Shown: piece by piece, positions 1 to 64,000 of the stretch
Layout of the letters: each line of letters begins with the position of its first letter
Numbering within the stretch: the stretch's first letter is position 1
From: Bacteroidota bacterium
GTDB lineage: Bacteria; Bacteroidota; Bacteroidia; J057; JAJTIE01
DNA length: 64,000 nt
Reading direction: 5' to 3'
Assembly: GCA_021300195.1 (NCBI GenBank)
Contig: JAJTIE010000008.1
Span: 1-64,000 of the forward strand
Made by a program: the position numbers and the translations under genes
The notes under the pieces: generated by a model
The model's database searches: none
The model's input: the letters and a program-made list of their open reading frames with translations, nothing else
What the model was told of the DNA's origin: nothing

Positions 1-135
1 AACAGGAAAACGCATGAACAACTCCCTATTGATCTATCCGGAGCCAAAAGCCTGTACCTACCTGCATCAGGGCTTTGATAGTTGAGCGGAAGCTGCTAAT
101 TTCAGCCCGCCAAAAGCCCTATCTTTCGGGCCCAT

Positions 136-1728
136 ATGTATTTGCTTGATCCTATGAATGCACCGTTCTTCTCCCTACTGCAGGCTGCAAACGCCCCCTT
201 TGGTTCCGAGCATTTTATTGCATCCATCCCCCTGCTAAGCCTGCTGGGTACAGGCCTACTGCTTATGCTGGCCGATGCCTTTGGGCTACGCCGGCTGCTA
301 CCCTGGCTGGCAGCTGCCGGCCTGGTAGGCTCTGCGCTGCTGGCCCTCACGGCCGGAGGAGATGCCCATGCGTTCCAGCTCTACTTTGGGGGGATGATCG
401 GCTTTGGGGGCCGTGCAGCCCTGATGCACGTGCTGCTGTGCATTATCAGCCTGCTCACGCTCTTCTTTCTTACCGACTACCTGAAGCGCCGGAACGAGGA
501 AGCCGATAGCGTGTACGCACTCCTGCTCTTCGCCGTGGTGGGGATGGTGATGCTGGCCACCGCAAACGACCTGATCATTGTATTCATCGGCTTGGAGATC
601 ATGTCGATCTGCCTCTACATCATGGCCGGGCTCTTCCCCAAGAATGTGCGTAGCAACGAGAGTGGCATGAAGTACTTCTTGCTGGGGGCATTTGCTACCG
701 GCTTCTTTCTCTTTGGCATTACCCTGCTGTACGGCATTACGGGCAGCACGCGGCTAGACCGAATAGGCGAGGTGATCTTTCAGGAGCGCGCCTATACCCT
801 GCTAGCGAACAAGCAGCTGGGCGTAGCCCCCCTGGTGCTGCTCTTTACGGCCATAGGCCTTACCCTGGTAGGCTTCTTGTTCAAGCTGGCCGCCTTCCCC
901 TTCCACAGCTGGACACCGGATGTGTACACCGGGGCTCCCACCCCACTGGCAGGTTTTATGGCTACGGGTGCCAAGTTGGCCACCTTCATGGCCTTTATCT
1001 TTTTCCTGATGCAAGTAACGCTTCGGCCCGAGTGGGATGCCGTAAACTACATCAAGCTACAGAATGTGCTGGGCATAGTAGCCCTGGCCAGCATGCTGTA
1101 TGGAAACCTGGTGGCTGTGCAGCAGCGCAACCTGAAGCGCATGCTGGCCTACAGCTCCATAGCCCACACCGGCTACCTGATGCTGGGCCTGATGGCGGGC
1201 CCACAGGGCTATGATGCCGTGGTGTTCTACATGGTTATCTATACGCTAATGACCGTTGGTGCCTTTGGCATCATCAGCATGGTGGAGCGCAAGGATGGCG
1301 ATGCCGATGTGAGCCGCTGGAGTGGCCTGGGCCTGCGCAAGCCCCTGCTGGGTGTACTCATGAGTGCTTTCCTGTTCTCCATGGCAGGCATTCCGCCACT
1401 TGGGGGTTTTATTGCCAAGTACAAGATCTTTGTGGCAGCCATAGGGGCCGACCTGGAGGTAATGGCCATACTGGGCATCCTGGCCTCGGTAGTAGGGGCC
1501 TACTACTACCTGCGGGTCATTGTGCTAATGTACTTCAAAGCCAGCCCGGAACGGGGCGAGCAAGGCCTGCTGGCCGACGACGTGCACACGGGTAGCCAGC
1601 TGCTGCCCTACCTGGGTGTGCTCACCATGGGCATCCTGCTGCTGGCCGTGGGTGTAATGCCAGGACTGCTGGATAAATATGTACTCGACATATACAGCCA
1701 CCTGGATCAGGCCATTACCCTGCCCTAG
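136..1728 (+). CDS. nuoN: NADH-quinone oxidoreductase subunit N
   Basis: Membrane-arm subunit of respiratory complex I, related to Mrp-type antiporters and part of the proton-pumping apparatus in the inner membrane. The 530-residue product is hydrophobic throughout, with about 14 predicted helices. It carries the family motif FKLAAFPFHSWTPDVY near residue 245 and the GIPPLGGFIAKYKIF segment late in the chain. The length is slightly above the usual 480-500. An ATG at 154 is an alternative start. Bases 1-135 show no recognisable gene: two frames enter from the left edge and stop at 78 and 85, so a tail of an upstream gene, perhaps nuoM, is possible but unproven. Confidence 0.93.
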   Translation: MYLLDPMNAPFFSLLQAANAPFGSEHFIASIPLLSLLGTGLLLMLADAFGLRRLLPWLAAAGLVGSALLALTAGGDAHAFQLYFGGMIGFGGRAALMHVLLCIISLLTLFFLTDYLKRRNEEADSVYALLLFAVVGMVMLATANDLIIVFIGLEIMSICLYIMAGLFPKNVRSNESGMKYFLLGAFATGFFLFGITLLYGITGSTRLDRIGEVIFQERAYTLLANKQLGVAPLVLLFTAIGLTLVGFLFKLAAFPFHSWTPDVYTGAPTPLAGFMATGAKLATFMAFIFFLMQVTLRPEWDAVNYIKLQNVLGIVALASMLYGNLVAVQQRNLKRMLAYSSIAHTGYLMLGLMAGPQGYDAVVFYMVIYTLMTVGAFGIISMVERKDGDADVSRWSGLGLRKPLLGVLMSAFLFSMAGIPPLGGFIAKYKIFVAAIGADLEVMAILGILASVVGAYYYLRVIVLMYFKASPERGEQGLLADDVHTGSQLLPYLGVLTMGILLLAVGVMPGLLDKYVLDIYSHLDQAITLP

Positions 1729-1818
1729 CCTGGTACCTGCCCTAGCATGGCTCTCCCCTGCATGGGTGTACAAGCGGGTCGCGTGTGGGCCTGCTGAACC
1801 CGAAACCCAAACTCCTTG

Positions 1819-1837
1819 ATACGGCTCTTTGCCGTAT
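1819..1837. terminator. Hairpin between convergent genes
   Basis: A perfect 7-bp stem (ATACGGC and GCCGTAT) with a 5-base loop lies between the convergent ends of nuoN and the gene at 1888. It could terminate either transcript, but no clear T run follows, so it is only a candidate. Confidence 0.3.
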
Positions 1838-1887
1838 GCCTGAGATGCTGCGTCTTGGACCCGGCAGGTACAGGTAGCGGGGGCCGA

Positions 1888-2556
1888 TTACTCGGGCTGC
1901 ATATCCGGCTCAAACGGACGCAATTCGTAGCCCATGGGCAGGGCCAGCTGCACGGGCAGGGCATCTATCTGTATAGCCTGCTGGCGCAGCACCAGGTCTT
2001 GCCGCAGGTACTTCCACTCCTTCAGCAGGGGGATGGCACCAGCCAGGTCTGTCTCATACCGGGCATCCTCCAGGGGGTTGGCCACCGGGTAGCGCAGTGC
2101 TGGGCTATAGGCCACGGTGTACTGCACTGGGCCGCCACCCATCTCGTGCACAAAGGTGCCCCGCCGCTGCCTACAGGCATAGGCCAGCAGCTGCACTGGG
2201 GGTAGTTCCTGTTCCCACTTCACCACCGGCTGGCCTGCCAGCCTGAAAAGGGCAACCTTTCTGCGGTACGCTACGCGGCGGGCTGTATCGAGCAGATAAA
2301 TGGCACCACTATCGGCCAGGTAGAGCAGGGGCCAACTACGGGCCGTATGCACAAAATGCCGGCCGTGGCCCTGGCTATCCAGGCGCACACCCTGCTCGGC
2401 AATGGTATAAACCAGGGTATCGGCCATATAGGGATCCAACTGTAGGCCTGTGCTATCCCCCCGCGTAAGGGTGTACCGAATGCGACCGGTAAACGGCTGG
2501 GCCACCACCAGGATGGGCAATAGAAGTATTCCGAAGAGACAGATACAAAGGCGCAT
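1888..2556 (-). CDS. Secreted protein of unknown function
   Basis: The 222-residue product starts with a clear signal peptide (MRLCICLFGILLLPILVVAQ, cleavage probably near AQ-PF). The mature part has alternating short hydrophobic stretches typical of periplasmic or outer-membrane-associated beta proteins. Its opening (FTGRIRYTLT) resembles Bacteroidota DUF4412/GLPGLI-like secreted proteins, but I cannot assign a family. No catalytic motif is visible. It is divergent from the SDR gene at 2597, with only 40 bases between the starts. Confidence 0.6.
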   Translation of the reverse strand: MRLCICLFGILLLPILVVAQPFTGRIRYTLTRGDSTGLQLDPYMADTLVYTIAEQGVRLDSQGHGRHFVHTARSWPLLYLADSGAIYLLDTARRVAYRRKVALFRLAGQPVVKWEQELPPVQLLAYACRQRRGTFVHEMGGGPVQYTVAYSPALRYPVANPLEDARYETDLAGAIPLLKEWKYLRQDLVLRQQAIQIDALPVQLALPMGYELRPFEPDMQPE

Positions 2557-2596
2557 AAGCGGCTAATATCCGAAATTTCAGTTCTTTTGCAGTTAG

Positions 2597-3406
2597 ATGA
2601 AGGATAAAGTTATCGCCATAACGGGTGCAAGCAGCGGCATAGGGCTGGCCTTGGCTCACGCGTTTGCCCGCCGGGGGAATCACCTGAGCCTGTGTGCGCG
2701 GCGCGAAGTGGTGCTGGAGGCCGAGGCAGAGAAGCTGCGTGCAGCCTACTCGGTACAGGTGCACACCGCAGCCGTGGATGTAACCGATGCAGCAGCCTGC
2801 CAGCAGTTTATCGAGGAAACGGTACATACATACGGCCGGCTGGATGTACTGGTGTGCAATGCCGGCATCAGCATGCGTGCCCAGCTGGCCGACTTGGAGC
2901 TGAAGGTGTTGGAACAGGTGATGGACGTAAACTTCTGGGGTGCTGTATACTGCGCAAAGGCTGCCCTGCCCCATCTATTGAAGAGCCGGGGTAGCCTGGT
3001 AGGCATCTCGTCAATTGCAGGCTATCGGGGTCTGCCCGAGCGATCAGGCTACTCGGCCAGCAAGTTTGCCCTCAATGGCTTTCTGGAAAGTGTGCGTACC
3101 GAGCTGCTGCATACAGGCGTGCATGTGCTTACGGCCTGCCCAGGCTTCACCGCCAGCAACATACGCCGCGTGGCACTCACCGCCAGTGGGGCGGCCCAGG
3201 GGGAGAGCCAGCGCGAAGAAGAAAAAATGATGCGCGCTGAAACTGTGGCCGAGCACATCTATCGAGCTACCGACAAGCGCCGACGAGACCTAATCCTCAC
3301 CCGCCAGGGGAAACTAACGGTATTTATGAATAAGTGGCTGCCGGGCTGGATGGACAAGATGGTCTATCGGCACCTGCAGAAAGAGGCCAACAGCAGCCTG
3401 AGCTGA
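2597..3406 (+). CDS. Short-chain dehydrogenase/reductase (SDR)
   Basis: NAD(P)-dependent oxidoreductase of the classical SDR family, 269 residues, probably cytoplasmic. The Rossmann motif TGASSGIG sits at residues 9-16, the structural NAG motif near 93, the catalytic serine in GISSIAGY near 138, and the YSASK active-site tetrad motif near 153-157. Arg residues after the second strand (CARR) suggest NADPH preference. The substrate cannot be read from the sequence. Its TGA overlaps the ATG of the next gene by one base, so the two are probably co-translated. Confidence 0.85.
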   Translation: MKDKVIAITGASSGIGLALAHAFARRGNHLSLCARREVVLEAEAEKLRAAYSVQVHTAAVDVTDAAACQQFIEETVHTYGRLDVLVCNAGISMRAQLADLELKVLEQVMDVNFWGAVYCAKAALPHLLKSRGSLVGISSIAGYRGLPERSGYSASKFALNGFLESVRTELLHTGVHVLTACPGFTASNIRRVALTASGAAQGESQREEEKMMRAETVAEHIYRATDKRRRDLILTRQGKLTVFMNKWLPGWMDKMVYRHLQKEANSSLS

Positions 3407-4662
3407 TGCGACGCCTGCTGCCACTGTGCGTGCTGCTGCTGCACGCAGGCACGCTGATAGTGGCCCTGTGGCAGCGCAGCTACCTGTGGGAAGACAGCGT
3501 GCAGTACCTGACGCTGGCCGAAAACCTGCAGACCCATGGGGTGTATAGCCAAGACTACCTCCCCCCCCTAACAGCCGACACACAGCGCCCGCCGGCCTAC
3601 GCACTCCTGCTCATTGCCCTGGGGCGCCTACCCTGGCTGATCCTGCTGGTGCAGCACCTGCTGGTGCTGCACACTGCCTGGCTGCTATACGGCGTGCTAC
3701 GGCGTAGCCACCGGGGGGTGGCACGCCTGGCCGGCTGGGGATACGCACTTATGCCCTACCCTGCCCTGTTTGCCAGCACCCTGCTTACCGAGAGTCTTTT
3801 TATCTGGTGTATAGTGGCCAGCTGGCACCTGCTGGCTAGCCGCAGGTGGGGCCTCAGTGGCCTGGCCCTGGGCCTGGCCCTGCTTACTAAAGAGCTAGCC
3901 TGGGTACTACTGCCCCTCTGGCTAGGCTACCTGCTAGCACAGCGGGCCAAAGCCCCTGCCTACCTGGAGCTGCTAGGGGCTGTGCTCGTGCTATATGCCC
4001 CCTGGTACCTATACTGCGCCCGGCAGCCAGAAACTGGAGGCATAAACCTGGTGTATGGCAAGCTGGGTGGCATGCTGGGCCCCTATACCGATGACCGAGC
4101 GCTTGTTTTCCGAACCGACTCGACACTAGTGGCTGCGGGCATACCCCTACAGAAGATTCGCCAGTACGGCCAACAAGCATCTCAGCCGCAAACTCGAATA
4201 GCTGAAACTGCCCGGCACTATGCCTGGCAGTATGGGCTTACACATCCCTTGGGGGTTGTTCGCTTCCATTTGCGAAGCATGTACCAAATGGCGACGGGGA
4301 TAGGCTACGGCACTGCCCTCAGGCTGCTGGAGTGGCCCCCCGCGGCCTGGCTACTAGCGGGCCTGCAGGCCTGCCTGAGCCTGCTACTGGCCCTGGGATC
4401 GCTGGGCTTTCTGTACTGGAACCTGCGCAGGTGGCCCAGGTATGGGCCGGCTCAGCCGGGCAGGGCTGCTGCCAGCCATGCCTGGCTGGGGCTACTGGCA
4501 GCACTGGTACTGCTGCTGGCCCATGCAGCAGCCTGGGCCGATGGCCGCTACCGGATGCCAGCAGATGCCATGGCCATGGCAGCAGCAGCAGCTGGCCTGG
4601 GTAAACTGACCGGGGCGAACAAAACCACCCCCGTATCAAAAGATGTGGAGGCCGATGCCTAG
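3406..4662 (+). CDS. PMT/ArnT-like membrane glycosyltransferase
   Basis: Polytopic inner-membrane protein of 418 residues with about 9-10 hydrophobic helices. The first periplasmic loop carries the acidic pair WEDSVQYLTLAENL followed by an RPPAYALLL segment, as in GT39/PMT_2-type transferases that use polyprenyl-phosphate sugars. The ATG at 3406 was chosen because it overlaps the SDR stop (TGATG) and starts directly before the first membrane helix; an in-frame ATG at 3334 would lie inside the SDR gene. The acceptor is unknown. The 3' end overlaps the convergent gene at 4636 by 27 bases. Confidence 0.65.
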   Translation: MRRLLPLCVLLLHAGTLIVALWQRSYLWEDSVQYLTLAENLQTHGVYSQDYLPPLTADTQRPPAYALLLIALGRLPWLILLVQHLLVLHTAWLLYGVLRRSHRGVARLAGWGYALMPYPALFASTLLTESLFIWCIVASWHLLASRRWGLSGLALGLALLTKELAWVLLPLWLGYLLAQRAKAPAYLELLGAVLVLYAPWYLYCARQPETGGINLVYGKLGGMLGPYTDDRALVFRTDSTLVAAGIPLQKIRQYGQQASQPQTRIAETARHYAWQYGLTHPLGVVRFHLRSMYQMATGIGYGTALRLLEWPPAAWLLAGLQACLSLLLALGSLGFLYWNLRRWPRYGPAQPGRAAASHAWLGLLAALVLLLAHAAAWADGRYRMPADAMAMAAAAAGLGKLTGANKTTPVSKDVEADA

Positions 4663-5451
4663 CTCCAGGCGGGGTAGTACCGGATAGGAAGTAGTGGGCT
4701 GAACACCCTTGGTAAAACCCTGGTAGGTGCGGCCCGGTAAAAAGAGGGGCGTAAACCGGTAGAGTGCATAAAAAGCCAAGACTCGATAGGTAAAGCGCAT
4801 ATAGGCTGAAAACCGAAACCGCTGAATATCGTCCAGACCAGATATACGCAGCAGGGCATCGCGCCCAATGCGGTTATCCTGCACCTTGTAGAAGCTGCTG
4901 AAGGCATACCCAAGGGTAAAGCCAAACTCTACACTGCTTATGTTGCGATAAACCAGCGAGTCGGTAGAGAGTGGCTCTCGGGATAGCAAAAAACCCAGGC
5001 CGGCAGATACATCCAGGTAGTTCACACCAATGCGCTCAAACCCGATGCTATCCTGCCGAGACGGGAAGGTCTTGCTAGCTGTAGACGGAAACTCAAGGCG
5101 TGTGAGCGAAAATGCCGGGATAACACTAACCCAGTGCCCCGCAGGAGAAAGGATCAGGTTTCGAGCAAAGGAGAAATTGAGCGTACCACTCAGCGCCGTA
5201 TTGATAGGAACCGTATCCAGCTGCTCAAAGTCGATAAAGAAGGACCGATAAACAGTAATATCTACCTTCTCGTTGGTGCGGATTTTCGTACGCCATTGCT
5301 TTACTGCCCGCTCGGTAGTGTCGGGTATCTCATACCGCTGTATATCAGCCGGGGTTACCCCCTGGGCACGGAGTGTGTGCATGCCCGAAATAAGCAGGGC
5401 AAGCATGCACAGGCTGCTAGCACAGACAGAGACACCAAGGGCACGGCACAT
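4636..5451 (-). CDS. Putative outer-membrane beta-barrel protein
   Basis: The 271-residue product has a signal peptide (cleavage likely at LRA-QG). The rest alternates polar and aromatic residues in short strands and ends in an aromatic residue (GLHIF), the signature of BamA-inserted barrels. No specific family is recognised. An upstream ATG at 5487 would overlap the regulator gene by 20 bases, so I prefer the one at 5451. It follows the XRE regulator gene by 16 bases on the same strand and is probably co-transcribed with it. Confidence 0.55.
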   Translation of the reverse strand: MCRALGVSVCASSLCMLALLISGMHTLRAQGVTPADIQRYEIPDTTERAVKQWRTKIRTNEKVDITVYRSFFIDFEQLDTVPINTALSGTLNFSFARNLILSPAGHWVSVIPAFSLTRLEFPSTASKTFPSRQDSIGFERIGVNYLDVSAGLGFLLSREPLSTDSLVYRNISSVEFGFTLGYAFSSFYKVQDNRIGRDALLRISGLDDIQRFRFSAYMRFTYRVLAFYALYRFTPLFLPGRTYQGFTKGVQPTTSYPVLPRLELGIGLHIF

Positions 5452-5467
5452 GGCCGCAAAGATGCAA

Positions 5468-5836
5468 TTAATCCCGCTTGAGTGCACGGATCAAATCGTC
5501 CTTCAGCTTGTTCAGCTCTTTCAGGTACGAGATCTCCTTGCGCAGGCGAGCGATGTACTCTTCCTGATCTTCACCCTCGTGCACCCTGTCTTCAAATGCA
5601 TCGTCCGCTTGGCGGTACTCGGCACGGGGCGCATCATCAAAGAAGTAACTGAGCGTTACCCCCAGATGACTGGCGAATGCCTGTAGCAAAGCGGTGTCGA
5701 TGGACTGTTTCTTGAAAATCTTGTACAGATTTTGCTCTGACATGTTCATCTGGCGAGCCAGCTCCGCTTTGTTGACCCGCTTAAGCTCCACCAGGTCTTT
5801 AAGTTTTTTTCCTATTTCCATTTCCAACCCAATCAT
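5468..5836 (-). CDS. XRE-family HTH regulator with coiled-coil tail
   Basis: DNA-binding protein of 122 residues. Residues 6-65 form a Cro/CI-type helix-turn-helix (KAELARQMNMSEQNLYKIFK, then a helix on DTALLQAFASHLGV). The C-terminal 40 residues are a charged heptad-rich coiled coil that probably dimerises. An ATG five codons in (5821) is an alternative start. It is upstream of, and probably in one transcript with, the outer-membrane protein gene, which could be its target. That link rests on position only. Confidence 0.75.
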   Translation of the reverse strand: MIGLEMEIGKKLKDLVELKRVNKAELARQMNMSEQNLYKIFKKQSIDTALLQAFASHLGVTLSYFFDDAPRAEYRQADDAFEDRVHEGEDQEEYIARLRKEISYLKELNKLKDDLIRALKRD

Positions 5837-6050
5837 TGTCTGTCTTTTGTCGAACTACCTTTTTTTCTTCTTTTATGAACTAACGGTTTACGTCCGTACT
5901 CCCTTTATTTAGCCTAACTAATTTATTGGTTTACAGAATCTTATGTAATTCTTAGTGGCTGTAAAGCTAGTAAATATTATTCTCTGAAATCAAAAACTAT
6001 ACTCTTTTTGCCTGTTTTTTCAATCAGCATTAGTACCTAATATTATGAAG

Positions 6051-8819
6051 CTACAGCTTGGATGCCAGAAAGCGTGCAGTTGCGTTCTGCTCCTCATACT
6101 GCAATATACCCTCTGGCAGGCCAGCATACAAGCATTGGCCGCCGGCATCTCCGCCCTCCGGGCCCATGTCGATCAGATAATCTGCACACTTCATTATATC
6201 CAGCTGGTGCTCGATAACCAGCACGCTGTGGCCCTGGTCTACCAGCCGGTTTAGCACCTCAATCAGTTTTCGTACATCGTGCACATGCAGGCCCGTGGTA
6301 GGCTCGTCGAACACGTATAGGGCATGCTTGTGCTCACCACCTGCCAGAAAGCTGGCGAGCTTCAGGCGCTGTGCTTCGCCCCCGCTTAGGCTGCTGGTGC
6401 TCTGGCCCATGCGGAGGTAGCCCAGGCCCACATCCAGCAGTAGCTGCAGGCGCTTGGCAATCTTCTCCTCTTCAGCAAAAAACTGTAATGCCTGCTGGAT
6501 GGTCATTTGCAGCACGTCGTTTATATTCTGGCCCTGGTAGCGGATGCCGAGCACTACGTCTTTGAACCGCCGCCCCTTGCAGGTGTCGCAGGTAAGCTTT
6601 ACATCGGGCAGAAACTGCATTTCCACCGTTATCACCCCATCGCCCTTACAGGTATCGCAGCGGCCCCCGTCTACGTTAAACGAAAAATGGGCCGGCTTCA
6701 GCAGCTGTGCCTTTGCCTCGGGCTGGCTGGCATACAGCTCCCGGATGTAGTCATAGGCACCGGTGTAGGTTACGGCATTGCTGCGCTGGCTTCGGCTCAG
6801 GGCATCCTGGCCCACCAGCTCTGTATAGGTGGGTGTGTCCCCCTCTGGCACCAGGGCCGAGCATGCACCGGGTCTATCGGCAGGCAGGTCTAGCTGCTGG
6901 CGCAGGGCCGGGTACAGCACCTGCTGCACCAGGGTGCTCTTACCACTGCCGCTTACCCCTGTTACCACCGTGAGCACGCCTGTGGGAAAACTAACGTCCA
7001 CTTGCTTCAGGTTGTGCTCGGCAGCTCCCTTCAGGTGCAGGTAGCCTTTGGGCTTACGGCGGTGCAGGGGTATGGCTATGCGCTCCTCGCCCGTAAGGTA
7101 CCGGGCCGTAAGGCTGTGCGTGTCCTTCAGCAGGGCAGCATAGTCTCCCTGAAAGATCAGCTCTCCGCCCAGCTCGCCCGCGTAGGGGCCCATGTCTACC
7201 AGATAGTCTGCCCGCTGCATGGCCGCCTCGTCGTGCTCTACCACAATCACCGTGTTGCCCTGGTCTCGCAGGGCGGCCAGCACATTCAGCAGCCGCTCGC
7301 CATCGCGGGGATGCAGGCCTATGCTCGGCTCATCCAGGATGTACAGGCTACCCACCAGGCTGCTACCCAGGCTGGTGGCCAGGTTTATACGCTGGGTTTC
7401 GCCCCCGCTCAGGGTGCTGGCCTTTCGGCTCAGGCTCAGGTAGCCCACGCCCACCTCACTCAGGTACTTTAGTCGGCTTTTTACCTCGGCCAGGATGCGC
7501 TTGGCCACTGCCAGCTGGTGGTCTGTAAGCTGTATGCTGTCGAACACCCTGGCCAGGCTTTCTACCGGCATCTCCAGCAGCTGGGCTATGGTGTAGCCCC
7601 CCACCTGCACATACAGGGCCTCGTGGCGCAGGCGGCTGCCCCGGCAGCCGGGGCAGCGGCTATAGCCGCGATAGCGGGCCAGCAGCACCCGGTACTGTAC
7701 CTTATAGGCCTGCTGCTCCACCGTGGCGAAGAAGTCGTAGATGCCAGCCACTTCCTTATTTCCGTGCCACAGCAGCTCTTGCTGTGCCTGGGTCAGTGCC
7801 TGGTAGGGCTTGTGGATTGGGAAGCCATAGCCAGATGCCTGCTGGATAAACTGATCCTGGTACCAGCGCATCTGGTCGCCCCGCCAGGGTGCTATCGCCC
7901 CGTCGTACACACTTTTGTGCTTGTTTGGCACCACTAGGTCCTCGTCCAGGCCGATCACCCGGCCAAAGCCCTCGCAGCGGGGGCATGCCCCCTGGGGGGT
8001 GTTGTAGTTGAACAGCTGCTCGCTGGGCTGCTCGAATAGCAAGCCGTCTTGCTCAAACAGTTCGCTAAACATGCGCGGCGCTGCCTGGTCCACCTGCACC
8101 AGGCAGCGGCCCATCCCCTCGGCCAGGGCTGTACTCAGGCTATCTGCCACCCGGAACTGAAAAGTCTCTTCCAGCTCCTGGGGTATGCGGAATCGGTCAA
8201 TCAGCAGCAGGGGGTCGGTCTCCCACGCTGGCAGCTCGCCCCCCTCCAGCAGTTGCTGTATCTGCACCGGCTGCTGGCCGTCAAACAGGCGGGTAAAACC
8301 CTTCTGCAGGCTTACCTCCAGCTCCTGCACCCAGCTGCGGCCCGCGGCCTTGTACAGGGGGGTAAGAACGTAAATGGGCGTGCCAGGCGGATGGCCAAAG
8401 ATAAAATCGGAGATAGAGGCAACGCTATCCGACTGTACGGGCAGCCCGGAATGCGGGCTGTAGGTAACGCCCACCCGCGCATACAGCAGCCGCAGATAGT
8501 CGTACACCTCGGTAATAGAGCCTACCGTACTGCGCGGATTACCCGTGTGGGTGCGCTGCTCGATGGCAATGGCGGGGCTCAGCCCGTGTATAAAATCCAC
8601 CTCGGGCTTGGGCAGCCGGCTCAGGAACTGGCGGGCATAGGCACTCAGGCTCTCTACATAGCGGCGGTGGCCCTCGGCATACAGGGTGTCGAATACCAGG
8701 CTGCTCTTACCACTGCCGCTCACGCCGGTTACCACCGTCAGCCGGTTTCGGGGTATCTGCACCTCTACATTCCGCAGGTTGTGCATTCGGGCACCTTTAA
8801 TGTGTATGCAGTCGTCCAT
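6051..8819 (-). CDS. uvrA: Excinuclease ABC subunit A
   Basis: Damage-sensing ATPase of nucleotide excision repair, 922 residues. It has two ABC modules: Walker A at residues 32-40 and again near 620, each with an LSGGE signature and a D-box (DEPSIGL, DEPTTGL). Zinc-finger cysteines occur as CPRCEGFG, CPGCRGSR and the pair CDTCKGDG/CDTCKGRR. The UvrB-binding region between residues 120 and 260 is present, so this is not the shortened UvrA2 type. The motif after LLYARVG reads YSPHSG, lacking the Cys seen in many UvrA proteins. It is a single gene divergent from the ECF sigma gene. Confidence 0.93.
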   Translation of the reverse strand: MDDCIHIKGARMHNLRNVEVQIPRNRLTVVTGVSGSGKSSLVFDTLYAEGHRRYVESLSAYARQFLSRLPKPEVDFIHGLSPAIAIEQRTHTGNPRSTVGSITEVYDYLRLLYARVGVTYSPHSGLPVQSDSVASISDFIFGHPPGTPIYVLTPLYKAAGRSWVQELEVSLQKGFTRLFDGQQPVQIQQLLEGGELPAWETDPLLLIDRFRIPQELEETFQFRVADSLSTALAEGMGRCLVQVDQAAPRMFSELFEQDGLLFEQPSEQLFNYNTPQGACPRCEGFGRVIGLDEDLVVPNKHKSVYDGAIAPWRGDQMRWYQDQFIQQASGYGFPIHKPYQALTQAQQELLWHGNKEVAGIYDFFATVEQQAYKVQYRVLLARYRGYSRCPGCRGSRLRHEALYVQVGGYTIAQLLEMPVESLARVFDSIQLTDHQLAVAKRILAEVKSRLKYLSEVGVGYLSLSRKASTLSGGETQRINLATSLGSSLVGSLYILDEPSIGLHPRDGERLLNVLAALRDQGNTVIVVEHDEAAMQRADYLVDMGPYAGELGGELIFQGDYAALLKDTHSLTARYLTGEERIAIPLHRRKPKGYLHLKGAAEHNLKQVDVSFPTGVLTVVTGVSGSGKSTLVQQVLYPALRQQLDLPADRPGACSALVPEGDTPTYTELVGQDALSRSQRSNAVTYTGAYDYIRELYASQPEAKAQLLKPAHFSFNVDGGRCDTCKGDGVITVEMQFLPDVKLTCDTCKGRRFKDVVLGIRYQGQNINDVLQMTIQQALQFFAEEEKIAKRLQLLLDVGLGYLRMGQSTSSLSGGEAQRLKLASFLAGGEHKHALYVFDEPTTGLHVHDVRKLIEVLNRLVDQGHSVLVIEHQLDIMKCADYLIDMGPEGGDAGGQCLYAGLPEGILQYEEQNATARFLASKL

Positions 8820-9063
8820 GTGAAAAATTCGTGAATTTGCAGGACAAAGGCCCTACGGTTGGTAAAGTTCGTATATTTGAATCAACCCGACGGCCTACCA
8901 ACGGAATTTTGTATCAGTGGGGAGAAGCGCAGCGGGATTGTTTGTAGATCACAGAACCCTAACAGCACACAGCTTATACGTCAGAATCTCTACGCCCATT
9001 ACCTGTTATCAGTTGCTAGATGATTTGACCTCTACGGTTACGTACACTTAAACCGTTTTTGCT

Positions 9064-9660
9064 GTGGAAACATTAAAACTTTGGAAAGAACTTGCTGATC
9101 AAGATTTGATTGAAGCCTATCAGAAAGGATATGCACGCGCCCTGGAAGTGCTTATTAACCGCCATCGGGCCAAGTTAATCAGCACCATCCTGCTCATTAC
9201 AAAAGACCGAGACTTGGCCGAAGACCTCCTGCAAGAGGCGCTGATCAAGATGGTGCGGGTGCTGGACGAAGGCCGATATAATGAGAAAGGGAAGTTTCTG
9301 CCCTGGATGCTGCGCGTGGCCCGAAATATTGCCATAGACCACTTTCGCAAAGAGCGGCGACACCAGCAGCAGTACCAGCCCATCCCCCTGCACCTGATGA
9401 AGCAGGCCATACCTGGCACCGAGCGGGTGGATCAGCAGATTATGCAGCACGAAGACCAGCAGTACGTGCGCCGCCTGGTGCAGCAGCTGCCCCAAAAGCA
9501 GAAAGAGGTGCTCATACTCCGCTACTATAATGACATGAGCTTCAAAGAAATTGCCGAGCTGACACAGGTAAGCATCAACACCGCCCTGGGCCGCATGCGC
9601 TATGCCCTGATAAACCTGCGCAAGCTGATGGATGCGCAGCCACAGGCAGCAGCCCGCTAG
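9064..9660 (+). CDS. RNA polymerase sigma-70 family (ECF-type) sigma factor
   Basis: The 198-residue product has sigma region 2 (DLAEDLLQEALIKM, then FLPWMLRVARNIAIDHFRKE) and region 4 (LPQKQKEVLILRYYNDMSFKEIAEL) ending in a helix-turn-helix with TALGRMRYALINLRKL. It starts with GTG at 9064; no better ATG lies nearby. No anti-sigma gene is adjacent, so how its activity is controlled is unknown. A GC-rich hairpin follows the stop, separating it from nth. Confidence 0.85.
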   Translation: METLKLWKELADQDLIEAYQKGYARALEVLINRHRAKLISTILLITKDRDLAEDLLQEALIKMVRVLDEGRYNEKGKFLPWMLRVARNIAIDHFRKERRHQQQYQPIPLHLMKQAIPGTERVDQQIMQHEDQQYVRRLVQQLPQKQKEVLILRYYNDMSFKEIAELTQVSINTALGRMRYALINLRKLMDAQPQAAAR

Positions 9661-9692
9661 CACAGGCGGGGAGGGGGCGGCTACCAGTCTCA

Positions 9693-9730
9693 GCGGGGGG
9701 CAGAAGCCTCGTACTGGCTACGCCCCCCGC
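9693..9730 (+). terminator. GC-rich hairpin after the sigma factor gene
   Basis: A 9-bp perfect stem (GCGGGGGGC and GCCCCCCGC) closes a 20-base loop that holds an inner AGCC/GGCT stem. Only two T residues follow, so termination may be partial. Confidence 0.45.
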
Positions 9731-9780
9731 TTGGCCGCGCTGCGCAACAAGATCAGCCCTTTTTGCGCTATACTTGCAGG

Positions 9781-10464
9781 ATGAGGCGCAAGGAAAAAGC
9801 CCTGCAGGTACTGGAGCGGCTGCGGATACAGAACCCCAGCCCCGAAACGGAGCTGCACTACCGCAATGCATATGAGCTGCTGGTGGCCGTGGCGCTGAGT
9901 GCCCAGTGTACAGACAAGCGGGTAAACCTGGTAACGCCCGATCTATTCCGGCACTACCCCACCCCACAGGCACTGGCAGCCGCTACGGTAGAAGAAATTT
10001 TTGGCCTTATCCGCAGCATCTCCTACCCGAACAACAAGGCCCGGCACCTGAAGGCTATGGCCGAGCTGCTGGTGCAGCAGTATGGCAGCGAAGTGCCGGC
10101 AGACCGGGATGAGCTGGTGAAACTGCCCGGCGTGGGCCGAAAGACCGCGAATGTAATCCTGGCCGTGCTGTACCAGCAGGCAGCCATGCCGGTAGACACA
10201 CATGTGTTCCGGGTGAGCAACCGCCTGGGCCTGGTGAAGGCTACCAATGTGGCACAAGCCGAAAAACAGCTGCTGGCCATAGTGCCCGATGCGCAGATGC
10301 ACAACGCCCACCACTGGCTGATCCTGCACGGGCGCTACACCTGCAAGGCCCGAAAGCCCAGCTGTAGCCACTGCCCCCTGACCGACCTATGTACCTGGTA
10401 TGCCCAAAACCACCCTGCTAAGCCTGCGGAAAAGGCTAAACGCCCGGCTGGCCGAGCTATATGA
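9781..10464 (+). CDS. nth: Endonuclease III
   Basis: DNA glycosylase/AP lyase of base excision repair that removes oxidised pyrimidines. The 227-residue product has the helix-hairpin-helix LPGVGRKTANVIL with its catalytic Lys, and the catalytic Asp in PVDTHVFRV. The C-terminal [4Fe-4S] cysteines have the exact spacing C-x6-C-x2-C-x5-C. The ATG at 9781 gives the normal N terminus; an upstream TTG at 9763 would only add six residues. Its last 65 bases overlap prmC in another frame. Confidence 0.93.
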   Translation: MRRKEKALQVLERLRIQNPSPETELHYRNAYELLVAVALSAQCTDKRVNLVTPDLFRHYPTPQALAAATVEEIFGLIRSISYPNNKARHLKAMAELLVQQYGSEVPADRDELVKLPGVGRKTANVILAVLYQQAAMPVDTHVFRVSNRLGLVKATNVAQAEKQLLAIVPDAQMHNAHHWLILHGRYTCKARKPSCSHCPLTDLCTWYAQNHPAKPAEKAKRPAGRAI

Positions 10465-11230
10465 GGCCCGAGAGGCCCAGCGGATGGCAGCGCTGCTGGT
10501 AGCACACCGGCTGGGGCTGGCACGCCACCAGCTGATCCTGCTGGCCGACACCGAGCCCACAGATGCCCAGCAGCAGACCCTGGAGGCCGACCTGGAGCGG
10601 CTACTGCGGCACGAACCCCTGCAGTATGTGCTGGGCGAAGCCGACTTTATGGGTCTGCGGATACAGGTAGGGCCGGGTGTGCTGATACCGCGGCCCGAAA
10701 CCGAGGAACTGGTGCAGTGGGTGGCACAGACGGTGGCACCCGATAGTAGCATACTGGATGTGGGCACTGGCTCGGGCTGTATTGCACTAGGGCTAAAGCA
10801 GCTGCTGCCACAGGCATATCTGGAGGGCTGGGATGCCAGCGAGCAGGCCCTGGCCTATGCCCGCCAAAATGCCGATGCACTGGGCCTGGCAGTGCACTGG
10901 GCCCTACAGGATGTATTTCGGGCCAGGCTGGACAGCTGGCCGGTGGTGGTGAGTAATCCGCCCTACATCCCACCCGAAGAGGCAGCCACCCTACACCCCC
11001 ATGTGCGAGACTGGGAGCCCCACCAGGCCCTCTTTGCCCCGCAGGGGGACCCCCTGGCCTTCTACACCTATATCCTGCTGCACACACCCGGCGCGGTGTT
11101 TCTGGAGTGCCACAGCGGCACCGCCGAGGACCTGGCCCGGTGGGTAGCCCGCCAGGGCATGCCCTACCAGCTGCGAAACGACCTGCAGGGGCGGCCCCGC
11201 ATGCTCTACCGTCCGGCCCTGGGGGCATAA
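10400..11230 (+). CDS. prmC: Peptide chain release factor N5-glutamine methyltransferase
   Basis: Methylates the GGQ glutamine of release factors RF1 and RF2 using SAM. The 276-residue product has an N-terminal helical domain, then LIPRPETEELVQWV, SAM motif I in ILDVGTGSGCIALGL, and the catalytic NPPY motif in VVSNPPYIPP. The start lies inside nth (65-base overlap). It is kept because the overlapped residues match the expected PrmC N-terminal helices up to LLVAHRLGL. Translation is probably coupled to nth. Confidence 0.9.
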   Translation: MPKTTLLSLRKRLNARLAELYEAREAQRMAALLVAHRLGLARHQLILLADTEPTDAQQQTLEADLERLLRHEPLQYVLGEADFMGLRIQVGPGVLIPRPETEELVQWVAQTVAPDSSILDVGTGSGCIALGLKQLLPQAYLEGWDASEQALAYARQNADALGLAVHWALQDVFRARLDSWPVVVSNPPYIPPEEAATLHPHVRDWEPHQALFAPQGDPLAFYTYILLHTPGAVFLECHSGTAEDLARWVARQGMPYQLRNDLQGRPRMLYRPALGA

Positions 11231-11290
11231 CCGTCTTCCTTCCCCCTATCCGCACACGCACCCACTGGCGCACAGGCACTTAGCAAAAGA

Positions 11291-11330
11291 GAAGCCCACC
11301 CCTGTGCCACAAGACACATAGGTGGGCTTC
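11291..11330. terminator. Bidirectional terminator between prmC and mdh
   Basis: A 10-bp perfect inverted repeat (GAAGCCCACC and GGTGGGCTTC) with a 20-base loop lies between convergent genes. On the minus strand it is followed by TCTTTT, as expected for termination of mdh. Confidence 0.7.
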
Positions 11331-11383
11331 CTTGTACGGTATCGTGTACGCGCTACGAGGCGGATAGCGCCCCGAGGCGAAAA

Positions 11384-12319
11384 CTAGGCTTTGCTATACA
11401 GTACGTCGTTCATCTTGCGCACGGCATCGGCACTCTCGTGCAGCAGCTTCTTCTCCTCAGCAGTCAGGTCCAGCTCCAGCACTTTCTCTATGCCATTCTT
11501 GCCCAAGATAACCGGTACACCCACGCATATATCCTTCAGTCCATACTCACCCTCCAGCAGGGCACATACGGGGAATACACGCTTTTGGTCTCGCAGGATA
11601 GCCTCTACCATCTGGGCTGCCGCCGTGCCAGGGGCATACCAGGCACTGGTGCCCAGCAGTTTGGTTATCTCACCGCCGCCCACTTTGGTGCGCTCTATTA
11701 TTTCGTTCAGGCGCTGGGGGCTGATGCCCAGCTCGGTTACGGGTATACCGCTTACAGTGGTGTAGCGGGGCAGCGGCACCATGGTGTCGCCGTGGCCGCC
11801 CATCAGCATAGCCTGTATGTCCTTGGGGCTAATGCCCAGCTCCTCGGCCAGGAAGGCGCGGTAGCGGGCCGTATCCAGGATGCCAGCCATACCAAACACC
11901 TTGTTCTTGCTCTTTCCGGTAACCTTCAGGGCATGATACGTCATGGTATCCAGCGGATTGGCTACCAGGATGATGATGGCATCGGGGCTATGCTTCACCA
12001 CATTCTCTACTACCTGGCGCACAATGTCGGCGTTGGTAGCTATCAGGTCATCGCGGCTCATGCCGGGGCTGCGCGGGCGGCCACTGGTTACCACCACGAT
12101 GTCCGAGTTTGCAGTCAGGCTATAGTCATTGGTGCTGCCCTTCAGCCGGGTGTCGAACAGGCTGATGGGTGCGCACTGAAACAGGTCGAGCGATTTTCCC
12201 TCGCTCACGCCTTCTTTTATATCCAGCAGGATTACTTCATTCGCCAGCTCCAGGCGGGCACAGGCATCTGCACAGGTGGCACCTACGGCACCAGAACCCA
12301 CAACGGTTATTTTACTCAT
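11384..12319 (-). CDS. mdh: Malate dehydrogenase
   Basis: TCA-cycle enzyme that oxidises malate to oxaloacetate with NAD; LDH-like type of 311 residues. It shows the nucleotide-binding GSGAVGAT motif, the mobile-loop arginines in SGRPRSPGMSRDDL, the NPLD motif, and the catalytic His in GGHGDTMVPL. The start at 12319 (MSKITVVG) is the family start; an upstream in-frame ATG at 12385 would add 22 residues with no family match and would swallow the promoter. Divergent from the gene at 12457. Confidence 0.95.
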   Translation of the reverse strand: MSKITVVGSGAVGATCADACARLELANEVILLDIKEGVSEGKSLDLFQCAPISLFDTRLKGSTNDYSLTANSDIVVVTSGRPRSPGMSRDDLIATNADIVRQVVENVVKHSPDAIIILVANPLDTMTYHALKVTGKSKNKVFGMAGILDTARYRAFLAEELGISPKDIQAMLMGGHGDTMVPLPRYTTVSGIPVTELGISPQRLNEIIERTKVGGGEITKLLGTSAWYAPGTAAAQMVEAILRDQKRVFPVCALLEGEYGLKDICVGVPVILGKNGIEKVLELDLTAEEKKLLHESADAVRKMNDVLYSKA

Positions 12320-12355
12320 GGTTTTGATGTTAGTACTTGTGGAAAAAAACGAACC

Positions 12356-12387
12356 CAAAATTAGGAAAACGGATACCCAAAACACAA
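12356..12387 (-). promoter_or_regulatory. Probable mdh promoter (Bacteroidota type)
   Basis: On the minus strand TTG (12385-12387), 21 bases and TAATTTTG (12356-12363) match the Bacteroidota -33/-7 pattern TTG-N19-21-TAnnTTTG. The predicted start of transcription lies about 30 bases before the mdh ATG. Confidence 0.5.
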
Positions 12388-12406
12388 CCTAACTAAATTT
12401 TCAGCC

Positions 12407-12414
12407 TACTTTTG
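12407..12414 (+). promoter_or_regulatory. Candidate -7 promoter element
   Basis: TACTTTTG matches the Bacteroidota -7 consensus TAnnTTTG, 43 bases before the ATG at 12457. No good -33 TTG is visible, so this is weaker than the divergent mdh promoter 20 bases away. Confidence 0.35.
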
Positions 12415-12456
12415 TTCCTATCGGTATCTTTATTCACTTAAGCAAAACCGGAATAC

Positions 12457-13176
12457 ATGAGAAAGCTACTCCTAACATTCACTGCTTGCTGCACCCTGAT
12501 CGCGCTGCAGGGTACCATTAACCACACGCAGGCACAAAGCAAAAAAGAGCTGAAAGCCATAAAAAAGCAGTGGAAGAAAAAAGCCAGCGAGTACAAAAAA
12601 AATCCGCTTGCCCTAAAAGCAAAGGAGGAAGCCTGCGACAAGGCCATAGATGACCTGAGCCGCAAAAATGCCGACCTGACCGAGCGCCTGGCACAGGTAC
12701 AGAAGGATATTGATGCGCTAGAGGCTACCATACGCCGGCAGCGCGGCAGCTTCGATTCGCTGAACTATGAATACCTGAAACTGAAGCGCGAATTTGAGGC
12801 AAAAAAATCTCAGGTAGTAACCGATGCCATGCCCGGGGTGGTATACAGGGTGCAGATAGGCGCCTACGAGAAGTTCAACATTGATGGAAAGCTGACCGGT
12901 ACAGACGAAAATTTCAAGGGTGAGAGCCAGGACAACCTGAATAAATTCCTGGTAGGCAAGTTTCATGACTATAACCTGGCCAAGGCCTTCGGAGCCGACA
13001 TACAGAAGCTGGGCATACGCGATGCCTTCGTAGTGGCCTATAAGGATGGCGTGCGCCTGCGCAACATTAAGGAAGCGCTGAAGCTACAGGGCATAGACAG
13101 TGGTACCGAAACACCCAAAAGCCCCTCGGCAGACAAAAAGACCCCTACCGACCCATTCAGCCGCGCTGACAACTAG
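12457..13176 (+). CDS. Secreted coiled-coil protein with SPOR-like domain
   Basis: The 239-residue product has a signal peptide (cleavage near TQA-QS), a lysine-rich coiled coil over residues 28-125, and a domain from about residue 128 that begins GVVYRVQIGAYEKF and includes LAKAFGADIQKLGIRDAFVVAY. This resembles the SPOR fold, which in other proteins binds denuded peptidoglycan at septa. A role in the cell envelope is inferred. It is followed by a strong terminator and appears to be a single-gene transcript. Confidence 0.6.
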   Translation: MRKLLLTFTACCTLIALQGTINHTQAQSKKELKAIKKQWKKKASEYKKNPLALKAKEEACDKAIDDLSRKNADLTERLAQVQKDIDALEATIRRQRGSFDSLNYEYLKLKREFEAKKSQVVTDAMPGVVYRVQIGAYEKFNIDGKLTGTDENFKGESQDNLNKFLVGKFHDYNLAKAFGADIQKLGIRDAFVVAYKDGVRLRNIKEALKLQGIDSGTETPKSPSADKKTPTDPFSRADN

Positions 13177-13205
13177 GCGCGTAGCCGAGCCCGTACAAAA
13201 TACTG

Positions 13206-13233
13206 AAAGCCACAGCCCTGCTGTGGCTTTTCT
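13206..13233 (+). terminator. Intrinsic terminator
   Basis: A 10-bp perfect stem (AAAGCCACAG and CTGTGGCTTT), 5-base loop and T-rich end follow the gene at 12457. Confidence 0.8.
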
Positions 13234-13270
13234 GTGTGGCGATGTGCCTACTTTTTTGTAAGATCGAGGC

Positions 13271-13852
13271 ATGAAAAGAGAGACGCGGTTTTTGCAGGCA
13301 TATATGGTATTGTTTGCCATCAGCCTGGCAGCCTGTGGGGTACACATTACGGAGTACGACCTGAAGTACAACCCCTATAAGGAGGCACAGACCCTGGTGT
13401 TTGACAAGGCAGGTGCTGGCCCCTACCGGCTGTACGTATTGGGCTGGCGCAAGATGCGCGACCAGAAACCCCGCTCCTTTGGCACCGTGCCCAGCCTGCA
13501 GGTGTATGCCAGCACCTTTGAGGATGCCCGCATGAGCCGCCGCGACCCCGCGCCCATGCTGCTGTATATAGAGCGCACCACTATGCAGGCACCCATGCTG
13601 CTACAGATACGCCTGGACGACCTGGGCTACAGCGGGCGTGTGAGCCAGCAGAGCAACTGGGACGATAGCCTGACTGTGAAAGCCGGAGAGTACGAGGATG
13701 TAGAAGTGGTAGAAAATGAGCTACACCACGAGCCCGATGAACTAACCGCCTATGCAAAAAGAGTATACTGGAGCAAACGCCATGGCCTGATCGCCATAGA
13801 CATGAGCAATGGGCTGCGCTACGAGCTGAAGCGGATAGAACCCGCGGAGTAG
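13271..13852 (+). CDS. Putative lipoprotein of unknown function
   Basis: The 193-residue product has a lipoprotein signal with lipobox LAAC near residues 19-22. The rest is soluble, with no motif I recognise. It contains PMLLYIERTTMQAPMLL in the middle and ends in a region rich in strands (LIAIDMSNGLRYELKR). A membrane-anchored periplasmic or outer-membrane role is likely. It lies alone between a terminator and the convergent DoxX gene. Confidence 0.55.
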   Translation: MKRETRFLQAYMVLFAISLAACGVHITEYDLKYNPYKEAQTLVFDKAGAGPYRLYVLGWRKMRDQKPRSFGTVPSLQVYASTFEDARMSRRDPAPMLLYIERTTMQAPMLLQIRLDDLGYSGRVSQQSNWDDSLTVKAGEYEDVEVVENELHHEPDELTAYAKRVYWSKRHGLIAIDMSNGLRYELKRIEPAE

Positions 13853-13948
13853 CCCGAAACAGACGGGAGACCCGGCTGGCCACCACCTGGCGCTGCACAG
13901 CACTGGGCCACCGATGCAGGAGGCTACAGACAAGCGGTCCCGGCCCGC

Positions 13949-14314
13949 CTATCCCCGGGCGCGAAAATCCAGCTGGTAAGACAGCAGTAGCAAGGCCAGT
14001 GCCGCAGGTGCTACGGCCATATCGGGCAGAATGGGTGCCTGGATAAGCAGGCAGCAAAGGGCCCCGCTGAGATTGAAAAAAAAGCCCGCATAGGCCCACT
14101 CCTTCAGTATGCGCTGCCTTGAGAAAACCAGGGCGCATACGCCCAGTAGCTTCCAGCCGGCTAATACATAAAGCAGGTAATAAGGCAACTGTAAAGCCTG
14201 GGCAGATAGCACAACAGCCGGGGCTTGCGTAAGCTCGCTAACCGCTGCGCCCATGATGAAAAGGACAAACAGTAGCGTGGGCAGTGAACGGAAACGAAAC
14301 CTCTGATAGATCAT
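13949..14314 (-). CDS. DoxX-like small membrane protein
   Basis: The 121-residue product has four hydrophobic helices. The order LPYYLLYVLAGWKLLG, VFSRQRILKEWAYAGF, then a last helix, matches DoxX_2 proteins. The start at 14314 is the first ATG that gives this four-helix unit; the longer open frame to 14587 lacks any other in-frame ATG in its lower half and runs into the regulator gene. It lies 95 bases downstream of a Crp/Fnr-type gene on the same strand, a frequent pairing for DoxX proteins. The biochemical role is unknown. Confidence 0.6.
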   Translation of the reverse strand: MIYQRFRFRSLPTLLFVLFIMGAAVSELTQAPAVVLSAQALQLPYYLLYVLAGWKLLGVCALVFSRQRILKEWAYAGFFFNLSGALCCLLIQAPILPDMAVAPAALALLLLSYQLDFRARG

Positions 14315-14409
14315 ATAATGCGTGAATAAAAACCAGGGCAAAAGTAGGGCCGACCAGTAAGCTGCGCCTTGATATAAATTCAGAAACAGGAACTGATGCT
14401 TGACCTGGA

Positions 14410-14985
14410 TCAAGATTGCGCCATCTGCCTGCGTATCCGGCTGAGTGCCTCGGGCGAAACACCCAGATAGCTGGCAATCATGTACAGGGGAAAGCGGCGT
14501 AGTACGCCCGGACGTTCCTGTAGCAGATGCCGATAGCGGTCTATGGCTGGCAGGGTAAGCAGCTGGGTATAGCGCTGGATCAGCCAAATAGCCGTCAAGT
14601 CTGCCATTTGCTTGCCAAAGCGCAAAAAATTGGTGCTATGGGTATAGAGGTCCTCCAGGTCCCTCCGCTCAATGCTCAGCAGGCGGCAATCTTCTATGGC
14701 CTCTATGGCGAGGGCGCTGGGGCTACCTGTGGATAGGCTGTTTATTTCGGTGAAAAAGTGGTTATCCAGAAAGAACTGACCCGTAACCTGTTTGCCGTCC
14801 TGCAGCAGGTACACATGGGCAGCCCCCTCTACCATAAAGTGAAAGTGTGCGCATACAGCTCCAGGCTGTAGGATGTGGCTACCCCGCTTCGCCAGATGAA
14901 AGTGAAAGTATGGAACAGCCATGGCCCAGTCCTCCTCTGTAATGGGCTGATAGCGGTTAATCTGTGATTTAAGCTGCTGGTACAC
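14410..14985 (-). CDS. Crp/Fnr-family transcriptional regulator
   Basis: The 191-residue product has an N-terminal cyclic-nucleotide-binding-like beta roll (residues about 20-125, with VEGAAHVYLLQDGKQVTG) and a C-terminal winged-helix DNA-binding region ending in FPLYMIASYLGVSPEALSRIRRQ. It lacks the N-terminal cysteine set of FNR, unlike the regulator at 24736. The ligand is unknown. It probably controls itself and the downstream DoxX-like gene. Confidence 0.8.
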   Translation of the reverse strand: MYQQLKSQINRYQPITEEDWAMAVPYFHFHLAKRGSHILQPGAVCAHFHFMVEGAAHVYLLQDGKQVTGQFFLDNHFFTEINSLSTGSPSALAIEAIEDCRLLSIERRDLEDLYTHSTNFLRFGKQMADLTAIWLIQRYTQLLTLPAIDRYRHLLQERPGVLRRFPLYMIASYLGVSPEALSRIRRQMAQS

Positions 14986-15050
14986 CCGGTAACTAGACAG
15001 TTAGATTTTGCAGTGCCGGGGCATTTTGGGTAGCCTAAATTACCCTTGCC

Positions 15051-15812
15051 CTAGCGAGGCACAGACTCTCCCCCCGGCCCTACGGCCGAGCGCATGGGGC
15101 AGTTTGGGCTGCACTCTATGTAGGGCAGGTCGCTATCCAGGCGCTGCTCAAAGTGTGGACTTAGGTAGGGGATGCCCAGGTTTAGCCCCCGCAGGATGAG
15201 GAGCGCCGCCACCAGCACACCTGTGAGGCGGATGCTGTGGCGTGCCCAGCGGAAACGCAGCAGCCGGTGGCCAGCCAGGCTCAGGGCCAGCATCATAGGC
15301 ACAGTACCCAGGCCAAAGGCAACCATAAAGCCCACGCCCCGCAGCAGACTTCCGCCCTCCAGGGCCCCTGCCAGGGCAGCATACACGAGGCCACAGGGCA
15401 GCAGGCCGTTTATTACCCCCAGCATGTACAGGCTGCCTGGGCTGCCACCCGCCCCCAGATAGCGGCCTAACCGCAGGCGCACCCAGCCCGCCATCCGCAC
15501 CAGCGGGCCACCGCCCGCGCGCTCCATGGCGGGCAGCAGCAGCAGCAGCAGCAGAATAAGCAAACCCGAGAGCAAACTGAGGTAGCGCTGGGCAGGCGTG
15601 GCGGCTATGCCATAGCCCAGCAGGCCCATAGCCAGGCCCAGCAGGCTGTAGGTGCTGATCCGGCCCAGGTTGTATAGCAGGCGGCCCAGCAGCATGGACT
15701 TAGCCCTACCACTCGGCAGGGCCATGGCCAGGGGGCCACACATGCCGGCGCAGTGCAGGCTACCTACCAGGCCCATGCCCAGAGCTATACTCATAGCCCA
15801 GGCGGTACTCAT
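15051..15812 (-). CDS. SafE/TauE-like membrane protein of the cbb3 locus
   Basis: The 253-residue product has about six helices. The N-terminal SLHCAGMCGPLA motif is typical of the family found beside cbb3 oxidase and heavy-metal ATPase genes (annotated as sulfite exporter TauE/SafE). An intramembrane NGLLPCGLVYAAL motif follows. The Cys and Met residues suggest metal, perhaps copper, handling for oxidase assembly; that is inference. A run of eight Leu codons lies near 15535-15558. The start overlaps ccoH by four bases (ATGA). Confidence 0.7.
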   Translation of the reverse strand: MSTAWAMSIALGMGLVGSLHCAGMCGPLAMALPSGRAKSMLLGRLLYNLGRISTYSLLGLAMGLLGYGIAATPAQRYLSLLSGLLILLLLLLLPAMERAGGGPLVRMAGWVRLRLGRYLGAGGSPGSLYMLGVINGLLPCGLVYAALAGALEGGSLLRGVGFMVAFGLGTVPMMLALSLAGHRLLRFRWARHSIRLTGVLVAALLILRGLNLGIPYLSPHFEQRLDSDLPYIECSPNCPMRSAVGPGGESVPR

Positions 15813-16255
15813 GGCAGGCTCAGGAATTGGGTGTGGAGGTAGGCCTTACCCCCGTCTTGCCACTGCAGGCGGGCTTCCCAGCGGCCAGGCTGCAGGCGGT
15901 GCAGGGGCACCACGGCCCGGTGGCTATCCAGGCGTACGATCAGGTCCTGGCTCGGGTCATTGGGCCGCAGTAGGCTCAGCCGGATGTCTGTGGCCCCCTC
16001 CTGCGGTATTTCCACCTGTAGGCCACCCGTGCCTGTGCCTGTGCGCAGGCTGGGCTGGCGAGGTAGGGCCAGGGTGTTGCGCCGGGCTTGCAGCTCTTGC
16101 TCGTAGTTCAGGCCCTGCTCATAGGCATGGGGCTCGGGGGGCTCAGCCTTCTGTAGCAGGGTGTAGGTCAGAAAACCCATCATCAGCAGCATAAAGGCAC
16201 CCAGCGAAAGCGCAAGGCCCAGACCCCAGTTCCATCTGCTTTTACCCGTGTGCAT
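15809..16255 (-). CDS. ccoH: CcoH/FixH-family cbb3 oxidase assembly protein
   Basis: Single-span membrane protein needed for maturation of cbb3-type oxidase. The 148 residues comprise a short cytoplasmic start, one helix at about 10-33 (WGLGLALSLGAFMLLMMGF), and a periplasmic beta-rich domain ending in GRWEARLQWQDGGKAYLHTQ, as in FixH. Overlaps the following SafE-like gene by four bases and sits 20 bases after ccoG. Confidence 0.8.
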   Translation of the reverse strand: MHTGKSRWNWGLGLALSLGAFMLLMMGFLTYTLLQKAEPPEPHAYEQGLNYEQELQARRNTLALPRQPSLRTGTGTGGLQVEIPQEGATDIRLSLLRPNDPSQDLIVRLDSHRAVVPLHRLQPGRWEARLQWQDGGKAYLHTQFLSLP

Positions 16256-16275
16256 GTGCGGTGGAGATTGAATGA

Positions 16276-17775
16276 CTAGTGAATGGGACCGGTGAACTGG
16301 ATTTTTTCTTCCACAAGCAATTCCTCGCCGCTGTAAACACCAATTTTCACATCCGTATGATAGCCCGTCATCTTTGCGCGGGGCAGGCTCAGGATCAGCA
16401 GGCCCGCAACACGGTCTCCAGCCGGCACCAGGCGGTTCTGTGTCATGCCATTCAGCCGCAGCTCGCCCCCGGCGGGGTGCAGCAGCTGGTAGTGGATCAC
16501 CTTGTCATCGTTGGTCTTGTTCACCAGCTGATACTGAAAGGTGTTGACAAAGCGGCCCCGGTCGTCGCGGCTATAGGTGGTGCCGGGCATACGCGTCAGG
16601 ATAGACTGTACGTCTGAACGCAGCAGCAGCAGAGTAATGACCACCCCCAGCAGCACGGTGAGCACCACCGCGTACGCCTTCATACGCGGGGTGAAGCGGA
16701 AAGGCTTCTTCAGGGCAATCTCGTTCTGGGTGGCATAGCGCACCAGGCCGCGCGGCTTGCCTATCTTGTCCATAATGTCGTCGCAGGCATCTATGCAGGC
16801 CGTACAGTTTATGCACTCCAGCTGGGTACCATTCCGGATGTCGATGCCGGTGGGGCACACCTGTACACACTGGTAGCAGTTGATGCAGTCTCCCAGGGTG
16901 CGGGTTTCCTCCTTTTTGTATTTGCCCCGCGGCTCGCCCCGGCTGTAGTCATAGGCCACCACCAGGCTGTTGTTATCCAGCAGCACGCCCTGCAGGCGGC
17001 CATAGGGGCAGGCCACAATGCACACCTGCTCGCGAAAGCGTGAGAAGACAAAGTAGAAAACGGTGCTGAAAACCAGCATACCCGAAAAGCCTGCCAGATG
17101 CTTGGCCGGGCTCTCGGTTACGATCTCGATCAGCGCCTCGCTACCAATCAGATAGGCCAGAAAGGTATTGCCAATCAGGAAGGAAAACAGCCAGAAGAGG
17201 CTGTGCTTGGCCACACGCTTGGTTATTTTTTCGCTGTTCCAGGGCTGCTGGGTCAGGCGGCGCTGGGCGGGGGCATCTCCGTCTATCCAGTACTCTATGC
17301 GCCTGAATACAAACTCCATGAAGATTGTTTGGGGGCACACCCAGCCGCAGAAGATGCGCCCAAAGGCTACGGTGAAGATAACCAGCCCGACAATGGCCGT
17401 GAGGGCAACGAGTGCGAAGAGATAAAAATCCTGTGGCCAGAAGGGCTGACCGAAGAGGACAAACTTGCGCTCCAGAAAGTTGAACAGCAGCAGCGGCTGG
17501 CCGCCTATGCGCACGAATGGAGCTGCAAACAGAAAGCCAAGGTACACCCAGCTGAGGACGCGCCTGCGACGAAGGAAACGGCCGGTAAAGAGCTTGGCAT
17601 AGATCCACTTGCGTTTACCCTTCTCGTCCAGCGTGCCGATGGTATCGCGAAAGCTTTCGTCCATGTCATACCCCAGGGTGCCATCCGGCCGGATGTAGCT
17701 GGGCGCTGCTTCCGCACCGGGCACCGACGAGGCGGAACCCGGGGATGAGCCTGTATGGGTATGGGGTTGCTCCAT
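16276..17775 (-). CDS. ccoG: Cytochrome c oxidase accessory protein CcoG
   Basis: Membrane-bound iron-sulfur protein, known in other bacteria to act as a cupric reductase in cbb3 oxidase biogenesis. The 499-residue product has five helices, the CGWVCPQ motif, a CIVACPYGR motif, and two [4Fe-4S] sets in CINCYQCVQVCP and CINCTACIDAC. The C-terminal 120 residues form a periplasmic Ig-like FixG_C domain. The ATG at 17775 was chosen because the longer frame overlaps ccoP with an Arg/Pro-rich, unmatched stretch. Confidence 0.92.
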   Translation of the reverse strand: MEQPHTHTGSSPGSASSVPGAEAAPSYIRPDGTLGYDMDESFRDTIGTLDEKGKRKWIYAKLFTGRFLRRRRVLSWVYLGFLFAAPFVRIGGQPLLLFNFLERKFVLFGQPFWPQDFYLFALVALTAIVGLVIFTVAFGRIFCGWVCPQTIFMEFVFRRIEYWIDGDAPAQRRLTQQPWNSEKITKRVAKHSLFWLFSFLIGNTFLAYLIGSEALIEIVTESPAKHLAGFSGMLVFSTVFYFVFSRFREQVCIVACPYGRLQGVLLDNNSLVVAYDYSRGEPRGKYKKEETRTLGDCINCYQCVQVCPTGIDIRNGTQLECINCTACIDACDDIMDKIGKPRGLVRYATQNEIALKKPFRFTPRMKAYAVVLTVLLGVVITLLLLRSDVQSILTRMPGTTYSRDDRGRFVNTFQYQLVNKTNDDKVIHYQLLHPAGGELRLNGMTQNRLVPAGDRVAGLLILSLPRAKMTGYHTDVKIGVYSGEELLVEEKIQFTGPIH

Positions 17776-17797
17776 GGCTGTAAGGTGCGTGGGGGGG

Positions 17798-18709
17798 TTA
17801 TACGCCCTTGGCTTCCACGGTGGCCGTGTCGGCCGGGCTGGCCTTCTCCGCCTCGCCTGCTGCGGGGGCCTTTTCGCCCTCGGGGGCACGTCCTTTGGCA
17901 GGGGGCAGGCTCAGGATGTAGCTGGCCACCTGGGCACGCTGTTTGGGTTTCAGAATGCCCTCCCAGGCAGCCATCCCCTTCTCTTGTACCCCCACGGTAA
18001 TTGTGTTGAACACGTTCCCCACGGTGTGGCCATGGATCCAGTATTCATCCGTCAGGTTGGGGGCGTTTACACCCTGGCCCTGGTCTCCGTGGCAGGCTAC
18101 GCAGTTTTCCTGAAAGATGGCCTTGCCCGCGGCCAGGTTTGTGGCATCCGTCAGCAGTTCCACCGTTTCGGCAGTTACCTTATCCAGCGCACCAGTAGCA
18201 CGTTTTTCGGCCTCCAGTTCAGCCAGCTTCACCTCCCGGTCGTACTCCTCGGCCTGCAGGGGTGCGGCATTAAACACGTGAAACACCAGGAGGTACACCA
18301 CGGCAAAGAGCACGGTACCGTACAGGATGTAGTTGAAGATAGGGGGGGCGGCATTGTCCAGCTCGGATATACCGTCGTAGTCATGGCCCAGTTCCTGATC
18401 GCTGTTGGCACGGGCAGGCTTTTGGCCCGTAAAGCGGCTCCAGCCCAGGCTAAACTTGGGTAGAGACACCCGTGGCAGGATGCTATAGCCGTATTTCTCG
18501 CGAAAGAAGTAGTCCAGCATCATGATGGTAGCAACCACCAGCACAATCACCACCACCAGCAGCAGGGCCACCAGGGAGAAGAGGAACCAGAACAGCTCGC
18601 TGGTAGCCAGGGGGTTAGCACCGGCCTGGGTGGTAGCGGGCTCGGCAGCGGCAGCTAGCAGGGTGGTGCCAGGCAGCAGGCCCAGGAGGAAAAGTAGAAG
18701 GCGTTTCAT
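17798..18709 (-). CDS. ccoP: cbb3-type cytochrome c oxidase subunit III
   Basis: Membrane-anchored c-type cytochrome that passes electrons to the catalytic subunit. The 303-residue product has an N-terminal signal-like helix, helices at about 38-65 and 130-148, and one heme c motif, CVACHG, near residue 213. The methionine in EKGMAAWEG is the likely axial ligand. Proteobacterial CcoP usually has two heme c motifs; only one is present. The tail is Ala/Glu/Lys-rich. Its start overlaps ccoQ by four bases. Confidence 0.9.
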   Translation of the reverse strand: MKRLLLFLLGLLPGTTLLAAAAEPATTQAGANPLATSELFWFLFSLVALLLVVVIVLVVATIMMLDYFFREKYGYSILPRVSLPKFSLGWSRFTGQKPARANSDQELGHDYDGISELDNAAPPIFNYILYGTVLFAVVYLLVFHVFNAAPLQAEEYDREVKLAELEAEKRATGALDKVTAETVELLTDATNLAAGKAIFQENCVACHGDQGQGVNAPNLTDEYWIHGHTVGNVFNTITVGVQEKGMAAWEGILKPKQRAQVASYILSLPPAKGRAPEGEKAPAAGEAEKASPADTATVEAKGV

Positions 18710-18900
18710 GACGGGTCAGAATCAGGGTGAACTTGGGGAGAATCGGCATCCAGAAACGGAAGCTGCTTGAGGGCCTGAATCTTGCGGTTCTCCTGGGTGT
18801 ATACCAGGAAGACGACCAGCAAGAAAAAGGCGCCGAAGAGGATAAAGGCAAGCGCCGGATAGATACTCAGGGCTTCCAGGTCTTGCAAAAACTGTCTCAT
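18706..18900 (-). CDS. ccoQ: CcoQ-like small subunit
   Basis: The 64-residue protein has one helix (YPALAFILFGAFFLLVVFLVY) followed by a charged tail, matching CcoQ/FixQ subunits that stabilise the cbb3 complex. It lies between ccoNO and ccoP, overlapping ccoP by four bases, and its identity rests strongly on that position. Confidence 0.8.
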   Translation of the reverse strand: MRQFLQDLEALSIYPALAFILFGAFFLLVVFLVYTQENRKIQALKQLPFLDADSPQVHPDSDPS

Positions 18901-18933
18901 AGCAGGGTGGTATCAGGATAGTTCGTATTACTA

Positions 18934-21165
18934 CTACTTACTACTTAAAGATTTTCCGATTTCGGCCTTCTGCCCGGCGGGTGGCACAGCCTTTATGTCT
19001 GTACCCAGGCGCTGCAGATAGGCAATCAGGGCAATAATCTCGGTATCCATGGGCACTTGTACGGCGTTGCCCTCGGTGCTCAGTTCTTTATCCAGGCGCA
19101 GCTTTATGGCCTTGGCCTGCTGCCACAGGTCTTCCTCGGCCTTGCGCTCATACCCGGCCTCGTAGGGCACACCCAGGGTACGCATGGCGGCTATCTTGTT
19201 GGGCAGCAGCGCTACATCCAGCTTGTTTTCGTGCAGCCACTTGTAGCGGGGCATAACGGAGCCCTGCGAGGTAAGGGTGGGGTCATACATGTGGTTGTAG
19301 TGCCAGCTATCCAGATACTTGCCACCCAGGCGGTGCAGGTCTGGCCCTGTGCGGCGGCTACCCCACAGGAAGGGGTGGTCGTACACAAACTCGCCAGCCT
19401 TGCTGTACTCACCGTAGCGCACCGTCTCGTTCCGGAATGGGCGCACCCACTGGCTGTGGCAGTTGTAGCAGCCCTCGCGCATGTAGATGTCTCGGCCCTC
19501 CAGCTCCAGGGGGGTGTAGGGCTGCACACTGGCTATGGTGGGCACGTTGCTCTCTATCAGGAAGGTCGGCATCATCTCAATAACCGTACCGATGAGGATG
19601 GCTACCACACTAAGCACCATGAACTGCACGGGGCGGCGCTCCAGCACGCGGTGCCAGGCATATTTGCCATCGGGGGTCAGGTTGTGCTGCAGGGCGGGAT
19701 AGCTGTCTGGCTCGTTGGCCACCAGCTTGCCCTGCTTCACGGTTTTCACCACGTTGTAGATCATGACGATGAGGCCTACCAGGTACAGGGTGCCACCCAG
19801 GGCGCGCACATGGTGCAGGGGCAGGATCTGTAGGGTAGTTTCCAGGAAGTTGTTGTACACCAGGTAGCCATCGGCATCAAACTCTTTCCACATCAGGCCC
19901 TGCGTAAAGCCGCTGAAGTACATGGGGATAACCCACAGCAGGATGCCCAGTGTGCCGATCCAGAAGTGCGCATTGGCCAGCCGCTTGCTGTACAGCTGGG
20001 TGCCAAAGAGGCGTGGGATCATCCAGTACAGGATGCCAAAGATCATGAAGCCATTCCAGCCCAGGGTACCCACGTGTACGTGCGCCGGAATCCAATCGGT
20101 AAAGTGGGCTATGCTGTTGATGGTTTTGGTAGAGAGCATGGGCCCCTCAAAGGTGGCCATACCGTAGGCCGTAACCGCTACCACGAGGAATTTCAGGACG
20201 GGATCCTCTCGCACGCGGTCCCAGGCGCCGCGCAGGGTGAGCAGGCCATTCAGCATACCCCCCCAGCTAGGGGCTATCAGCATGATGCTGAAGACCACAC
20301 CCAGGCTCTGTGCCCAGTCGGGCAGGCTGCTATACAGCAGGTGGTGTGGCCCGGCCCAGATGTAGATGAACACCAGGCTCCAGAAGTGTACAATACTGAG
20401 CCGGTAGCTGTACACAGGCCGGTTGGCCGCCTTGGGCAGGTAGTAGTACATCAGCCCCAGGAAAGGGGTAGTGAGGAAAAAGGCTACTGCATTGTGGCCA
20501 TACCACCACTGCACCAGGGCATCCTGCACACCGCTGTACATGCTATAGCTCTTCAGGGCGGCTATGGGCAGCTCTATGGAGTTGACAATGTGTAGTACGG
20601 CAACGGTTGCAAACGTGGCGATGTAGAACCAGATGGCCACATACATGTGCCGCACGCGCCGTTTCAGGATGGTGCCTATCATGTTGATGCCAAAAACCAC
20701 CCACACCAGGGCAATGGCAATGTCTATGGGCCACTCCAGCTCGGCATACTCCTTGCTGGTAGTAATACCCAGGGGCAGGGTGATGGCGGCAGAGAGGATA
20801 ATGAGCTGCCAGCCCCAGAAGTGTATTCGGCTCAGGGTATCGCTAAACAGCCGGGCCTTCAGCAGGCGCTGCAGGCTGTAGTAGATGCCGGCAAACACCA
20901 GGTTGCCTACAAAGGCGAATATGGCAGCATTGGTGTGCAGCGGCCGGGTGCGCCCAAAGGTAGTATAGGGCGTATCCAGGTTCATGGCCGGGCTAAAGAT
21001 CTGGAGGGCCACCAGCACACCCACCAGCATGGCCACAAAGCCAAAGACCAGGGTGGCAATGACAAACATCCATACAATCTTGTTGTCGTAGCTGAAGTGC
21101 TCCACCGGTGCGTTGGGGTCCGTGTGGGGCTTTGCGGGGGGCGCGGATGCGGGGGTACTAGTCAT
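18934..21165 (-). CDS. ccoNO: Fused cbb3-type cytochrome c oxidase subunits I and II
   Basis: Catalytic core of a high-affinity terminal oxidase. The 743-residue product joins CcoN (about residues 20-480, 12 helices; heme and CuB ligands in RPLHTNAAIFAF, WWYGHNAVAFFLT, GPHHLLY and WIPAHVHVG) to CcoO (from about 525, one helix, then heme c motif CYNCHS near 590 and a Met ligand in SVMPRYKWL). The N-O fusion is common in Bacteroidota, whereas many Proteobacteria use two genes. Its ATG overlaps the ccoS stop as ATGA. Confidence 0.95.
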   Translation of the reverse strand: MTSTPASAPPAKPHTDPNAPVEHFSYDNKIVWMFVIATLVFGFVAMLVGVLVALQIFSPAMNLDTPYTTFGRTRPLHTNAAIFAFVGNLVFAGIYYSLQRLLKARLFSDTLSRIHFWGWQLIILSAAITLPLGITTSKEYAELEWPIDIAIALVWVVFGINMIGTILKRRVRHMYVAIWFYIATFATVAVLHIVNSIELPIAALKSYSMYSGVQDALVQWWYGHNAVAFFLTTPFLGLMYYYLPKAANRPVYSYRLSIVHFWSLVFIYIWAGPHHLLYSSLPDWAQSLGVVFSIMLIAPSWGGMLNGLLTLRGAWDRVREDPVLKFLVVAVTAYGMATFEGPMLSTKTINSIAHFTDWIPAHVHVGTLGWNGFMIFGILYWMIPRLFGTQLYSKRLANAHFWIGTLGILLWVIPMYFSGFTQGLMWKEFDADGYLVYNNFLETTLQILPLHHVRALGGTLYLVGLIVMIYNVVKTVKQGKLVANEPDSYPALQHNLTPDGKYAWHRVLERRPVQFMVLSVVAILIGTVIEMMPTFLIESNVPTIASVQPYTPLELEGRDIYMREGCYNCHSQWVRPFRNETVRYGEYSKAGEFVYDHPFLWGSRRTGPDLHRLGGKYLDSWHYNHMYDPTLTSQGSVMPRYKWLHENKLDVALLPNKIAAMRTLGVPYEAGYERKAEEDLWQQAKAIKLRLDKELSTEGNAVQVPMDTEIIALIAYLQRLGTDIKAVPPAGQKAEIGKSLSSK

Positions 21166-21317
21166 GATTCAGGATTTTCGGTATCGTCGAATAACATGCG
21201 GATGGGTGGTGTGTCGGTATCCTCATACTGCCCGCTGCGCACATTCCACACAAAGGCAGCCAGAAAGATCATAGCAATCAGCAGGCTGAACCCGATGAGT
21301 ATGAAGATGACTTCCAT
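21162..21317 (-). CDS. ccoS: CcoS small cbb3 oxidase maturation protein
   Basis: The 51-residue reading frame starts MEVIFILIGFSLLIAMIF, one helix, followed by VWNVRSGQYEDTDTPPIRML. That layout, one helix then a QY(E/D)D-type motif, is the CcoS hallmark. CcoS is needed to insert redox cofactors into CcoN. It sits between ccoI and ccoNO as usual, and its stop overlaps the ccoNO start by four bases. Confidence 0.9.
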   Translation of the reverse strand: MEVIFILIGFSLLIAMIFLAAFVWNVRSGQYEDTDTPPIRMLFDDTENPES

Positions 21318-21374
21318 GGGTGCAAGTAAATAAATATTGGAACTTAAAAGGACTGATAGATGCCAGACAGAAAC

Positions 21375-21388
21375 ATGATTTTCATCAT
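21375..21388 (-). promoter_or_regulatory. Candidate FNR-like operator upstream of ccoS
   Basis: The palindrome ATGAT-N4-ATCAT straddles the ccoI stop and centres about 64 bases before the ccoS ATG. It differs from the FNR consensus TTGAT-N4-ATCAA by one symmetric position in each half-site. An FNR-like regulator is encoded at the head of the same locus. Function is inferred. Confidence 0.45.
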
Positions 21389-23796
21389 TTCTTCACATTG
21401 AGCCCCAGCCTGCGTGCATCCCGGTAGCACAGCCAGGTGGAAAGGCCCACCACCCCCACCGAGCTGAGGGGCATCAGGATGGCAGCCACTACGGGTGCCA
21501 GGGTGCCCTGTACGGCAAAGCTAAGCCCGATGAGGTTGTACACCAGCGATAGGGCCGTGCAGGTGTGCAGGTTTCGGCGGCTGTGGCGTGCCAGGGCCAG
21601 CAGCTGCGGCAGCCGGGGCAATGAGTCGGCGTGCAGGATGGCATCTGCTGCGGGGCTAAAGCTACTGGTATCCTCTGTAACGGCTATGCCTACCCGGGCC
21701 ACCCGCAGGGCCCCTGCGTCGTTCAGCCCATCGCCCAGCATGGCCGCCCGGTGGCCGGCGGCGGCCAGCTGCTCCATATAGGTCAGCTTGCTCTCGGGCT
21801 GCTGCCTGAATTGCAGGTGTGCAAAGAGGGGCCGCAGCTGGGCCTCGTCTGTAGGCTGGTCTCCACTCAGCAGGTGCAGGCGGTAGTCTTGCCCCAGGCT
21901 GCCCAGCCACTGCTGCATGTGTGGCCGGTAGCGGGCCTGTAGGCTGTAGTGCCCCACATACTGCCCGTCTAGCTGCACATGCACCTGGCTATCGGCAGCC
22001 CCATCTGCGCTGCCGGTGGCCCCGGCATAGCTGGCGCTGCCCAGCCGCAGGCTGTGGCCCCCCACCCTGCCCTGCACACCCATGCCCGGGGTTTCGGCCA
22101 GCTCGGCTACGGGTGCAGGCGGCTCGGGTGCGTGCAGGCGGGCGTGCAGCGCCCGGCTAAGGGGGTGGGTACTCTGGGCCGCCAGGGTAGCCACCAGCTG
22201 CTCGGCCTCGGGGCCCATAGGGGCTGCCTGGGGCTGGGCAGCCTGCCAGGCCAGCGTACCCGGCTGGGTGAGGGTGCCGGTTTTGTCAAAAACCAGGGTA
22301 TCCAGGCCGGCCAGCTGCTCCACCACATCAGCCCGCCGCAAATACAGGCCCTGGTGGCCCAGGATGCGGCTCATGTGCCCGTATGTAAAGGGTATGGCTA
22401 TGGCCAGGGCACAGGGGCAAGCCACAATGAGCACCGAGGTGGCAGCAAACAGGGCTTGGCTCGGGTCGGCCCACAGCCAGTAGAGGGCTGTGCCTGTAGC
22501 CAGCACCAGGATGGCCAGGGTAAAATAGCGGCCCAGCAGGTTCAGCCGTTCCGACTCGGTCTGCTCGCCCTTGTACTCTTTCCGGAATGCGGGCAGGTTC
22601 CACAGCCGGCTTATCTGGCTCTGGCGCATGGGGCGCTGTACCCGCAGCTCCAGGCTGGTGCCTAGCACCCGGGCACCAGCATACACGGCTTCGCCCCGCT
22701 GGGCGGGTATGGGGTGGCTCTCTCCGGTAGCAAAGCTGTAGTCCAGGGTAGCGGTGGCAGACAATAGCTCGGCATCCGCAGGCACTACCTCTCCGTGCCG
22801 CACCCGGATGCGGTCGCCCACGGCCAGCTGCCGCACAGGCACGGGGCGTTCCTGCCCATCCGCCTCCAGGCGCAGGCTGGCCAGGGGCAGGTAGGCCCGG
22901 TAGTCGCGGTCGAAGGCCAGGGCCAGGTACGTCCGGGCCTGAAAATACTTGCCCAACAGCAGGAAAAAAATGAGGGCGGCCAGGCTATCCAGGTAGCCCA
23001 TGCCCGTATCGGTCAGTATCTCCCACAGGCTAACGCCCAGCATGGCCAGCATGCCCAGGGCCAGGGGTTGGTCTATCACAAAGCGGCGTGCCAGCAGGCC
23101 CTGCCAGCTGCTGCGCAGGTAGTCTCTGCCGGCGTAGAAGAGCACGGGAATGCTGAGCAGCAGGCTGATGAAGGCAAACAGGCGGCGATACAGCAGGGGC
23201 ACCTCGCCCGCGTTGGTGTATTCCGGTAAGCTGAGTAGCATGAGGTTTCCGAAGCAGAAGCCCGCCACGCCAATCTGATACAGCAGCCGCCTGGGCACGC
23301 CGTTGGGCCGCTGCCCCCGGGTACCCGAGCCAGACAGCTGGGGCGGATAGCCAATGCGCTGCAGCAGGCGTACCAGCTCGCTAAGGGGGAGCTGCTGCCG
23401 GCTAAAGGTGATGGTGGCCTGCTTGCGCGGCAGGCTCACCTCTACCTGGCCTATACCCGGGTGCAGGCGGTACAGCCGCTCCAGCAGCCACAGGCAGCTG
23501 CTGCAGTGGATGGCGGGCAGCTGTAGGGTGATGGTGGTGCGGTCTCCGTCCGACACATCGATCAGCGACCGGAAGGTCTCTTCTTCATCCAGGTAGCCCT
23601 GTGCCTGTGCCGGCTCGGCCTGCTTGTGGCCTGGCCGGTCGTTCAGGCTGTAGTAGGTATCGGCCATCCGGTGGTCTGCCAGCAGGCTGTACACCGTTTC
23701 GCAGCCCCGGCAGCAGAAGGCATGCCCACCCGCCCGGATAGGCTGTGCGGGCAGGGGGTCTCCGCAGTGGTAGCAGGTAGTAGCAGCAGGTTGCAT
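21385..23796 (-). CDS. ccoI: CcoI/FixI-type copper-transporting P1B ATPase
   Basis: Inner-membrane copper exporter that supplies copper for cbb3 assembly. The 803-residue product has an N-terminal zinc-ribbon-like Cys cluster (residues 8-32, CYHCG and FCCRGC), an HMA domain with HCSSC at 97-101, eight helices, the CPC metal site in IVACPCALAIA near 459, and the phosphorylation motif DKTGTLT near 504. The double Cys N terminus separates it from the CopA-type ATPase at 54293. It lies 67 bases upstream of ccoS. Confidence 0.9.
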   Translation of the reverse strand: MQPAATTCYHCGDPLPAQPIRAGGHAFCCRGCETVYSLLADHRMADTYYSLNDRPGHKQAEPAQAQGYLDEEETFRSLIDVSDGDRTTITLQLPAIHCSSCLWLLERLYRLHPGIGQVEVSLPRKQATITFSRQQLPLSELVRLLQRIGYPPQLSGSGTRGQRPNGVPRRLLYQIGVAGFCFGNLMLLSLPEYTNAGEVPLLYRRLFAFISLLLSIPVLFYAGRDYLRSSWQGLLARRFVIDQPLALGMLAMLGVSLWEILTDTGMGYLDSLAALIFFLLLGKYFQARTYLALAFDRDYRAYLPLASLRLEADGQERPVPVRQLAVGDRIRVRHGEVVPADAELLSATATLDYSFATGESHPIPAQRGEAVYAGARVLGTSLELRVQRPMRQSQISRLWNLPAFRKEYKGEQTESERLNLLGRYFTLAILVLATGTALYWLWADPSQALFAATSVLIVACPCALAIAIPFTYGHMSRILGHQGLYLRRADVVEQLAGLDTLVFDKTGTLTQPGTLAWQAAQPQAAPMGPEAEQLVATLAAQSTHPLSRALHARLHAPEPPAPVAELAETPGMGVQGRVGGHSLRLGSASYAGATGSADGAADSQVHVQLDGQYVGHYSLQARYRPHMQQWLGSLGQDYRLHLLSGDQPTDEAQLRPLFAHLQFRQQPESKLTYMEQLAAAGHRAAMLGDGLNDAGALRVARVGIAVTEDTSSFSPAADAILHADSLPRLPQLLALARHSRRNLHTCTALSLVYNLIGLSFAVQGTLAPVVAAILMPLSSVGVVGLSTWLCYRDARRLGLNVKK

Positions 23797-23814
23797 GGGT
23801 ATAAATATAAGAAA

Positions 23815-24621
23815 TCAGGGGGTAGTAAAGAGCCAGGACAAAGACGTGTGTGCAGGCTCGGCCGAGCGCAGATAGGGCTGCAGGCGCTGGCGCAGGCCAG
23901 GCCAGGCATGCAGCGGCAGCACTACCAGGGTATTGGGCTTCAGCACGATCTGCAGGTCGCGCCCATCCAGCTGGTGGGTGTGGTAGAAGGAGGGATGCGC
24001 ATAGTAGGCCTGTATATAGCGCAGCAGCCTCTTCTGGTCCATCTCTCCCCCGGCCGTGCAGGGCAGCCCAGCGCTCAGCAGCGTGAGCGACCGTGGCCTG
24101 TGCACGGGCAGCAGCAGGTGCAGGTACTGCTTGATGCAGGCCGGATCGCTACAGAATAGCAAGGCGGCCTGGGCCTGGGCTGCGCCGGGTATATACAGGG
24201 GGGCCTGCGGGGCAGGAGCCTGGGCCCCGCCCGGGGTGGAAAACCAGGAAAGCCCTGGCAGCAGCTGCCGGTCCACCACCAGCAGGTCGCTGTAGCGTGA
24301 GGCCTCCAGCAGGCGGGCTTCGGGCCGCTGCCCATCTGGCAGGATCAGCTCGTTTCCCGACTGCTCAGCCCACTGCAGGATAGCCTGAAACCCATCTGGC
24401 TCGGTACCCCCTGTGCCTGCCGGGCTGTACGGCCTGCCAGGCTGAACAGGGGCGGGCGCAGTGCGTGTACTGGCAGTGGCTACGGCAGCTGGTTCCCGAT
24501 CGGGGGGGCTTATCAGCAGGTCGGCCTGTATGGGGTGCAGGGGCGCACGCAGGCGGGCCATTGCCGCTAGTAGCAGGGGGGCCTGGGCTGGGTCGGTGAG
24601 TATGGCTGTGATCTTTTTCAT
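23815..24621 (-). CDS. Possible universal-stress-protein-like protein
   Basis: The 268-residue product begins MKKITAILTD. It contains a segment RLLEASRYSDLLVVDRQLL that resembles the DLLVVG strand of UspA domains, then LLFCSDPACIKQYLHLLL, which could begin a second domain. The ATP-binding GxGS motif of canonical Usp proteins is not visible. Usp genes often neighbour FNR and cbb3 genes, which supports but does not prove the call. The start at 24621 avoids overlap with the regulator gene. Confidence 0.4.
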   Translation of the reverse strand: MKKITAILTDPAQAPLLLAAMARLRAPLHPIQADLLISPPDREPAAVATASTRTAPAPVQPGRPYSPAGTGGTEPDGFQAILQWAEQSGNELILPDGQRPEARLLEASRYSDLLVVDRQLLPGLSWFSTPGGAQAPAPQAPLYIPGAAQAQAALLFCSDPACIKQYLHLLLPVHRPRSLTLLSAGLPCTAGGEMDQKRLLRYIQAYYAHPSFYHTHQLDGRDLQIVLKPNTLVVLPLHAWPGLRQRLQPYLRSAEPAHTSLSWLFTTP

Positions 24622-24735
24622 CCGCCGGGAAAAAACACCCTGCTGCAAGATGCGCAAAGACAGGCGGCCAAAACATGAGGCCCATGCCGCCAAAATATGA
24701 TTTATCTCAGTGAATGGGCACCCCAGGCCCACACG

Positions 24736-25437
24736 CTAGGCGTAGGTGCGCGCAATGCGCCTGAGGGCCGGCAGGTCCTGGATGTGGATGCGCTTGCCCT
24801 GGAGGCTGATAACGCCGTCGGACTTCAGCTCGCTGAGCAGCCGGATGGCGGTCTCGGTGCTGGTACCCGTAATGTTGGCAATATCCTCTCTGGGCAGCTG
24901 GATGCCGATTTGTACTTCATTCTCCTTGCCAAAACTGTCGTAGAGCAGGAGCAGTGTTTCGGCCAGGCGCTCGCGCACGGTCTTTTGGGCCATACTGGTC
25001 AGTCGGTCTGCCGCTATGCCCAGCTCGTGGCACAGGCTCTGCATCAGCTTTCGGCTCAGGTCTGGCTGTGCTTCCAGTACTTTTATAAACTCATCGCGCG
25101 GAACAAAGCAGGCAACAGACTCATCCAGGGCCTCGGCCGAGGCCGTATAGGGCTCATCCGCAATCAGGGCACGGTAGCCCAAAAAGTCGCCCGGCTTGGC
25201 CAGGTACAGGATCTGCTCCTTGCCATCAGGGCCAGCCTTGTAGATCTTGAATACGCCCTTGTTTACACAGAATAGGCCGAGTGGCTGGTTGCCCTCAAAG
25301 AAAATGATCTGCCCCTTCCGGTACGCATTCGACGACTTGTGGGCATCGATCAGCTCCAGGGTCTGGTGCCCACAAAAACGGAAGAGGGAACTGGCGTGTG
25401 CATTGCACAGGGAACAGTCTATCTTGTCCTGACGCAT
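24736..25437 (-). CDS. FNR-like transcriptional regulator with cysteine ligands
   Basis: The 233-residue product has a cNMP-binding-like beta roll and a winged-helix domain whose recognition helix reads GTSTETAIRLLSEL. N-terminal cysteines occur at 8, 11 and 22. Cys110, in ESVACFVPRDEF, aligns with FNR Cys122 (MVCEIPFETL). This set could hold an oxygen-labile [4Fe-4S] cluster, although the C11-C22 spacing is longer than in E. coli FNR. It heads the minus-strand ccoI-SNOQPGH block and is its probable oxygen-responsive regulator. Confidence 0.8.
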   Translation of the reverse strand: MRQDKIDCSLCNAHASSLFRFCGHQTLELIDAHKSSNAYRKGQIIFFEGNQPLGLFCVNKGVFKIYKAGPDGKEQILYLAKPGDFLGYRALIADEPYTASAEALDESVACFVPRDEFIKVLEAQPDLSRKLMQSLCHELGIAADRLTSMAQKTVRERLAETLLLLYDSFGKENEVQIGIQLPREDIANITGTSTETAIRLLSELKSDGVISLQGKRIHIQDLPALRRIARTYA

Positions 25438-25473
25438 AAGGAATCCGGATTTTTTTCTTGCAACACTGGCCTA

Positions 25474-25481
25474 CAAATATA
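25474..25481 (-). promoter_or_regulatory. Candidate -7 promoter element of the FNR-like gene
   Basis: On the minus strand TATATTTG matches TAnnTTTG exactly, 37 bases before the ATG at 25437. No convincing -33 TTG is visible. Confidence 0.4.
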
Positions 25482-25579
25482 CACGCGTCCGTATACACCT
25501 GCCGGATTATCTGGCCTGTATGCCGTCAAAAATATGTGAACTGGATTGTATTGTCCCACATAAGTTTTAGCTTTCAAGC

Positions 25580-26677
25580 ATGAAAGGTTTTGGATGCAGC
25601 CTGCCTGCCCTGGCCATCCTGCTGCTGGCCTGTAGCACCAGCGAGGAAGGGATACGCGCCGAGTATCGCCCGCTTACCGAGGCCGTGTATGCCAGCGGTG
25701 TGCTGGAGCCAGCTAACCGCTACGAACTGTATGCCAAAGCGCCGGGCATCCTGCTGAAAAAGTATGTGGAAACAGGCGACACAGTAGCCCGTGGGCAGCT
25801 GCTATTCGAGCTGGATAACGGACAAGAAAAAGCACGGACCGCACAGGCCGAGGTGCTGTACAAAACCAGCCAAAAAAACTACGGCCTGCACAGCAGCGTG
25901 ATTGCCCAACTGAGGGCCGAGCTGAAGCTGGCTGCGGAAAAGCTGCGACAGGATAGCCTGAACTATGCCCGCTACACGGCCCTGCACGCAGAGAATGTGG
26001 TGCCAGCGGCGCAACTGGAGAATGCGGCACTAGGCTATGAAAGCAGCCTGCGGAACCTGCAGGCCCTGCAGGCCAAGCTGCAAACCCAACAGAACCTGGC
26101 TAGCGCCGAGCTGGCCAATGCCGAGGCACAGCTGCGCATAAGCAGCCTGCAGCAGGCAGACCAGCTGCTGACTAGCAGCATACCCGGCATGGTGTACAGC
26201 ATACTATACGAACCGGGCGAACTGGTAACAACCCAAAAGCCTGTAGCCATACTGGGTAGCCCAGACAAGCTGGAGCTGCGCCTGAGTGTGGATGAGCTGG
26301 ATATACACAAAATACGCATCGGCCAGCAGATTGTGGTGTCGCTGGACGCGTATCCAGACAGTGTGTATGCTGCCACGGTGTCTCGGATATACCCGATGCT
26401 GAATAGCCAGGACCTGACCTTCCGGGTAGATGCCGTACTGGCACAGGCCATGCCCGCGGCCTACGCAGGCCTGAGTGTGGAGGCCAACATCGTGATACAA
26501 ACCAAAACCCGCGCCCTGGTGGTGCCCAAGGAGTACCTGATGGAGGGCGATAGCCTGAAGGTGGAGCTAGACGGCAAAACGCAGTACGTGGCTGTGCAAA
26601 CAGGCATACAAAACTACAAGCTGGTAGAAATCCTGAGGGGCGTGGAGGCCGGTACGCTAATCCTGAAGCCGGAATGA
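25580..26677 (+). CDS. Periplasmic adaptor lipoprotein of an ABC exporter (HlyD/MacA/DevB type)
   Basis: The 365-residue product has a lipoprotein signal (LLLACS, Cys at about 18), a first lipoyl half (AKAPGILLKKYVETGDTVARGQLLFELDN), a long helical hairpin over about residues 85-205, the second half with GMVYSILYEPGELV, and a beta-barrel domain. It would link the inner-membrane permease to an outer-membrane channel. Its stop overlaps the permease ATG by four bases. The substrate is unknown. Confidence 0.85.
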   Translation: MKGFGCSLPALAILLLACSTSEEGIRAEYRPLTEAVYASGVLEPANRYELYAKAPGILLKKYVETGDTVARGQLLFELDNGQEKARTAQAEVLYKTSQKNYGLHSSVIAQLRAELKLAAEKLRQDSLNYARYTALHAENVVPAAQLENAALGYESSLRNLQALQAKLQTQQNLASAELANAEAQLRISSLQQADQLLTSSIPGMVYSILYEPGELVTTQKPVAILGSPDKLELRLSVDELDIHKIRIGQQIVVSLDAYPDSVYAATVSRIYPMLNSQDLTFRVDAVLAQAMPAAYAGLSVEANIVIQTKTRALVVPKEYLMEGDSLKVELDGKTQYVAVQTGIQNYKLVEILRGVEAGTLILKPE

Positions 26678-27924
26678 ACTACCGGCTGCTCTTCAGCATA
26701 GCGCGCACCCACCTGCTACAACGGCCCAAGCAGACCATACTGGCGGCCCTGGGGGTTACGTTTGGCATCGGCATGTACATCTTCATGATCAGCTTCATGG
26801 GTGGGCTGAATCGATTTCTGGACAACATCACCATAGAGAATACCCCCGATATACGCATCTACTACGAGCTGGAGTCTGACCGACCCCCAATTCTGGCAGG
26901 CAGCAGCCAGGGCAGAAACATCATCCTGCACCACCAGCGGCCCAAGCAGGAAAAGGAAAACCTGAAGAATGGCCTGCTGATGCTAGAGCTGGTGCAGGCC
27001 CACCCACTGGTGCGCGTGGCGGCGGCAAAAACAGGCACCCAGGCCTTCTTCAGCTACGGCAGCCAGGAGCTGAGTGGCAACCTGGAGGGCATACAGCCCG
27101 AGGCCGAAGCGGCCCTGTATACGCTAGACTATAAGATAAAGGAGGGAAACATTCGCAACCTGCGCCCGGGCGAGAATGACGTAATACTGGGCGAGGGCAT
27201 GGCCAAGCTGCTGAGCCTGCGGGTGGGAGACCGGGTAGTGGTAACCACCCCCGCCGGGAACCGACTGCGTATGCAGGTGGTGGGCCTGCTGAATACGGGT
27301 GTAAAATCTGTAGACGACACCCGCGCCTACACCAGCCTGGCCACTGTGCAGAAACTACTGGGTGAAAGCAGCACCTACATAACCGACATAAGCATGCGCC
27401 TGAAGGACCGTGAGCAGGCCGATGCCATAGCCATGGCATTTGCCCGCCAGTTTGGCTACAAGGCTGAGAGCTGGCGCGAGGCCAACAAACAGTACGAAAC
27501 TGGCAGCAAGATCCGCAGCATAATCGGCTATGCCGTATCGATCACCCTGCTGGTGGTGGCAGGCTTTGGCATCTTCAATATCCTGAGTATGAGCATACAG
27601 GAGAAAATGAAAGACATTGCTATCCTCAAGGCCATGGGCTTCAGCAGGCGGGATGTGCTCGGCATCTTCCTGATAGAGGCCATCACCATAGGCGTACTGG
27701 GGGGCACAGCAGGGCTCATCCTGGGCTTCTCCTTCTCGTACGTCATTAGCATTACCACCTTCACGGCAGGGCAGATGTTTGATGTAAATACCTACCCGGT
27801 CAATTTCTACGCCAGCACGTATATAGCGGGTTTCCTGTTTGGGCTGATCACCACCACCCTGGCGGGCTACTTCCCCAGCCGAAAGGCAGGCGGCCTGGAC
27901 CCCATAGCCATCATCCGGGCCTGA
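26674..27924 (+). CDS. ABC transporter permease (FtsX/MacB/DevC type)
   Basis: The 416-residue product has one helix near residues 20-40, a large periplasmic MacB_PCD-like domain (about 45-275), and three C-terminal helices typical of FtsX proteins (SITLLVVAGFGIFNIL, then IEAITIGVLGGTAGLILG, then AGFLFGLITTTLAGYFPS). The ATPase is a separate gene, so this is the split rather than the fused MacB layout. The gene order adaptor-permease-ATPase is the same as devBCA. Confidence 0.88.
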   Translation: MNYRLLFSIARTHLLQRPKQTILAALGVTFGIGMYIFMISFMGGLNRFLDNITIENTPDIRIYYELESDRPPILAGSSQGRNIILHHQRPKQEKENLKNGLLMLELVQAHPLVRVAAAKTGTQAFFSYGSQELSGNLEGIQPEAEAALYTLDYKIKEGNIRNLRPGENDVILGEGMAKLLSLRVGDRVVVTTPAGNRLRMQVVGLLNTGVKSVDDTRAYTSLATVQKLLGESSTYITDISMRLKDREQADAIAMAFARQFGYKAESWREANKQYETGSKIRSIIGYAVSITLLVVAGFGIFNILSMSIQEKMKDIAILKAMGFSRRDVLGIFLIEAITIGVLGGTAGLILGFSFSYVISITTFTAGQMFDVNTYPVNFYASTYIAGFLFGLITTTLAGYFPSRKAGGLDPIAIIRA

Positions 27925-27930
27925 TAAACG

Positions 27931-28665
27931 ATGACGACACGCGGCATGTACCCAGATACCGAAGCTCCCCCCATCCTGCAGGCCAGCCACATCAGCAAGT
28001 GGTTTGAGAAACCCACGCGCTTCCAGGTGCTGAAGGACATCAGCTTCCACATTCATCCGGGCGAGTTCCTGGCGCTGATGGGCAAAAGCGGGAGCGGAAA
28101 GAGCACCCTGCTGTATGTGCTCTCTACCATGGACACAGACTATGAGGGTGAACTGCGCATAGGCGACACCTGCCTGAATGGCCAGTCGCAGCAGTTCCTG
28201 TCCGACTTCAGGGGCGCAAACATCGGCTTTGTGTTCCAGTTTCACTACTTACTCTCGTCCTTTACGGTACTACGAAACGTGATGCTGCCGGCCCTGAAGC
28301 TGGGCCGATACTCGCCTGCCGAGATAGAGCACCGGGCTGTAGAGAAGCTGAAACTACTGGGCCTGGAGGACCAGATGCACAAGCCCGCAAACAAGCTGAG
28401 CGGCGGCCAGCAGCAGCGGGTGGCCATAGCCCGTGCGCTGATAAATGACCCGCTGATCATCATGGGAGATGAGCCTACGGGCAACCTGGACAGCCACAAC
28501 TCGGCCATCGTGTTCGACCTGCTGCGTGCCGTAAGCCAGGAGATGGGGCAGAGCATACTGGCGGTAACCCACGACCCAGACTTTGCCGCCCGCTGCGACC
28601 GGATCATAGAGCTGGAAGATGGCTACCTGCTGAGCGACGGCACGCCCAAAAAAGCCTCGGGATAG
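27931..28665 (+). CDS. ABC transporter ATPase (LolD/MacB/DevA type)
   Basis: The 244-residue product has Walker A MGKSGSGKST, the Q-loop in FVFQFHYLL, signature LSGGQQQRVAIARAL, Walker B IIMGDEPTGNLDS and the H-loop in LAVTHDPDFA. It follows the permease by six bases and powers the same exporter. The last 43 bases overlap the convergent beta-lactamase-like gene. Confidence 0.9.
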   Translation: MTTRGMYPDTEAPPILQASHISKWFEKPTRFQVLKDISFHIHPGEFLALMGKSGSGKSTLLYVLSTMDTDYEGELRIGDTCLNGQSQQFLSDFRGANIGFVFQFHYLLSSFTVLRNVMLPALKLGRYSPAEIEHRAVEKLKLLGLEDQMHKPANKLSGGQQQRVAIARALINDPLIIMGDEPTGNLDSHNSAIVFDLLRAVSQEMGQSILAVTHDPDFAARCDRIIELEDGYLLSDGTPKKASG

Positions 28666-29711
28666 GCCTGCAGGGCCTTGTCTGCCGCACGGGCCAGCAC
28701 CCCCTCCATATACGCATGGCCCCGCACCGCCCCCCGCGTAAGCACCACCAGGATATAGCGGTGGCCCTGGTAGTCTATCAGGGCCGCATCGTTGCAGCTG
28801 CCGAAAAAGGTGCCCGTCTTGTGGTAGAGTGCAGCCCCGGCAGGCAGGGCTGCGGCTATGCGTGCCTGGCCCAGGTGGCGGTGCCGCATGGCCTGATACA
28901 GGCGCTGCCGGGTGGTCGGCTGTAGTAGCTCTCCTGCCTCCAGGCGCTGCCACAGCTGGCCATAGGCCAGGGGGGTGCCGGTGTCCAGGGTGTCTTGCCG
29001 CCAGCGCTGCTCAGCCAGGCTACGCTCGGCTGCACTCAGCCCCCACTCGTAGCGTTGGTTCAGGCCTGCTATGCTCCGCTCGTGCATAAGCGGCAGGGGG
29101 CGCTGGGTGTAGTCGGCAAAGAGCTGGATCACCTTCCGGTCTACCCGCAGGCCCGTTATCCCCCAGGCATTCATCCGCTGCTGCACAGCCCATGGCCCTC
29201 CGGCCAGGCCAAGCAGTATGTCTGTGGCTGTGTTATCGCTCTCTTGCAGCATCAGGTCTAGCAGCTGGCCCACACTGCGCTGCACGGCCCCCTGCTGTAG
29301 CGCCCACTGTAGCAGGCCACTGCCCGGGCAGTAGTCCCAGCTGTGCAGGCTTAGCACACTGTCCAGCCGCAGGCGGCCCTCTTCGTGCAGCTTCAGCACA
29401 TGCAGGGCTATGGGCAGCTTGTACACGCTGGCCATCTGGAAAGGGGTGCGCTCTCTGTAGCTAAAATAGTGCGCATCCCCCACGCGCTGCATATACACGC
29501 CCAGCTCTACCCCCCAACTGCGTTCCAGCAGGGCTAGCTCCCTGTCCAGCCAGGCATTGGGGTGCCGCAGCGTATCGGCTACCGCGTAGCTGCCGGGTGC
29601 ACTGGGTGCCGGAAGCTGGGCACCAGTGCCCCCGGGCCAGGCCCAGGCTAGCAGCAGGCCTACGGCTACACAGCCGGTAAATATCCAGTTCAGACCCATC
29701 TTGGCTGCCAT
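28623..29711 (-). CDS. Class A beta-lactamase-like serine hydrolase
   Basis: The 362-residue product has a signal peptide and all the main class A motifs: S95-VY-K98, S158-D-N160, a DTGTP segment, and K298-T-G. The likely general base is Glu229 in ERSLA, where canonical enzymes have ExxLN, so the Asn is Ala. About 35 more residues lie between SDN and this Glu than in TEM-type enzymes. It may be a beta-lactamase or a related cell-wall hydrolase. Starts at 29711 or 29699 are both plausible; the first gives a Lys in the signal n-region. The 3' end overlaps the ABC ATPase by 43 bases. Confidence 0.75.
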   Translation of the reverse strand: MAAKMGLNWIFTGCVAVGLLLAWAWPGGTGAQLPAPSAPGSYAVADTLRHPNAWLDRELALLERSWGVELGVYMQRVGDAHYFSYRERTPFQMASVYKLPIALHVLKLHEEGRLRLDSVLSLHSWDYCPGSGLLQWALQQGAVQRSVGQLLDLMLQESDNTATDILLGLAGGPWAVQQRMNAWGITGLRVDRKVIQLFADYTQRPLPLMHERSIAGLNQRYEWGLSAAERSLAEQRWRQDTLDTGTPLAYGQLWQRLEAGELLQPTTRQRLYQAMRHRHLGQARIAAALPAGAALYHKTGTFFGSCNDAALIDYQGHRYILVVLTRGAVRGHAYMEGVLARAADKALQAYPEAFLGVPSLSR

Positions 29712-29839
29712 ACCCAGCCAAAATACGAAGCACAAGCGGGATATAGGCAGCCCGGAGGCATTCTTTTTGCCAGGCAAGATGGACAGCATAAATGAACGCA
29801 CATACGGGCCTGAAAAGAACAGGCCCATGCGGCGCCAGG

Positions 29840-30190
29840 CTAGGAACCGTGCATCCAGTGCTGCTTGGCCAGTAGCGTCTCCTCCGGCTCCGGATGTTCC
29901 GGGTCGGGCACACAGCAGTCTACGGGGCACACAGCTGCACACTGGGGCTCTTCGTGGAAGCCCATACACTCGGTACACTTGTTGGGCACGATGTAGTAAA
30001 AATCCTGCGAAACAGGATCATACCTTTCGTCTGCCGCTACGATTACCCCCCCGCCAAAGTCAATGTTGCCCTTTAGCGTCGTTCCATCCGAAAAGGCCCA
30101 CTGCTGGGCTGGTTCATAGATGGCCGTATTGGGGCATTCCGGCTCGCAGGCCCCGCAGTTTATACATTCCTGAGTAATGATGATAGCCAT
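29840..30190 (-). CDS. Ferredoxin with two [4Fe-4S] clusters
   Basis: Small electron carrier of 116 residues. The first cluster motif is [16 protein letters not shown] near residues 9-20. The second is split by an insert: [23 protein letters not shown] near 73-93. This is the insert-bearing type common in Bacteroidota. It lies 33 bases after hemL on the same strand, so it is probably part of the hemCDBL transcript and could supply electrons to the divergently encoded sulfite/nitrite reductase. That role is inferred from position. Confidence 0.88.
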
Positions 30191-30223
30191 GTTTACAAGA
30201 TATTGGAAATGAATTGGGTGCTG

Positions 30224-31507
30224 TTAGGTAGCGCGAAGCGCGTATAGGGCCTTTTCGGCTGCGTTCAGCGTTTTATCGATAAGATCATCGGTATGACAAG
30301 TGGAGAGGAACCAGCTTTCATAAGCTGAGGGGGGAATGAACACCCCAAGTGCCAGCATAGCCCTAAAAAACCGGCCGTAGGCTTCAGCATCGGCCTGCCT
30401 GGCCTGGCTATAGGTATGCACCCTGTCTACCCCAAAGTGCAGGCTAAGCATGCTGCCCTGCTGATTGATCACCTGCTGTATTCCCCTGGCATCAAACAAG
30501 TGCCTAAGCCCGCTGGCCAGTGCCCGCGCCCGTTCATCCAGGGTGGTATACAGGCCAGGAGCCAGCTGCCGGATGGCCTGCAGCTGGGTGCTGCCCGCCA
30601 CACAGGCCAGCGGGTGGCCCGCCATGGTGCCTGCCTGGTACACCGGCCCTGCCGGTGCCAGTAGATCCATAAAACGAGCCGGACCTGCCAGGGCAGCCAG
30701 GGGCATGCCGCCGCCCACTATTTTGCCCAGGGTTATCAGGTCTGCCTGGCAGTCAAAAAGCTCCTGCGCGCCCCCCAGTGCCAGCCTGAAGCCAGTCATC
30801 ACTTCATCAAAGATGAGTAAGGCCCCGGTGGTGGTGCACCGCTGCCGTAGGCCCGCCAGAAAACCAGGCTGCGGGGGCACACAGCCCATATTTCCGCATA
30901 CCGGCTCTACAATAATGGCTGCCAGCTGGCCGGCATAGGCCTCCAGCACCGCATCCAGGGCAGGCAGGTCGTTATAGGGCACTACAAGGGTGTGGCCGGC
31001 CAGGGCACCTGCACTGTCGGCTATTCCCAGGGTAGCCATCCCGCTGCCGGCAGCTACCAGAAAGTCGTCTGCATGCCCGTGGTAGCCGCCGTCAAACTTG
31101 AGGATGTAGGTACGCCCGGTGTAGGCCCTTGCCACGCGTATGGCCGTCATGCAGGCTTCGGTGCCCGAGCACAGCAGGCGTACACGCTCGGCCTGTGGAA
31201 CCAGCTGCTGTATCTGCTGGGCCAGCAGCAGCTCGGCAGGGCTACAGGTGCCGGTGCAGAAGGCGTGCTGGGCAGCCTGCTGTACGGCCTGAACCACGGG
31301 CGCATAGGCGTGGCCCAGCAGCATGGGGCCCCAGGCACCCACGTAGTCTATCAGTTGGGTTCCATCCACGGTATACAGCATGGCTCCTTCGGCCCGCTGT
31401 GTGTAAAACGGATGGCCACCCACCTTGCCGAAGGATCGAACCGGGCTATTTACCCCACCGGGCATTACCCGGCCGGCCTGGGCATATAGGTCGGCACTAG
31501 TTTGCAT
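30224..31507 (-). CDS. hemL: Glutamate-1-semialdehyde 2,1-aminomutase
   Basis: PLP enzyme that converts glutamate-1-semialdehyde to 5-aminolevulinate, second step of the C5 pathway. The 427-residue product has PGGVNSPVRSF at the N terminus, the cofactor segment FDEVMTGFR, and the PLP lysine in LGKIVGGGMPLAALAG near residue 261. It partners GluTR (gene at 37883). The start lies just downstream of the frameshifted hemB; the ancestral hemB frame would overlap this start by 11 bases. Confidence 0.95.
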   Translation of the reverse strand: MQTSADLYAQAGRVMPGGVNSPVRSFGKVGGHPFYTQRAEGAMLYTVDGTQLIDYVGAWGPMLLGHAYAPVVQAVQQAAQHAFCTGTCSPAELLLAQQIQQLVPQAERVRLLCSGTEACMTAIRVARAYTGRTYILKFDGGYHGHADDFLVAAGSGMATLGIADSAGALAGHTLVVPYNDLPALDAVLEAYAGQLAAIIVEPVCGNMGCVPPQPGFLAGLRQRCTTTGALLIFDEVMTGFRLALGGAQELFDCQADLITLGKIVGGGMPLAALAGPARFMDLLAPAGPVYQAGTMAGHPLACVAGSTQLQAIRQLAPGLYTTLDERARALASGLRHLFDARGIQQVINQQGSMLSLHFGVDRVHTYSQARQADAEAYGRFFRAMLALGVFIPPSAYESWFLSTCHTDDLIDKTLNAAEKALYALRAT

Positions 31508-31646
31508 CGGTGTATTCCTGTTGGTTTAGCAGGGTAGCAGCATACTCGGCAAAGTAGGTGGCTATCAGCTGGGCACCGGCGCGCCGGAGGGAGATCAGGG
31601 TTTCGAGTACGGCATCCTCCAGCCGCAGGGCACCCAGCTGTGCAGC
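31497..31646 (-). pseudogene. hemB: Out-of-frame C-terminal part of hemB
   Basis: In the +2 frame relative to hemB this stretch encodes AAQLGALRLEDAVLETL, then SLRRAGAQLIATYFAEYAA, the family's C-terminal helices, ending at a TAG at 31497-31499. The frame break falls at the 7-base unit GCTGCAC (31640-31646 on the minus strand). A second tandem copy of that unit would restore the frame exactly, giving a 343-residue HemB with normal spacing. Confidence 0.85.
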
Positions 31647-32521
31647 ATGGCGTATTCGCCCGAAACCTGGTAGGCAGCCAGGGGCAGCTGGCTGTGCTGG
31701 CCTAGGCGCATCAGTACATCCAGGTAGGGCAGTCCGGGCTTAACCATCAGGATATCAGCGCCTTCTTGCTCATCCAGCAGGGCTTCTCGTATCGCCTCCT
31801 GCACGTTGGCCGGGTTTAGCTGGTAGGTTTTCTTGTCGCCAAATGCGGGCGCAGATTCCAGGGCATCTCGAAATGGGCCATACAGGCTGCTGGCATACTT
31901 CGCACTATAACTCATAATGCCGGTATCGGTATGTCCAGCCATGTCTAGCCTGCGGCGTATGGCACCCACACGCCCATCCATCATATCCGACGGGGCTACA
32001 AAGTCGGCCCCTGCCTGGGCGTGCAGCACAGCCATCTGGGCCAGGATCTTTACCGTCTCGTCGTTCAGCACACGGCCGGCCCGCACAATGCCGTCGTGCC
32101 CGTGGCTGGAGTAGGGGTCCAGGGCAATGTCGGTAAACAGCGGCATATCGGGCAGCCGCTGTTTGATTGCATGTATGGCCTGTGGCATCAGGCCGCGCTC
32201 ATTCAGGGCTTCCTTGCCTGTATTCTCTTTTTTCGAAGCGGAAATTTTTACAAACAGCAGGATGCCTGCTATGCCCAGCCGGTGCCAGTGCTGCGCTTTT
32301 TCCAGGGCTTGGTCCAGGCTGTATACATACTGGCCAGGCATGCTGGATATGGCGTGCCGAACATTGGTCCCCTCGGTAACAAAGAGGGGCGCCAGCAGAT
32401 GTGCGGGTTCCAGGTTCGTTTCTGCCAGCGCATGCCGCATGCGGCCATGGTGCCGCAGCCTGCGCAGCCGCACAGGCAGGCCTTGTGGGCCATATATATG
32501 CTCTAGGGTGGTGAGTGACAT
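31595..32521 (-). CDS. hemB: Delta-aminolevulinic acid dehydratase (porphobilinogen synthase), frameshifted near the C terminus
   Basis: Condenses two 5-aminolevulinate molecules to porphobilinogen. The open frame of 308 residues has the metal/activity region DIALDPYSSHGHDG (the Cys-free, magnesium-type form), the active-site lysines in SYSAKYASSLYG and ILMVKPGLPYLDV, then PLAAYQVSGEYAML. After that it runs into HSWVPCGWRM and a premature TGA at 31595. The expected C terminus is present in another frame (see the next entry). As read here the product would lack about 40 residues, including a helix conserved in all HemB proteins. Either a recent mutation or a sequence error is likely. Confidence 0.88.
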   Translation of the reverse strand: MSLTTLEHIYGPQGLPVRLRRLRHHGRMRHALAETNLEPAHLLAPLFVTEGTNVRHAISSMPGQYVYSLDQALEKAQHWHRLGIAGILLFVKISASKKENTGKEALNERGLMPQAIHAIKQRLPDMPLFTDIALDPYSSHGHDGIVRAGRVLNDETVKILAQMAVLHAQAGADFVAPSDMMDGRVGAIRRRLDMAGHTDTGIMSYSAKYASSLYGPFRDALESAPAFGDKKTYQLNPANVQEAIREALLDEQEGADILMVKPGLPYLDVLMRLGQHSQLPLAAYQVSGEYAMLHSWVPCGWRMPYSKP

Positions 32522-32577
32522 GATAAAGGGAAGTAAATCGGGTGGAAAAATGTGGGGGGGGGAAGGATACTTGCACC

Positions 32578-33306
32578 CTAGCCCAGCTGTGCCTGCACAT
32601 AGTCTATCAGCTGGGGCATATTCAGGCCGCAGCTTGGGTAGCTAAGTGGGTGGTGGGCATAGTGCTGCCGGAGAGCCTGGCCGGTAGTAGGCCCGATGCC
32701 ATAACATCGCATGGACTGCGACCAGTAGTGCTGCCAGCCTAGCGATGCTACTACGGCACTGGGGCTACAGAATAAAAGCCCCTGTGCCAGGCTGGCCTCA
32801 TCAGGTGGGGGGGTATGCACGGAATACCTGAAATACGTATGCAATGCCCTGTACCGAATCCCGGCTTGGGTAAGGATGGCCGCCAACTCGGGCCGATGCC
32901 CGGGGCTGGTCCAGTGTACTACCTGCTGCACAGTGGCTTGGCTGCGTATGTAGTGGGCCAGTATGGCGCCCTGTGGCACCGGGCATATCTGTGCCTGGCA
33001 GCTACCGACCGGTAGGGCCGCTGCCGTAGCGGTGCCAATGGCGTACAGGGTTTCGGGTACCTGGCTGGCATCCAGGTAGGGCAAGGCAGCGGAGAAAGCT
33101 GCTGCAGCGCGTGGGCTGGTAAACACCCAGGCGGTACTACCGGGTGTGCTCGTAGTGTGCGCACCCAGCTGCTGCAAGATGCGACCAGTGGGCAGCAGGG
33201 CCGTGCACAGCAGGGGCCAGGCAGCAAGCGCCAGCCCGCGCTGCTGTGCGTATAGCTGCAGGCTGGGGGGTAGTGGGCGGGTAAGGATAAGCGGTGCGGG
33301 AGGCAT
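32578..33306 (-). CDS. hemD: Uroporphyrinogen-III synthase
   Basis: Cyclises hydroxymethylbilane to uroporphyrinogen III, the branch point to heme and siroheme. The 242-residue product is divergent, as usual for HemD. Recognisable parts are ILTRPLPPS at the start, WVFTSPRAAAAFSAAL near residue 60, YAIGTATAAAL near 90, and LFCSPSAVVASL near 180 followed by YGIGPTTGQAL. The gene lies between hemC (17 bases upstream) and hemB, which supports the call. Confidence 0.85.
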   Translation of the reverse strand: MPPAPLILTRPLPPSLQLYAQQRGLALAAWPLLCTALLPTGRILQQLGAHTTSTPGSTAWVFTSPRAAAAFSAALPYLDASQVPETLYAIGTATAAALPVGSCQAQICPVPQGAILAHYIRSQATVQQVVHWTSPGHRPELAAILTQAGIRYRALHTYFRYSVHTPPPDEASLAQGLLFCSPSAVVASLGWQHYWSQSMRCYGIGPTTGQALRQHYAHHPLSYPSCGLNMPQLIDYVQAQLG

Positions 33307-33323
33307 GGCAATATCTGTGTAGG

Positions 33324-34217
33324 CTAGTGGGCTGCCCAGGGCGAATAGGACATGGGCCTAGCCCCAGTGTGGGCCAGCCATGCCTGCCATACCCGGGCGG
33401 GCGACTGGGTGTGGAGTGTGTGCTGCCGGTATCTGAATACCTGCTGGGCGTGGTCTTTGTACCACAGCTGCAGTTTCAGTGTACGGCCCGGGGGCATTAC
33501 CTGCGCCCACACACCCAGGGGGCTATCATAGTGTGCACCCAGTGCGCTGCATACATGGCGCTCCGTCATTACCTCCAGGTAGGTGGCCGGGTGGTTTAGT
33601 ATACTTTTTAGGGCCCGCAACCTGGGGTCGTTCTTTCGGGCCACGATGGCTATGGCGCCCTGGCCAGGTGCAGGCAGCATCCAGGGCAGGTAGCTGTGTA
33701 TGCGCAGCAGCAGGCCTAGCCGCTGCAAACCCGCTGCTGCCAGTATAAGCCCATCATACTCGCCCTCGTCCATCTGCTGCAGCCGGTGGGGCACACTGCC
33801 CCGCACGGGCAGTACGCTATGGTGCGCATAGCGGGCCTGCCACTGCAGCTTTCGCCGGTGGCTGCAGCTGCCCAGCACCAGGGGTTGCTCCAGCCTGGCT
33901 CCGGGCCTTAGTAGTAGGGCCTCTGCGGCATAGGCACGCGGGGGGGTGGCTATTATCTCCAGCGCTGGGTTCAGGCCAAGGGGCAGGTCTTTGCACGCAT
34001 GCACGCCTATGTCTATCTCGCCATCTAGCAGGGCCTTATCCAGCGTGGCGGTAAAGAGGCCCTCGGCATCGGGGCTATTCAGCAGGATATCTTGCCGCTG
34101 GTCTCCCAGGGTGTCTATCACCACCTGCCAGCTGGGCACCCCAGCCTGCCCAAGCAGGCCCTGCACAATAGCTGCCTGCCTCAGGGCAAGTTCACTTCCC
34201 CTTGTACCAATTCTCAT
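33324..34217 (-). CDS. hemC: Hydroxymethylbilane synthase with cofactor cysteine replaced
   Basis: Porphobilinogen deaminase family, 297 residues. Conserved features are IGTRGSELALRQA at the N terminus, the catalytic Asp77 in GVHACKDLP, the Arg pair 121-122 in GSCSHRRKLQ, RGSVPHRLQQMD and AAGLQRLGL. The loop that holds the dipyrromethane-binding Cys (E. coli Cys242, context LGG-C-xxPIG) reads LGAHYDSPLGV, with Tyr230 in the Cys position. A Cys lies seven residues earlier (Cys223). Whether the enzyme is active is uncertain. First gene of the minus-strand hem transcript. Confidence 0.85.
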   Translation of the reverse strand: MRIGTRGSELALRQAAIVQGLLGQAGVPSWQVVIDTLGDQRQDILLNSPDAEGLFTATLDKALLDGEIDIGVHACKDLPLGLNPALEIIATPPRAYAAEALLLRPGARLEQPLVLGSCSHRRKLQWQARYAHHSVLPVRGSVPHRLQQMDEGEYDGLILAAAGLQRLGLLLRIHSYLPWMLPAPGQGAIAIVARKNDPRLRALKSILNHPATYLEVMTERHVCSALGAHYDSPLGVWAQVMPPGRTLKLQLWYKDHAQQVFRYRQHTLHTQSPARVWQAWLAHTGARPMSYSPWAAH

Positions 34218-34239
34218 CTCAAAACAGAATTAATAACTG

Positions 34240-34247
34240 CAAATTTA
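34240..34247 (-). promoter_or_regulatory. Candidate -7 promoter element of hemC
   Basis: TAAATTTG on the minus strand fits TAnnTTTG and lies 23 bases before the hemC ATG, predicting a very short leader. No clear -33 box. Confidence 0.4.
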
Positions 34248-34439
34248 TATCAATATGTATTAAGAAAAATTATATACTGAAGATAAAAATTAAATAGAAT
34301 TATATTCCAAAAAAGAGAGCGCAAACTCCAACAACAACTCAATCAATAGAATTAAATATCGAAAATCCACATAAACAAGAATAAAATATCTAATAAATTA
34401 AAAAATATTATATAAATCAGAAAAATATACTGAAATAAT

Positions 34440-34447
34440 TATCTTTG
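34440..34447 (+). promoter_or_regulatory. Candidate -7 promoter element of the reductase operon
   Basis: TATCTTTG fits TAnnTTTG and lies 18 bases before the ATG at 34466, implying a leader of only about 10 bases. No -33 TTG at the expected distance. Confidence 0.4.
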
Positions 34448-34465
34448 CGGTATAAAATTTTAATA

Positions 34466-36571
34466 ATGAGTCGAAATAATCCTTACGACCTGTCGGCACT
34501 GGATCCCCTGGTTCAGCAGGACATCCACGAGCTGGAAAACAAACTGGCAGCATTCCAAAACGGCAGCTTGCCAGATGAGAACTTTCGGGCCTATAGGCTA
34601 ACCCGTGGTATATATGGCCAGCGACAAGAGGGGGTGCAGATGATTCGCGTAAAGCTACCCTTTGGCCACCTGAAGCCAGACCAGCTGGACCGTATTGCCC
34701 ACGTGGCCGAAACCTATGGCCATGGCGTACTGCATGCCACTACCCGGCAAGACATCCAGCTGCACTATGTGCACCTGGCCGATACCCCCGCCGTGTGGGC
34801 AGAGCTGGAACAGAAGCAGGTAACCCTACGCGAAGCCTGCGGAAATACCGTACGAAACATAACCGCCAGCAGCCTGGCTGGCATAGACCCGGCGGAGCCC
34901 TTCGATGTGTCTCCCCACGCCTATACCATGGCCTACTTTTTTATGCGGAACCCCATCTGCCAGGATATGGGGCGAAAGTTCAAGATCGCCTTCTCCAGCA
35001 GCGAGGCCGATACGGCCTATACCTATTTTCACGACCTGGGCTTCATCCCACGCCTGCGCCATGGCGTTCGGGGCTTCGGGGTGGTGGTGGGTGGGGGGCT
35101 GGGTGCCCAGCCCTTTGCGGCACAAACCGTAGCCGACTTTATGCCCGAAGAGCAGATCATCCCCTTTACCGCTGCCCTCCTGCGGGTGTTTGACCGATAT
35201 GGCGAGCGCACACGGCGAAACAAGGCGCGCATCAAGTTTCTGCTGAAAGACATAGGCCTGGCCGAACTGATGAAGCGGGTGGAAGAAGAGCGAAAAGTGC
35301 TGGGCTACGAGGCCGTGGAGATACCCGAGAGCTTTGAGAGCATCAAACACCCCAGCCTGCCTACCTACCTGGCCCCCGGCACAGCCCCAGGCCAAGCCCA
35401 GGCCGAAGGCTATGCACGCTGGCAGGCCACCAATGTACTACCGCAGAAACAAGCAGGCTGGGTAGCCGTTCAGATACGGCTGTCTACCGGAAACATGACC
35501 GCCAACACAGCCCGGGAACTGGCAAACCTGGCCCGCAACTACGCCAGCGATGATATGCGGATGACGGTAAACCAGGGCATTCTGCTAAAGTACGTGCGGC
35601 CCCAAAACCTGCCAGCCCTACATGCCGAGCTGGCCAAGCTGGGGCTGGCCGAGCCGGGATTTGGCGGACTGGCAGACATAACAGCCTGCCCGGGCACAGA
35701 CACCTGCAACCTGGGCATAGCCAGCAGCATGGGCCTGGCACGCGTACTGGAAAAACAACTGGAGGCAGAATATCCCACCCTGAGTATGCGCAAAGACCTG
35801 CAGGTGAAGATAAGTGGCTGCATGAACTCCTGCGGACAGCACGAAGCCGCAGCCATTGGCCTCCGCGGTTCATCCCTGAAGGTGGGAAACAAGGTGCTGC
35901 CTGCCATGCAGGTAGTGCTGGGTGGTGGCGTAGATGCCCAGGGAAAGGGGCATATAGCCGATAAAATCATCAAACTGCCTACCAAGCGGATACCACAGGC
36001 ACTACGCATACTGCTGGACGACTATGTGCACCGTGCCGAGGGCCAAGAGCCCTACCTGGCCTACTACCTGAAGCAAGAAAAACACTACTTCTACAACCTG
36101 CTAAAGCCACTGGCTGGCCTGAATGACCTGCAGGCCGAGGAGTACCAGGATTGGGAACGGAAGGTGGACTTTGTGCCTGCCATTGGGGTGGGCGAATGCG
36201 CCGTGCCGCAGGCAGACCTGGTAAGCATTGTGTTTCAGGAAGCACGAGAAAAACTGAGCCGTAGCCTGGCACTGCAACAGCAGCAGCACTACCCCGATGC
36301 CATATACACGGGCTACACCGCCCTGGTGCTGGCAGCCAAGGGATACCTGCTGGGCCAGGATGTAGCCTGCAATACCCAGATTGGCATTATACAAAGCCTG
36401 GATACCCACCTGGGGCTATCTCAACCCTTTTCCGAGACTGTGCTGGGTATAAACCAGCAAGAACCCACCGAGGCCTTTGCAGCACACTACCTGCAGCAGG
36501 CCACAACCCTGGTGGCAGAGATAGAGCAACACTACAACCGATCGCTCCATGAAAAACCCATTGCCCCCTAG
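34466..36571 (+). CDS. Ferredoxin-type sulfite/nitrite reductase with C-terminal HEPN-like domain
   Basis: Siroheme and [4Fe-4S] enzyme for six-electron reduction of sulfite or nitrite, 701 residues. It has the two pseudo-repeated ferrodoxin-like halves (RLTRGIYGQRQEGVQMIRVK and VAVQIRLSTGNM) and the cluster/siroheme cysteines as ACPGTDTC near 407 and SGCMNSCGQ near 451. From about residue 590 an extra helical domain (SLALQQQQHYPDAIYTGYTA, LVLAAKGYLLG) resembles HEPN domains. Start at the ATG 34466; the upstream TTG lies in the promoter element. Sulfite versus nitrite cannot be decided. Overlaps the next gene by 23 bases. Confidence 0.85.
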   Translation: MSRNNPYDLSALDPLVQQDIHELENKLAAFQNGSLPDENFRAYRLTRGIYGQRQEGVQMIRVKLPFGHLKPDQLDRIAHVAETYGHGVLHATTRQDIQLHYVHLADTPAVWAELEQKQVTLREACGNTVRNITASSLAGIDPAEPFDVSPHAYTMAYFFMRNPICQDMGRKFKIAFSSSEADTAYTYFHDLGFIPRLRHGVRGFGVVVGGGLGAQPFAAQTVADFMPEEQIIPFTAALLRVFDRYGERTRRNKARIKFLLKDIGLAELMKRVEEERKVLGYEAVEIPESFESIKHPSLPTYLAPGTAPGQAQAEGYARWQATNVLPQKQAGWVAVQIRLSTGNMTANTARELANLARNYASDDMRMTVNQGILLKYVRPQNLPALHAELAKLGLAEPGFGGLADITACPGTDTCNLGIASSMGLARVLEKQLEAEYPTLSMRKDLQVKISGCMNSCGQHEAAAIGLRGSSLKVGNKVLPAMQVVLGGGVDAQGKGHIADKIIKLPTKRIPQALRILLDDYVHRAEGQEPYLAYYLKQEKHYFYNLLKPLAGLNDLQAEEYQDWERKVDFVPAIGVGECAVPQADLVSIVFQEAREKLSRSLALQQQQHYPDAIYTGYTALVLAAKGYLLGQDVACNTQIGIIQSLDTHLGLSQPFSETVLGINQQEPTEAFAAHYLQQATTLVAEIEQHYNRSLHEKPIAP

Positions 36572-37886
36572 CGCCGGCCATGTAACCCTGGTGGGTGCCG
36601 GCCCCGGAGACCCCGAACTGATTACCCTGAAGGGCCTGCGTGCCCTGCAGCAGGCAGATATTGTATTCTACGATGCCCTGGTGAACCCAGCCCTGCTAGA
36701 GCACCTGCCGCCTGCGGCAGTGCGGGTGTATGTGGGCAAGCGGGCCGCCAACCATAGCTGCCCCCAGCCACAGATACAGGCCCAGCTGGTGGCCGCGGCA
36801 CAGCAGTACCGCCAGGTGGTAAGGCTAAAGGGCGGAGACCCCTATATACTGGGCCGCGCCCAAGAGGAGGTAGACTATGTGCGGGCAGCCGGCATATCCG
36901 TATCGGTGGTACCCGGCATCAGCAGTGCGCTGGCAGGGCCTGTAGCAGCAGGGCTACCGCTCACCCAGCGTGGCCGCAGCGAGGGGGTGCATGTGGTAAG
37001 TGCCGTTACCCAGCATGGCACCCTGTCCGACGCGCTGCGCCATGGGGTGCATCTGCCCGATACCACCGTGGTGCTTATGGTGCAGCAGGTGCTGCCCCAG
37101 GTGCTACAGCTGTACATAGATGCCGGAAAAGGGCACTGGCCGGCCACACTGGTGCAGGATGCTACCCTGCCTGCCCAGCGGCAGCTATCCGCCACGGTGG
37201 AGGCACTGGCACCGCTAGCCCAGGCCTGGCTGCACAGGGAAGCCCCCACCCTGCTAGCCATCTTGCCACCCGAAAAAGAGCCAGCCCACACGCAGCCCGA
37301 GCCCAAAACCGGGCTCTACCCCATATTTCTCAAAGCTGCCAGGCTACAGGCGGTGATTGTAGGCGGCGGGGCCGTGGCACTGGAGAAGCTTACCCACCTG
37401 CTGCGGGCTGTGCCGCAGGCGCAGGTGCGGCTGATAGCCCCCCACCTGCTGCCAGAGCTGGAAACACTGGCACAGGGGCACAGGGGGGTAGAGATTGTGC
37501 AACGTGCATGGCTACCCAGCGACCTGGAAGGGGCAAACTGGGCACTCATTGCCACAGAAAACGCCGACCTCAATCTGCGCATCTTCGAAGAAGCACAGGC
37601 CCGGAACATACTGGCCAATGTGGCCGATACCCCCAATAGTTGCGACTTCTACCTGGGCAGTATCGTAACCAAAGGCCAGCTACGCATCGGCATATCCACC
37701 AACGGATACTCCCCTACCCTGGCCAAGCGGCTGCGCGAAGTGCTGGAGACCGAACTACCCGAGGCTGAGCTGGACGAGCTCCTGCACCAGCTGAAGCACC
37801 TGCGCATGTACCTGAAGGGAGACTTTGCACAAAAGGTGCGCTACCTGAATGAACTGACCGCCGAACTGATCCCCCCAAAGCAATGA
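36549..37886 (+). CDS. Siroheme synthase fusion: uroporphyrinogen-III C-methyltransferase and precorrin-2 dehydrogenase/ferrochelatase
   Basis: The 445-residue product makes siroheme from uroporphyrinogen III. Residues about 10-245 are a SUMT (CobA) domain with VGAGPGDPELITLKG, VVRLKGGDPYILGRA and VVPGISSALAGP. Residues about 258-440 are a CysG-N/Met8-like NAD-dependent dehydrogenase and chelatase domain with AVIVGGGAVALEKL and ISTNGYSPTLAKRLRE. This is the reverse of the E. coli CysG order. It overlaps the reductase gene by 23 bases and hemA by four, so the three are one operon supplying siroheme to the reductase. Confidence 0.92.
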   Translation: MKNPLPPSAGHVTLVGAGPGDPELITLKGLRALQQADIVFYDALVNPALLEHLPPAAVRVYVGKRAANHSCPQPQIQAQLVAAAQQYRQVVRLKGGDPYILGRAQEEVDYVRAAGISVSVVPGISSALAGPVAAGLPLTQRGRSEGVHVVSAVTQHGTLSDALRHGVHLPDTTVVLMVQQVLPQVLQLYIDAGKGHWPATLVQDATLPAQRQLSATVEALAPLAQAWLHREAPTLLAILPPEKEPAHTQPEPKTGLYPIFLKAARLQAVIVGGGAVALEKLTHLLRAVPQAQVRLIAPHLLPELETLAQGHRGVEIVQRAWLPSDLEGANWALIATENADLNLRIFEEAQARNILANVADTPNSCDFYLGSIVTKGQLRIGISTNGYSPTLAKRLREVLETELPEAELDELLHQLKHLRMYLKGDFAQKVRYLNELTAELIPPKQ

Positions 37887-38878
37887 AAGAACTAGTAGGC
37901 ATTGAAGTAAAATATGCCCGACTGGAACCCGCACAGCGGGCAGCGCTAGCTGCCCAAATTGCTGCAAATGAAGCAATTAGGCCCAGGCCGAATGCTCAGC
38001 CCCTGTTTGTGCTGAGCACGTGCAGCCGGTTTGTGGCCGTAGGCCTACAGCCGGATGCGGAAAAGCTGCTGCTGCAGCTGCCCCTCCTGCAGCCCTATGC
38101 CGGGGCCCTGGACCGCTACCAGCACACGGCCGACACGCTTGCGCACCTGGTGGCCGTAGTAGCAGGCCTACGCTCGCCCCTGCTGGGCGAGTATCAAATA
38201 GTGGGGCAGTATAGGGCAGCCCTAGCAACGTACGCCGAAGGCAGCCAGTACGATCCGGCACTCCTCCACCACCTGCAGCATGCCCTGCGCATGGCCCGAA
38301 AGCTGCGCCGAGTAACGCCAGAACTGCAGGGCAACTATGACTATGCCCAAAACGTGGTATCCATCCTGCACGATACAGGCTACACAGCCAGCAGCCAGCC
38401 TCGAATCTTGTTGCTCGGAACGGGCAATTTGGCTGGCCATATACGGGATGGACTGGCGGCAGCCGAGTACGGACAGCCCACTGTGGCCACCCACGGGACC
38501 AACGCGGATAAGCCACATCCAAAATTTGGAAGAACCGTCTCTTATCAGCAAGCTACGGACAGCCTGCCCCAGTACGAGGTAGTGATTGGTGCCACCAAAT
38601 CACAGGAACCCCTTATCTCTACCCCACACCTGAACCCCGGAAAGGCAGTGCCCCGGCTATGGATAGACCTGGGCTTCCCCAGCAACTTTGACTTGCCAGG
38701 CAAAACCGTAGCAATACACCATAGCCTGCAGGATGTGATGACCTATGCCACACAGGCCGGAAACGGCTGGAAGGAAGCGGCCGAAGCAAACATAAGCACA
38801 CTGGTGCAGGATTTTTTTGGGCGTGAGCAGCGAAAACCGCTTGAGACTACCCGAAACAGAGAAAAAGTCCTCTACTAA
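37883..38878 (+). CDS. hemA: Glutamyl-tRNA reductase, short form
   Basis: Reduces glutamyl-tRNA to glutamate-1-semialdehyde, the first committed tetrapyrrole step. Of the 331 residues, the catalytic domain is clear: catalytic Cys47 in LSTCSRF, then LVAVVAGLRSPLLGEYQIVGQ and LRMARKLRRVTP. The NADPH domain has ILLLGTGNLAG. Usual GluTRs have 410-430 residues and end in a helical dimerisation domain; here the chain stops about 90 residues early, although the stop is followed by a terminator and I see no frameshifted remainder. It is co-operonic with the siroheme genes. Confidence 0.82.
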   Translation: MKELVGIEVKYARLEPAQRAALAAQIAANEAIRPRPNAQPLFVLSTCSRFVAVGLQPDAEKLLLQLPLLQPYAGALDRYQHTADTLAHLVAVVAGLRSPLLGEYQIVGQYRAALATYAEGSQYDPALLHHLQHALRMARKLRRVTPELQGNYDYAQNVVSILHDTGYTASSQPRILLLGTGNLAGHIRDGLAAAEYGQPTVATHGTNADKPHPKFGRTVSYQQATDSLPQYEVVIGATKSQEPLISTPHLNPGKAVPRLWIDLGFPSNFDLPGKTVAIHHSLQDVMTYATQAGNGWKEAAEANISTLVQDFFGREQRKPLETTRNREKVLY

Positions 38879-38884
38879 CACCAA

Positions 38885-38939
38885 AAAGCCTGCGCTCCGG
38901 CCAGCCGGGGGCCTGGCATCCGGGGCTTTCGCTATTTTT
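38885..38939 (+). terminator. Probable terminator of the reductase-siroheme-hemA operon
   Basis: AAAGCC (38885-38890) and GGCTTT (38924-38929) enclose a GC-rich stretch with further inner pairing, followed by TATTTTTG. That tail also fits a -7 promoter element (38933-38940) for the next gene, which would then have almost no leader. Confidence 0.45.
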
Positions 38940-38944
38940 GGAGC

Positions 38945-40123
38945 ATGATTACACGCAGCTACCTGATTGCCCTAGTGGCAGTTTCTGCCCTGTTCTCCGC
39001 CTGCTCCGAATCTGCCGGCGATGCCCCCGTACTGGCTGCCGTGCAGGTGCAGGGAAAGTGGGGCTGGATAGACACCACAGGCCAGTGGGCCATACCGGCA
39101 GAACATGCCTTCCCCAGCCAGTTTAACGAGGGACTGGCTGTAATGGCCGTAGCGGCCGCGCCCGACAGTGCCGACCTGGCAGATGTACCCGCTGCCCGCT
39201 ATGGCTACCTGCACCCCAGGGGCGACATGGCCATTGCCGCACAGTATGCCCTGGCCCTACCCTACAGCGAGGGGCTGGCCATGGTGCGCACCCAAGACAA
39301 GCTGCAGTACCTGGATGCCAATGGCCAGCTAGCACTCAGCATCCCCTATGGGTTTGCTACCCCGTTCATACAGGGGCGCGCCATTGTGGGCCAGACTGCA
39401 CAAGGCAAAAAGGGCTACATGGATACCCAGGGAAAACTGGTGATACCCATGGTGTACGACGGAGCCTATGAGTACAGCGAGGGGCGTGCCATTGTATACA
39501 TGCTGGATACAGCCCGGCAAGACAGCAGTGGCCGCCGTGCACGCCGCTGGGGGGCCATAGATGAGACGGGAAAGATGATTATCCCCCTGAAGTATAAAAA
39601 ACTGGGCACTCAGTTCCGCTCGGGCCTTACGCACTTCAATGATGGGCAGCGCTTTGGCTATCTGGATAGGCAGGGGCGCGTGGTGATACCGGCCCAGTTT
39701 CCGCTTGCACTCAATTTTCGTGGAGATAGAGCCCCCGTCCTTACCTATACGCCCAATGGTACCGATGGGCTAAAGTGGGCACTCATCAATCCAAAGGGCG
39801 AAGAGGTGGTGCCTGCTGTGTTCGACCTGATTGACACACGGGGCTACCTCCACTCAGGGCTCATCCTGGTGGGCCGCATGCAGGGCGAGCAGCGCCGGAT
39901 GGGCTTTATCGACAAAAACGGAAAGATCATCATCCCCCTCAACTACCCTACCCTGGATGTATTCTACGAGGGGCGCGCCCTGGCACAGGCCGAAAATGGC
40001 AAGTGGGGCTGGATAGACACGCGCGGGCAGTGGATCATTCCCCCTACCTATGAGAAGGCCACACACTTTGTACACACCAGCCAAAACTACCTGGCCGACC
40101 CCGACTATAGCCGCGACCAATAG
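38945..40123 (+). CDS. WG-repeat lipoprotein
   Basis: The 392-residue product has a lipoprotein signal (LFSACS, Cys20). The mature chain is about nine repeats of the WG type, each a variant of G(K)WGWID-x-x-G-x-W-x-IP followed by a hydrophobic turn (for example KWGWIDTTGQWAIPAEHAF and GFIDKNGKIIIPLNY). WG repeats form beta structures with unknown, probably binding, roles at the cell surface. It is separated from hemA by a terminator and is probably independent. Confidence 0.85.
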   Translation: MITRSYLIALVAVSALFSACSESAGDAPVLAAVQVQGKWGWIDTTGQWAIPAEHAFPSQFNEGLAVMAVAAAPDSADLADVPAARYGYLHPRGDMAIAAQYALALPYSEGLAMVRTQDKLQYLDANGQLALSIPYGFATPFIQGRAIVGQTAQGKKGYMDTQGKLVIPMVYDGAYEYSEGRAIVYMLDTARQDSSGRRARRWGAIDETGKMIIPLKYKKLGTQFRSGLTHFNDGQRFGYLDRQGRVVIPAQFPLALNFRGDRAPVLTYTPNGTDGLKWALINPKGEEVVPAVFDLIDTRGYLHSGLILVGRMQGEQRRMGFIDKNGKIIIPLNYPTLDVFYEGRALAQAENGKWGWIDTRGQWIIPPTYEKATHFVHTSQNYLADPDYSRDQ

Positions 40124-40236
40124 ACTACCCCTCCAAGTATGTAGAGGCTGACCAAGCCATGCAGCTGGTGAAGTCGGCAAAAAGAACCGACTGGTACGCG
40201 CGGGGCATCGGGCGCGTGAGCCGATCGCGTCTTTCT

Positions 40237-40707
40237 CTAGTCCAGAAAAGCCTCTATCTGTCCGTCCTGGATCCGTACCGTAATGTACTCCTGTAGGGTA
40301 GTGGCCAGCTCCAGGCCCACAAAGCGTGCATGCACCGGGTACAGGTGGTGCCCCCGGTCTATCAGCACGGCTACCTGCAGCTGGCTAGGCTGGTAGCGGG
40401 CGGCCTCTTGCAGGGCATGCATCAGGGTAGTACCACTGTAGTGTACATCATCCACCAGTACCATGGGCTTTTGCCCGGCCGTGTGTGGCATGTGCAGCTG
40501 CCCCCCCCTGGGCAGGTAGTATACCTGCAGCTGTAGCTGGCTAATCTGGCGAAGCTGGCCTGCCAGCAGGTCGGCCAGGTAGCCACCGCGTTCGTCTATG
40601 CCCACCAGCACCAGCTCGGGCTGCCCATAGGCCCACTCGTACAGCTGCCAGGCCATGCGGGTCAGCTTAGCCTCACTGTCTGCATGCTGTAGGATCTGGA
40701 TAGCCAT
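40237..40707 (-). CDS. PyrR-like phosphoribosyltransferase
   Basis: The 156-residue product has the type I PRTase fold with the PRPP loop MVLVDDVHYSGTTL near residue 82-95 and an upstream LVLVGIDERGGYLADLL. PyrR of Firmicutes is both a uracil PRTase and a pyrimidine regulator; here only the PRTase domain is evident, and the substrate is not certain. The start at 40707 was chosen because the longer frame (40764) begins inside the rpoC terminator. It is the gene after rpoC on the same strand. Confidence 0.7.
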   Translation of the reverse strand: MAIQILQHADSEAKLTRMAWQLYEWAYGQPELVLVGIDERGGYLADLLAGQLRQISQLQLQVYYLPRGGQLHMPHTAGQKPMVLVDDVHYSGTTLMHALQEAARYQPSQLQVAVLIDRGHHLYPVHARFVGLELATTLQEYITVRIQDGQIEAFLD

Positions 40708-40761
40708 GGCCGGATGGTAAATCTGTGTGTGTGAGATAGAAGTAGGACGCGTGTAAAAATA

Positions 40762-40790
40762 CAAAAACCGGCTATTTCAGCCGGTTTTTG
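40762..40790. terminator. Strong bidirectional terminator after rpoC
   Basis: A 12-bp perfect stem (CAAAAACCGGCT and AGCCGGTTTTTG) with a 5-base loop and T runs on both sides ends the rpoBC transcript 29 bases past the rpoC stop. Confidence 0.85.
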
Positions 40791-40818
40791 CTTCAAACTT
40801 TGCAAAAGAGCTTCTGCA

Positions 40819-45138
<4,320 letters not shown>

Positions 45139-45155
45139 GGTACAGAAAACGGGGG

Positions 45156-48959
<3,804 letters not shown>

Positions 48960-49016
48960 AGTGACCTCCGGTTAAAAAAACGGTGAAAGAAAAGGGGGAG
49001 ACATAAACGGAATAAT

Positions 49017-49040
49017 CCGGGCCTGTGAATACAAGCCCGG
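49017..49040 (-). terminator. Possible attenuator hairpin between rplL and rpoB
   Basis: CCGGGCCTGT and ACAAGCCCGG pair over ten positions with one mismatch and a 4-base loop, inside the 124-base rplL-rpoB gap. No T run follows, so it would be an attenuator or processing site rather than a full terminator. E. coli also has an attenuator in this gap. Confidence 0.4.
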
Positions 49041-49083
49041 TTCCGATTAAACAACAGGTAAGCAACTAGCTCCTAGCAAGGCC

Positions 49084-49467
49084 TTACTTCAGCTCAACCT
49101 TGGCGCCAGCTTCTTCCAGTTGCTTCTTGATGTCTTCTGCTTCCTCTTTTCCTACAGCCTCTTTAACAGCGGAAGGTACACCGTCTACGATGTCCTTAGC
49201 TTCTTTCAGGCCAAGGCCGGTAACAGACTTCACAATCTTAACGATCTCCAGCTTCTTGGGGCCGTGGTCTACCAGCATTACATTGAACTCGGTTTTCTCC
49301 TCTACCGCAGCGCCTTCGCCAGCACCTGCAGCACCACCAGCTATCATTACAGGAGCAGCCGCAGCAGGCTCAATGCCATACTCATCCTTCAGGATGGTAG
49401 CCAGTTCATTTACTTCCTTCACTGTGAGATTCACCAGGGTCTCAGCAATGTTCTTCAGATCTGCCAT
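49084..49467 (-). CDS. rplL: Ribosomal protein bL12 (L7/L12)
   Basis: Stalk protein of the large ribosomal subunit, 127 residues. It has the N-terminal dimerisation helices ([20 protein letters not shown]), an Ala/Gly-rich hinge, and the C-terminal factor-binding domain [20 protein letters not shown] followed by [15 protein letters not shown]. It follows rplJ by 54 bases. Confidence 0.97.
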
Positions 49468-49521
49468 TTTATGAAAAATTATTGTGGATACTTAGATTTT
49501 TATGTGAATGGAGGGCATGGA

Positions 49522-50046
49522 TTAGTTGCCCTTTTCTTCCAGGGTTTTCAGGATGCCGGCAATCTTGCTGCCTTGTCCTTTCAGTGCACCGATTACATTC
49601 TTGGCTGGTGCCTGCAGCATGCCAACAATGTCTCCGATAAGCTCGTTCTTGTTCTTCAGGCTTATGAGCGTAGCCAAGTGGGCATCGCCTACGAAGAAGG
49701 TCTCTTCTACATAAGCAGCCTTGAGGGCAGGCTTTTCGCCTTCCTTACGGAAGTCCTTGATCAGCTGGGCGGGAGCCTTGAAGTTTTCGGTAAAGAAAAC
49801 GAGCGCCGAGGTCTCCTTCAGAGCCGGATAGATCTCGGAGTAGTCTACCTCCGATGCATCCAGTGCCTTTTTAATCAAGGTATTCTTGGCCACCTGCACC
49901 TGCAGGTTTGCAGCAAAAGCCTTTGCCCGAAACTCATTCGTCTTGGACACGCTGAAGCCACCCATGTCGATCACATAGAACGAGGGGTTCTGCTTGATCT
50001 TCTCGGTTAGCTCTTCTACAAATTTAAATTTCTCTTGCTTCGTCAT
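49522..50046 (-). CDS. rplJ: Ribosomal protein uL10
   Basis: Base of the ribosomal stalk, 174 residues, with FYVIDMGGFSVSKTNEFRAK and LQVQVAKNTLIKKAL near the N terminus. It starts only five bases after rplA, so the long L10-binding leader found before rplJ in E. coli has no room here. Confidence 0.96.
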   Translation of the reverse strand: MTKQEKFKFVEELTEKIKQNPSFYVIDMGGFSVSKTNEFRAKAFAANLQVQVAKNTLIKKALDASEVDYSEIYPALKETSALVFFTENFKAPAQLIKDFRKEGEKPALKAAYVEETFFVGDAHLATLISLKNKNELIGDIVGMLQAPAKNVIGALKGQGSKIAGILKTLEEKGN

Positions 50047-50051
50047 GGCAC

Positions 50052-50750
50052 TTATATTCCGGGGATGGTCGCTTTATCTACCTGTACACTAGGGCTCATG
50101 GATGTACTGAGGTAGATGGATTCGAAATAAGTAGACTTGGTTTGCTGAGGCTTCAGGCGCACTAGGGTTTGTATCAACTCCAGGGCGTTTTCGGTCAGCT
50201 GGTCGGCCGAGAAGCTCAGCTTGCCTATGCTGGCATGCACAATACCCGTCTTGTCTACACGGAAGTCAATTTTTCCGGCCTTCACCTCCTTCACGGCCTT
50301 GGCCACGTCCGGAGCCACCGTACCGCTCTTGGGGTTAGGCATCAGGCCCTTTGGGCCCAGTACTTTGCCCAGCCGTCCTATTTTGGGCATTACGTCGGGC
50401 GAGCAGATGATCACATCGATATCTGTCCAGCCCCCCTGTATCTTGTCCAGGTAGTCGTCCAGGCCCACATAGTCGGCACCGGCCTCCTTTGCAGCAGCCT
50501 GCTTATCCTCTGGGCACAGAGCCAACACACGCACCGTCTTACCCGTTCCGTGTGGCAGGCTGGCAGTACCCCGTACCATCTGGTTTGCCTGGCGTGGGTC
50601 TACCCCCAGCCTCACAGCAATGTCTACCGAAGGATCAAACTTGGTCAGATTGATTTTCTTCAGGATGCCCATGGCAGTCTGAACGCCATACACCTCTTCG
50701 GGGCTGTAGTGCTTCAGTGCCTCTTTATACTTTTTGGTCAGCTTCTTCAT
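50052..50750 (-). CDS. rplA: Ribosomal protein uL1
   Basis: The 232-residue 50S protein at the L1 stalk. It has [29 protein letters not shown] and the family signature around [15 protein letters not shown]. The N terminus [12 protein letters not shown] is typical. It follows rplK by 31 bases. Confidence 0.97.
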
Positions 50751-50781
50751 GAATGTACCTTCCCTTGATTAACTCGGATAC

Positions 50782-51228
50782 TCAGTTTTGCTCCCAGGGT
50801 GCAGTGCCCTCTACTGTCAGGCCTATGCTACGCGCTGTGCCTGCCACCTGCTTCATTGCACTCTCTATGGTAAAACAGTTCAGATCGGGCAGCTTGATTT
50901 CAGCAATCTCTCTTACCTGCTCCCAGCTCACTTTACCCACCTTTTTCCGGTTACTCTCGGCAGAGCCGGTTTCGATATTGGCGGCTTTCTTCAGCAGAAT
51001 GGCAGCGGGTGGAGTCTTGATAACAAAGTCATAGCTCTTATCGCTGTACACCGTGATCTGTACCGGCAGAATCTGGCCCTGCTTTTCTTGCGTACGTGCA
51101 TTGAACGCCTTGCAGAAATCCATGATGTTTAGCCCCTTGGAGCCGAGTGCCGGGCCTACCGGAGGTGCAGGGGTAGCCTGGCCACCCTTGATCTGTAGTT
51201 TTATATAGGTTTCTACCTGCTTAGCCAT
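50782..51228 (-). CDS. rplK: Ribosomal protein uL11
   Basis: The 148-residue 50S protein of the GTPase-associated centre. It has [20 protein letters not shown] followed by [16 protein letters not shown], and [13 protein letters not shown] at the start of the rRNA-binding domain. Confidence 0.97.
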
Positions 51229-51251
51229 GAGCTTTTATCTGATAATTGCGA

Positions 51252-51800
51252 TTACGAAATGCGTTCTACTTGAAGATAGTTAAGCTCCAGCGGAGTATTG
51301 CGGCCGAAGATTTTTACCATCACCTTTAGTTTCTTCTTCTCATCATACACTTCCTCTACCACCCCGTCAAAGCCATTGAAGGGACCATCCATCACCTTCA
51401 CCGGCTCGCCAATGGCAAAAGGGTTTTCCATCACCTCTTCCATGTCCTGCAGGTCATTCACCTGGCCCAGCATCTTCAGCACCTCGCCCTCGCGCATGGG
51501 TATGGGGGTTTGGCCCCGGTCGGTACCCAGAAAGCCTACCACACCTGGCACATCCCGTATTACCTGGATCACCTCGGGGTGGGGTACTGTTTCCACAAAC
51601 ACATAGCCGGGGTACAGGCTCTTCTCTCTGCTCTTCTTCTTGCCATTGCGCATCTCAAATACCTTTTCGGTAGGGATGAGTATTTGAATGATGGCATCCC
51701 CCAGGTGCAAGCGGTCTATCTCACTCTCGAGGTACTGCTTCACCTTCTTCTCCTGGCCGCTAATGCTGCGGATTACATACCAGTGTGGGGTGCTACTCAT
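51252..51800 (-). CDS. nusG: Transcription termination/antitermination protein NusG
   Basis: The 182-residue elongation factor has the NGN domain (WYVIRSISGQEKKVKQYLE, and PGYVFVETV) and a C-terminal KOW domain (FAIGEPVKVMDGPFNGFDG). It couples RNA polymerase to ribosomes or Rho. Start ATG at 51800, 53 bases after secE. Confidence 0.96.
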   Translation of the reverse strand: MSSTPHWYVIRSISGQEKKVKQYLESEIDRLHLGDAIIQILIPTEKVFEMRNGKKKSREKSLYPGYVFVETVPHPEVIQVIRDVPGVVGFLGTDRGQTPIPMREGEVLKMLGQVNDLQDMEEVMENPFAIGEPVKVMDGPFNGFDGVVEEVYDEKKKLKVMVKIFGRNTPLELNYLQVERIS

Positions 51801-51853
51801 GACAGATATAGGAAGAAGCGAAATAGAAGAATATGTGCTGGCGGAAAGCGGGA

Positions 51854-52048
51854 TCAGGCAAAGAGCTCGTATACAAACTGCAGACCATAGTTGAAGACCA
51901 CATCCATGAGGGCAATGACAAGCGCAATAACAAGTGAGGCCACGAGCACCGTAACGGTATTGCTCTGCAGCTCCTCGGTCTTGGGCCAGCTCACCTTGTT
52001 CACCAGCTCGTCGTAGTAACCATTGAAGAAGGCTCTGATTTTATTCAT
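51854..52048 (-). CDS. secE: Preprotein translocase subunit SecE
   Basis: The 64-residue single-span subunit of the SecYEG channel, with the amphipathic YYDELVNKVSWPKTEELQ motif before one helix (VTVLVASLVIALVIALMDVV). The ATG at 52048 gives the normal short form; the longer frame to 52093 would reach into the tRNA-Trp gene. Confidence 0.93.
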   Translation of the reverse strand: MNKIRAFFNGYYDELVNKVSWPKTEELQSNTVTVLVASLVIALVIALMDVVFNYGLQFVYELFA

Positions 52049-52090
52049 GGGATGCGAATTCGATGATCGGAGGATGTAAGATTTTTTCTG

Positions 52091-52163
52091 CACGGGCGGC
52101 AGGACTTGAACCCGCAGCCTACGGTTTTGGAGACCGTCGCTCTACCAATTGAGCTACGCCCGT
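52091..52163 (-). tRNA. trnW: tRNA-Trp (CCA)
   Basis: A 73-nucleotide cloverleaf with acceptor ACGGGCG/CGCCCGT, anticodon CCA in the loop CTCCAAA, and T-loop TTCAAGT. The 3' CCA is not encoded. It lies between tuf and secE. Confidence 0.97.
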
Positions 52164-52181
52164 TCCTGAATCTTTGAAATA

Positions 52182-53369
52182 CTATTCAACGATCTCGGTT
52201 ACCTGACCGGCACCAATGGTACGGCCACCTTCGCGAATAGCGAAACGCAGACCTTTGTCCATGGCTACGGGATAGATCAGCTCTACGTCAATGCTTACGT
52301 TGTCGCCAGGCATAATCATCTCTACACCAGCGGGCAGAGAAATAACGCCTGTAACATCGGTAGTGCGGAAGAAGAACTGGGGACGATAGCCCGTAAAGAA
52401 CGGCGTATGACGGCCACCCTCTTCTTTGCTCAGTACGTAGATCTCAGCCTTGAATTTGGTGTGGGGGGTAATGGAACCGGGTTTTACGATTACCATACCG
52501 CGCTTGATCTGCGACTTCTCTATACCACGCAGCAGGATACCGGCATTGTCTCCGGCCTCGCCACGGTCTAGCTGCTTTTTGAACATCTCTACACCGGTAA
52601 CGGTAGAAGAAAGCTTGTCCTCTTGCAGGCCGATGATGTCTACTGCGTCGCCTACGTTGATTACACCACGCTCGATACGACCGGTTGCTACCGTGCCACG
52701 TCCCGTGATGGTCATTACGTCTTCTACAGAGAGGAGGAAGGGCTTATCCACGTCGCGCACAGGCTGCGGGATGTAGGAATCCACAGCATTCATCAGCTCC
52801 ATGATTTTCTCTTCCCACTTGGCATCGCCGTTCAGGCCACCCAGGGCAGAGCCTTGGATAACGGGAATGTCGTCGCCGGGGAATTCGTAGCTGCTCAGCA
52901 GTTCGCGGATCTCCAGCTCTACTAGCTCCAGCAGCTCGGGATCATCTACCATGTCCACCTTGTTCATAAACACAACGATGGCAGGCACACCTACCTGGCG
53001 GGCCAGCAGGATGTGCTCGCGGGTTTGGGGCATCGGGCCGTCTGTAGCAGCCACTACCAGGATAGCACCGTCCATTTGGGCAGCACCTGTTACCATGTTC
53101 TTAACGTAGTCGGCGTGACCCGGACAGTCTACGTGCGCGTAGTGACGAGCTTCGGTTTCGTACTCTACGTGTGCGGTGTTAATGGTGATACCACGCTCTT
53201 TTTCTTCGGGTGCGGCATCGATAGACGCGAAATCGCGCGCTTGAGACATCCCTTTCTTTGCCAGCACAGCCGTGATAGCAGCAGTCAGGGTTGTTTTACC
53301 GTGGTCAACGTGACCAATGGTACCCACGTTTACGTGTGGTTTCGACCGGTTGAAGGTTTCCTTAGCCAT
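52182..53369 (-). CDS. tuf: Elongation factor Tu
   Basis: The 395-residue GTPase that brings aminoacyl-tRNA to the ribosome. It has P-loop GHVDHGKTT, switch [22 protein letters not shown], and the two beta-barrel domains with [16 protein letters not shown]. It lies between tRNA-Thr (GGT) and tRNA-Trp in the tufB-type context. Confidence 0.98.
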
Positions 53370-53409
53370 AATTAAAACAGAATACGGATGATGAACTGAA
53401 CTCTTTTGG

Positions 53410-53481
<72 letters not shown>

Positions 53482-53786
53482 TTGTAGTATACTTGGAATC
53501 GGCCAAAAACCTAACAGACAATCACTTATTGCTAAAGAATAACCGAATAGATTCATCTGATTCGAATCTTCTTCTGTGTAATGCTTATCAAAATGACGCC
53601 TTTCTCGTTTTTGTCCTCTTTTACTTAGCCTCTTTTTTTCTCAGTAGCAGGGCCCGGATTGGAAGCAGTTGGACCGTTGCCGCTTTAATTAGAAACAACC
53701 GGTGGGGAAGACAGACAGGGATTTGTAACTGGAATCCTGTCTGTGTCTTTCGACACGGCATGGAAAACAAGAAAGTACCAAAACAG
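53482..53786. other. 305-base spacer in the tRNA cluster with an inverted repeat
   Basis: No gene is visible. The stretch is less GC-rich than its surroundings and holds one clear inverted repeat, ACAGACAGG (53711-53719) and CCTGTCTGT (53736-53744), whose stem extends through ATT/AATC with one bulge. This could be an RNA processing signal between tRNA-Gly and tRNA-Thr. Confidence 0.5.
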
Positions 53787-53859
53787 AGCGGGAGACGAGA
53801 CTCGAACCCGCAACCCTCAGCTTGGAAGGCTGATGCTCTACCAATTGAGCTACTCCCGC
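53787..53859 (-). tRNA. trnG: tRNA-Gly (TCC)
   Basis: A 73-nucleotide cloverleaf with acceptor GCGGGAG/CTCCCGC, anticodon loop CTTCCAA (anticodon TCC), and T-loop TTCGAGT. The 3' CCA is not encoded. Confidence 0.97.
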
Positions 53860-53963
53860 TTATACTTGTATTAATCTCTACAGCTGTGGAAGAAGGCGAA
53901 TGCCGACTGCTGTGGATGTACTACGCGGATTACGCTGTATGGAACTTCTCGTTTGTATCTTGG

Positions 53964-54046
53964 TGGGGAGTAGTGGGTTCGAACCACTGTAGACATAAGT
54001 CAACGGATTTACAGTCCGCCCCGTTTGACCGCTCCGGCAACTCCCC
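53964..54046 (-). tRNA. trnY: tRNA-Tyr (GTA)
   Basis: An 83-nucleotide class II tRNA with a long variable arm, acceptor GGGGAGT/ACTCCCC, and anticodon loop CTGTAAA (anticodon GTA). CCA is encoded at 53961-53963. Confidence 0.97.
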
Positions 54047-54153
54047 GTGAGATTCAATGAGAACTTAACAATGCTCGTACAAAGAATGTACTACAAACGC
54101 ACGATTTCAAAAAACGAAGCTTACCTAAAATAAGCTTGTACCATTCTTTTCAG

Positions 54154-54226
54154 AGCCCCCTGACGGGATCGAACCGCCGACCTACTGATTACAAATCAGT
54201 TGCTCTACCAGCTGAGCTAAGGAGGC
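54154..54226 (-). tRNA. trnT: tRNA-Thr (TGT)
   Basis: A 73-nucleotide cloverleaf with acceptor GCCTCCT/AGGGGGC, anticodon loop TTTGTAA (anticodon TGT), and T-loop TTCGATC. First gene of the tRNA-tuf transcript; CCA is not encoded. Confidence 0.96.
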
Positions 54227-54244
54227 CGCTTGTAAAAAGAGTGG

Positions 54245-54275
54245 CAAATATAGGCGTATAAATGGCACGAACCAA
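54245..54275 (-). promoter_or_regulatory. Promoter of the tRNA-tuf-rpl-rpo transcript
   Basis: On the minus strand TTG (54273-54275), 20 bases and TATATTTG (54245-54252) match the Bacteroidota pattern exactly. It lies about 19 bases before tRNA-Thr (TGT) and just after the copA stop. Confidence 0.65.
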
Positions 54276-54292
54276 CGCCTTGAGTAAAAAAA

Positions 54293-56566
54293 TTACAGTT
54301 TTTTTCGGAGGCGCAGGCTATTGAGTACCACCGTGAGGGAACTGACGGCCATAAGGCCGCCTGCCACCATGGGCGATAGCAGCAGGGGGTATAGCACACC
54401 GGCAGCCAGGGGGATGGCCAGCAGGTTGTAGGCAAAGGCCCAGGCCAGGTTTTGGCGAATGATGCGACGGGTGCTGCGGCTAAGGCTGCGCAGGCGCAGC
54501 AGCAGTGCCAGGTTTCCGTGCAGCAGCACTACATCTGCACTGTCTATGGCTATATCTGCCCCCGTACTCATGGCTATGGGCAGGTCTGCAGCGGCAAAGG
54601 CCACGGCATCGTTTATGCCATCGCCCAGCATGGCCACTTTTCGTCCCTTAGCCTTCAGTTCGTGTATGTATGCTGCTTTCTGGTCGGGCATCATGCCTGC
54701 CTGCCAGTGCTGTATGTCCAGCTCGGCCGCCACGGCGGCGGCGGCGGCCTGGTGGTCGCCAGTAAGCATTACCACCTGCACCCCTTCCTGCTTCAGGCGG
54801 CCCAGCACCTCGGCACTCTCGGGCTTTACCTGGTCTGCCAGGCCAAACAGGCCAAACACCTGCCGGTCTACGGCCGCATATACCAGGCTATAGCCCTGCG
54901 CCTCCATGCGGGCTGCAGCCTGCTGTAGCTGCGGGCCCAGCTGGCAGCCGCTATCCAGTAGCCACTGCCCACGGCCCACACGTACGATGTAGCTGCCAAA
55001 GTGTGCTTCCACCCCTTTTCCGCCGTACTGGTGCACCAGGTCGGGCAGCCTGCTGGTGTGTGTAAGGGAGCGGAGATAGCCGCCCACCGCCTTGCTCAGC
55101 GGGTGGGCACTCTCGGCCACAGTGCTAGCTACCAGTGCCATATACTGGCCGGCGGCACCGGCCAGCGCGGGCTCATACTCGGCCTCGTACACCCTGGGTG
55201 TACCCCGGGTGAGGGTGCCCGTTTTATCAAAAACCAGGGTGTCCATCCGGGCTGCCACCTCCAGGGCGGTGGCATGGCGCAGCAGGATGCCTGCACGGGT
55301 GGCCGTGCCCATGCCCACCTTGATGGCCACGGGCGTGGCCAGCCCCAGCGCACAGGGGCAAGAAACTACCAGGATAGCCAGGGCTGTATACAGGCCAATG
55401 GTCCAGTCGCCACCGGGCACCCACAGGGCCCAGGCCAGGGCAGCCAGCACGGCTATGGCCAGCACCAGGGGCACAAAGATGCCGGCGATACGGTCGGCCA
55501 GGCGCTGGGCCGGGGGCCGTGTGCCCTGTGCCCGCTTTACCTGCTCAATGATCTGCTGCAGTACGGTGCCCTGTCCCACCTGGCGGGCTATCATCTGGAT
55601 GGTGCCATCCTGGTTCTGGGTGCCTGCCATCAGGGTATCGGGCTTTTGCTTATGCACCGGCACACTTTCGCCCGACAGCATGCTTTCGTCCACATAGGTT
55701 TCGCCCTGCCACACACTGCCATCCACCGGTATGGCCATGCCGGGTGCCACCTCCAGGCGGTCTCCCACCCGTATGTCCGATACAGCAATCTGCTCGGCCC
55801 CCTGGGGGCCAAGGCGTGTGGCGGTGCGGGGCAGCAGGCTACCCAGGCTGTCCAGTGCGTCATCTGTACGGTTCTTGGCCGATTCCTCTATCCAGTTTCC
55901 CACCAGGATGAAGGCGATGACCACCGCCGCACTCTCAAAGTGTACGGGCATGCGGTGCAGCGCACTGCCCGGAAACAGCACGCCCAGCAGCGCCACTACA
56001 AAGGCCGAGCCAGTGCCCAGGGCCACCAGGGTATCCATGCTGATCTGCCCATGGCGGGCCTGCCGGTAGGCATTCAGGTAAAAGCCGCGGCCAGCATAGA
56101 AAACTACCGGCAGGCTAAGTGCCAGCTCTACCCAGGCCTGCCCGGCGAAGCTGTGCGGAAAGAACAGGCTGAGAACAAAAATGGGAACTGCAAAGCCAAA
56201 GGCCACCCACACCCGTAGGCGCAGGTCGGAGAAATAGGTCTTGCTGGCCTGCTGAAGGTCGCGCTTATCGGCTACCAGGGTGTAGCCTGCCGTCCTTACC
56301 GCAGCGGCCAGCTGCTCAAACTGTGCCTGCTGCGGGTCGTAGTCAACCCGGGCCGACCGGCCAACGAAATTTACCTCGGCCTGGTGCACCCCCGGCACCC
56401 GGGCCAGGGCACGCTGGGCACTGTCGGCGCAGCTAAGGCATGTCATGCCCAGCAGGTCGTATTCCTCGGTCTTGTGTTTTTCTTCTATCATATCACCTCG
56501 CACGTTAATCCGCGCCTTTCCGCTACAAGATGAACAATCCGGCTGGATATTTGGTTTGAGATGCAA
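54293..56566 (-). CDS. copA: Copper-exporting P1B-type ATPase CopA
   Basis: Pumps Cu(I) out of the cytoplasm. The 757-residue product has one HMA domain with GMTCLSCADSA (Cys43, Cys46), eight helices, the CPC site in VVSCPCALGLATP near 407, DKTGTLTRGTP near 444, and the HP motif in ESAHPLSKAV. An extra CSSC motif near residues 11-14 lies before the HMA domain; if the ATG at 56491 is used instead, it would be lost. It lacks the FixI-type N-terminal Cys cluster of the ATPase at 21385, so this one is likely for detoxification or homeostasis. Confidence 0.9.
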   Translation of the reverse strand: MHLKPNIQPDCSSCSGKARINVRGDMIEEKHKTEEYDLLGMTCLSCADSAQRALARVPGVHQAEVNFVGRSARVDYDPQQAQFEQLAAAVRTAGYTLVADKRDLQQASKTYFSDLRLRVWVAFGFAVPIFVLSLFFPHSFAGQAWVELALSLPVVFYAGRGFYLNAYRQARHGQISMDTLVALGTGSAFVVALLGVLFPGSALHRMPVHFESAAVVIAFILVGNWIEESAKNRTDDALDSLGSLLPRTATRLGPQGAEQIAVSDIRVGDRLEVAPGMAIPVDGSVWQGETYVDESMLSGESVPVHKQKPDTLMAGTQNQDGTIQMIARQVGQGTVLQQIIEQVKRAQGTRPPAQRLADRIAGIFVPLVLAIAVLAALAWALWVPGGDWTIGLYTALAILVVSCPCALGLATPVAIKVGMGTATRAGILLRHATALEVAARMDTLVFDKTGTLTRGTPRVYEAEYEPALAGAAGQYMALVASTVAESAHPLSKAVGGYLRSLTHTSRLPDLVHQYGGKGVEAHFGSYIVRVGRGQWLLDSGCQLGPQLQQAAARMEAQGYSLVYAAVDRQVFGLFGLADQVKPESAEVLGRLKQEGVQVVMLTGDHQAAAAAVAAELDIQHWQAGMMPDQKAAYIHELKAKGRKVAMLGDGINDAVAFAAADLPIAMSTGADIAIDSADVVLLHGNLALLLRLRSLSRSTRRIIRQNLAWAFAYNLLAIPLAAGVLYPLLLSPMVAGGLMAVSSLTVVLNSLRLRKKL

Positions 56567-56760
56567 TCATGCTGCAAAATGAGGGTACGCGGCCTGCCAA
56601 CAAGCCGCCTGCCCACCATCGCAAACGCAAGCATGCGGATACCCTGCCTGTACGCGAAACCAACCAAACGATAGCCCCTCTGGCACTGCCTAGCACCATG
56701 CCGGGGCGCTGGGGGATGAAACAGGACCCCTCTCTACCCGTTTCCTTCTTAGCCTGATCC

Positions 56761-57531
56761 ATGCCCATGCACACTGAAACCGAAGCCCCAGAGATGCCCA
56801 CACGCGATGCCGAGTGGTTTGCCGAATGGTTTGACAGCCCCTACTACCACCTGCTGTATGGGCACCGCAGCCAGGCCGAGGCCGATGCGCTGATAGAGGT
56901 GCTGGCACCCCGGCTAGGCCTGGCTGCCGGGGCCGCAGTGCTAGACCTGGCCTGCGGAAAGGGCCGGCACGCACGGGCCCTGCACCGGCAGGGCTACCGG
57001 GTGCTGGGGGTAGACCTTAGCCCACAGAGCATAGCCCATGCGCGGCAATACGAGGCCGATGGCCTGCACTATGAAGTGGCAGACATGCGGCACCTGGGCT
57101 ATACCCACCGCTTCGATGCGGTGCTGAACCTATTCACCAGCTTCGGCTACTTCTCCACCCTGACCGACAACCTGCGGGTGCTGACTGGCGTAAAGGCAAG
57201 CCTAAAGCCCGGCGGACGCTTTGTGCTCGACTTTATGAATGCAGACCAGGTAGCCCATACGCTGGTGCCACAGGAGGTGCTGCTGCGCGAGGGCATCCGG
57301 TTCGACCTCCGCCGGCGCCTCATCCGGGGGTATGTGCACAAGGACATTCGGTTTCGGGATGCCGGGCAGAGCTACCACTACCAGGAGCGGGTGCAGCTGC
57401 TAACGGAGCCGATGCTGCGAAACCTGCTGATCCGCACTGGCTTTACGGTACTGGCCCGCTGGGGTGATTATAGCCTGTCTCCCTTTCGTACGGCGGACTC
57501 GCCCCGGCTCATCTTTTTGTGCCAGGCATAG
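56761..57531 (+). CDS. Class I SAM-dependent methyltransferase
   Basis: The 256-residue product has SAM motif I VLDLACGKGRHARAL near residue 61, motif II-like VLGVDLSPQSIAHAR, then YEVADMRHLGY and a post-motif LKPGGRFVLDFMN. The substrate is unknown. The gene is divergent from copA, with about 195 bases between that hold nothing I recognise. Confidence 0.8.
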   Translation: MPMHTETEAPEMPTRDAEWFAEWFDSPYYHLLYGHRSQAEADALIEVLAPRLGLAAGAAVLDLACGKGRHARALHRQGYRVLGVDLSPQSIAHARQYEADGLHYEVADMRHLGYTHRFDAVLNLFTSFGYFSTLTDNLRVLTGVKASLKPGGRFVLDFMNADQVAHTLVPQEVLLREGIRFDLRRRLIRGYVHKDIRFRDAGQSYHYQERVQLLTEPMLRNLLIRTGFTVLARWGDYSLSPFRTADSPRLIFLCQA

Positions 57532-57620
57532 CCAAAGGCACCGGGCAAGCCTGTGGGCCAAGGGGCGGAGCCAGCTACCGGCACCGCAAAGGCGAAACCT
57601 AAATGGGCTATGCGTGGGGC

Positions 57621-58949
57621 CTACTTGTCGGCCTCGCCCATCACCGGGTCGATGGAGCCGATGAGCACCACGGTATCGGCCACCATATTGCCTTCCATCA
57701 TCTTCTCCAGCACCTGCAGGTTGGCAGCCGAGGGGCTCTTCATCTTCATGCGCCAGGGCGCCCCGGTGCCATCGCTCAGCAGGTAGAAGCCTAGCTCGCC
57801 CTTGGGGGCTTCTACGGCGTGGTAGGCCTCGGCGCCCTTGGGGGCTACGGTGCCCACATCGGTCATCATGAAGTCGTGTATCATGCCCTCCATGCTGTAG
57901 TACACTTCATCCTTGCTGGCATAGGCCTGTTTGGCATTGTCTGCGCGGATGATGCCCTTGGGCAGCCGGGCCATACACTGCTCCAGTATGCGCACGCTCT
58001 GCTCTATCTCGTCCATACGTACCATGAAGCGGGCCATACAGTCGCCCTCGGTACGGATGGGTATGTCCCAGTCCACCTGGTCGTACACCAGGTAGGGCTC
58101 GGCATTGCGTATGTCGTGCGCCACCCCGCTTCCACGCAGGTTGGGGCCGGTAAAGCCATAGGCAACGGCCTCCTCGCGGGTAACCACGCCCACATCCTTT
58201 ACCCGGTTCACCAGGATGGCATTCTTGTACAGCAGCTTCTGCCAGCCCTTGTACTCTTTGTAGAAGTTTTTGAGGAAGGCGCGGATCTCGGCGAGCATAC
58301 TATCTTCCAGGTCGTACTGTATACCGCCAATGCGGCAGTGGCTTACGGTAAAGCGCACACCGGCCAGCTTGTCGAACAGGCTGTAGATGTTCTCGCGCTC
58401 GCGAAACGTCCACATGAATACAGATATGGCACCGGCATCCATCACCATGGTGCCCAGCCACAGCAGGTGGGCCGATATGCGGGCCAGCTCGCAGGCTATG
58501 GTGCGGATGTACTGTGCACGCAGGGGCACCTCTATGCCGGCCAGCTTCTCCACCGCCGTACACCAGGCCACGTTGCTGTTGTAGGGGCTCAGGTAGTCCA
58601 TGCGGTCCGTATAGGGCATAAACTCCTGGTAGGTTTTATACTCGGCAAGTTTTTCTATCCCGCGGTGCAGGTAGCCCACGTCTACCACGCATTTGGCTAT
58701 CTTCTCGCCATCTAGGGCCGTTACCAGGCGCAGTACGCCGTGCGTAGCCGGGTGCTGGGGGCCTATGTTTAGCACCATCTGGGTACCCAGCGGGTCCGTT
58801 TCGTCTATCTCTACGCTGGTGTGCTTGCTATCCAGCCTGCCATACAGTGCGCGGTGGTGCTTGGGGAAGAAGCTGAACTCGCCCCGCTCTGCGGTAGCTT
58901 GCCTTTTTTCTCCCTGTGCAGGAGAGGTGGGTACCAGAAAGTCTGCCAT
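57621..58949 (-). CDS. nuoD: NADH-quinone oxidoreductase subunit D
   Basis: Complex I peripheral-arm subunit that, with NuoB, forms the quinone site; 442 residues. It has NIGPQHPATHGVLRLV near residue 60, the HRGIEK motif, LLWLGTMVMDAGAISVFMW, GFTGPNLRGSGVAHDIR, and the C-terminal DPVMGEADK (usually DPVMGEVDR). The first 50 residues are an extension before the conserved start. It stands alone here: neither neighbour is a nuo gene, although nuoN is at the left edge of the window. Confidence 0.93.
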   Translation of the reverse strand: MADFLVPTSPAQGEKRQATAERGEFSFFPKHHRALYGRLDSKHTSVEIDETDPLGTQMVLNIGPQHPATHGVLRLVTALDGEKIAKCVVDVGYLHRGIEKLAEYKTYQEFMPYTDRMDYLSPYNSNVAWCTAVEKLAGIEVPLRAQYIRTIACELARISAHLLWLGTMVMDAGAISVFMWTFRERENIYSLFDKLAGVRFTVSHCRIGGIQYDLEDSMLAEIRAFLKNFYKEYKGWQKLLYKNAILVNRVKDVGVVTREEAVAYGFTGPNLRGSGVAHDIRNAEPYLVYDQVDWDIPIRTEGDCMARFMVRMDEIEQSVRILEQCMARLPKGIIRADNAKQAYASKDEVYYSMEGMIHDFMMTDVGTVAPKGAEAYHAVEAPKGELGFYLLSDGTGAPWRMKMKSPSAANLQVLEKMMEGNMVADTVVLIGSIDPVMGEADK

Positions 58950-59032
58950 AGCGAAAATACCAAGTAGGATTATCGGGTACGAAGGTACACAAGGATTAGC
59001 CTAAAGTAAACAGGCGCGGTACAAAAGCGTGC

Positions 59033-59440
59033 CTAGGGGCAGGCCTTATCCCCGGCAGTGAGGGGGATCTTCTTCTTCTGAAAGCCCGAGATGCCCTCCG
59101 AAACATTGTATACCTGCTTGAAGCCTGCCTTCGTCATAATCTGGCTAGCTTCGGCGCTGCGGCCACCGGCATAGCAATACACGTAGTAGGGCTGAGACTT
59201 ATCCAGCTGCCGGATTTTGGTGGCAAAGTCATCGGCATTTACATCTACCAGCTGGGCACAGGGCAGGTGGCCCTGCCGATACTCCCAGTCGGCCCGCACA
59301 TCCAGGATCTGGCCTGGCTGCTGCTTACGCAGGCGGACCATTTCTTCGTAGCTGATGCGCTGCTGGGCCTGCACCGCTGCGGGAGCCATAAGGCCGGTCA
59401 GGACAACGAAAAGGAAAAAGCCGAAGTGTATCTGCTTCAT
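59033..59440 (-). CDS. Secreted rhodanese-domain protein
   Basis: The 135-residue product has a signal peptide (cleavage near VQA-QQ) and one rhodanese domain: ILDVRADWEYRQGHLPCAQL and the catalytic Cys89 in VYCYAGGRSAEAS. The loop CYAGGR fits a sulfurtransferase. It is probably periplasmic. The start at 59440 gives the signal peptide directly; the longer frame reaches into the divergent gene. Confidence 0.85.
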   Translation of the reverse strand: MKQIHFGFFLFVVLTGLMAPAAVQAQQRISYEEMVRLRKQQPGQILDVRADWEYRQGHLPCAQLVDVNADDFATKIRQLDKSQPYYVYCYAGGRSAEASQIMTKAGFKQVYNVSEGISGFQKKKIPLTAGDKACP

Positions 59441-59516
59441 GGTACTTGGGTATGGGGGGGCAATGAGGAAAAAATGTAAGGAAGAAAGACTACATTTTTT
59501 TTGACCTTTGAGTTCG

Positions 59517-59975
59517 ATGCACACCCCCCAGACGATAGAAGCGCTGCTGCTGGCCCGCTATGCCGGGTTGGTAGCCAAAACAGCGTACTCCGAGCGTTCG
59601 CTATTTTATAACCCCGCTGGCCTACTGCCCAATGGCATGTACTTTGCCACACTGAAAACCGCAGATGGCCCCCATGACAAAGCCAGTGCGCTAGACCGGC
59701 CCGGGGTGTTCCGGCTCAGCTTTGGGCTGGACGACAGGGCCTATACGGCCCTCTTTGGCCCCAAGCCTGCACGGCCACCCAAGGGCGGCGTGGTGCAGCT
59801 GCCTGCGGGGACCGACTGGCAGGCGCTGGACGTGCTGACGCCCCACCCGGTATATGCCTGGATGCGCTACGTGTGCATCCTGAACCCTGGCGCAGAACGC
59901 TGGGGGCAGCTGGCCCCCCTGCTGGATGCCACCTACAGCCGGCTGGTACAGCAGTACCAAAAGAAGCACCGCTAG
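59517..59975 (+). CDS. DUF6194-like protein of unknown function
   Basis: The 152-residue product has ERSLFYNPAGLLPNGMYFAT, then LDRPGVFRLSFGLDDRAYTA, and DVLTPHPVYAWMRYVCILNP, the pattern I associate with DUF6194 proteins. The ATG at 59517 is preferred over the TTG at 59508. No known activity. It is cytoplasmic by composition and divergent from the rhodanese gene. Confidence 0.65.
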   Translation: MHTPQTIEALLLARYAGLVAKTAYSERSLFYNPAGLLPNGMYFATLKTADGPHDKASALDRPGVFRLSFGLDDRAYTALFGPKPARPPKGGVVQLPAGTDWQALDVLTPHPVYAWMRYVCILNPGAERWGQLAPLLDATYSRLVQQYQKKHR

Positions 59976-60007
59976 GCGCGGCATGATGTCCCGTGTACCG
60001 CCCCCCC

Positions 60008-60739
60008 TTAGGGCAGGGCTGCGGCCTGCTGCTGCGCTGCATGCACACTACCGCTGTAGGCCGAGCGGATAACCCGATAGCCCTGCCAGATGCAGAGCAG
60101 GCCCACCAGCTCGCCCACGTACAGCACCTCTACATAACCTGCGCGGGCGGCCCCCCCGCCTATGCCCGGCAGCAGGGCCCCCACGGCTATCCAGATGTTG
60201 CCCTGGTAGCGCCGGGTGCCATCGGGCTGGCGGCGATACCTGAAGGCCGAGTAAAAAGCTCCGCCAATCAGGAAGATAACCGCATAGGTATTAATGAAAG
60301 GCGAAAACCACCGTACCCACTGGTGTACGAGCACCGCGCCACTTAGCCGCTGGGGTTCCACTTGGCTGTAATCAATGGGCGAACGCAGGATAAAGAAACT
60401 GGCTACCAGCACAGTAAGCACCAGCAGGGCACTGGTAAGGTGGGCAAAACGCCGATTGAACAACAGGTATACCGTGCCCTGGGCCAGGGGTGCCCCGCCC
60501 AGTAGTGCCCCGCTGATGAACCAGGCGTAGAAGACCGGTTCCTGCCAGTCCAGCAGGGCCGTCAGGCTCTCGGTAAGGGTGCCCACCCCATACGCCACGA
60601 TGCCAATAAACCACACCAGCAGGTAGGTAGCCTGGGGTTTGCGCCGCCAGTGCAGCCACAGCACACGGCCGAACAGGATGCTAACCAATGTAGTAGCAAT
60701 GGGCAGAAAATGGGTGATGCGCTGCAGGATTTCGAGCAT
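60008..60739 (-). CDS. Multi-pass membrane protein of unknown function
   Basis: The 243-residue product has about seven predicted helices, beginning MLEILQRITHFLPIATTLVS and including ATYLLVWFIGIVAYGVGTL and WIAVGALLPGIGGGAARAGY. Charged residues between helices follow a regular inside/outside pattern. I recognise no family. The start at 60739 was chosen over 60769 because the extra ten residues look non-coding. Confidence 0.5.
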   Translation of the reverse strand: MLEILQRITHFLPIATTLVSILFGRVLWLHWRRKPQATYLLVWFIGIVAYGVGTLTESLTALLDWQEPVFYAWFISGALLGGAPLAQGTVYLLFNRRFAHLTSALLVLTVLVASFFILRSPIDYSQVEPQRLSGAVLVHQWVRWFSPFINTYAVIFLIGGAFYSAFRYRRQPDGTRRYQGNIWIAVGALLPGIGGGAARAGYVEVLYVGELVGLLCIWQGYRVIRSAYSGSVHAAQQQAAALP

Positions 60740-60940
60740 AAAAATCCGGATAAACCATGTGGAATACACGAAGCACTCGGTTCCGTGTATGGGGACAGGT
60801 CGGTCTAAACTGGCGGGGGCATTTTGCTCACCTCCCCCCTATCTGGTACAGAAGGTGCGCGGCACAGGCTCAGTTGGTTAATAATAGACTTGCTATGGCC
60901 TCTAGCCTGTTGCATCGTATCGCCCAAGCCAGAGCCCCCC

Positions 60941-61831
60941 CTACTGCACCACGATGCGCTGTGTAGCCAGCCCCGATGTGCCCGAGACCTCTAGCAGATA
61001 GGTGCCAGCGGGCAGGGCGGCGGTGCTCAGGCGGTGCGTACTGCCTACAAAGGTGGCAGCGGCCACCTCCTGCCCCTGCAGGTTCAGGATGCGCAGGGTG
61101 TAGGGGTCGGCCTTTTCCAGCTCTATGTTCAGCTCCGCGCGTACGGGGTTGGGGTACAGTTTCAGGCTGCCAAGGCTGGCGGATGGATCTCGGCGGGTAA
61201 TAACAAACACGCGCAGCCGGGCTACACTGCTGGTAAGGGCACTGCCGCAGGTACCGCTCACCACCACACGGTAGTAGCCCGTGTCGGCCAGGCTGGCATT
61301 GTTGAATACCAGGGTATCTCGGGTAGCGCCGTCAATGTTCTGGAAGGTACCGGTCTCTGTGAGGCTCTTTTGCCACTGGTAGGTCAGGCTTTGGCCTCTT
61401 GCAGCAACCTTCAGCTTGGAACGGCGCCCTGTACCTACATCTGCGCTGGTGGGCTGGGTGGTAATGGCATTGCCCGGGCCTACGGTTACTGTCAGTGTAT
61501 CGCTGTAGGCAACCCGGGGGGGACTAAAGGTATCGGTAACCCGGCGGCGATAGTAGGTAACGCCGGAGGCAGCCTGAGCACCCAGATCATAGGTAGCCTG
61601 GGTAGCACCGGTAATCTCGGTATAATCGCCCAGCAGCACGGTGCTACTCTGCCACTGGTAGCTAAGGGTGCCGGTACCCCCGCTGGCAGCGGCCTCGCTG
61701 GTAAAGGCGGCAGGGTTGCCACCGGGGCAGAGGGTTTGGCTGCCCCCTACGTTTCCGGGATTCAGCGGCTGAGCCTGGGCAATGCGGAAGATAAGCAGGC
61801 AGAAAGAGGCACTAAGTAGCAGAATTTTCAT
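60941..61831 (-). CDS. Secreted Ig-like protein with T9SS type A sorting domain
   Basis: The 296-residue product has a signal peptide (cleavage near AQA-QP), two Ig-like repeats (each with a YQWQ strand, near residues 57 and 152, and a Cys in the second, VSGTCGSAL), and a C-terminal sorting domain from about residue 220: LKLYPNPVRAELNIEL, TLRILNLQGQEV and LPAGTYLLEVSG ending in TQRIVVQ. The type IX system would export it and attach it to the surface. The partner or ligand is unknown. Confidence 0.85.
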   Translation of the reverse strand: MKILLLSASFCLLIFRIAQAQPLNPGNVGGSQTLCPGGNPAAFTSEAAASGGTGTLSYQWQSSTVLLGDYTEITGATQATYDLGAQAASGVTYYRRRVTDTFSPPRVAYSDTLTVTVGPGNAITTQPTSADVGTGRRSKLKVAARGQSLTYQWQKSLTETGTFQNIDGATRDTLVFNNASLADTGYYRVVVSGTCGSALTSSVARLRVFVITRRDPSASLGSLKLYPNPVRAELNIELEKADPYTLRILNLQGQEVAAATFVGSTHRLSTAALPAGTYLLEVSGTSGLATQRIVVQ

Positions 61832-61861
61832 AAATCACGCGGTTGGAGTTCAATCGGGGTG

Positions 61862-61892
61862 GAAATCTAGGTTCAATTTCACTTTTTCGCAA
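61862..61892 (-). promoter_or_regulatory. Probable promoter of the T9SS cargo gene
   Basis: On the minus strand TTG (61890-61892), 20 bases and TAGATTTC (61862-61869) fit the Bacteroidota pattern with one mismatch in the -7 box, about 30 bases before the ATG. Confidence 0.4.
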
Positions 61893-61952
61893 CAATTCAT
61901 TGTTTTTTCACGCACCCCTACTCCATCCAGGGCGCAGCCCATACCTGCCTTG

Positions 61953-62291
61953 TTACTTCAATTTTGGGTTCTGCTGGTGCCGCTCTCTATCGCGGCGGGT
62001 TTTCTTTTCGATGTTCCGCACAAAGGCCTGGCTCAGGTCCACGCCCGTCTGGTTGGCCAGGCACACCAGCACCCACAGCACATCTGCCATTTCGTCGGCC
62101 AGGTCGTCTTTCTCTCCGGCTTTGAAGGATTGATCGCCAAATTTACGGGCCATAATGCGGGCCAGCTCGCCCACCTCCTCGGTCAGGATGGCCATATTGG
62201 TCAGCTCGCTAAAGTAGCGCTGCCCAATGCTGCGAACCCAGTGGTCCACGGCCTCCTGCACCTGGCGCAGGCTTAGGTCTTGATCGTTCAT
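61953..62291 (-). CDS. MazG-like nucleotide pyrophosphohydrolase
   Basis: The 112-residue product is a single all-alpha MazG/dUTPase-2-type domain. Metal-binding acidic motifs are EEVGELARIMARKFGD and KDDLADEMADVLW. It would hydrolyse nucleoside triphosphates, possibly house-cleaning damaged ones. A stop lies 120 bases before the T9SS gene start on the same strand. Confidence 0.85.
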   Translation of the reverse strand: MNDQDLSLRQVQEAVDHWVRSIGQRYFSELTNMAILTEEVGELARIMARKFGDQSFKAGEKDDLADEMADVLWVLVCLANQTGVDLSQAFVRNIEKKTRRDRERHQQNPKLK

Positions 62292-62478
62292 TGCGTAAGA
62301 TCGTATTTTATGCTACACCCGGTAAGGCCCCGGGGGAGAAAATGGCGTGGCCAATGGGGTGTACTTACGGCAGCCAGATCCCTGCAAAAAATCTGGTTCC
62401 AATTCGCGTTTCGGATGCGGGGGTTCAGTCGCTTTTCTTGTGGCCTTTTGGTACCTTGCGGGCTATAGCGGGCCGCCC

Positions 62479-64000
62479 GTGCCCAAATCTTTCCAAGCCT
62501 TGAATCTGCCTAAAACCGGTAGTCTTTTTATAGTAGTGTGGCTACTGCTGGCAGCCACAGCCATCGGCCTGGTGCTGCGCCTGCCGAACCTGCACGAGGC
62601 TGCCGAGCTGAGCGACACCCGGCTACAGCAGTATCCAGGTACCGACTGGGTGATGTGGGCCGACGGCCCCCGGGGTCCCTATGCCCGGCAGGTGCTGCCC
62701 CCCATCCGGCAAAACAGCTGGATCCGGCAAGACTATATCCAGCCGGGAGACGAGCTGGAGTCGATCGACTATCAGCCCATACCCAGCGCCCACCTTGCCC
62801 ACACCCTCTCGCGGGCAGCCGCACCGGGCACCGTGCGCCTGTACCAGCTGCTGCGGCCTGGGGCCGGCCAGCAGCCCGCCCGTAGGCTAGCCCTGTTTGT
62901 GCAGACTACCTACAAGCCGGTTTTTCTCTTTGCCGAAGATGCCGCAGCCTGGCAGCTCTACATCGTATACCTGGCCCTGCTGGGGGGCAGTAGCCTGGCC
63001 CTGCTCAGCCTGCTTATTCCTTTTTTTCGCACCCGGATTCAGGGCATACGTAGCCTGCTGCTCCTGCTCCTGCTGGCCCTGCTGTGGGTGCTGTGGCAGG
63101 GGGCACGGCATGTGGTGCTAACGCTGGATGACCACTTCCGGTACTTGGGGTTCGAGCAAATAGGCTTTCTGGGTGCGGCACTGCTCTGGCTCTGCCTCAC
63201 GGTGCTGGTGTTCCACACCGCCCACCAGCGTAGCATCCGGTATAGCCTGCCCAGCATCCTGCTGGGCCTGGGGCTGTGGATGGCGCTGCTGGCACAGGTA
63301 ATGCTGTACCGGGTGTTTACCCCCTATCAGCTGTGGGCCTATCAGGCCCTGCATCTCTTTTTTGTGGTGCATGTGGTGGTAGGCCTGGGCTTTCAGCGCC
63401 GGCAGGCCCGGCAGCGCCGCACACAGCAGGCCCTGCTGCTGCTCATGCTCGTGATGGGTGCGGCACTGTGCGTGCTGTGGGCCGATAGCTGGCAGCCCCA
63501 CCTGCTGGGCCGATCGGCCCGCATCTGGCTATATGCGGGCCTCCAGTTTAGCCTGATCCTGCCCCTGGGCCTGGGGGCACGCAACCTGCTGGCCTATGGC
63601 AATGTAAGCCTGGTGCTGGGCCGCAGCCTGGCCCTGGCCCTGGGCCTCAGTGGCATCCTGCTGGTATACCTGCTGCTGGATGTGCTGCTAGAGAGCCTGC
63701 TGGGCAATGCCCTGAACCGGGGGCTGCTAGAGATTGGCATCATCTCGGCACTGGTGCTGGGCATACGCTACTTATACCTGCGCTACCAGGACTGGTTTAA
63801 CCGGGTGCTGCCCCTGGGCCCGGCACGCCGCGAGCAGCAACTGCAGGCCTTCTTGCAGCGCATCCCGCGGTATACCAGTTCGAAAAAACTGGTGGACGAT
63901 GTGGCCGTAGAGGCCGCCTATTTTGCCCAGGCCCAGTTTTGCGAGCTGCATACAGACGACCACAGCAGCAGCCCCCTAAGTGCCGAGGACAATGAGGTGC
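62479..64000 (+). CDS. PDZ-like and multi-helix membrane protein, cut by the right edge
   Basis: The open frame continues past the window, with at least 507 residues visible. After one helix near residues 15-35 there is a periplasmic PDZ-like region (IQPGDELESIDYQPIPSAHL followed by PGTVRLYQLLRPG). About eight helices follow, then a cytoplasmic start (LQAFLQRIPRYTSSKKLVDD) of the kind that precedes GAF, kinase or phosphatase domains in sensors. The output domain is off the edge. No ATG lies near; GTG at 62479 is the best start, TTG at 62500 another. A signal-transduction role is inferred. Confidence 0.6.
   Translation, partial: MPKSFQALNLPKTGSLFIVVWLLLAATAIGLVLRLPNLHEAAELSDTRLQQYPGTDWVMWADGPRGPYARQVLPPIRQNSWIRQDYIQPGDELESIDYQPIPSAHLAHTLSRAAAPGTVRLYQLLRPGAGQQPARRLALFVQTTYKPVFLFAEDAAAWQLYIVYLALLGGSSLALLSLLIPFFRTRIQGIRSLLLLLLLALLWVLWQGARHVVLTLDDHFRYLGFEQIGFLGAALLWLCLTVLVFHTAHQRSIRYSLPSILLGLGLWMALLAQVMLYRVFTPYQLWAYQALHLFFVVHVVVGLGFQRRQARQRRTQQALLLLMLVMGAALCVLWADSWQPHLLGRSARIWLYAGLQFSLILPLGLGARNLLAYGNVSLVLGRSLALALGLSGILLVYLLLDVLLESLLGNALNRGLLEIGIISALVLGIRYLYLRYQDWFNRVLPLGPARREQQLQAFLQRIPRYTSSKKLVDDVAVEAAYFAQAQFCELHTDDHSSSPLSAEDNEV

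Follow-up and report, generated by a model that had tools for sequence, protein, structure and literature searches.

A dipyrromethane primer bound to a cysteine is a textbook feature of HemC, the enzyme that stands behind heme, chlorophyll, siroheme and B12. The cofactor is linked by a thioether to Cys242 (PMC7242693; PMC3945110), saturation mutagenesis of human HMBS has found the equivalent residue, Cys261, to be intolerant to mutation (PMC10577081) and a role has been ascribed to the cysteine in drawing the chain past the catalytic Asp (PMC8561815). The open-access literature, which misses most subscription papers, yielded no direct report of a Cys-less or truncated HemC.

We report a HemC homologue in which this cysteine is replaced by tyrosine. 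It is encoded in a Bacteroidota draft assembly (GCA_021300195.1), within a stretch of 64,000 nucleotides of contig JAJTIE010000008.1 that is referred to here as the window, and all coordinates given without a further label are those of the window. In the present work, we utilise profile alignment, structure prediction and comparison with related genomes to examine what has become of the cofactor site and of the pathway that this enzyme would serve.

Results

A HemC homologue with tyrosine at the cofactor position

The hemC homologue (33324..34217, minus strand) begins with ATG and encodes 297 amino acids. The protein scores 212.9 bits against TIGR00212, for which the cut-off is 164, and 189.5 bits against PF01379, though Pfam does not report the C-terminal HemC domain. 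Domain 3 is nevertheless present in an AlphaFold2 model built with 37 sequences (pLDDT 88.6, pTM 0.87), which took the place of a discarded two-sequence prediction (pLDDT 37.7) and displays the three-domain HemC fold; the best Foldseek match is 1pda, a porphobilinogen deaminase (E 1.5e-27, TM 0.81 over 292 columns), and the top 32 matches consist of porphobilinogen deaminases only. By descent and by fold, the protein is a HemC, and it is the single HemC match across the genome (2.67 Mb in 71 contigs, rated 98.6% complete). The protein has diverged somewhat further than its relatives, with a mean identity of 33% against 37-47% for them, and HemB shows no such excess in the same comparison. When the genome contigs were scanned with this protein alone as the query, one distant relative was returned and no close one.

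The cofactor loop reads ERHVCSALGAHYDSPLGV (codons 33563-33510, minus strand), and its first 16 residues are those of 33516-33563, in which the initial annotation had recognised a tyrosine in place of the cofactor cysteine. That recognition is confirmed by HMMER alignment to a profile built from 59 further HemCs, the window protein itself being excluded: the loop aligns ungapped with high posterior and Tyr230 (codon TAT, 33528..33530, minus strand) falls on the column of E. coli Cys242. Cysteine occupies this column in all 59 rows that reach it in the first alignment and in 97/97 canonical rows of a larger census; outside these 97 rows the census comprised the window protein itself, fragments, a domain-less protein and a HemC-derived pseudoenzyme (from genome G020, with 'T'). 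A separate collection, viral_contigs, includes 264 stretches that encode a HemC relative, 80 of which were fetched (loci L146-L225), and each of these 80 HemC rows has the cysteine. Together these counts overstate the number of independent lineages, since some rows are the same loci twice or near-identical contigs. The change in the window protein spans the whole of GGC, which becomes AHY (Gly240 to Ala228, Gly241 to His229 and Cys242 to Tyr230).

The nearby Cys223 (codon TGC, 33549..33551, minus strand), which had been put forward as a residue that might have taken over the cofactor, is not favoured, as both the alignment register, which places Tyr230 and not Cys223 in the column, and its position in a helix speak against it. 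The model retains the usual layout of the cofactor loop, with a helix at 210-225, the loop containing Tyr230 and a strand at 235-241, and Cys223 is confidently placed in the last turn of that helix, two turns ahead of Tyr230. A shifted alignment, in which CSALGAH is matched to CSAPVGAH of a relative, was rejected as a chance likeness, since in the ungapped register P233, G235 and A238 are conserved as well. Because the cofactor-bearing cysteine is absent, we do not file the protein with the canonical covalent-cofactor HemCs. It is filed instead as a Cys-less homologue, which may work, or may until recently have worked, in the manner of HemC in siroheme synthesis.

Conservation of the active site

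The remaining conserved residues were assessed against the HemCs of E. coli and of relatives of the same class. The catalytic Asp77 and the substrate-binding arginines were previously described as intact, and this stands: the catalytic pair Lys76-Asp77 (33987..33992, minus strand; Lys83-Asp84 in E. coli) is present, as are R6, R121, R122, R139, R145 and R166, so that every counterpart of E. coli R11, R131, R132, R149, R155 and R176 is kept. The description does not extend to the substrate and cofactor pocket as a whole, which has undergone the changes S81A, T127S, S128C, N151S, W18R, K158Q and G241H (E. coli numbering). Of 34 near-invariant positions, defined as those conserved to at least 97% in the alignment, the protein keeps 27, including R11, S13, K83, D84, S129, R131, R132, R149, R155, R176 and Q198, and has changed seven (W18R, A78G, S81A, N151S, K158Q, G241H and C242Y). 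Among residues invariant in ten relatives, 39/51 are retained.

A siroheme gene cluster in a genome without the usual route to heme

The genes leading from glutamyl-tRNA to siroheme lie beside a siroheme enzyme at 30224-38878. On the minus strand, hemC is followed by a divergent hemD homologue (uroporphyrinogen-III synthase; 32578..33306; PF02602, 62.7 bits), by hemB (porphobilinogen synthase; 31497..32521), which is frameshifted near 31648 so that its family match comes in two pieces, and by hemL (glutamate-1-semialdehyde aminomutase; 30224..31507), which scores 536.7 bits against TIGR00713 with a cut-off of 527.3. The plus strand carries, in divergent orientation, a NirA-type sulfite/nitrite reductase (34445..36571), the adjacent consumer of siroheme, in which PF01077 and PF03460 each match in two stretches and both the Cx5C and Cx3C cluster/siroheme motifs are found (CPGTDTC and CMNSC); a CobA-Met8 fusion (36549..37886; PF00590, PF13241 and TIGR01469, the last with 232.5 bits), which joins a uroporphyrinogen-III methyltransferase to a precorrin-2 dehydrogenase domain; and a short, divergent glutamyl-tRNA reductase (HemA) of 331 amino acids (37883..38878; PF05201, 53.2 bits) that is without the C-terminal dimerisation domain.

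Neither uroporphyrinogen decarboxylase (hemE, PF01208) nor ferrochelatase (hemH, PF00762) was matched anywhere in this genome, while both were found in each of the nine HemC-bearing order relatives included in the search. As judged from its gene content, the source bacterium has lost heme synthesis by the usual route. With hemE and hemH absent and the gene placed in a siroheme/sulfite-reductase cluster, the window HemC apparently serves siroheme only, as far as the usual heme route is concerned. Subunits of a cbb3-type oxidase, named from their sequences, are encoded elsewhere in the window (18934-21165 and 17798-18709, minus strand). Since oxidases of this type depend on heme, the cell presumably imports it or reaches it by another route.

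Signs of decay and of constraint in the cluster

The two family matches of hemB cover positions 3-284 and 275-316, in frames -2 and -1, with a register that differs by 10 nt and is short in comparison to relatives. About 48 codons at the end are read in another frame, and their stop overlaps with the start of hemL. HemB keeps 89/103 invariant residues, and seven of the losses are accounted for by the frameshifted end. The other frame still reads without a stop through roughly the final 45 codons, which makes the lesion look recent; it is also possible that it is an assembly error. HemA keeps only 21/44 residues that are invariant in 10 relatives, though its catalytic Cys (STCSR) is retained; the best class relatives of this protein have frames of about 400 amino acids or more, against 331 here. 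Taken as they read, the frameshifted hemB and the degenerate HemA suggest a failing pathway.

The hemC gene itself has an intact frame of 297 codons and ordinary GC contents at the three codon positions (0.70/0.47/0.71). Unconstrained drift of hemC was simulated to the point at which seven changes had accumulated among the 34 conserved residues; the frame remained open in 6.2% of runs without indels and, with indel/substitution ratios of 0.03 and 0.1, in 1.9% and 0.25% of runs respectively, figures which assume that all seven changes were unconstrained, although some may be tolerated, and which speak only to long neutral decay. The intact hemC frame is poorly explained by such decay.

HemC variants in other genomes

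A more drastic departure is found in genome G287 (1.2 Mb, 99% complete), on a contig of 1,114,206 bases, where HemC forms the first part of a 708-residue fusion with CobA and HemD and ends before domain 3. The neighbours of this fusion are a NirA-type reductase, hemB, cysD, cysN, cysH and a Met8-like gene, the three cys genes being named from their sequences. The same fusion occurs in ten further genomes, at 60-75% identity to that of G287, giving eleven fusions in Bacteroidia genomes (loci L116-L126, in G287, G423, G439, G419, G403, G413, G474, G442, G408, G424 and G417). All eleven are without domain 3 and Cys242. R11, K83, D84, R132, R149, R155, R176 and Q198 are invariant among them and R131 is not conserved. 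The position of Ala172, which is Ala in 59/59 canonical HemCs, is Cys in 11/11 fusions, and this residue may be a relocated anchor. Uroporphyrinogen decarboxylase (URO-D) was not matched in nine of the eleven genomes, and in the other two (G403 and G419) the matches, whose scores fall far short of those that the HemEs of relatives reach, may represent methyltransferases belonging to the same family. The window protein, with its domain 3 and with Ala162 at the position of Ala172, lies outside this fusion family. NCBIfam also includes a HemC model of 241 positions, NF002202, which we take to be a chlamydial family and which, judging by its alignment ranges, ends before the Cys column.

Further variants were encountered. 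An order relative, G020, encodes a HemC-derived protein (L115:3323-4108, minus strand) that is without the catalytic Asp/Lys and the Arg motifs, scores 34.5 bits against TIGR00212 and is adjoined by a HemD homologue (2411-3166). In another order relative, hemC is interrupted by one TAG (L006; G016:C282:4781-5650). HemA-HemC fusions occur as one open frame of about 730 amino acids (G053:C41:9265-11400, G126:C9:95339-97468 and others; families f40 and f62).

Discussion

We lean, tentatively and without holding it to be probable, towards a reading in which the window protein acts as the hydroxymethylbilane synthase homologue in a pathway leading to siroheme only and works without the cysteine thioether which normally anchors the dipyrromethane primer. 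Asp77/Lys76 would still deaminate porphobilinogen and the units would be linked into a chain in the way of other HemCs, with the primer and the growing polypyrrole held non-covalently by the retained cage of arginine, lysine and serine residues, and a slow or leaky enzyme could be enough where a single sulfite/nitrite reductase needs little siroheme. Both the HemC activity and the non-covalent holding of the primer are what we infer from an intact sole copy of the gene, with 27 of the 34 near-invariant residues, a full fold and a demand for siroheme only; the drift simulations lend support, as does the precedent of a fusion family that does without domain 3. That precedent is weakened by the possibility that Cys172 is a relocated anchor in the fusions, since the window protein has Ala at this position. 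Also counting against a working Cys-less enzyme are the mutational intolerance of the human cysteine, the part ascribed to the cysteine in pulling the chain, the changes at near-invariant residues, the frameshift in hemB and the degenerate state of HemA.

The main rival reading is that the siroheme pathway is being lost, with HemC inactive or nearly so, its anchor gone and other genes following. We regard this as a substantial possibility, though a doubtful one. It would account for the hemB frameshift, for a HemA with fewer than half of its invariant residues and no dimerisation domain, and for a HemC without the equivalents of Cys242, Gly241, Ser81, Asn151, Trp18 and Lys158, in an enzyme for which the human cysteine was found intolerant to mutation; many class relatives (149/395), moreover, have no HemC match. 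Yet full-length open frames persist in hemC, hemD, hemL, the CobA-Met8 fusion and the reductase, and in the divergent hemA as well; HemL scores above its cut-off, the reductase keeps its cluster motifs, neutral drift accounts poorly for so many hemC changes within an intact frame and the hemB lesion looks recent or may be an artefact of assembly. It is improbable that Tyr230 itself is the anchor, its phenol attacking the azafulvene of the first pyrrole to give an aryl ether or a C-C bond: the residue lies exactly on the Cys column, in a well-predicted loop beside His229, and the equivalents of R131 and R132 are kept, but tyrosine is much bulkier than cysteine and a weaker nucleophile, the intolerance of the human residue applies here too and we know of no precedent for a tyrosine-anchored HemC cofactor. 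Slightly harder to credit is an anchor at another cysteine, for which Cys118 (GSCSHRR), Cys75, beside Lys76, and Cys223 are the candidates. Cys118 replaces E. coli Ser128, next to residues that line the cofactor pocket, and the invariant Cys172 of the domain-less family makes relocation conceivable; however, no close relatives were found that would show whether Cys118 is conserved, Cys75 is shared with relatives in which the normal cysteine is still present (HSCKD) and Cys223 is predicted to lie in the helix mentioned above. We think it very unlikely that the protein has left off making hydroxymethylbilane for some other role, as the HemC-derived protein of G020, devoid of catalytic residues, might suggest, for here no catalytic residue has been lost and hemD, hemB, hemL and the siroheme genes surround the gene. 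An error of sequencing or assembly at codon 230 is the least likely explanation of all: TAT is one transition from TGT and the window comes from a draft assembly of 71 contigs in which the hemB frameshift might be an error, but one base error is insufficient where the neighbouring Ala228 and His229 and further near-invariant residues have also changed.

Considered alongside the fusions, a Cys-less but working HemC in the window would fit a broader proposal, which we consider rather unlikely to hold in full, namely that the primer link to a domain-3 cysteine is dispensable. On this view, siroheme-only bacteria would have lost the anchor on at least two occasions: in the window through a point change, leaving Tyr as an oxygen-linked anchor or else a primer bound non-covalently, and in the fusions through disappearance of the entire cofactor domain, where position 172 may supply a new anchor. 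If this were true, a Cys-less HemC in a recognisable pathway, together with a domain-less family, would make the essentiality of the covalent anchor directly testable. Should the pathway be in decay, on the other hand, the locus would capture tetrapyrrole synthesis in the course of being lost.

Comparison with known HemC enzymes

The window protein resembles the HemCs of TIGR00212, such as that of E. coli (1pda), in its family score, its three-domain fold, its catalytic Asp/Lys and its cofactor- and substrate-binding arginines, and differs from them in having Tyr230 for Cys242 and His229 for Gly241, and in its changes at S81, N151, W18 and K158. The divergent HemC of genome G311 (locus L111) is similar in its low TIGR00212 score (181 bits) and in the absence of a URO-D match from its genome but, unlike the window protein, it retains the cofactor cysteine (GYGCSRPFG); as G311 has no hemE match and keeps the residue, a siroheme-only life does not require that the cysteine be lost. 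The HemC-CobA-HemD fusions share with the window protein the absence of Cys242, the intact catalytic Asp/Lys, a siroheme-type neighbourhood (in G287) and, for the most part, the absence of a URO-D match, and are set apart from it by the complete loss of domain 3, the fusion to CobA and HemD, the lack of conservation at R131 and the invariant cysteine at position 172.
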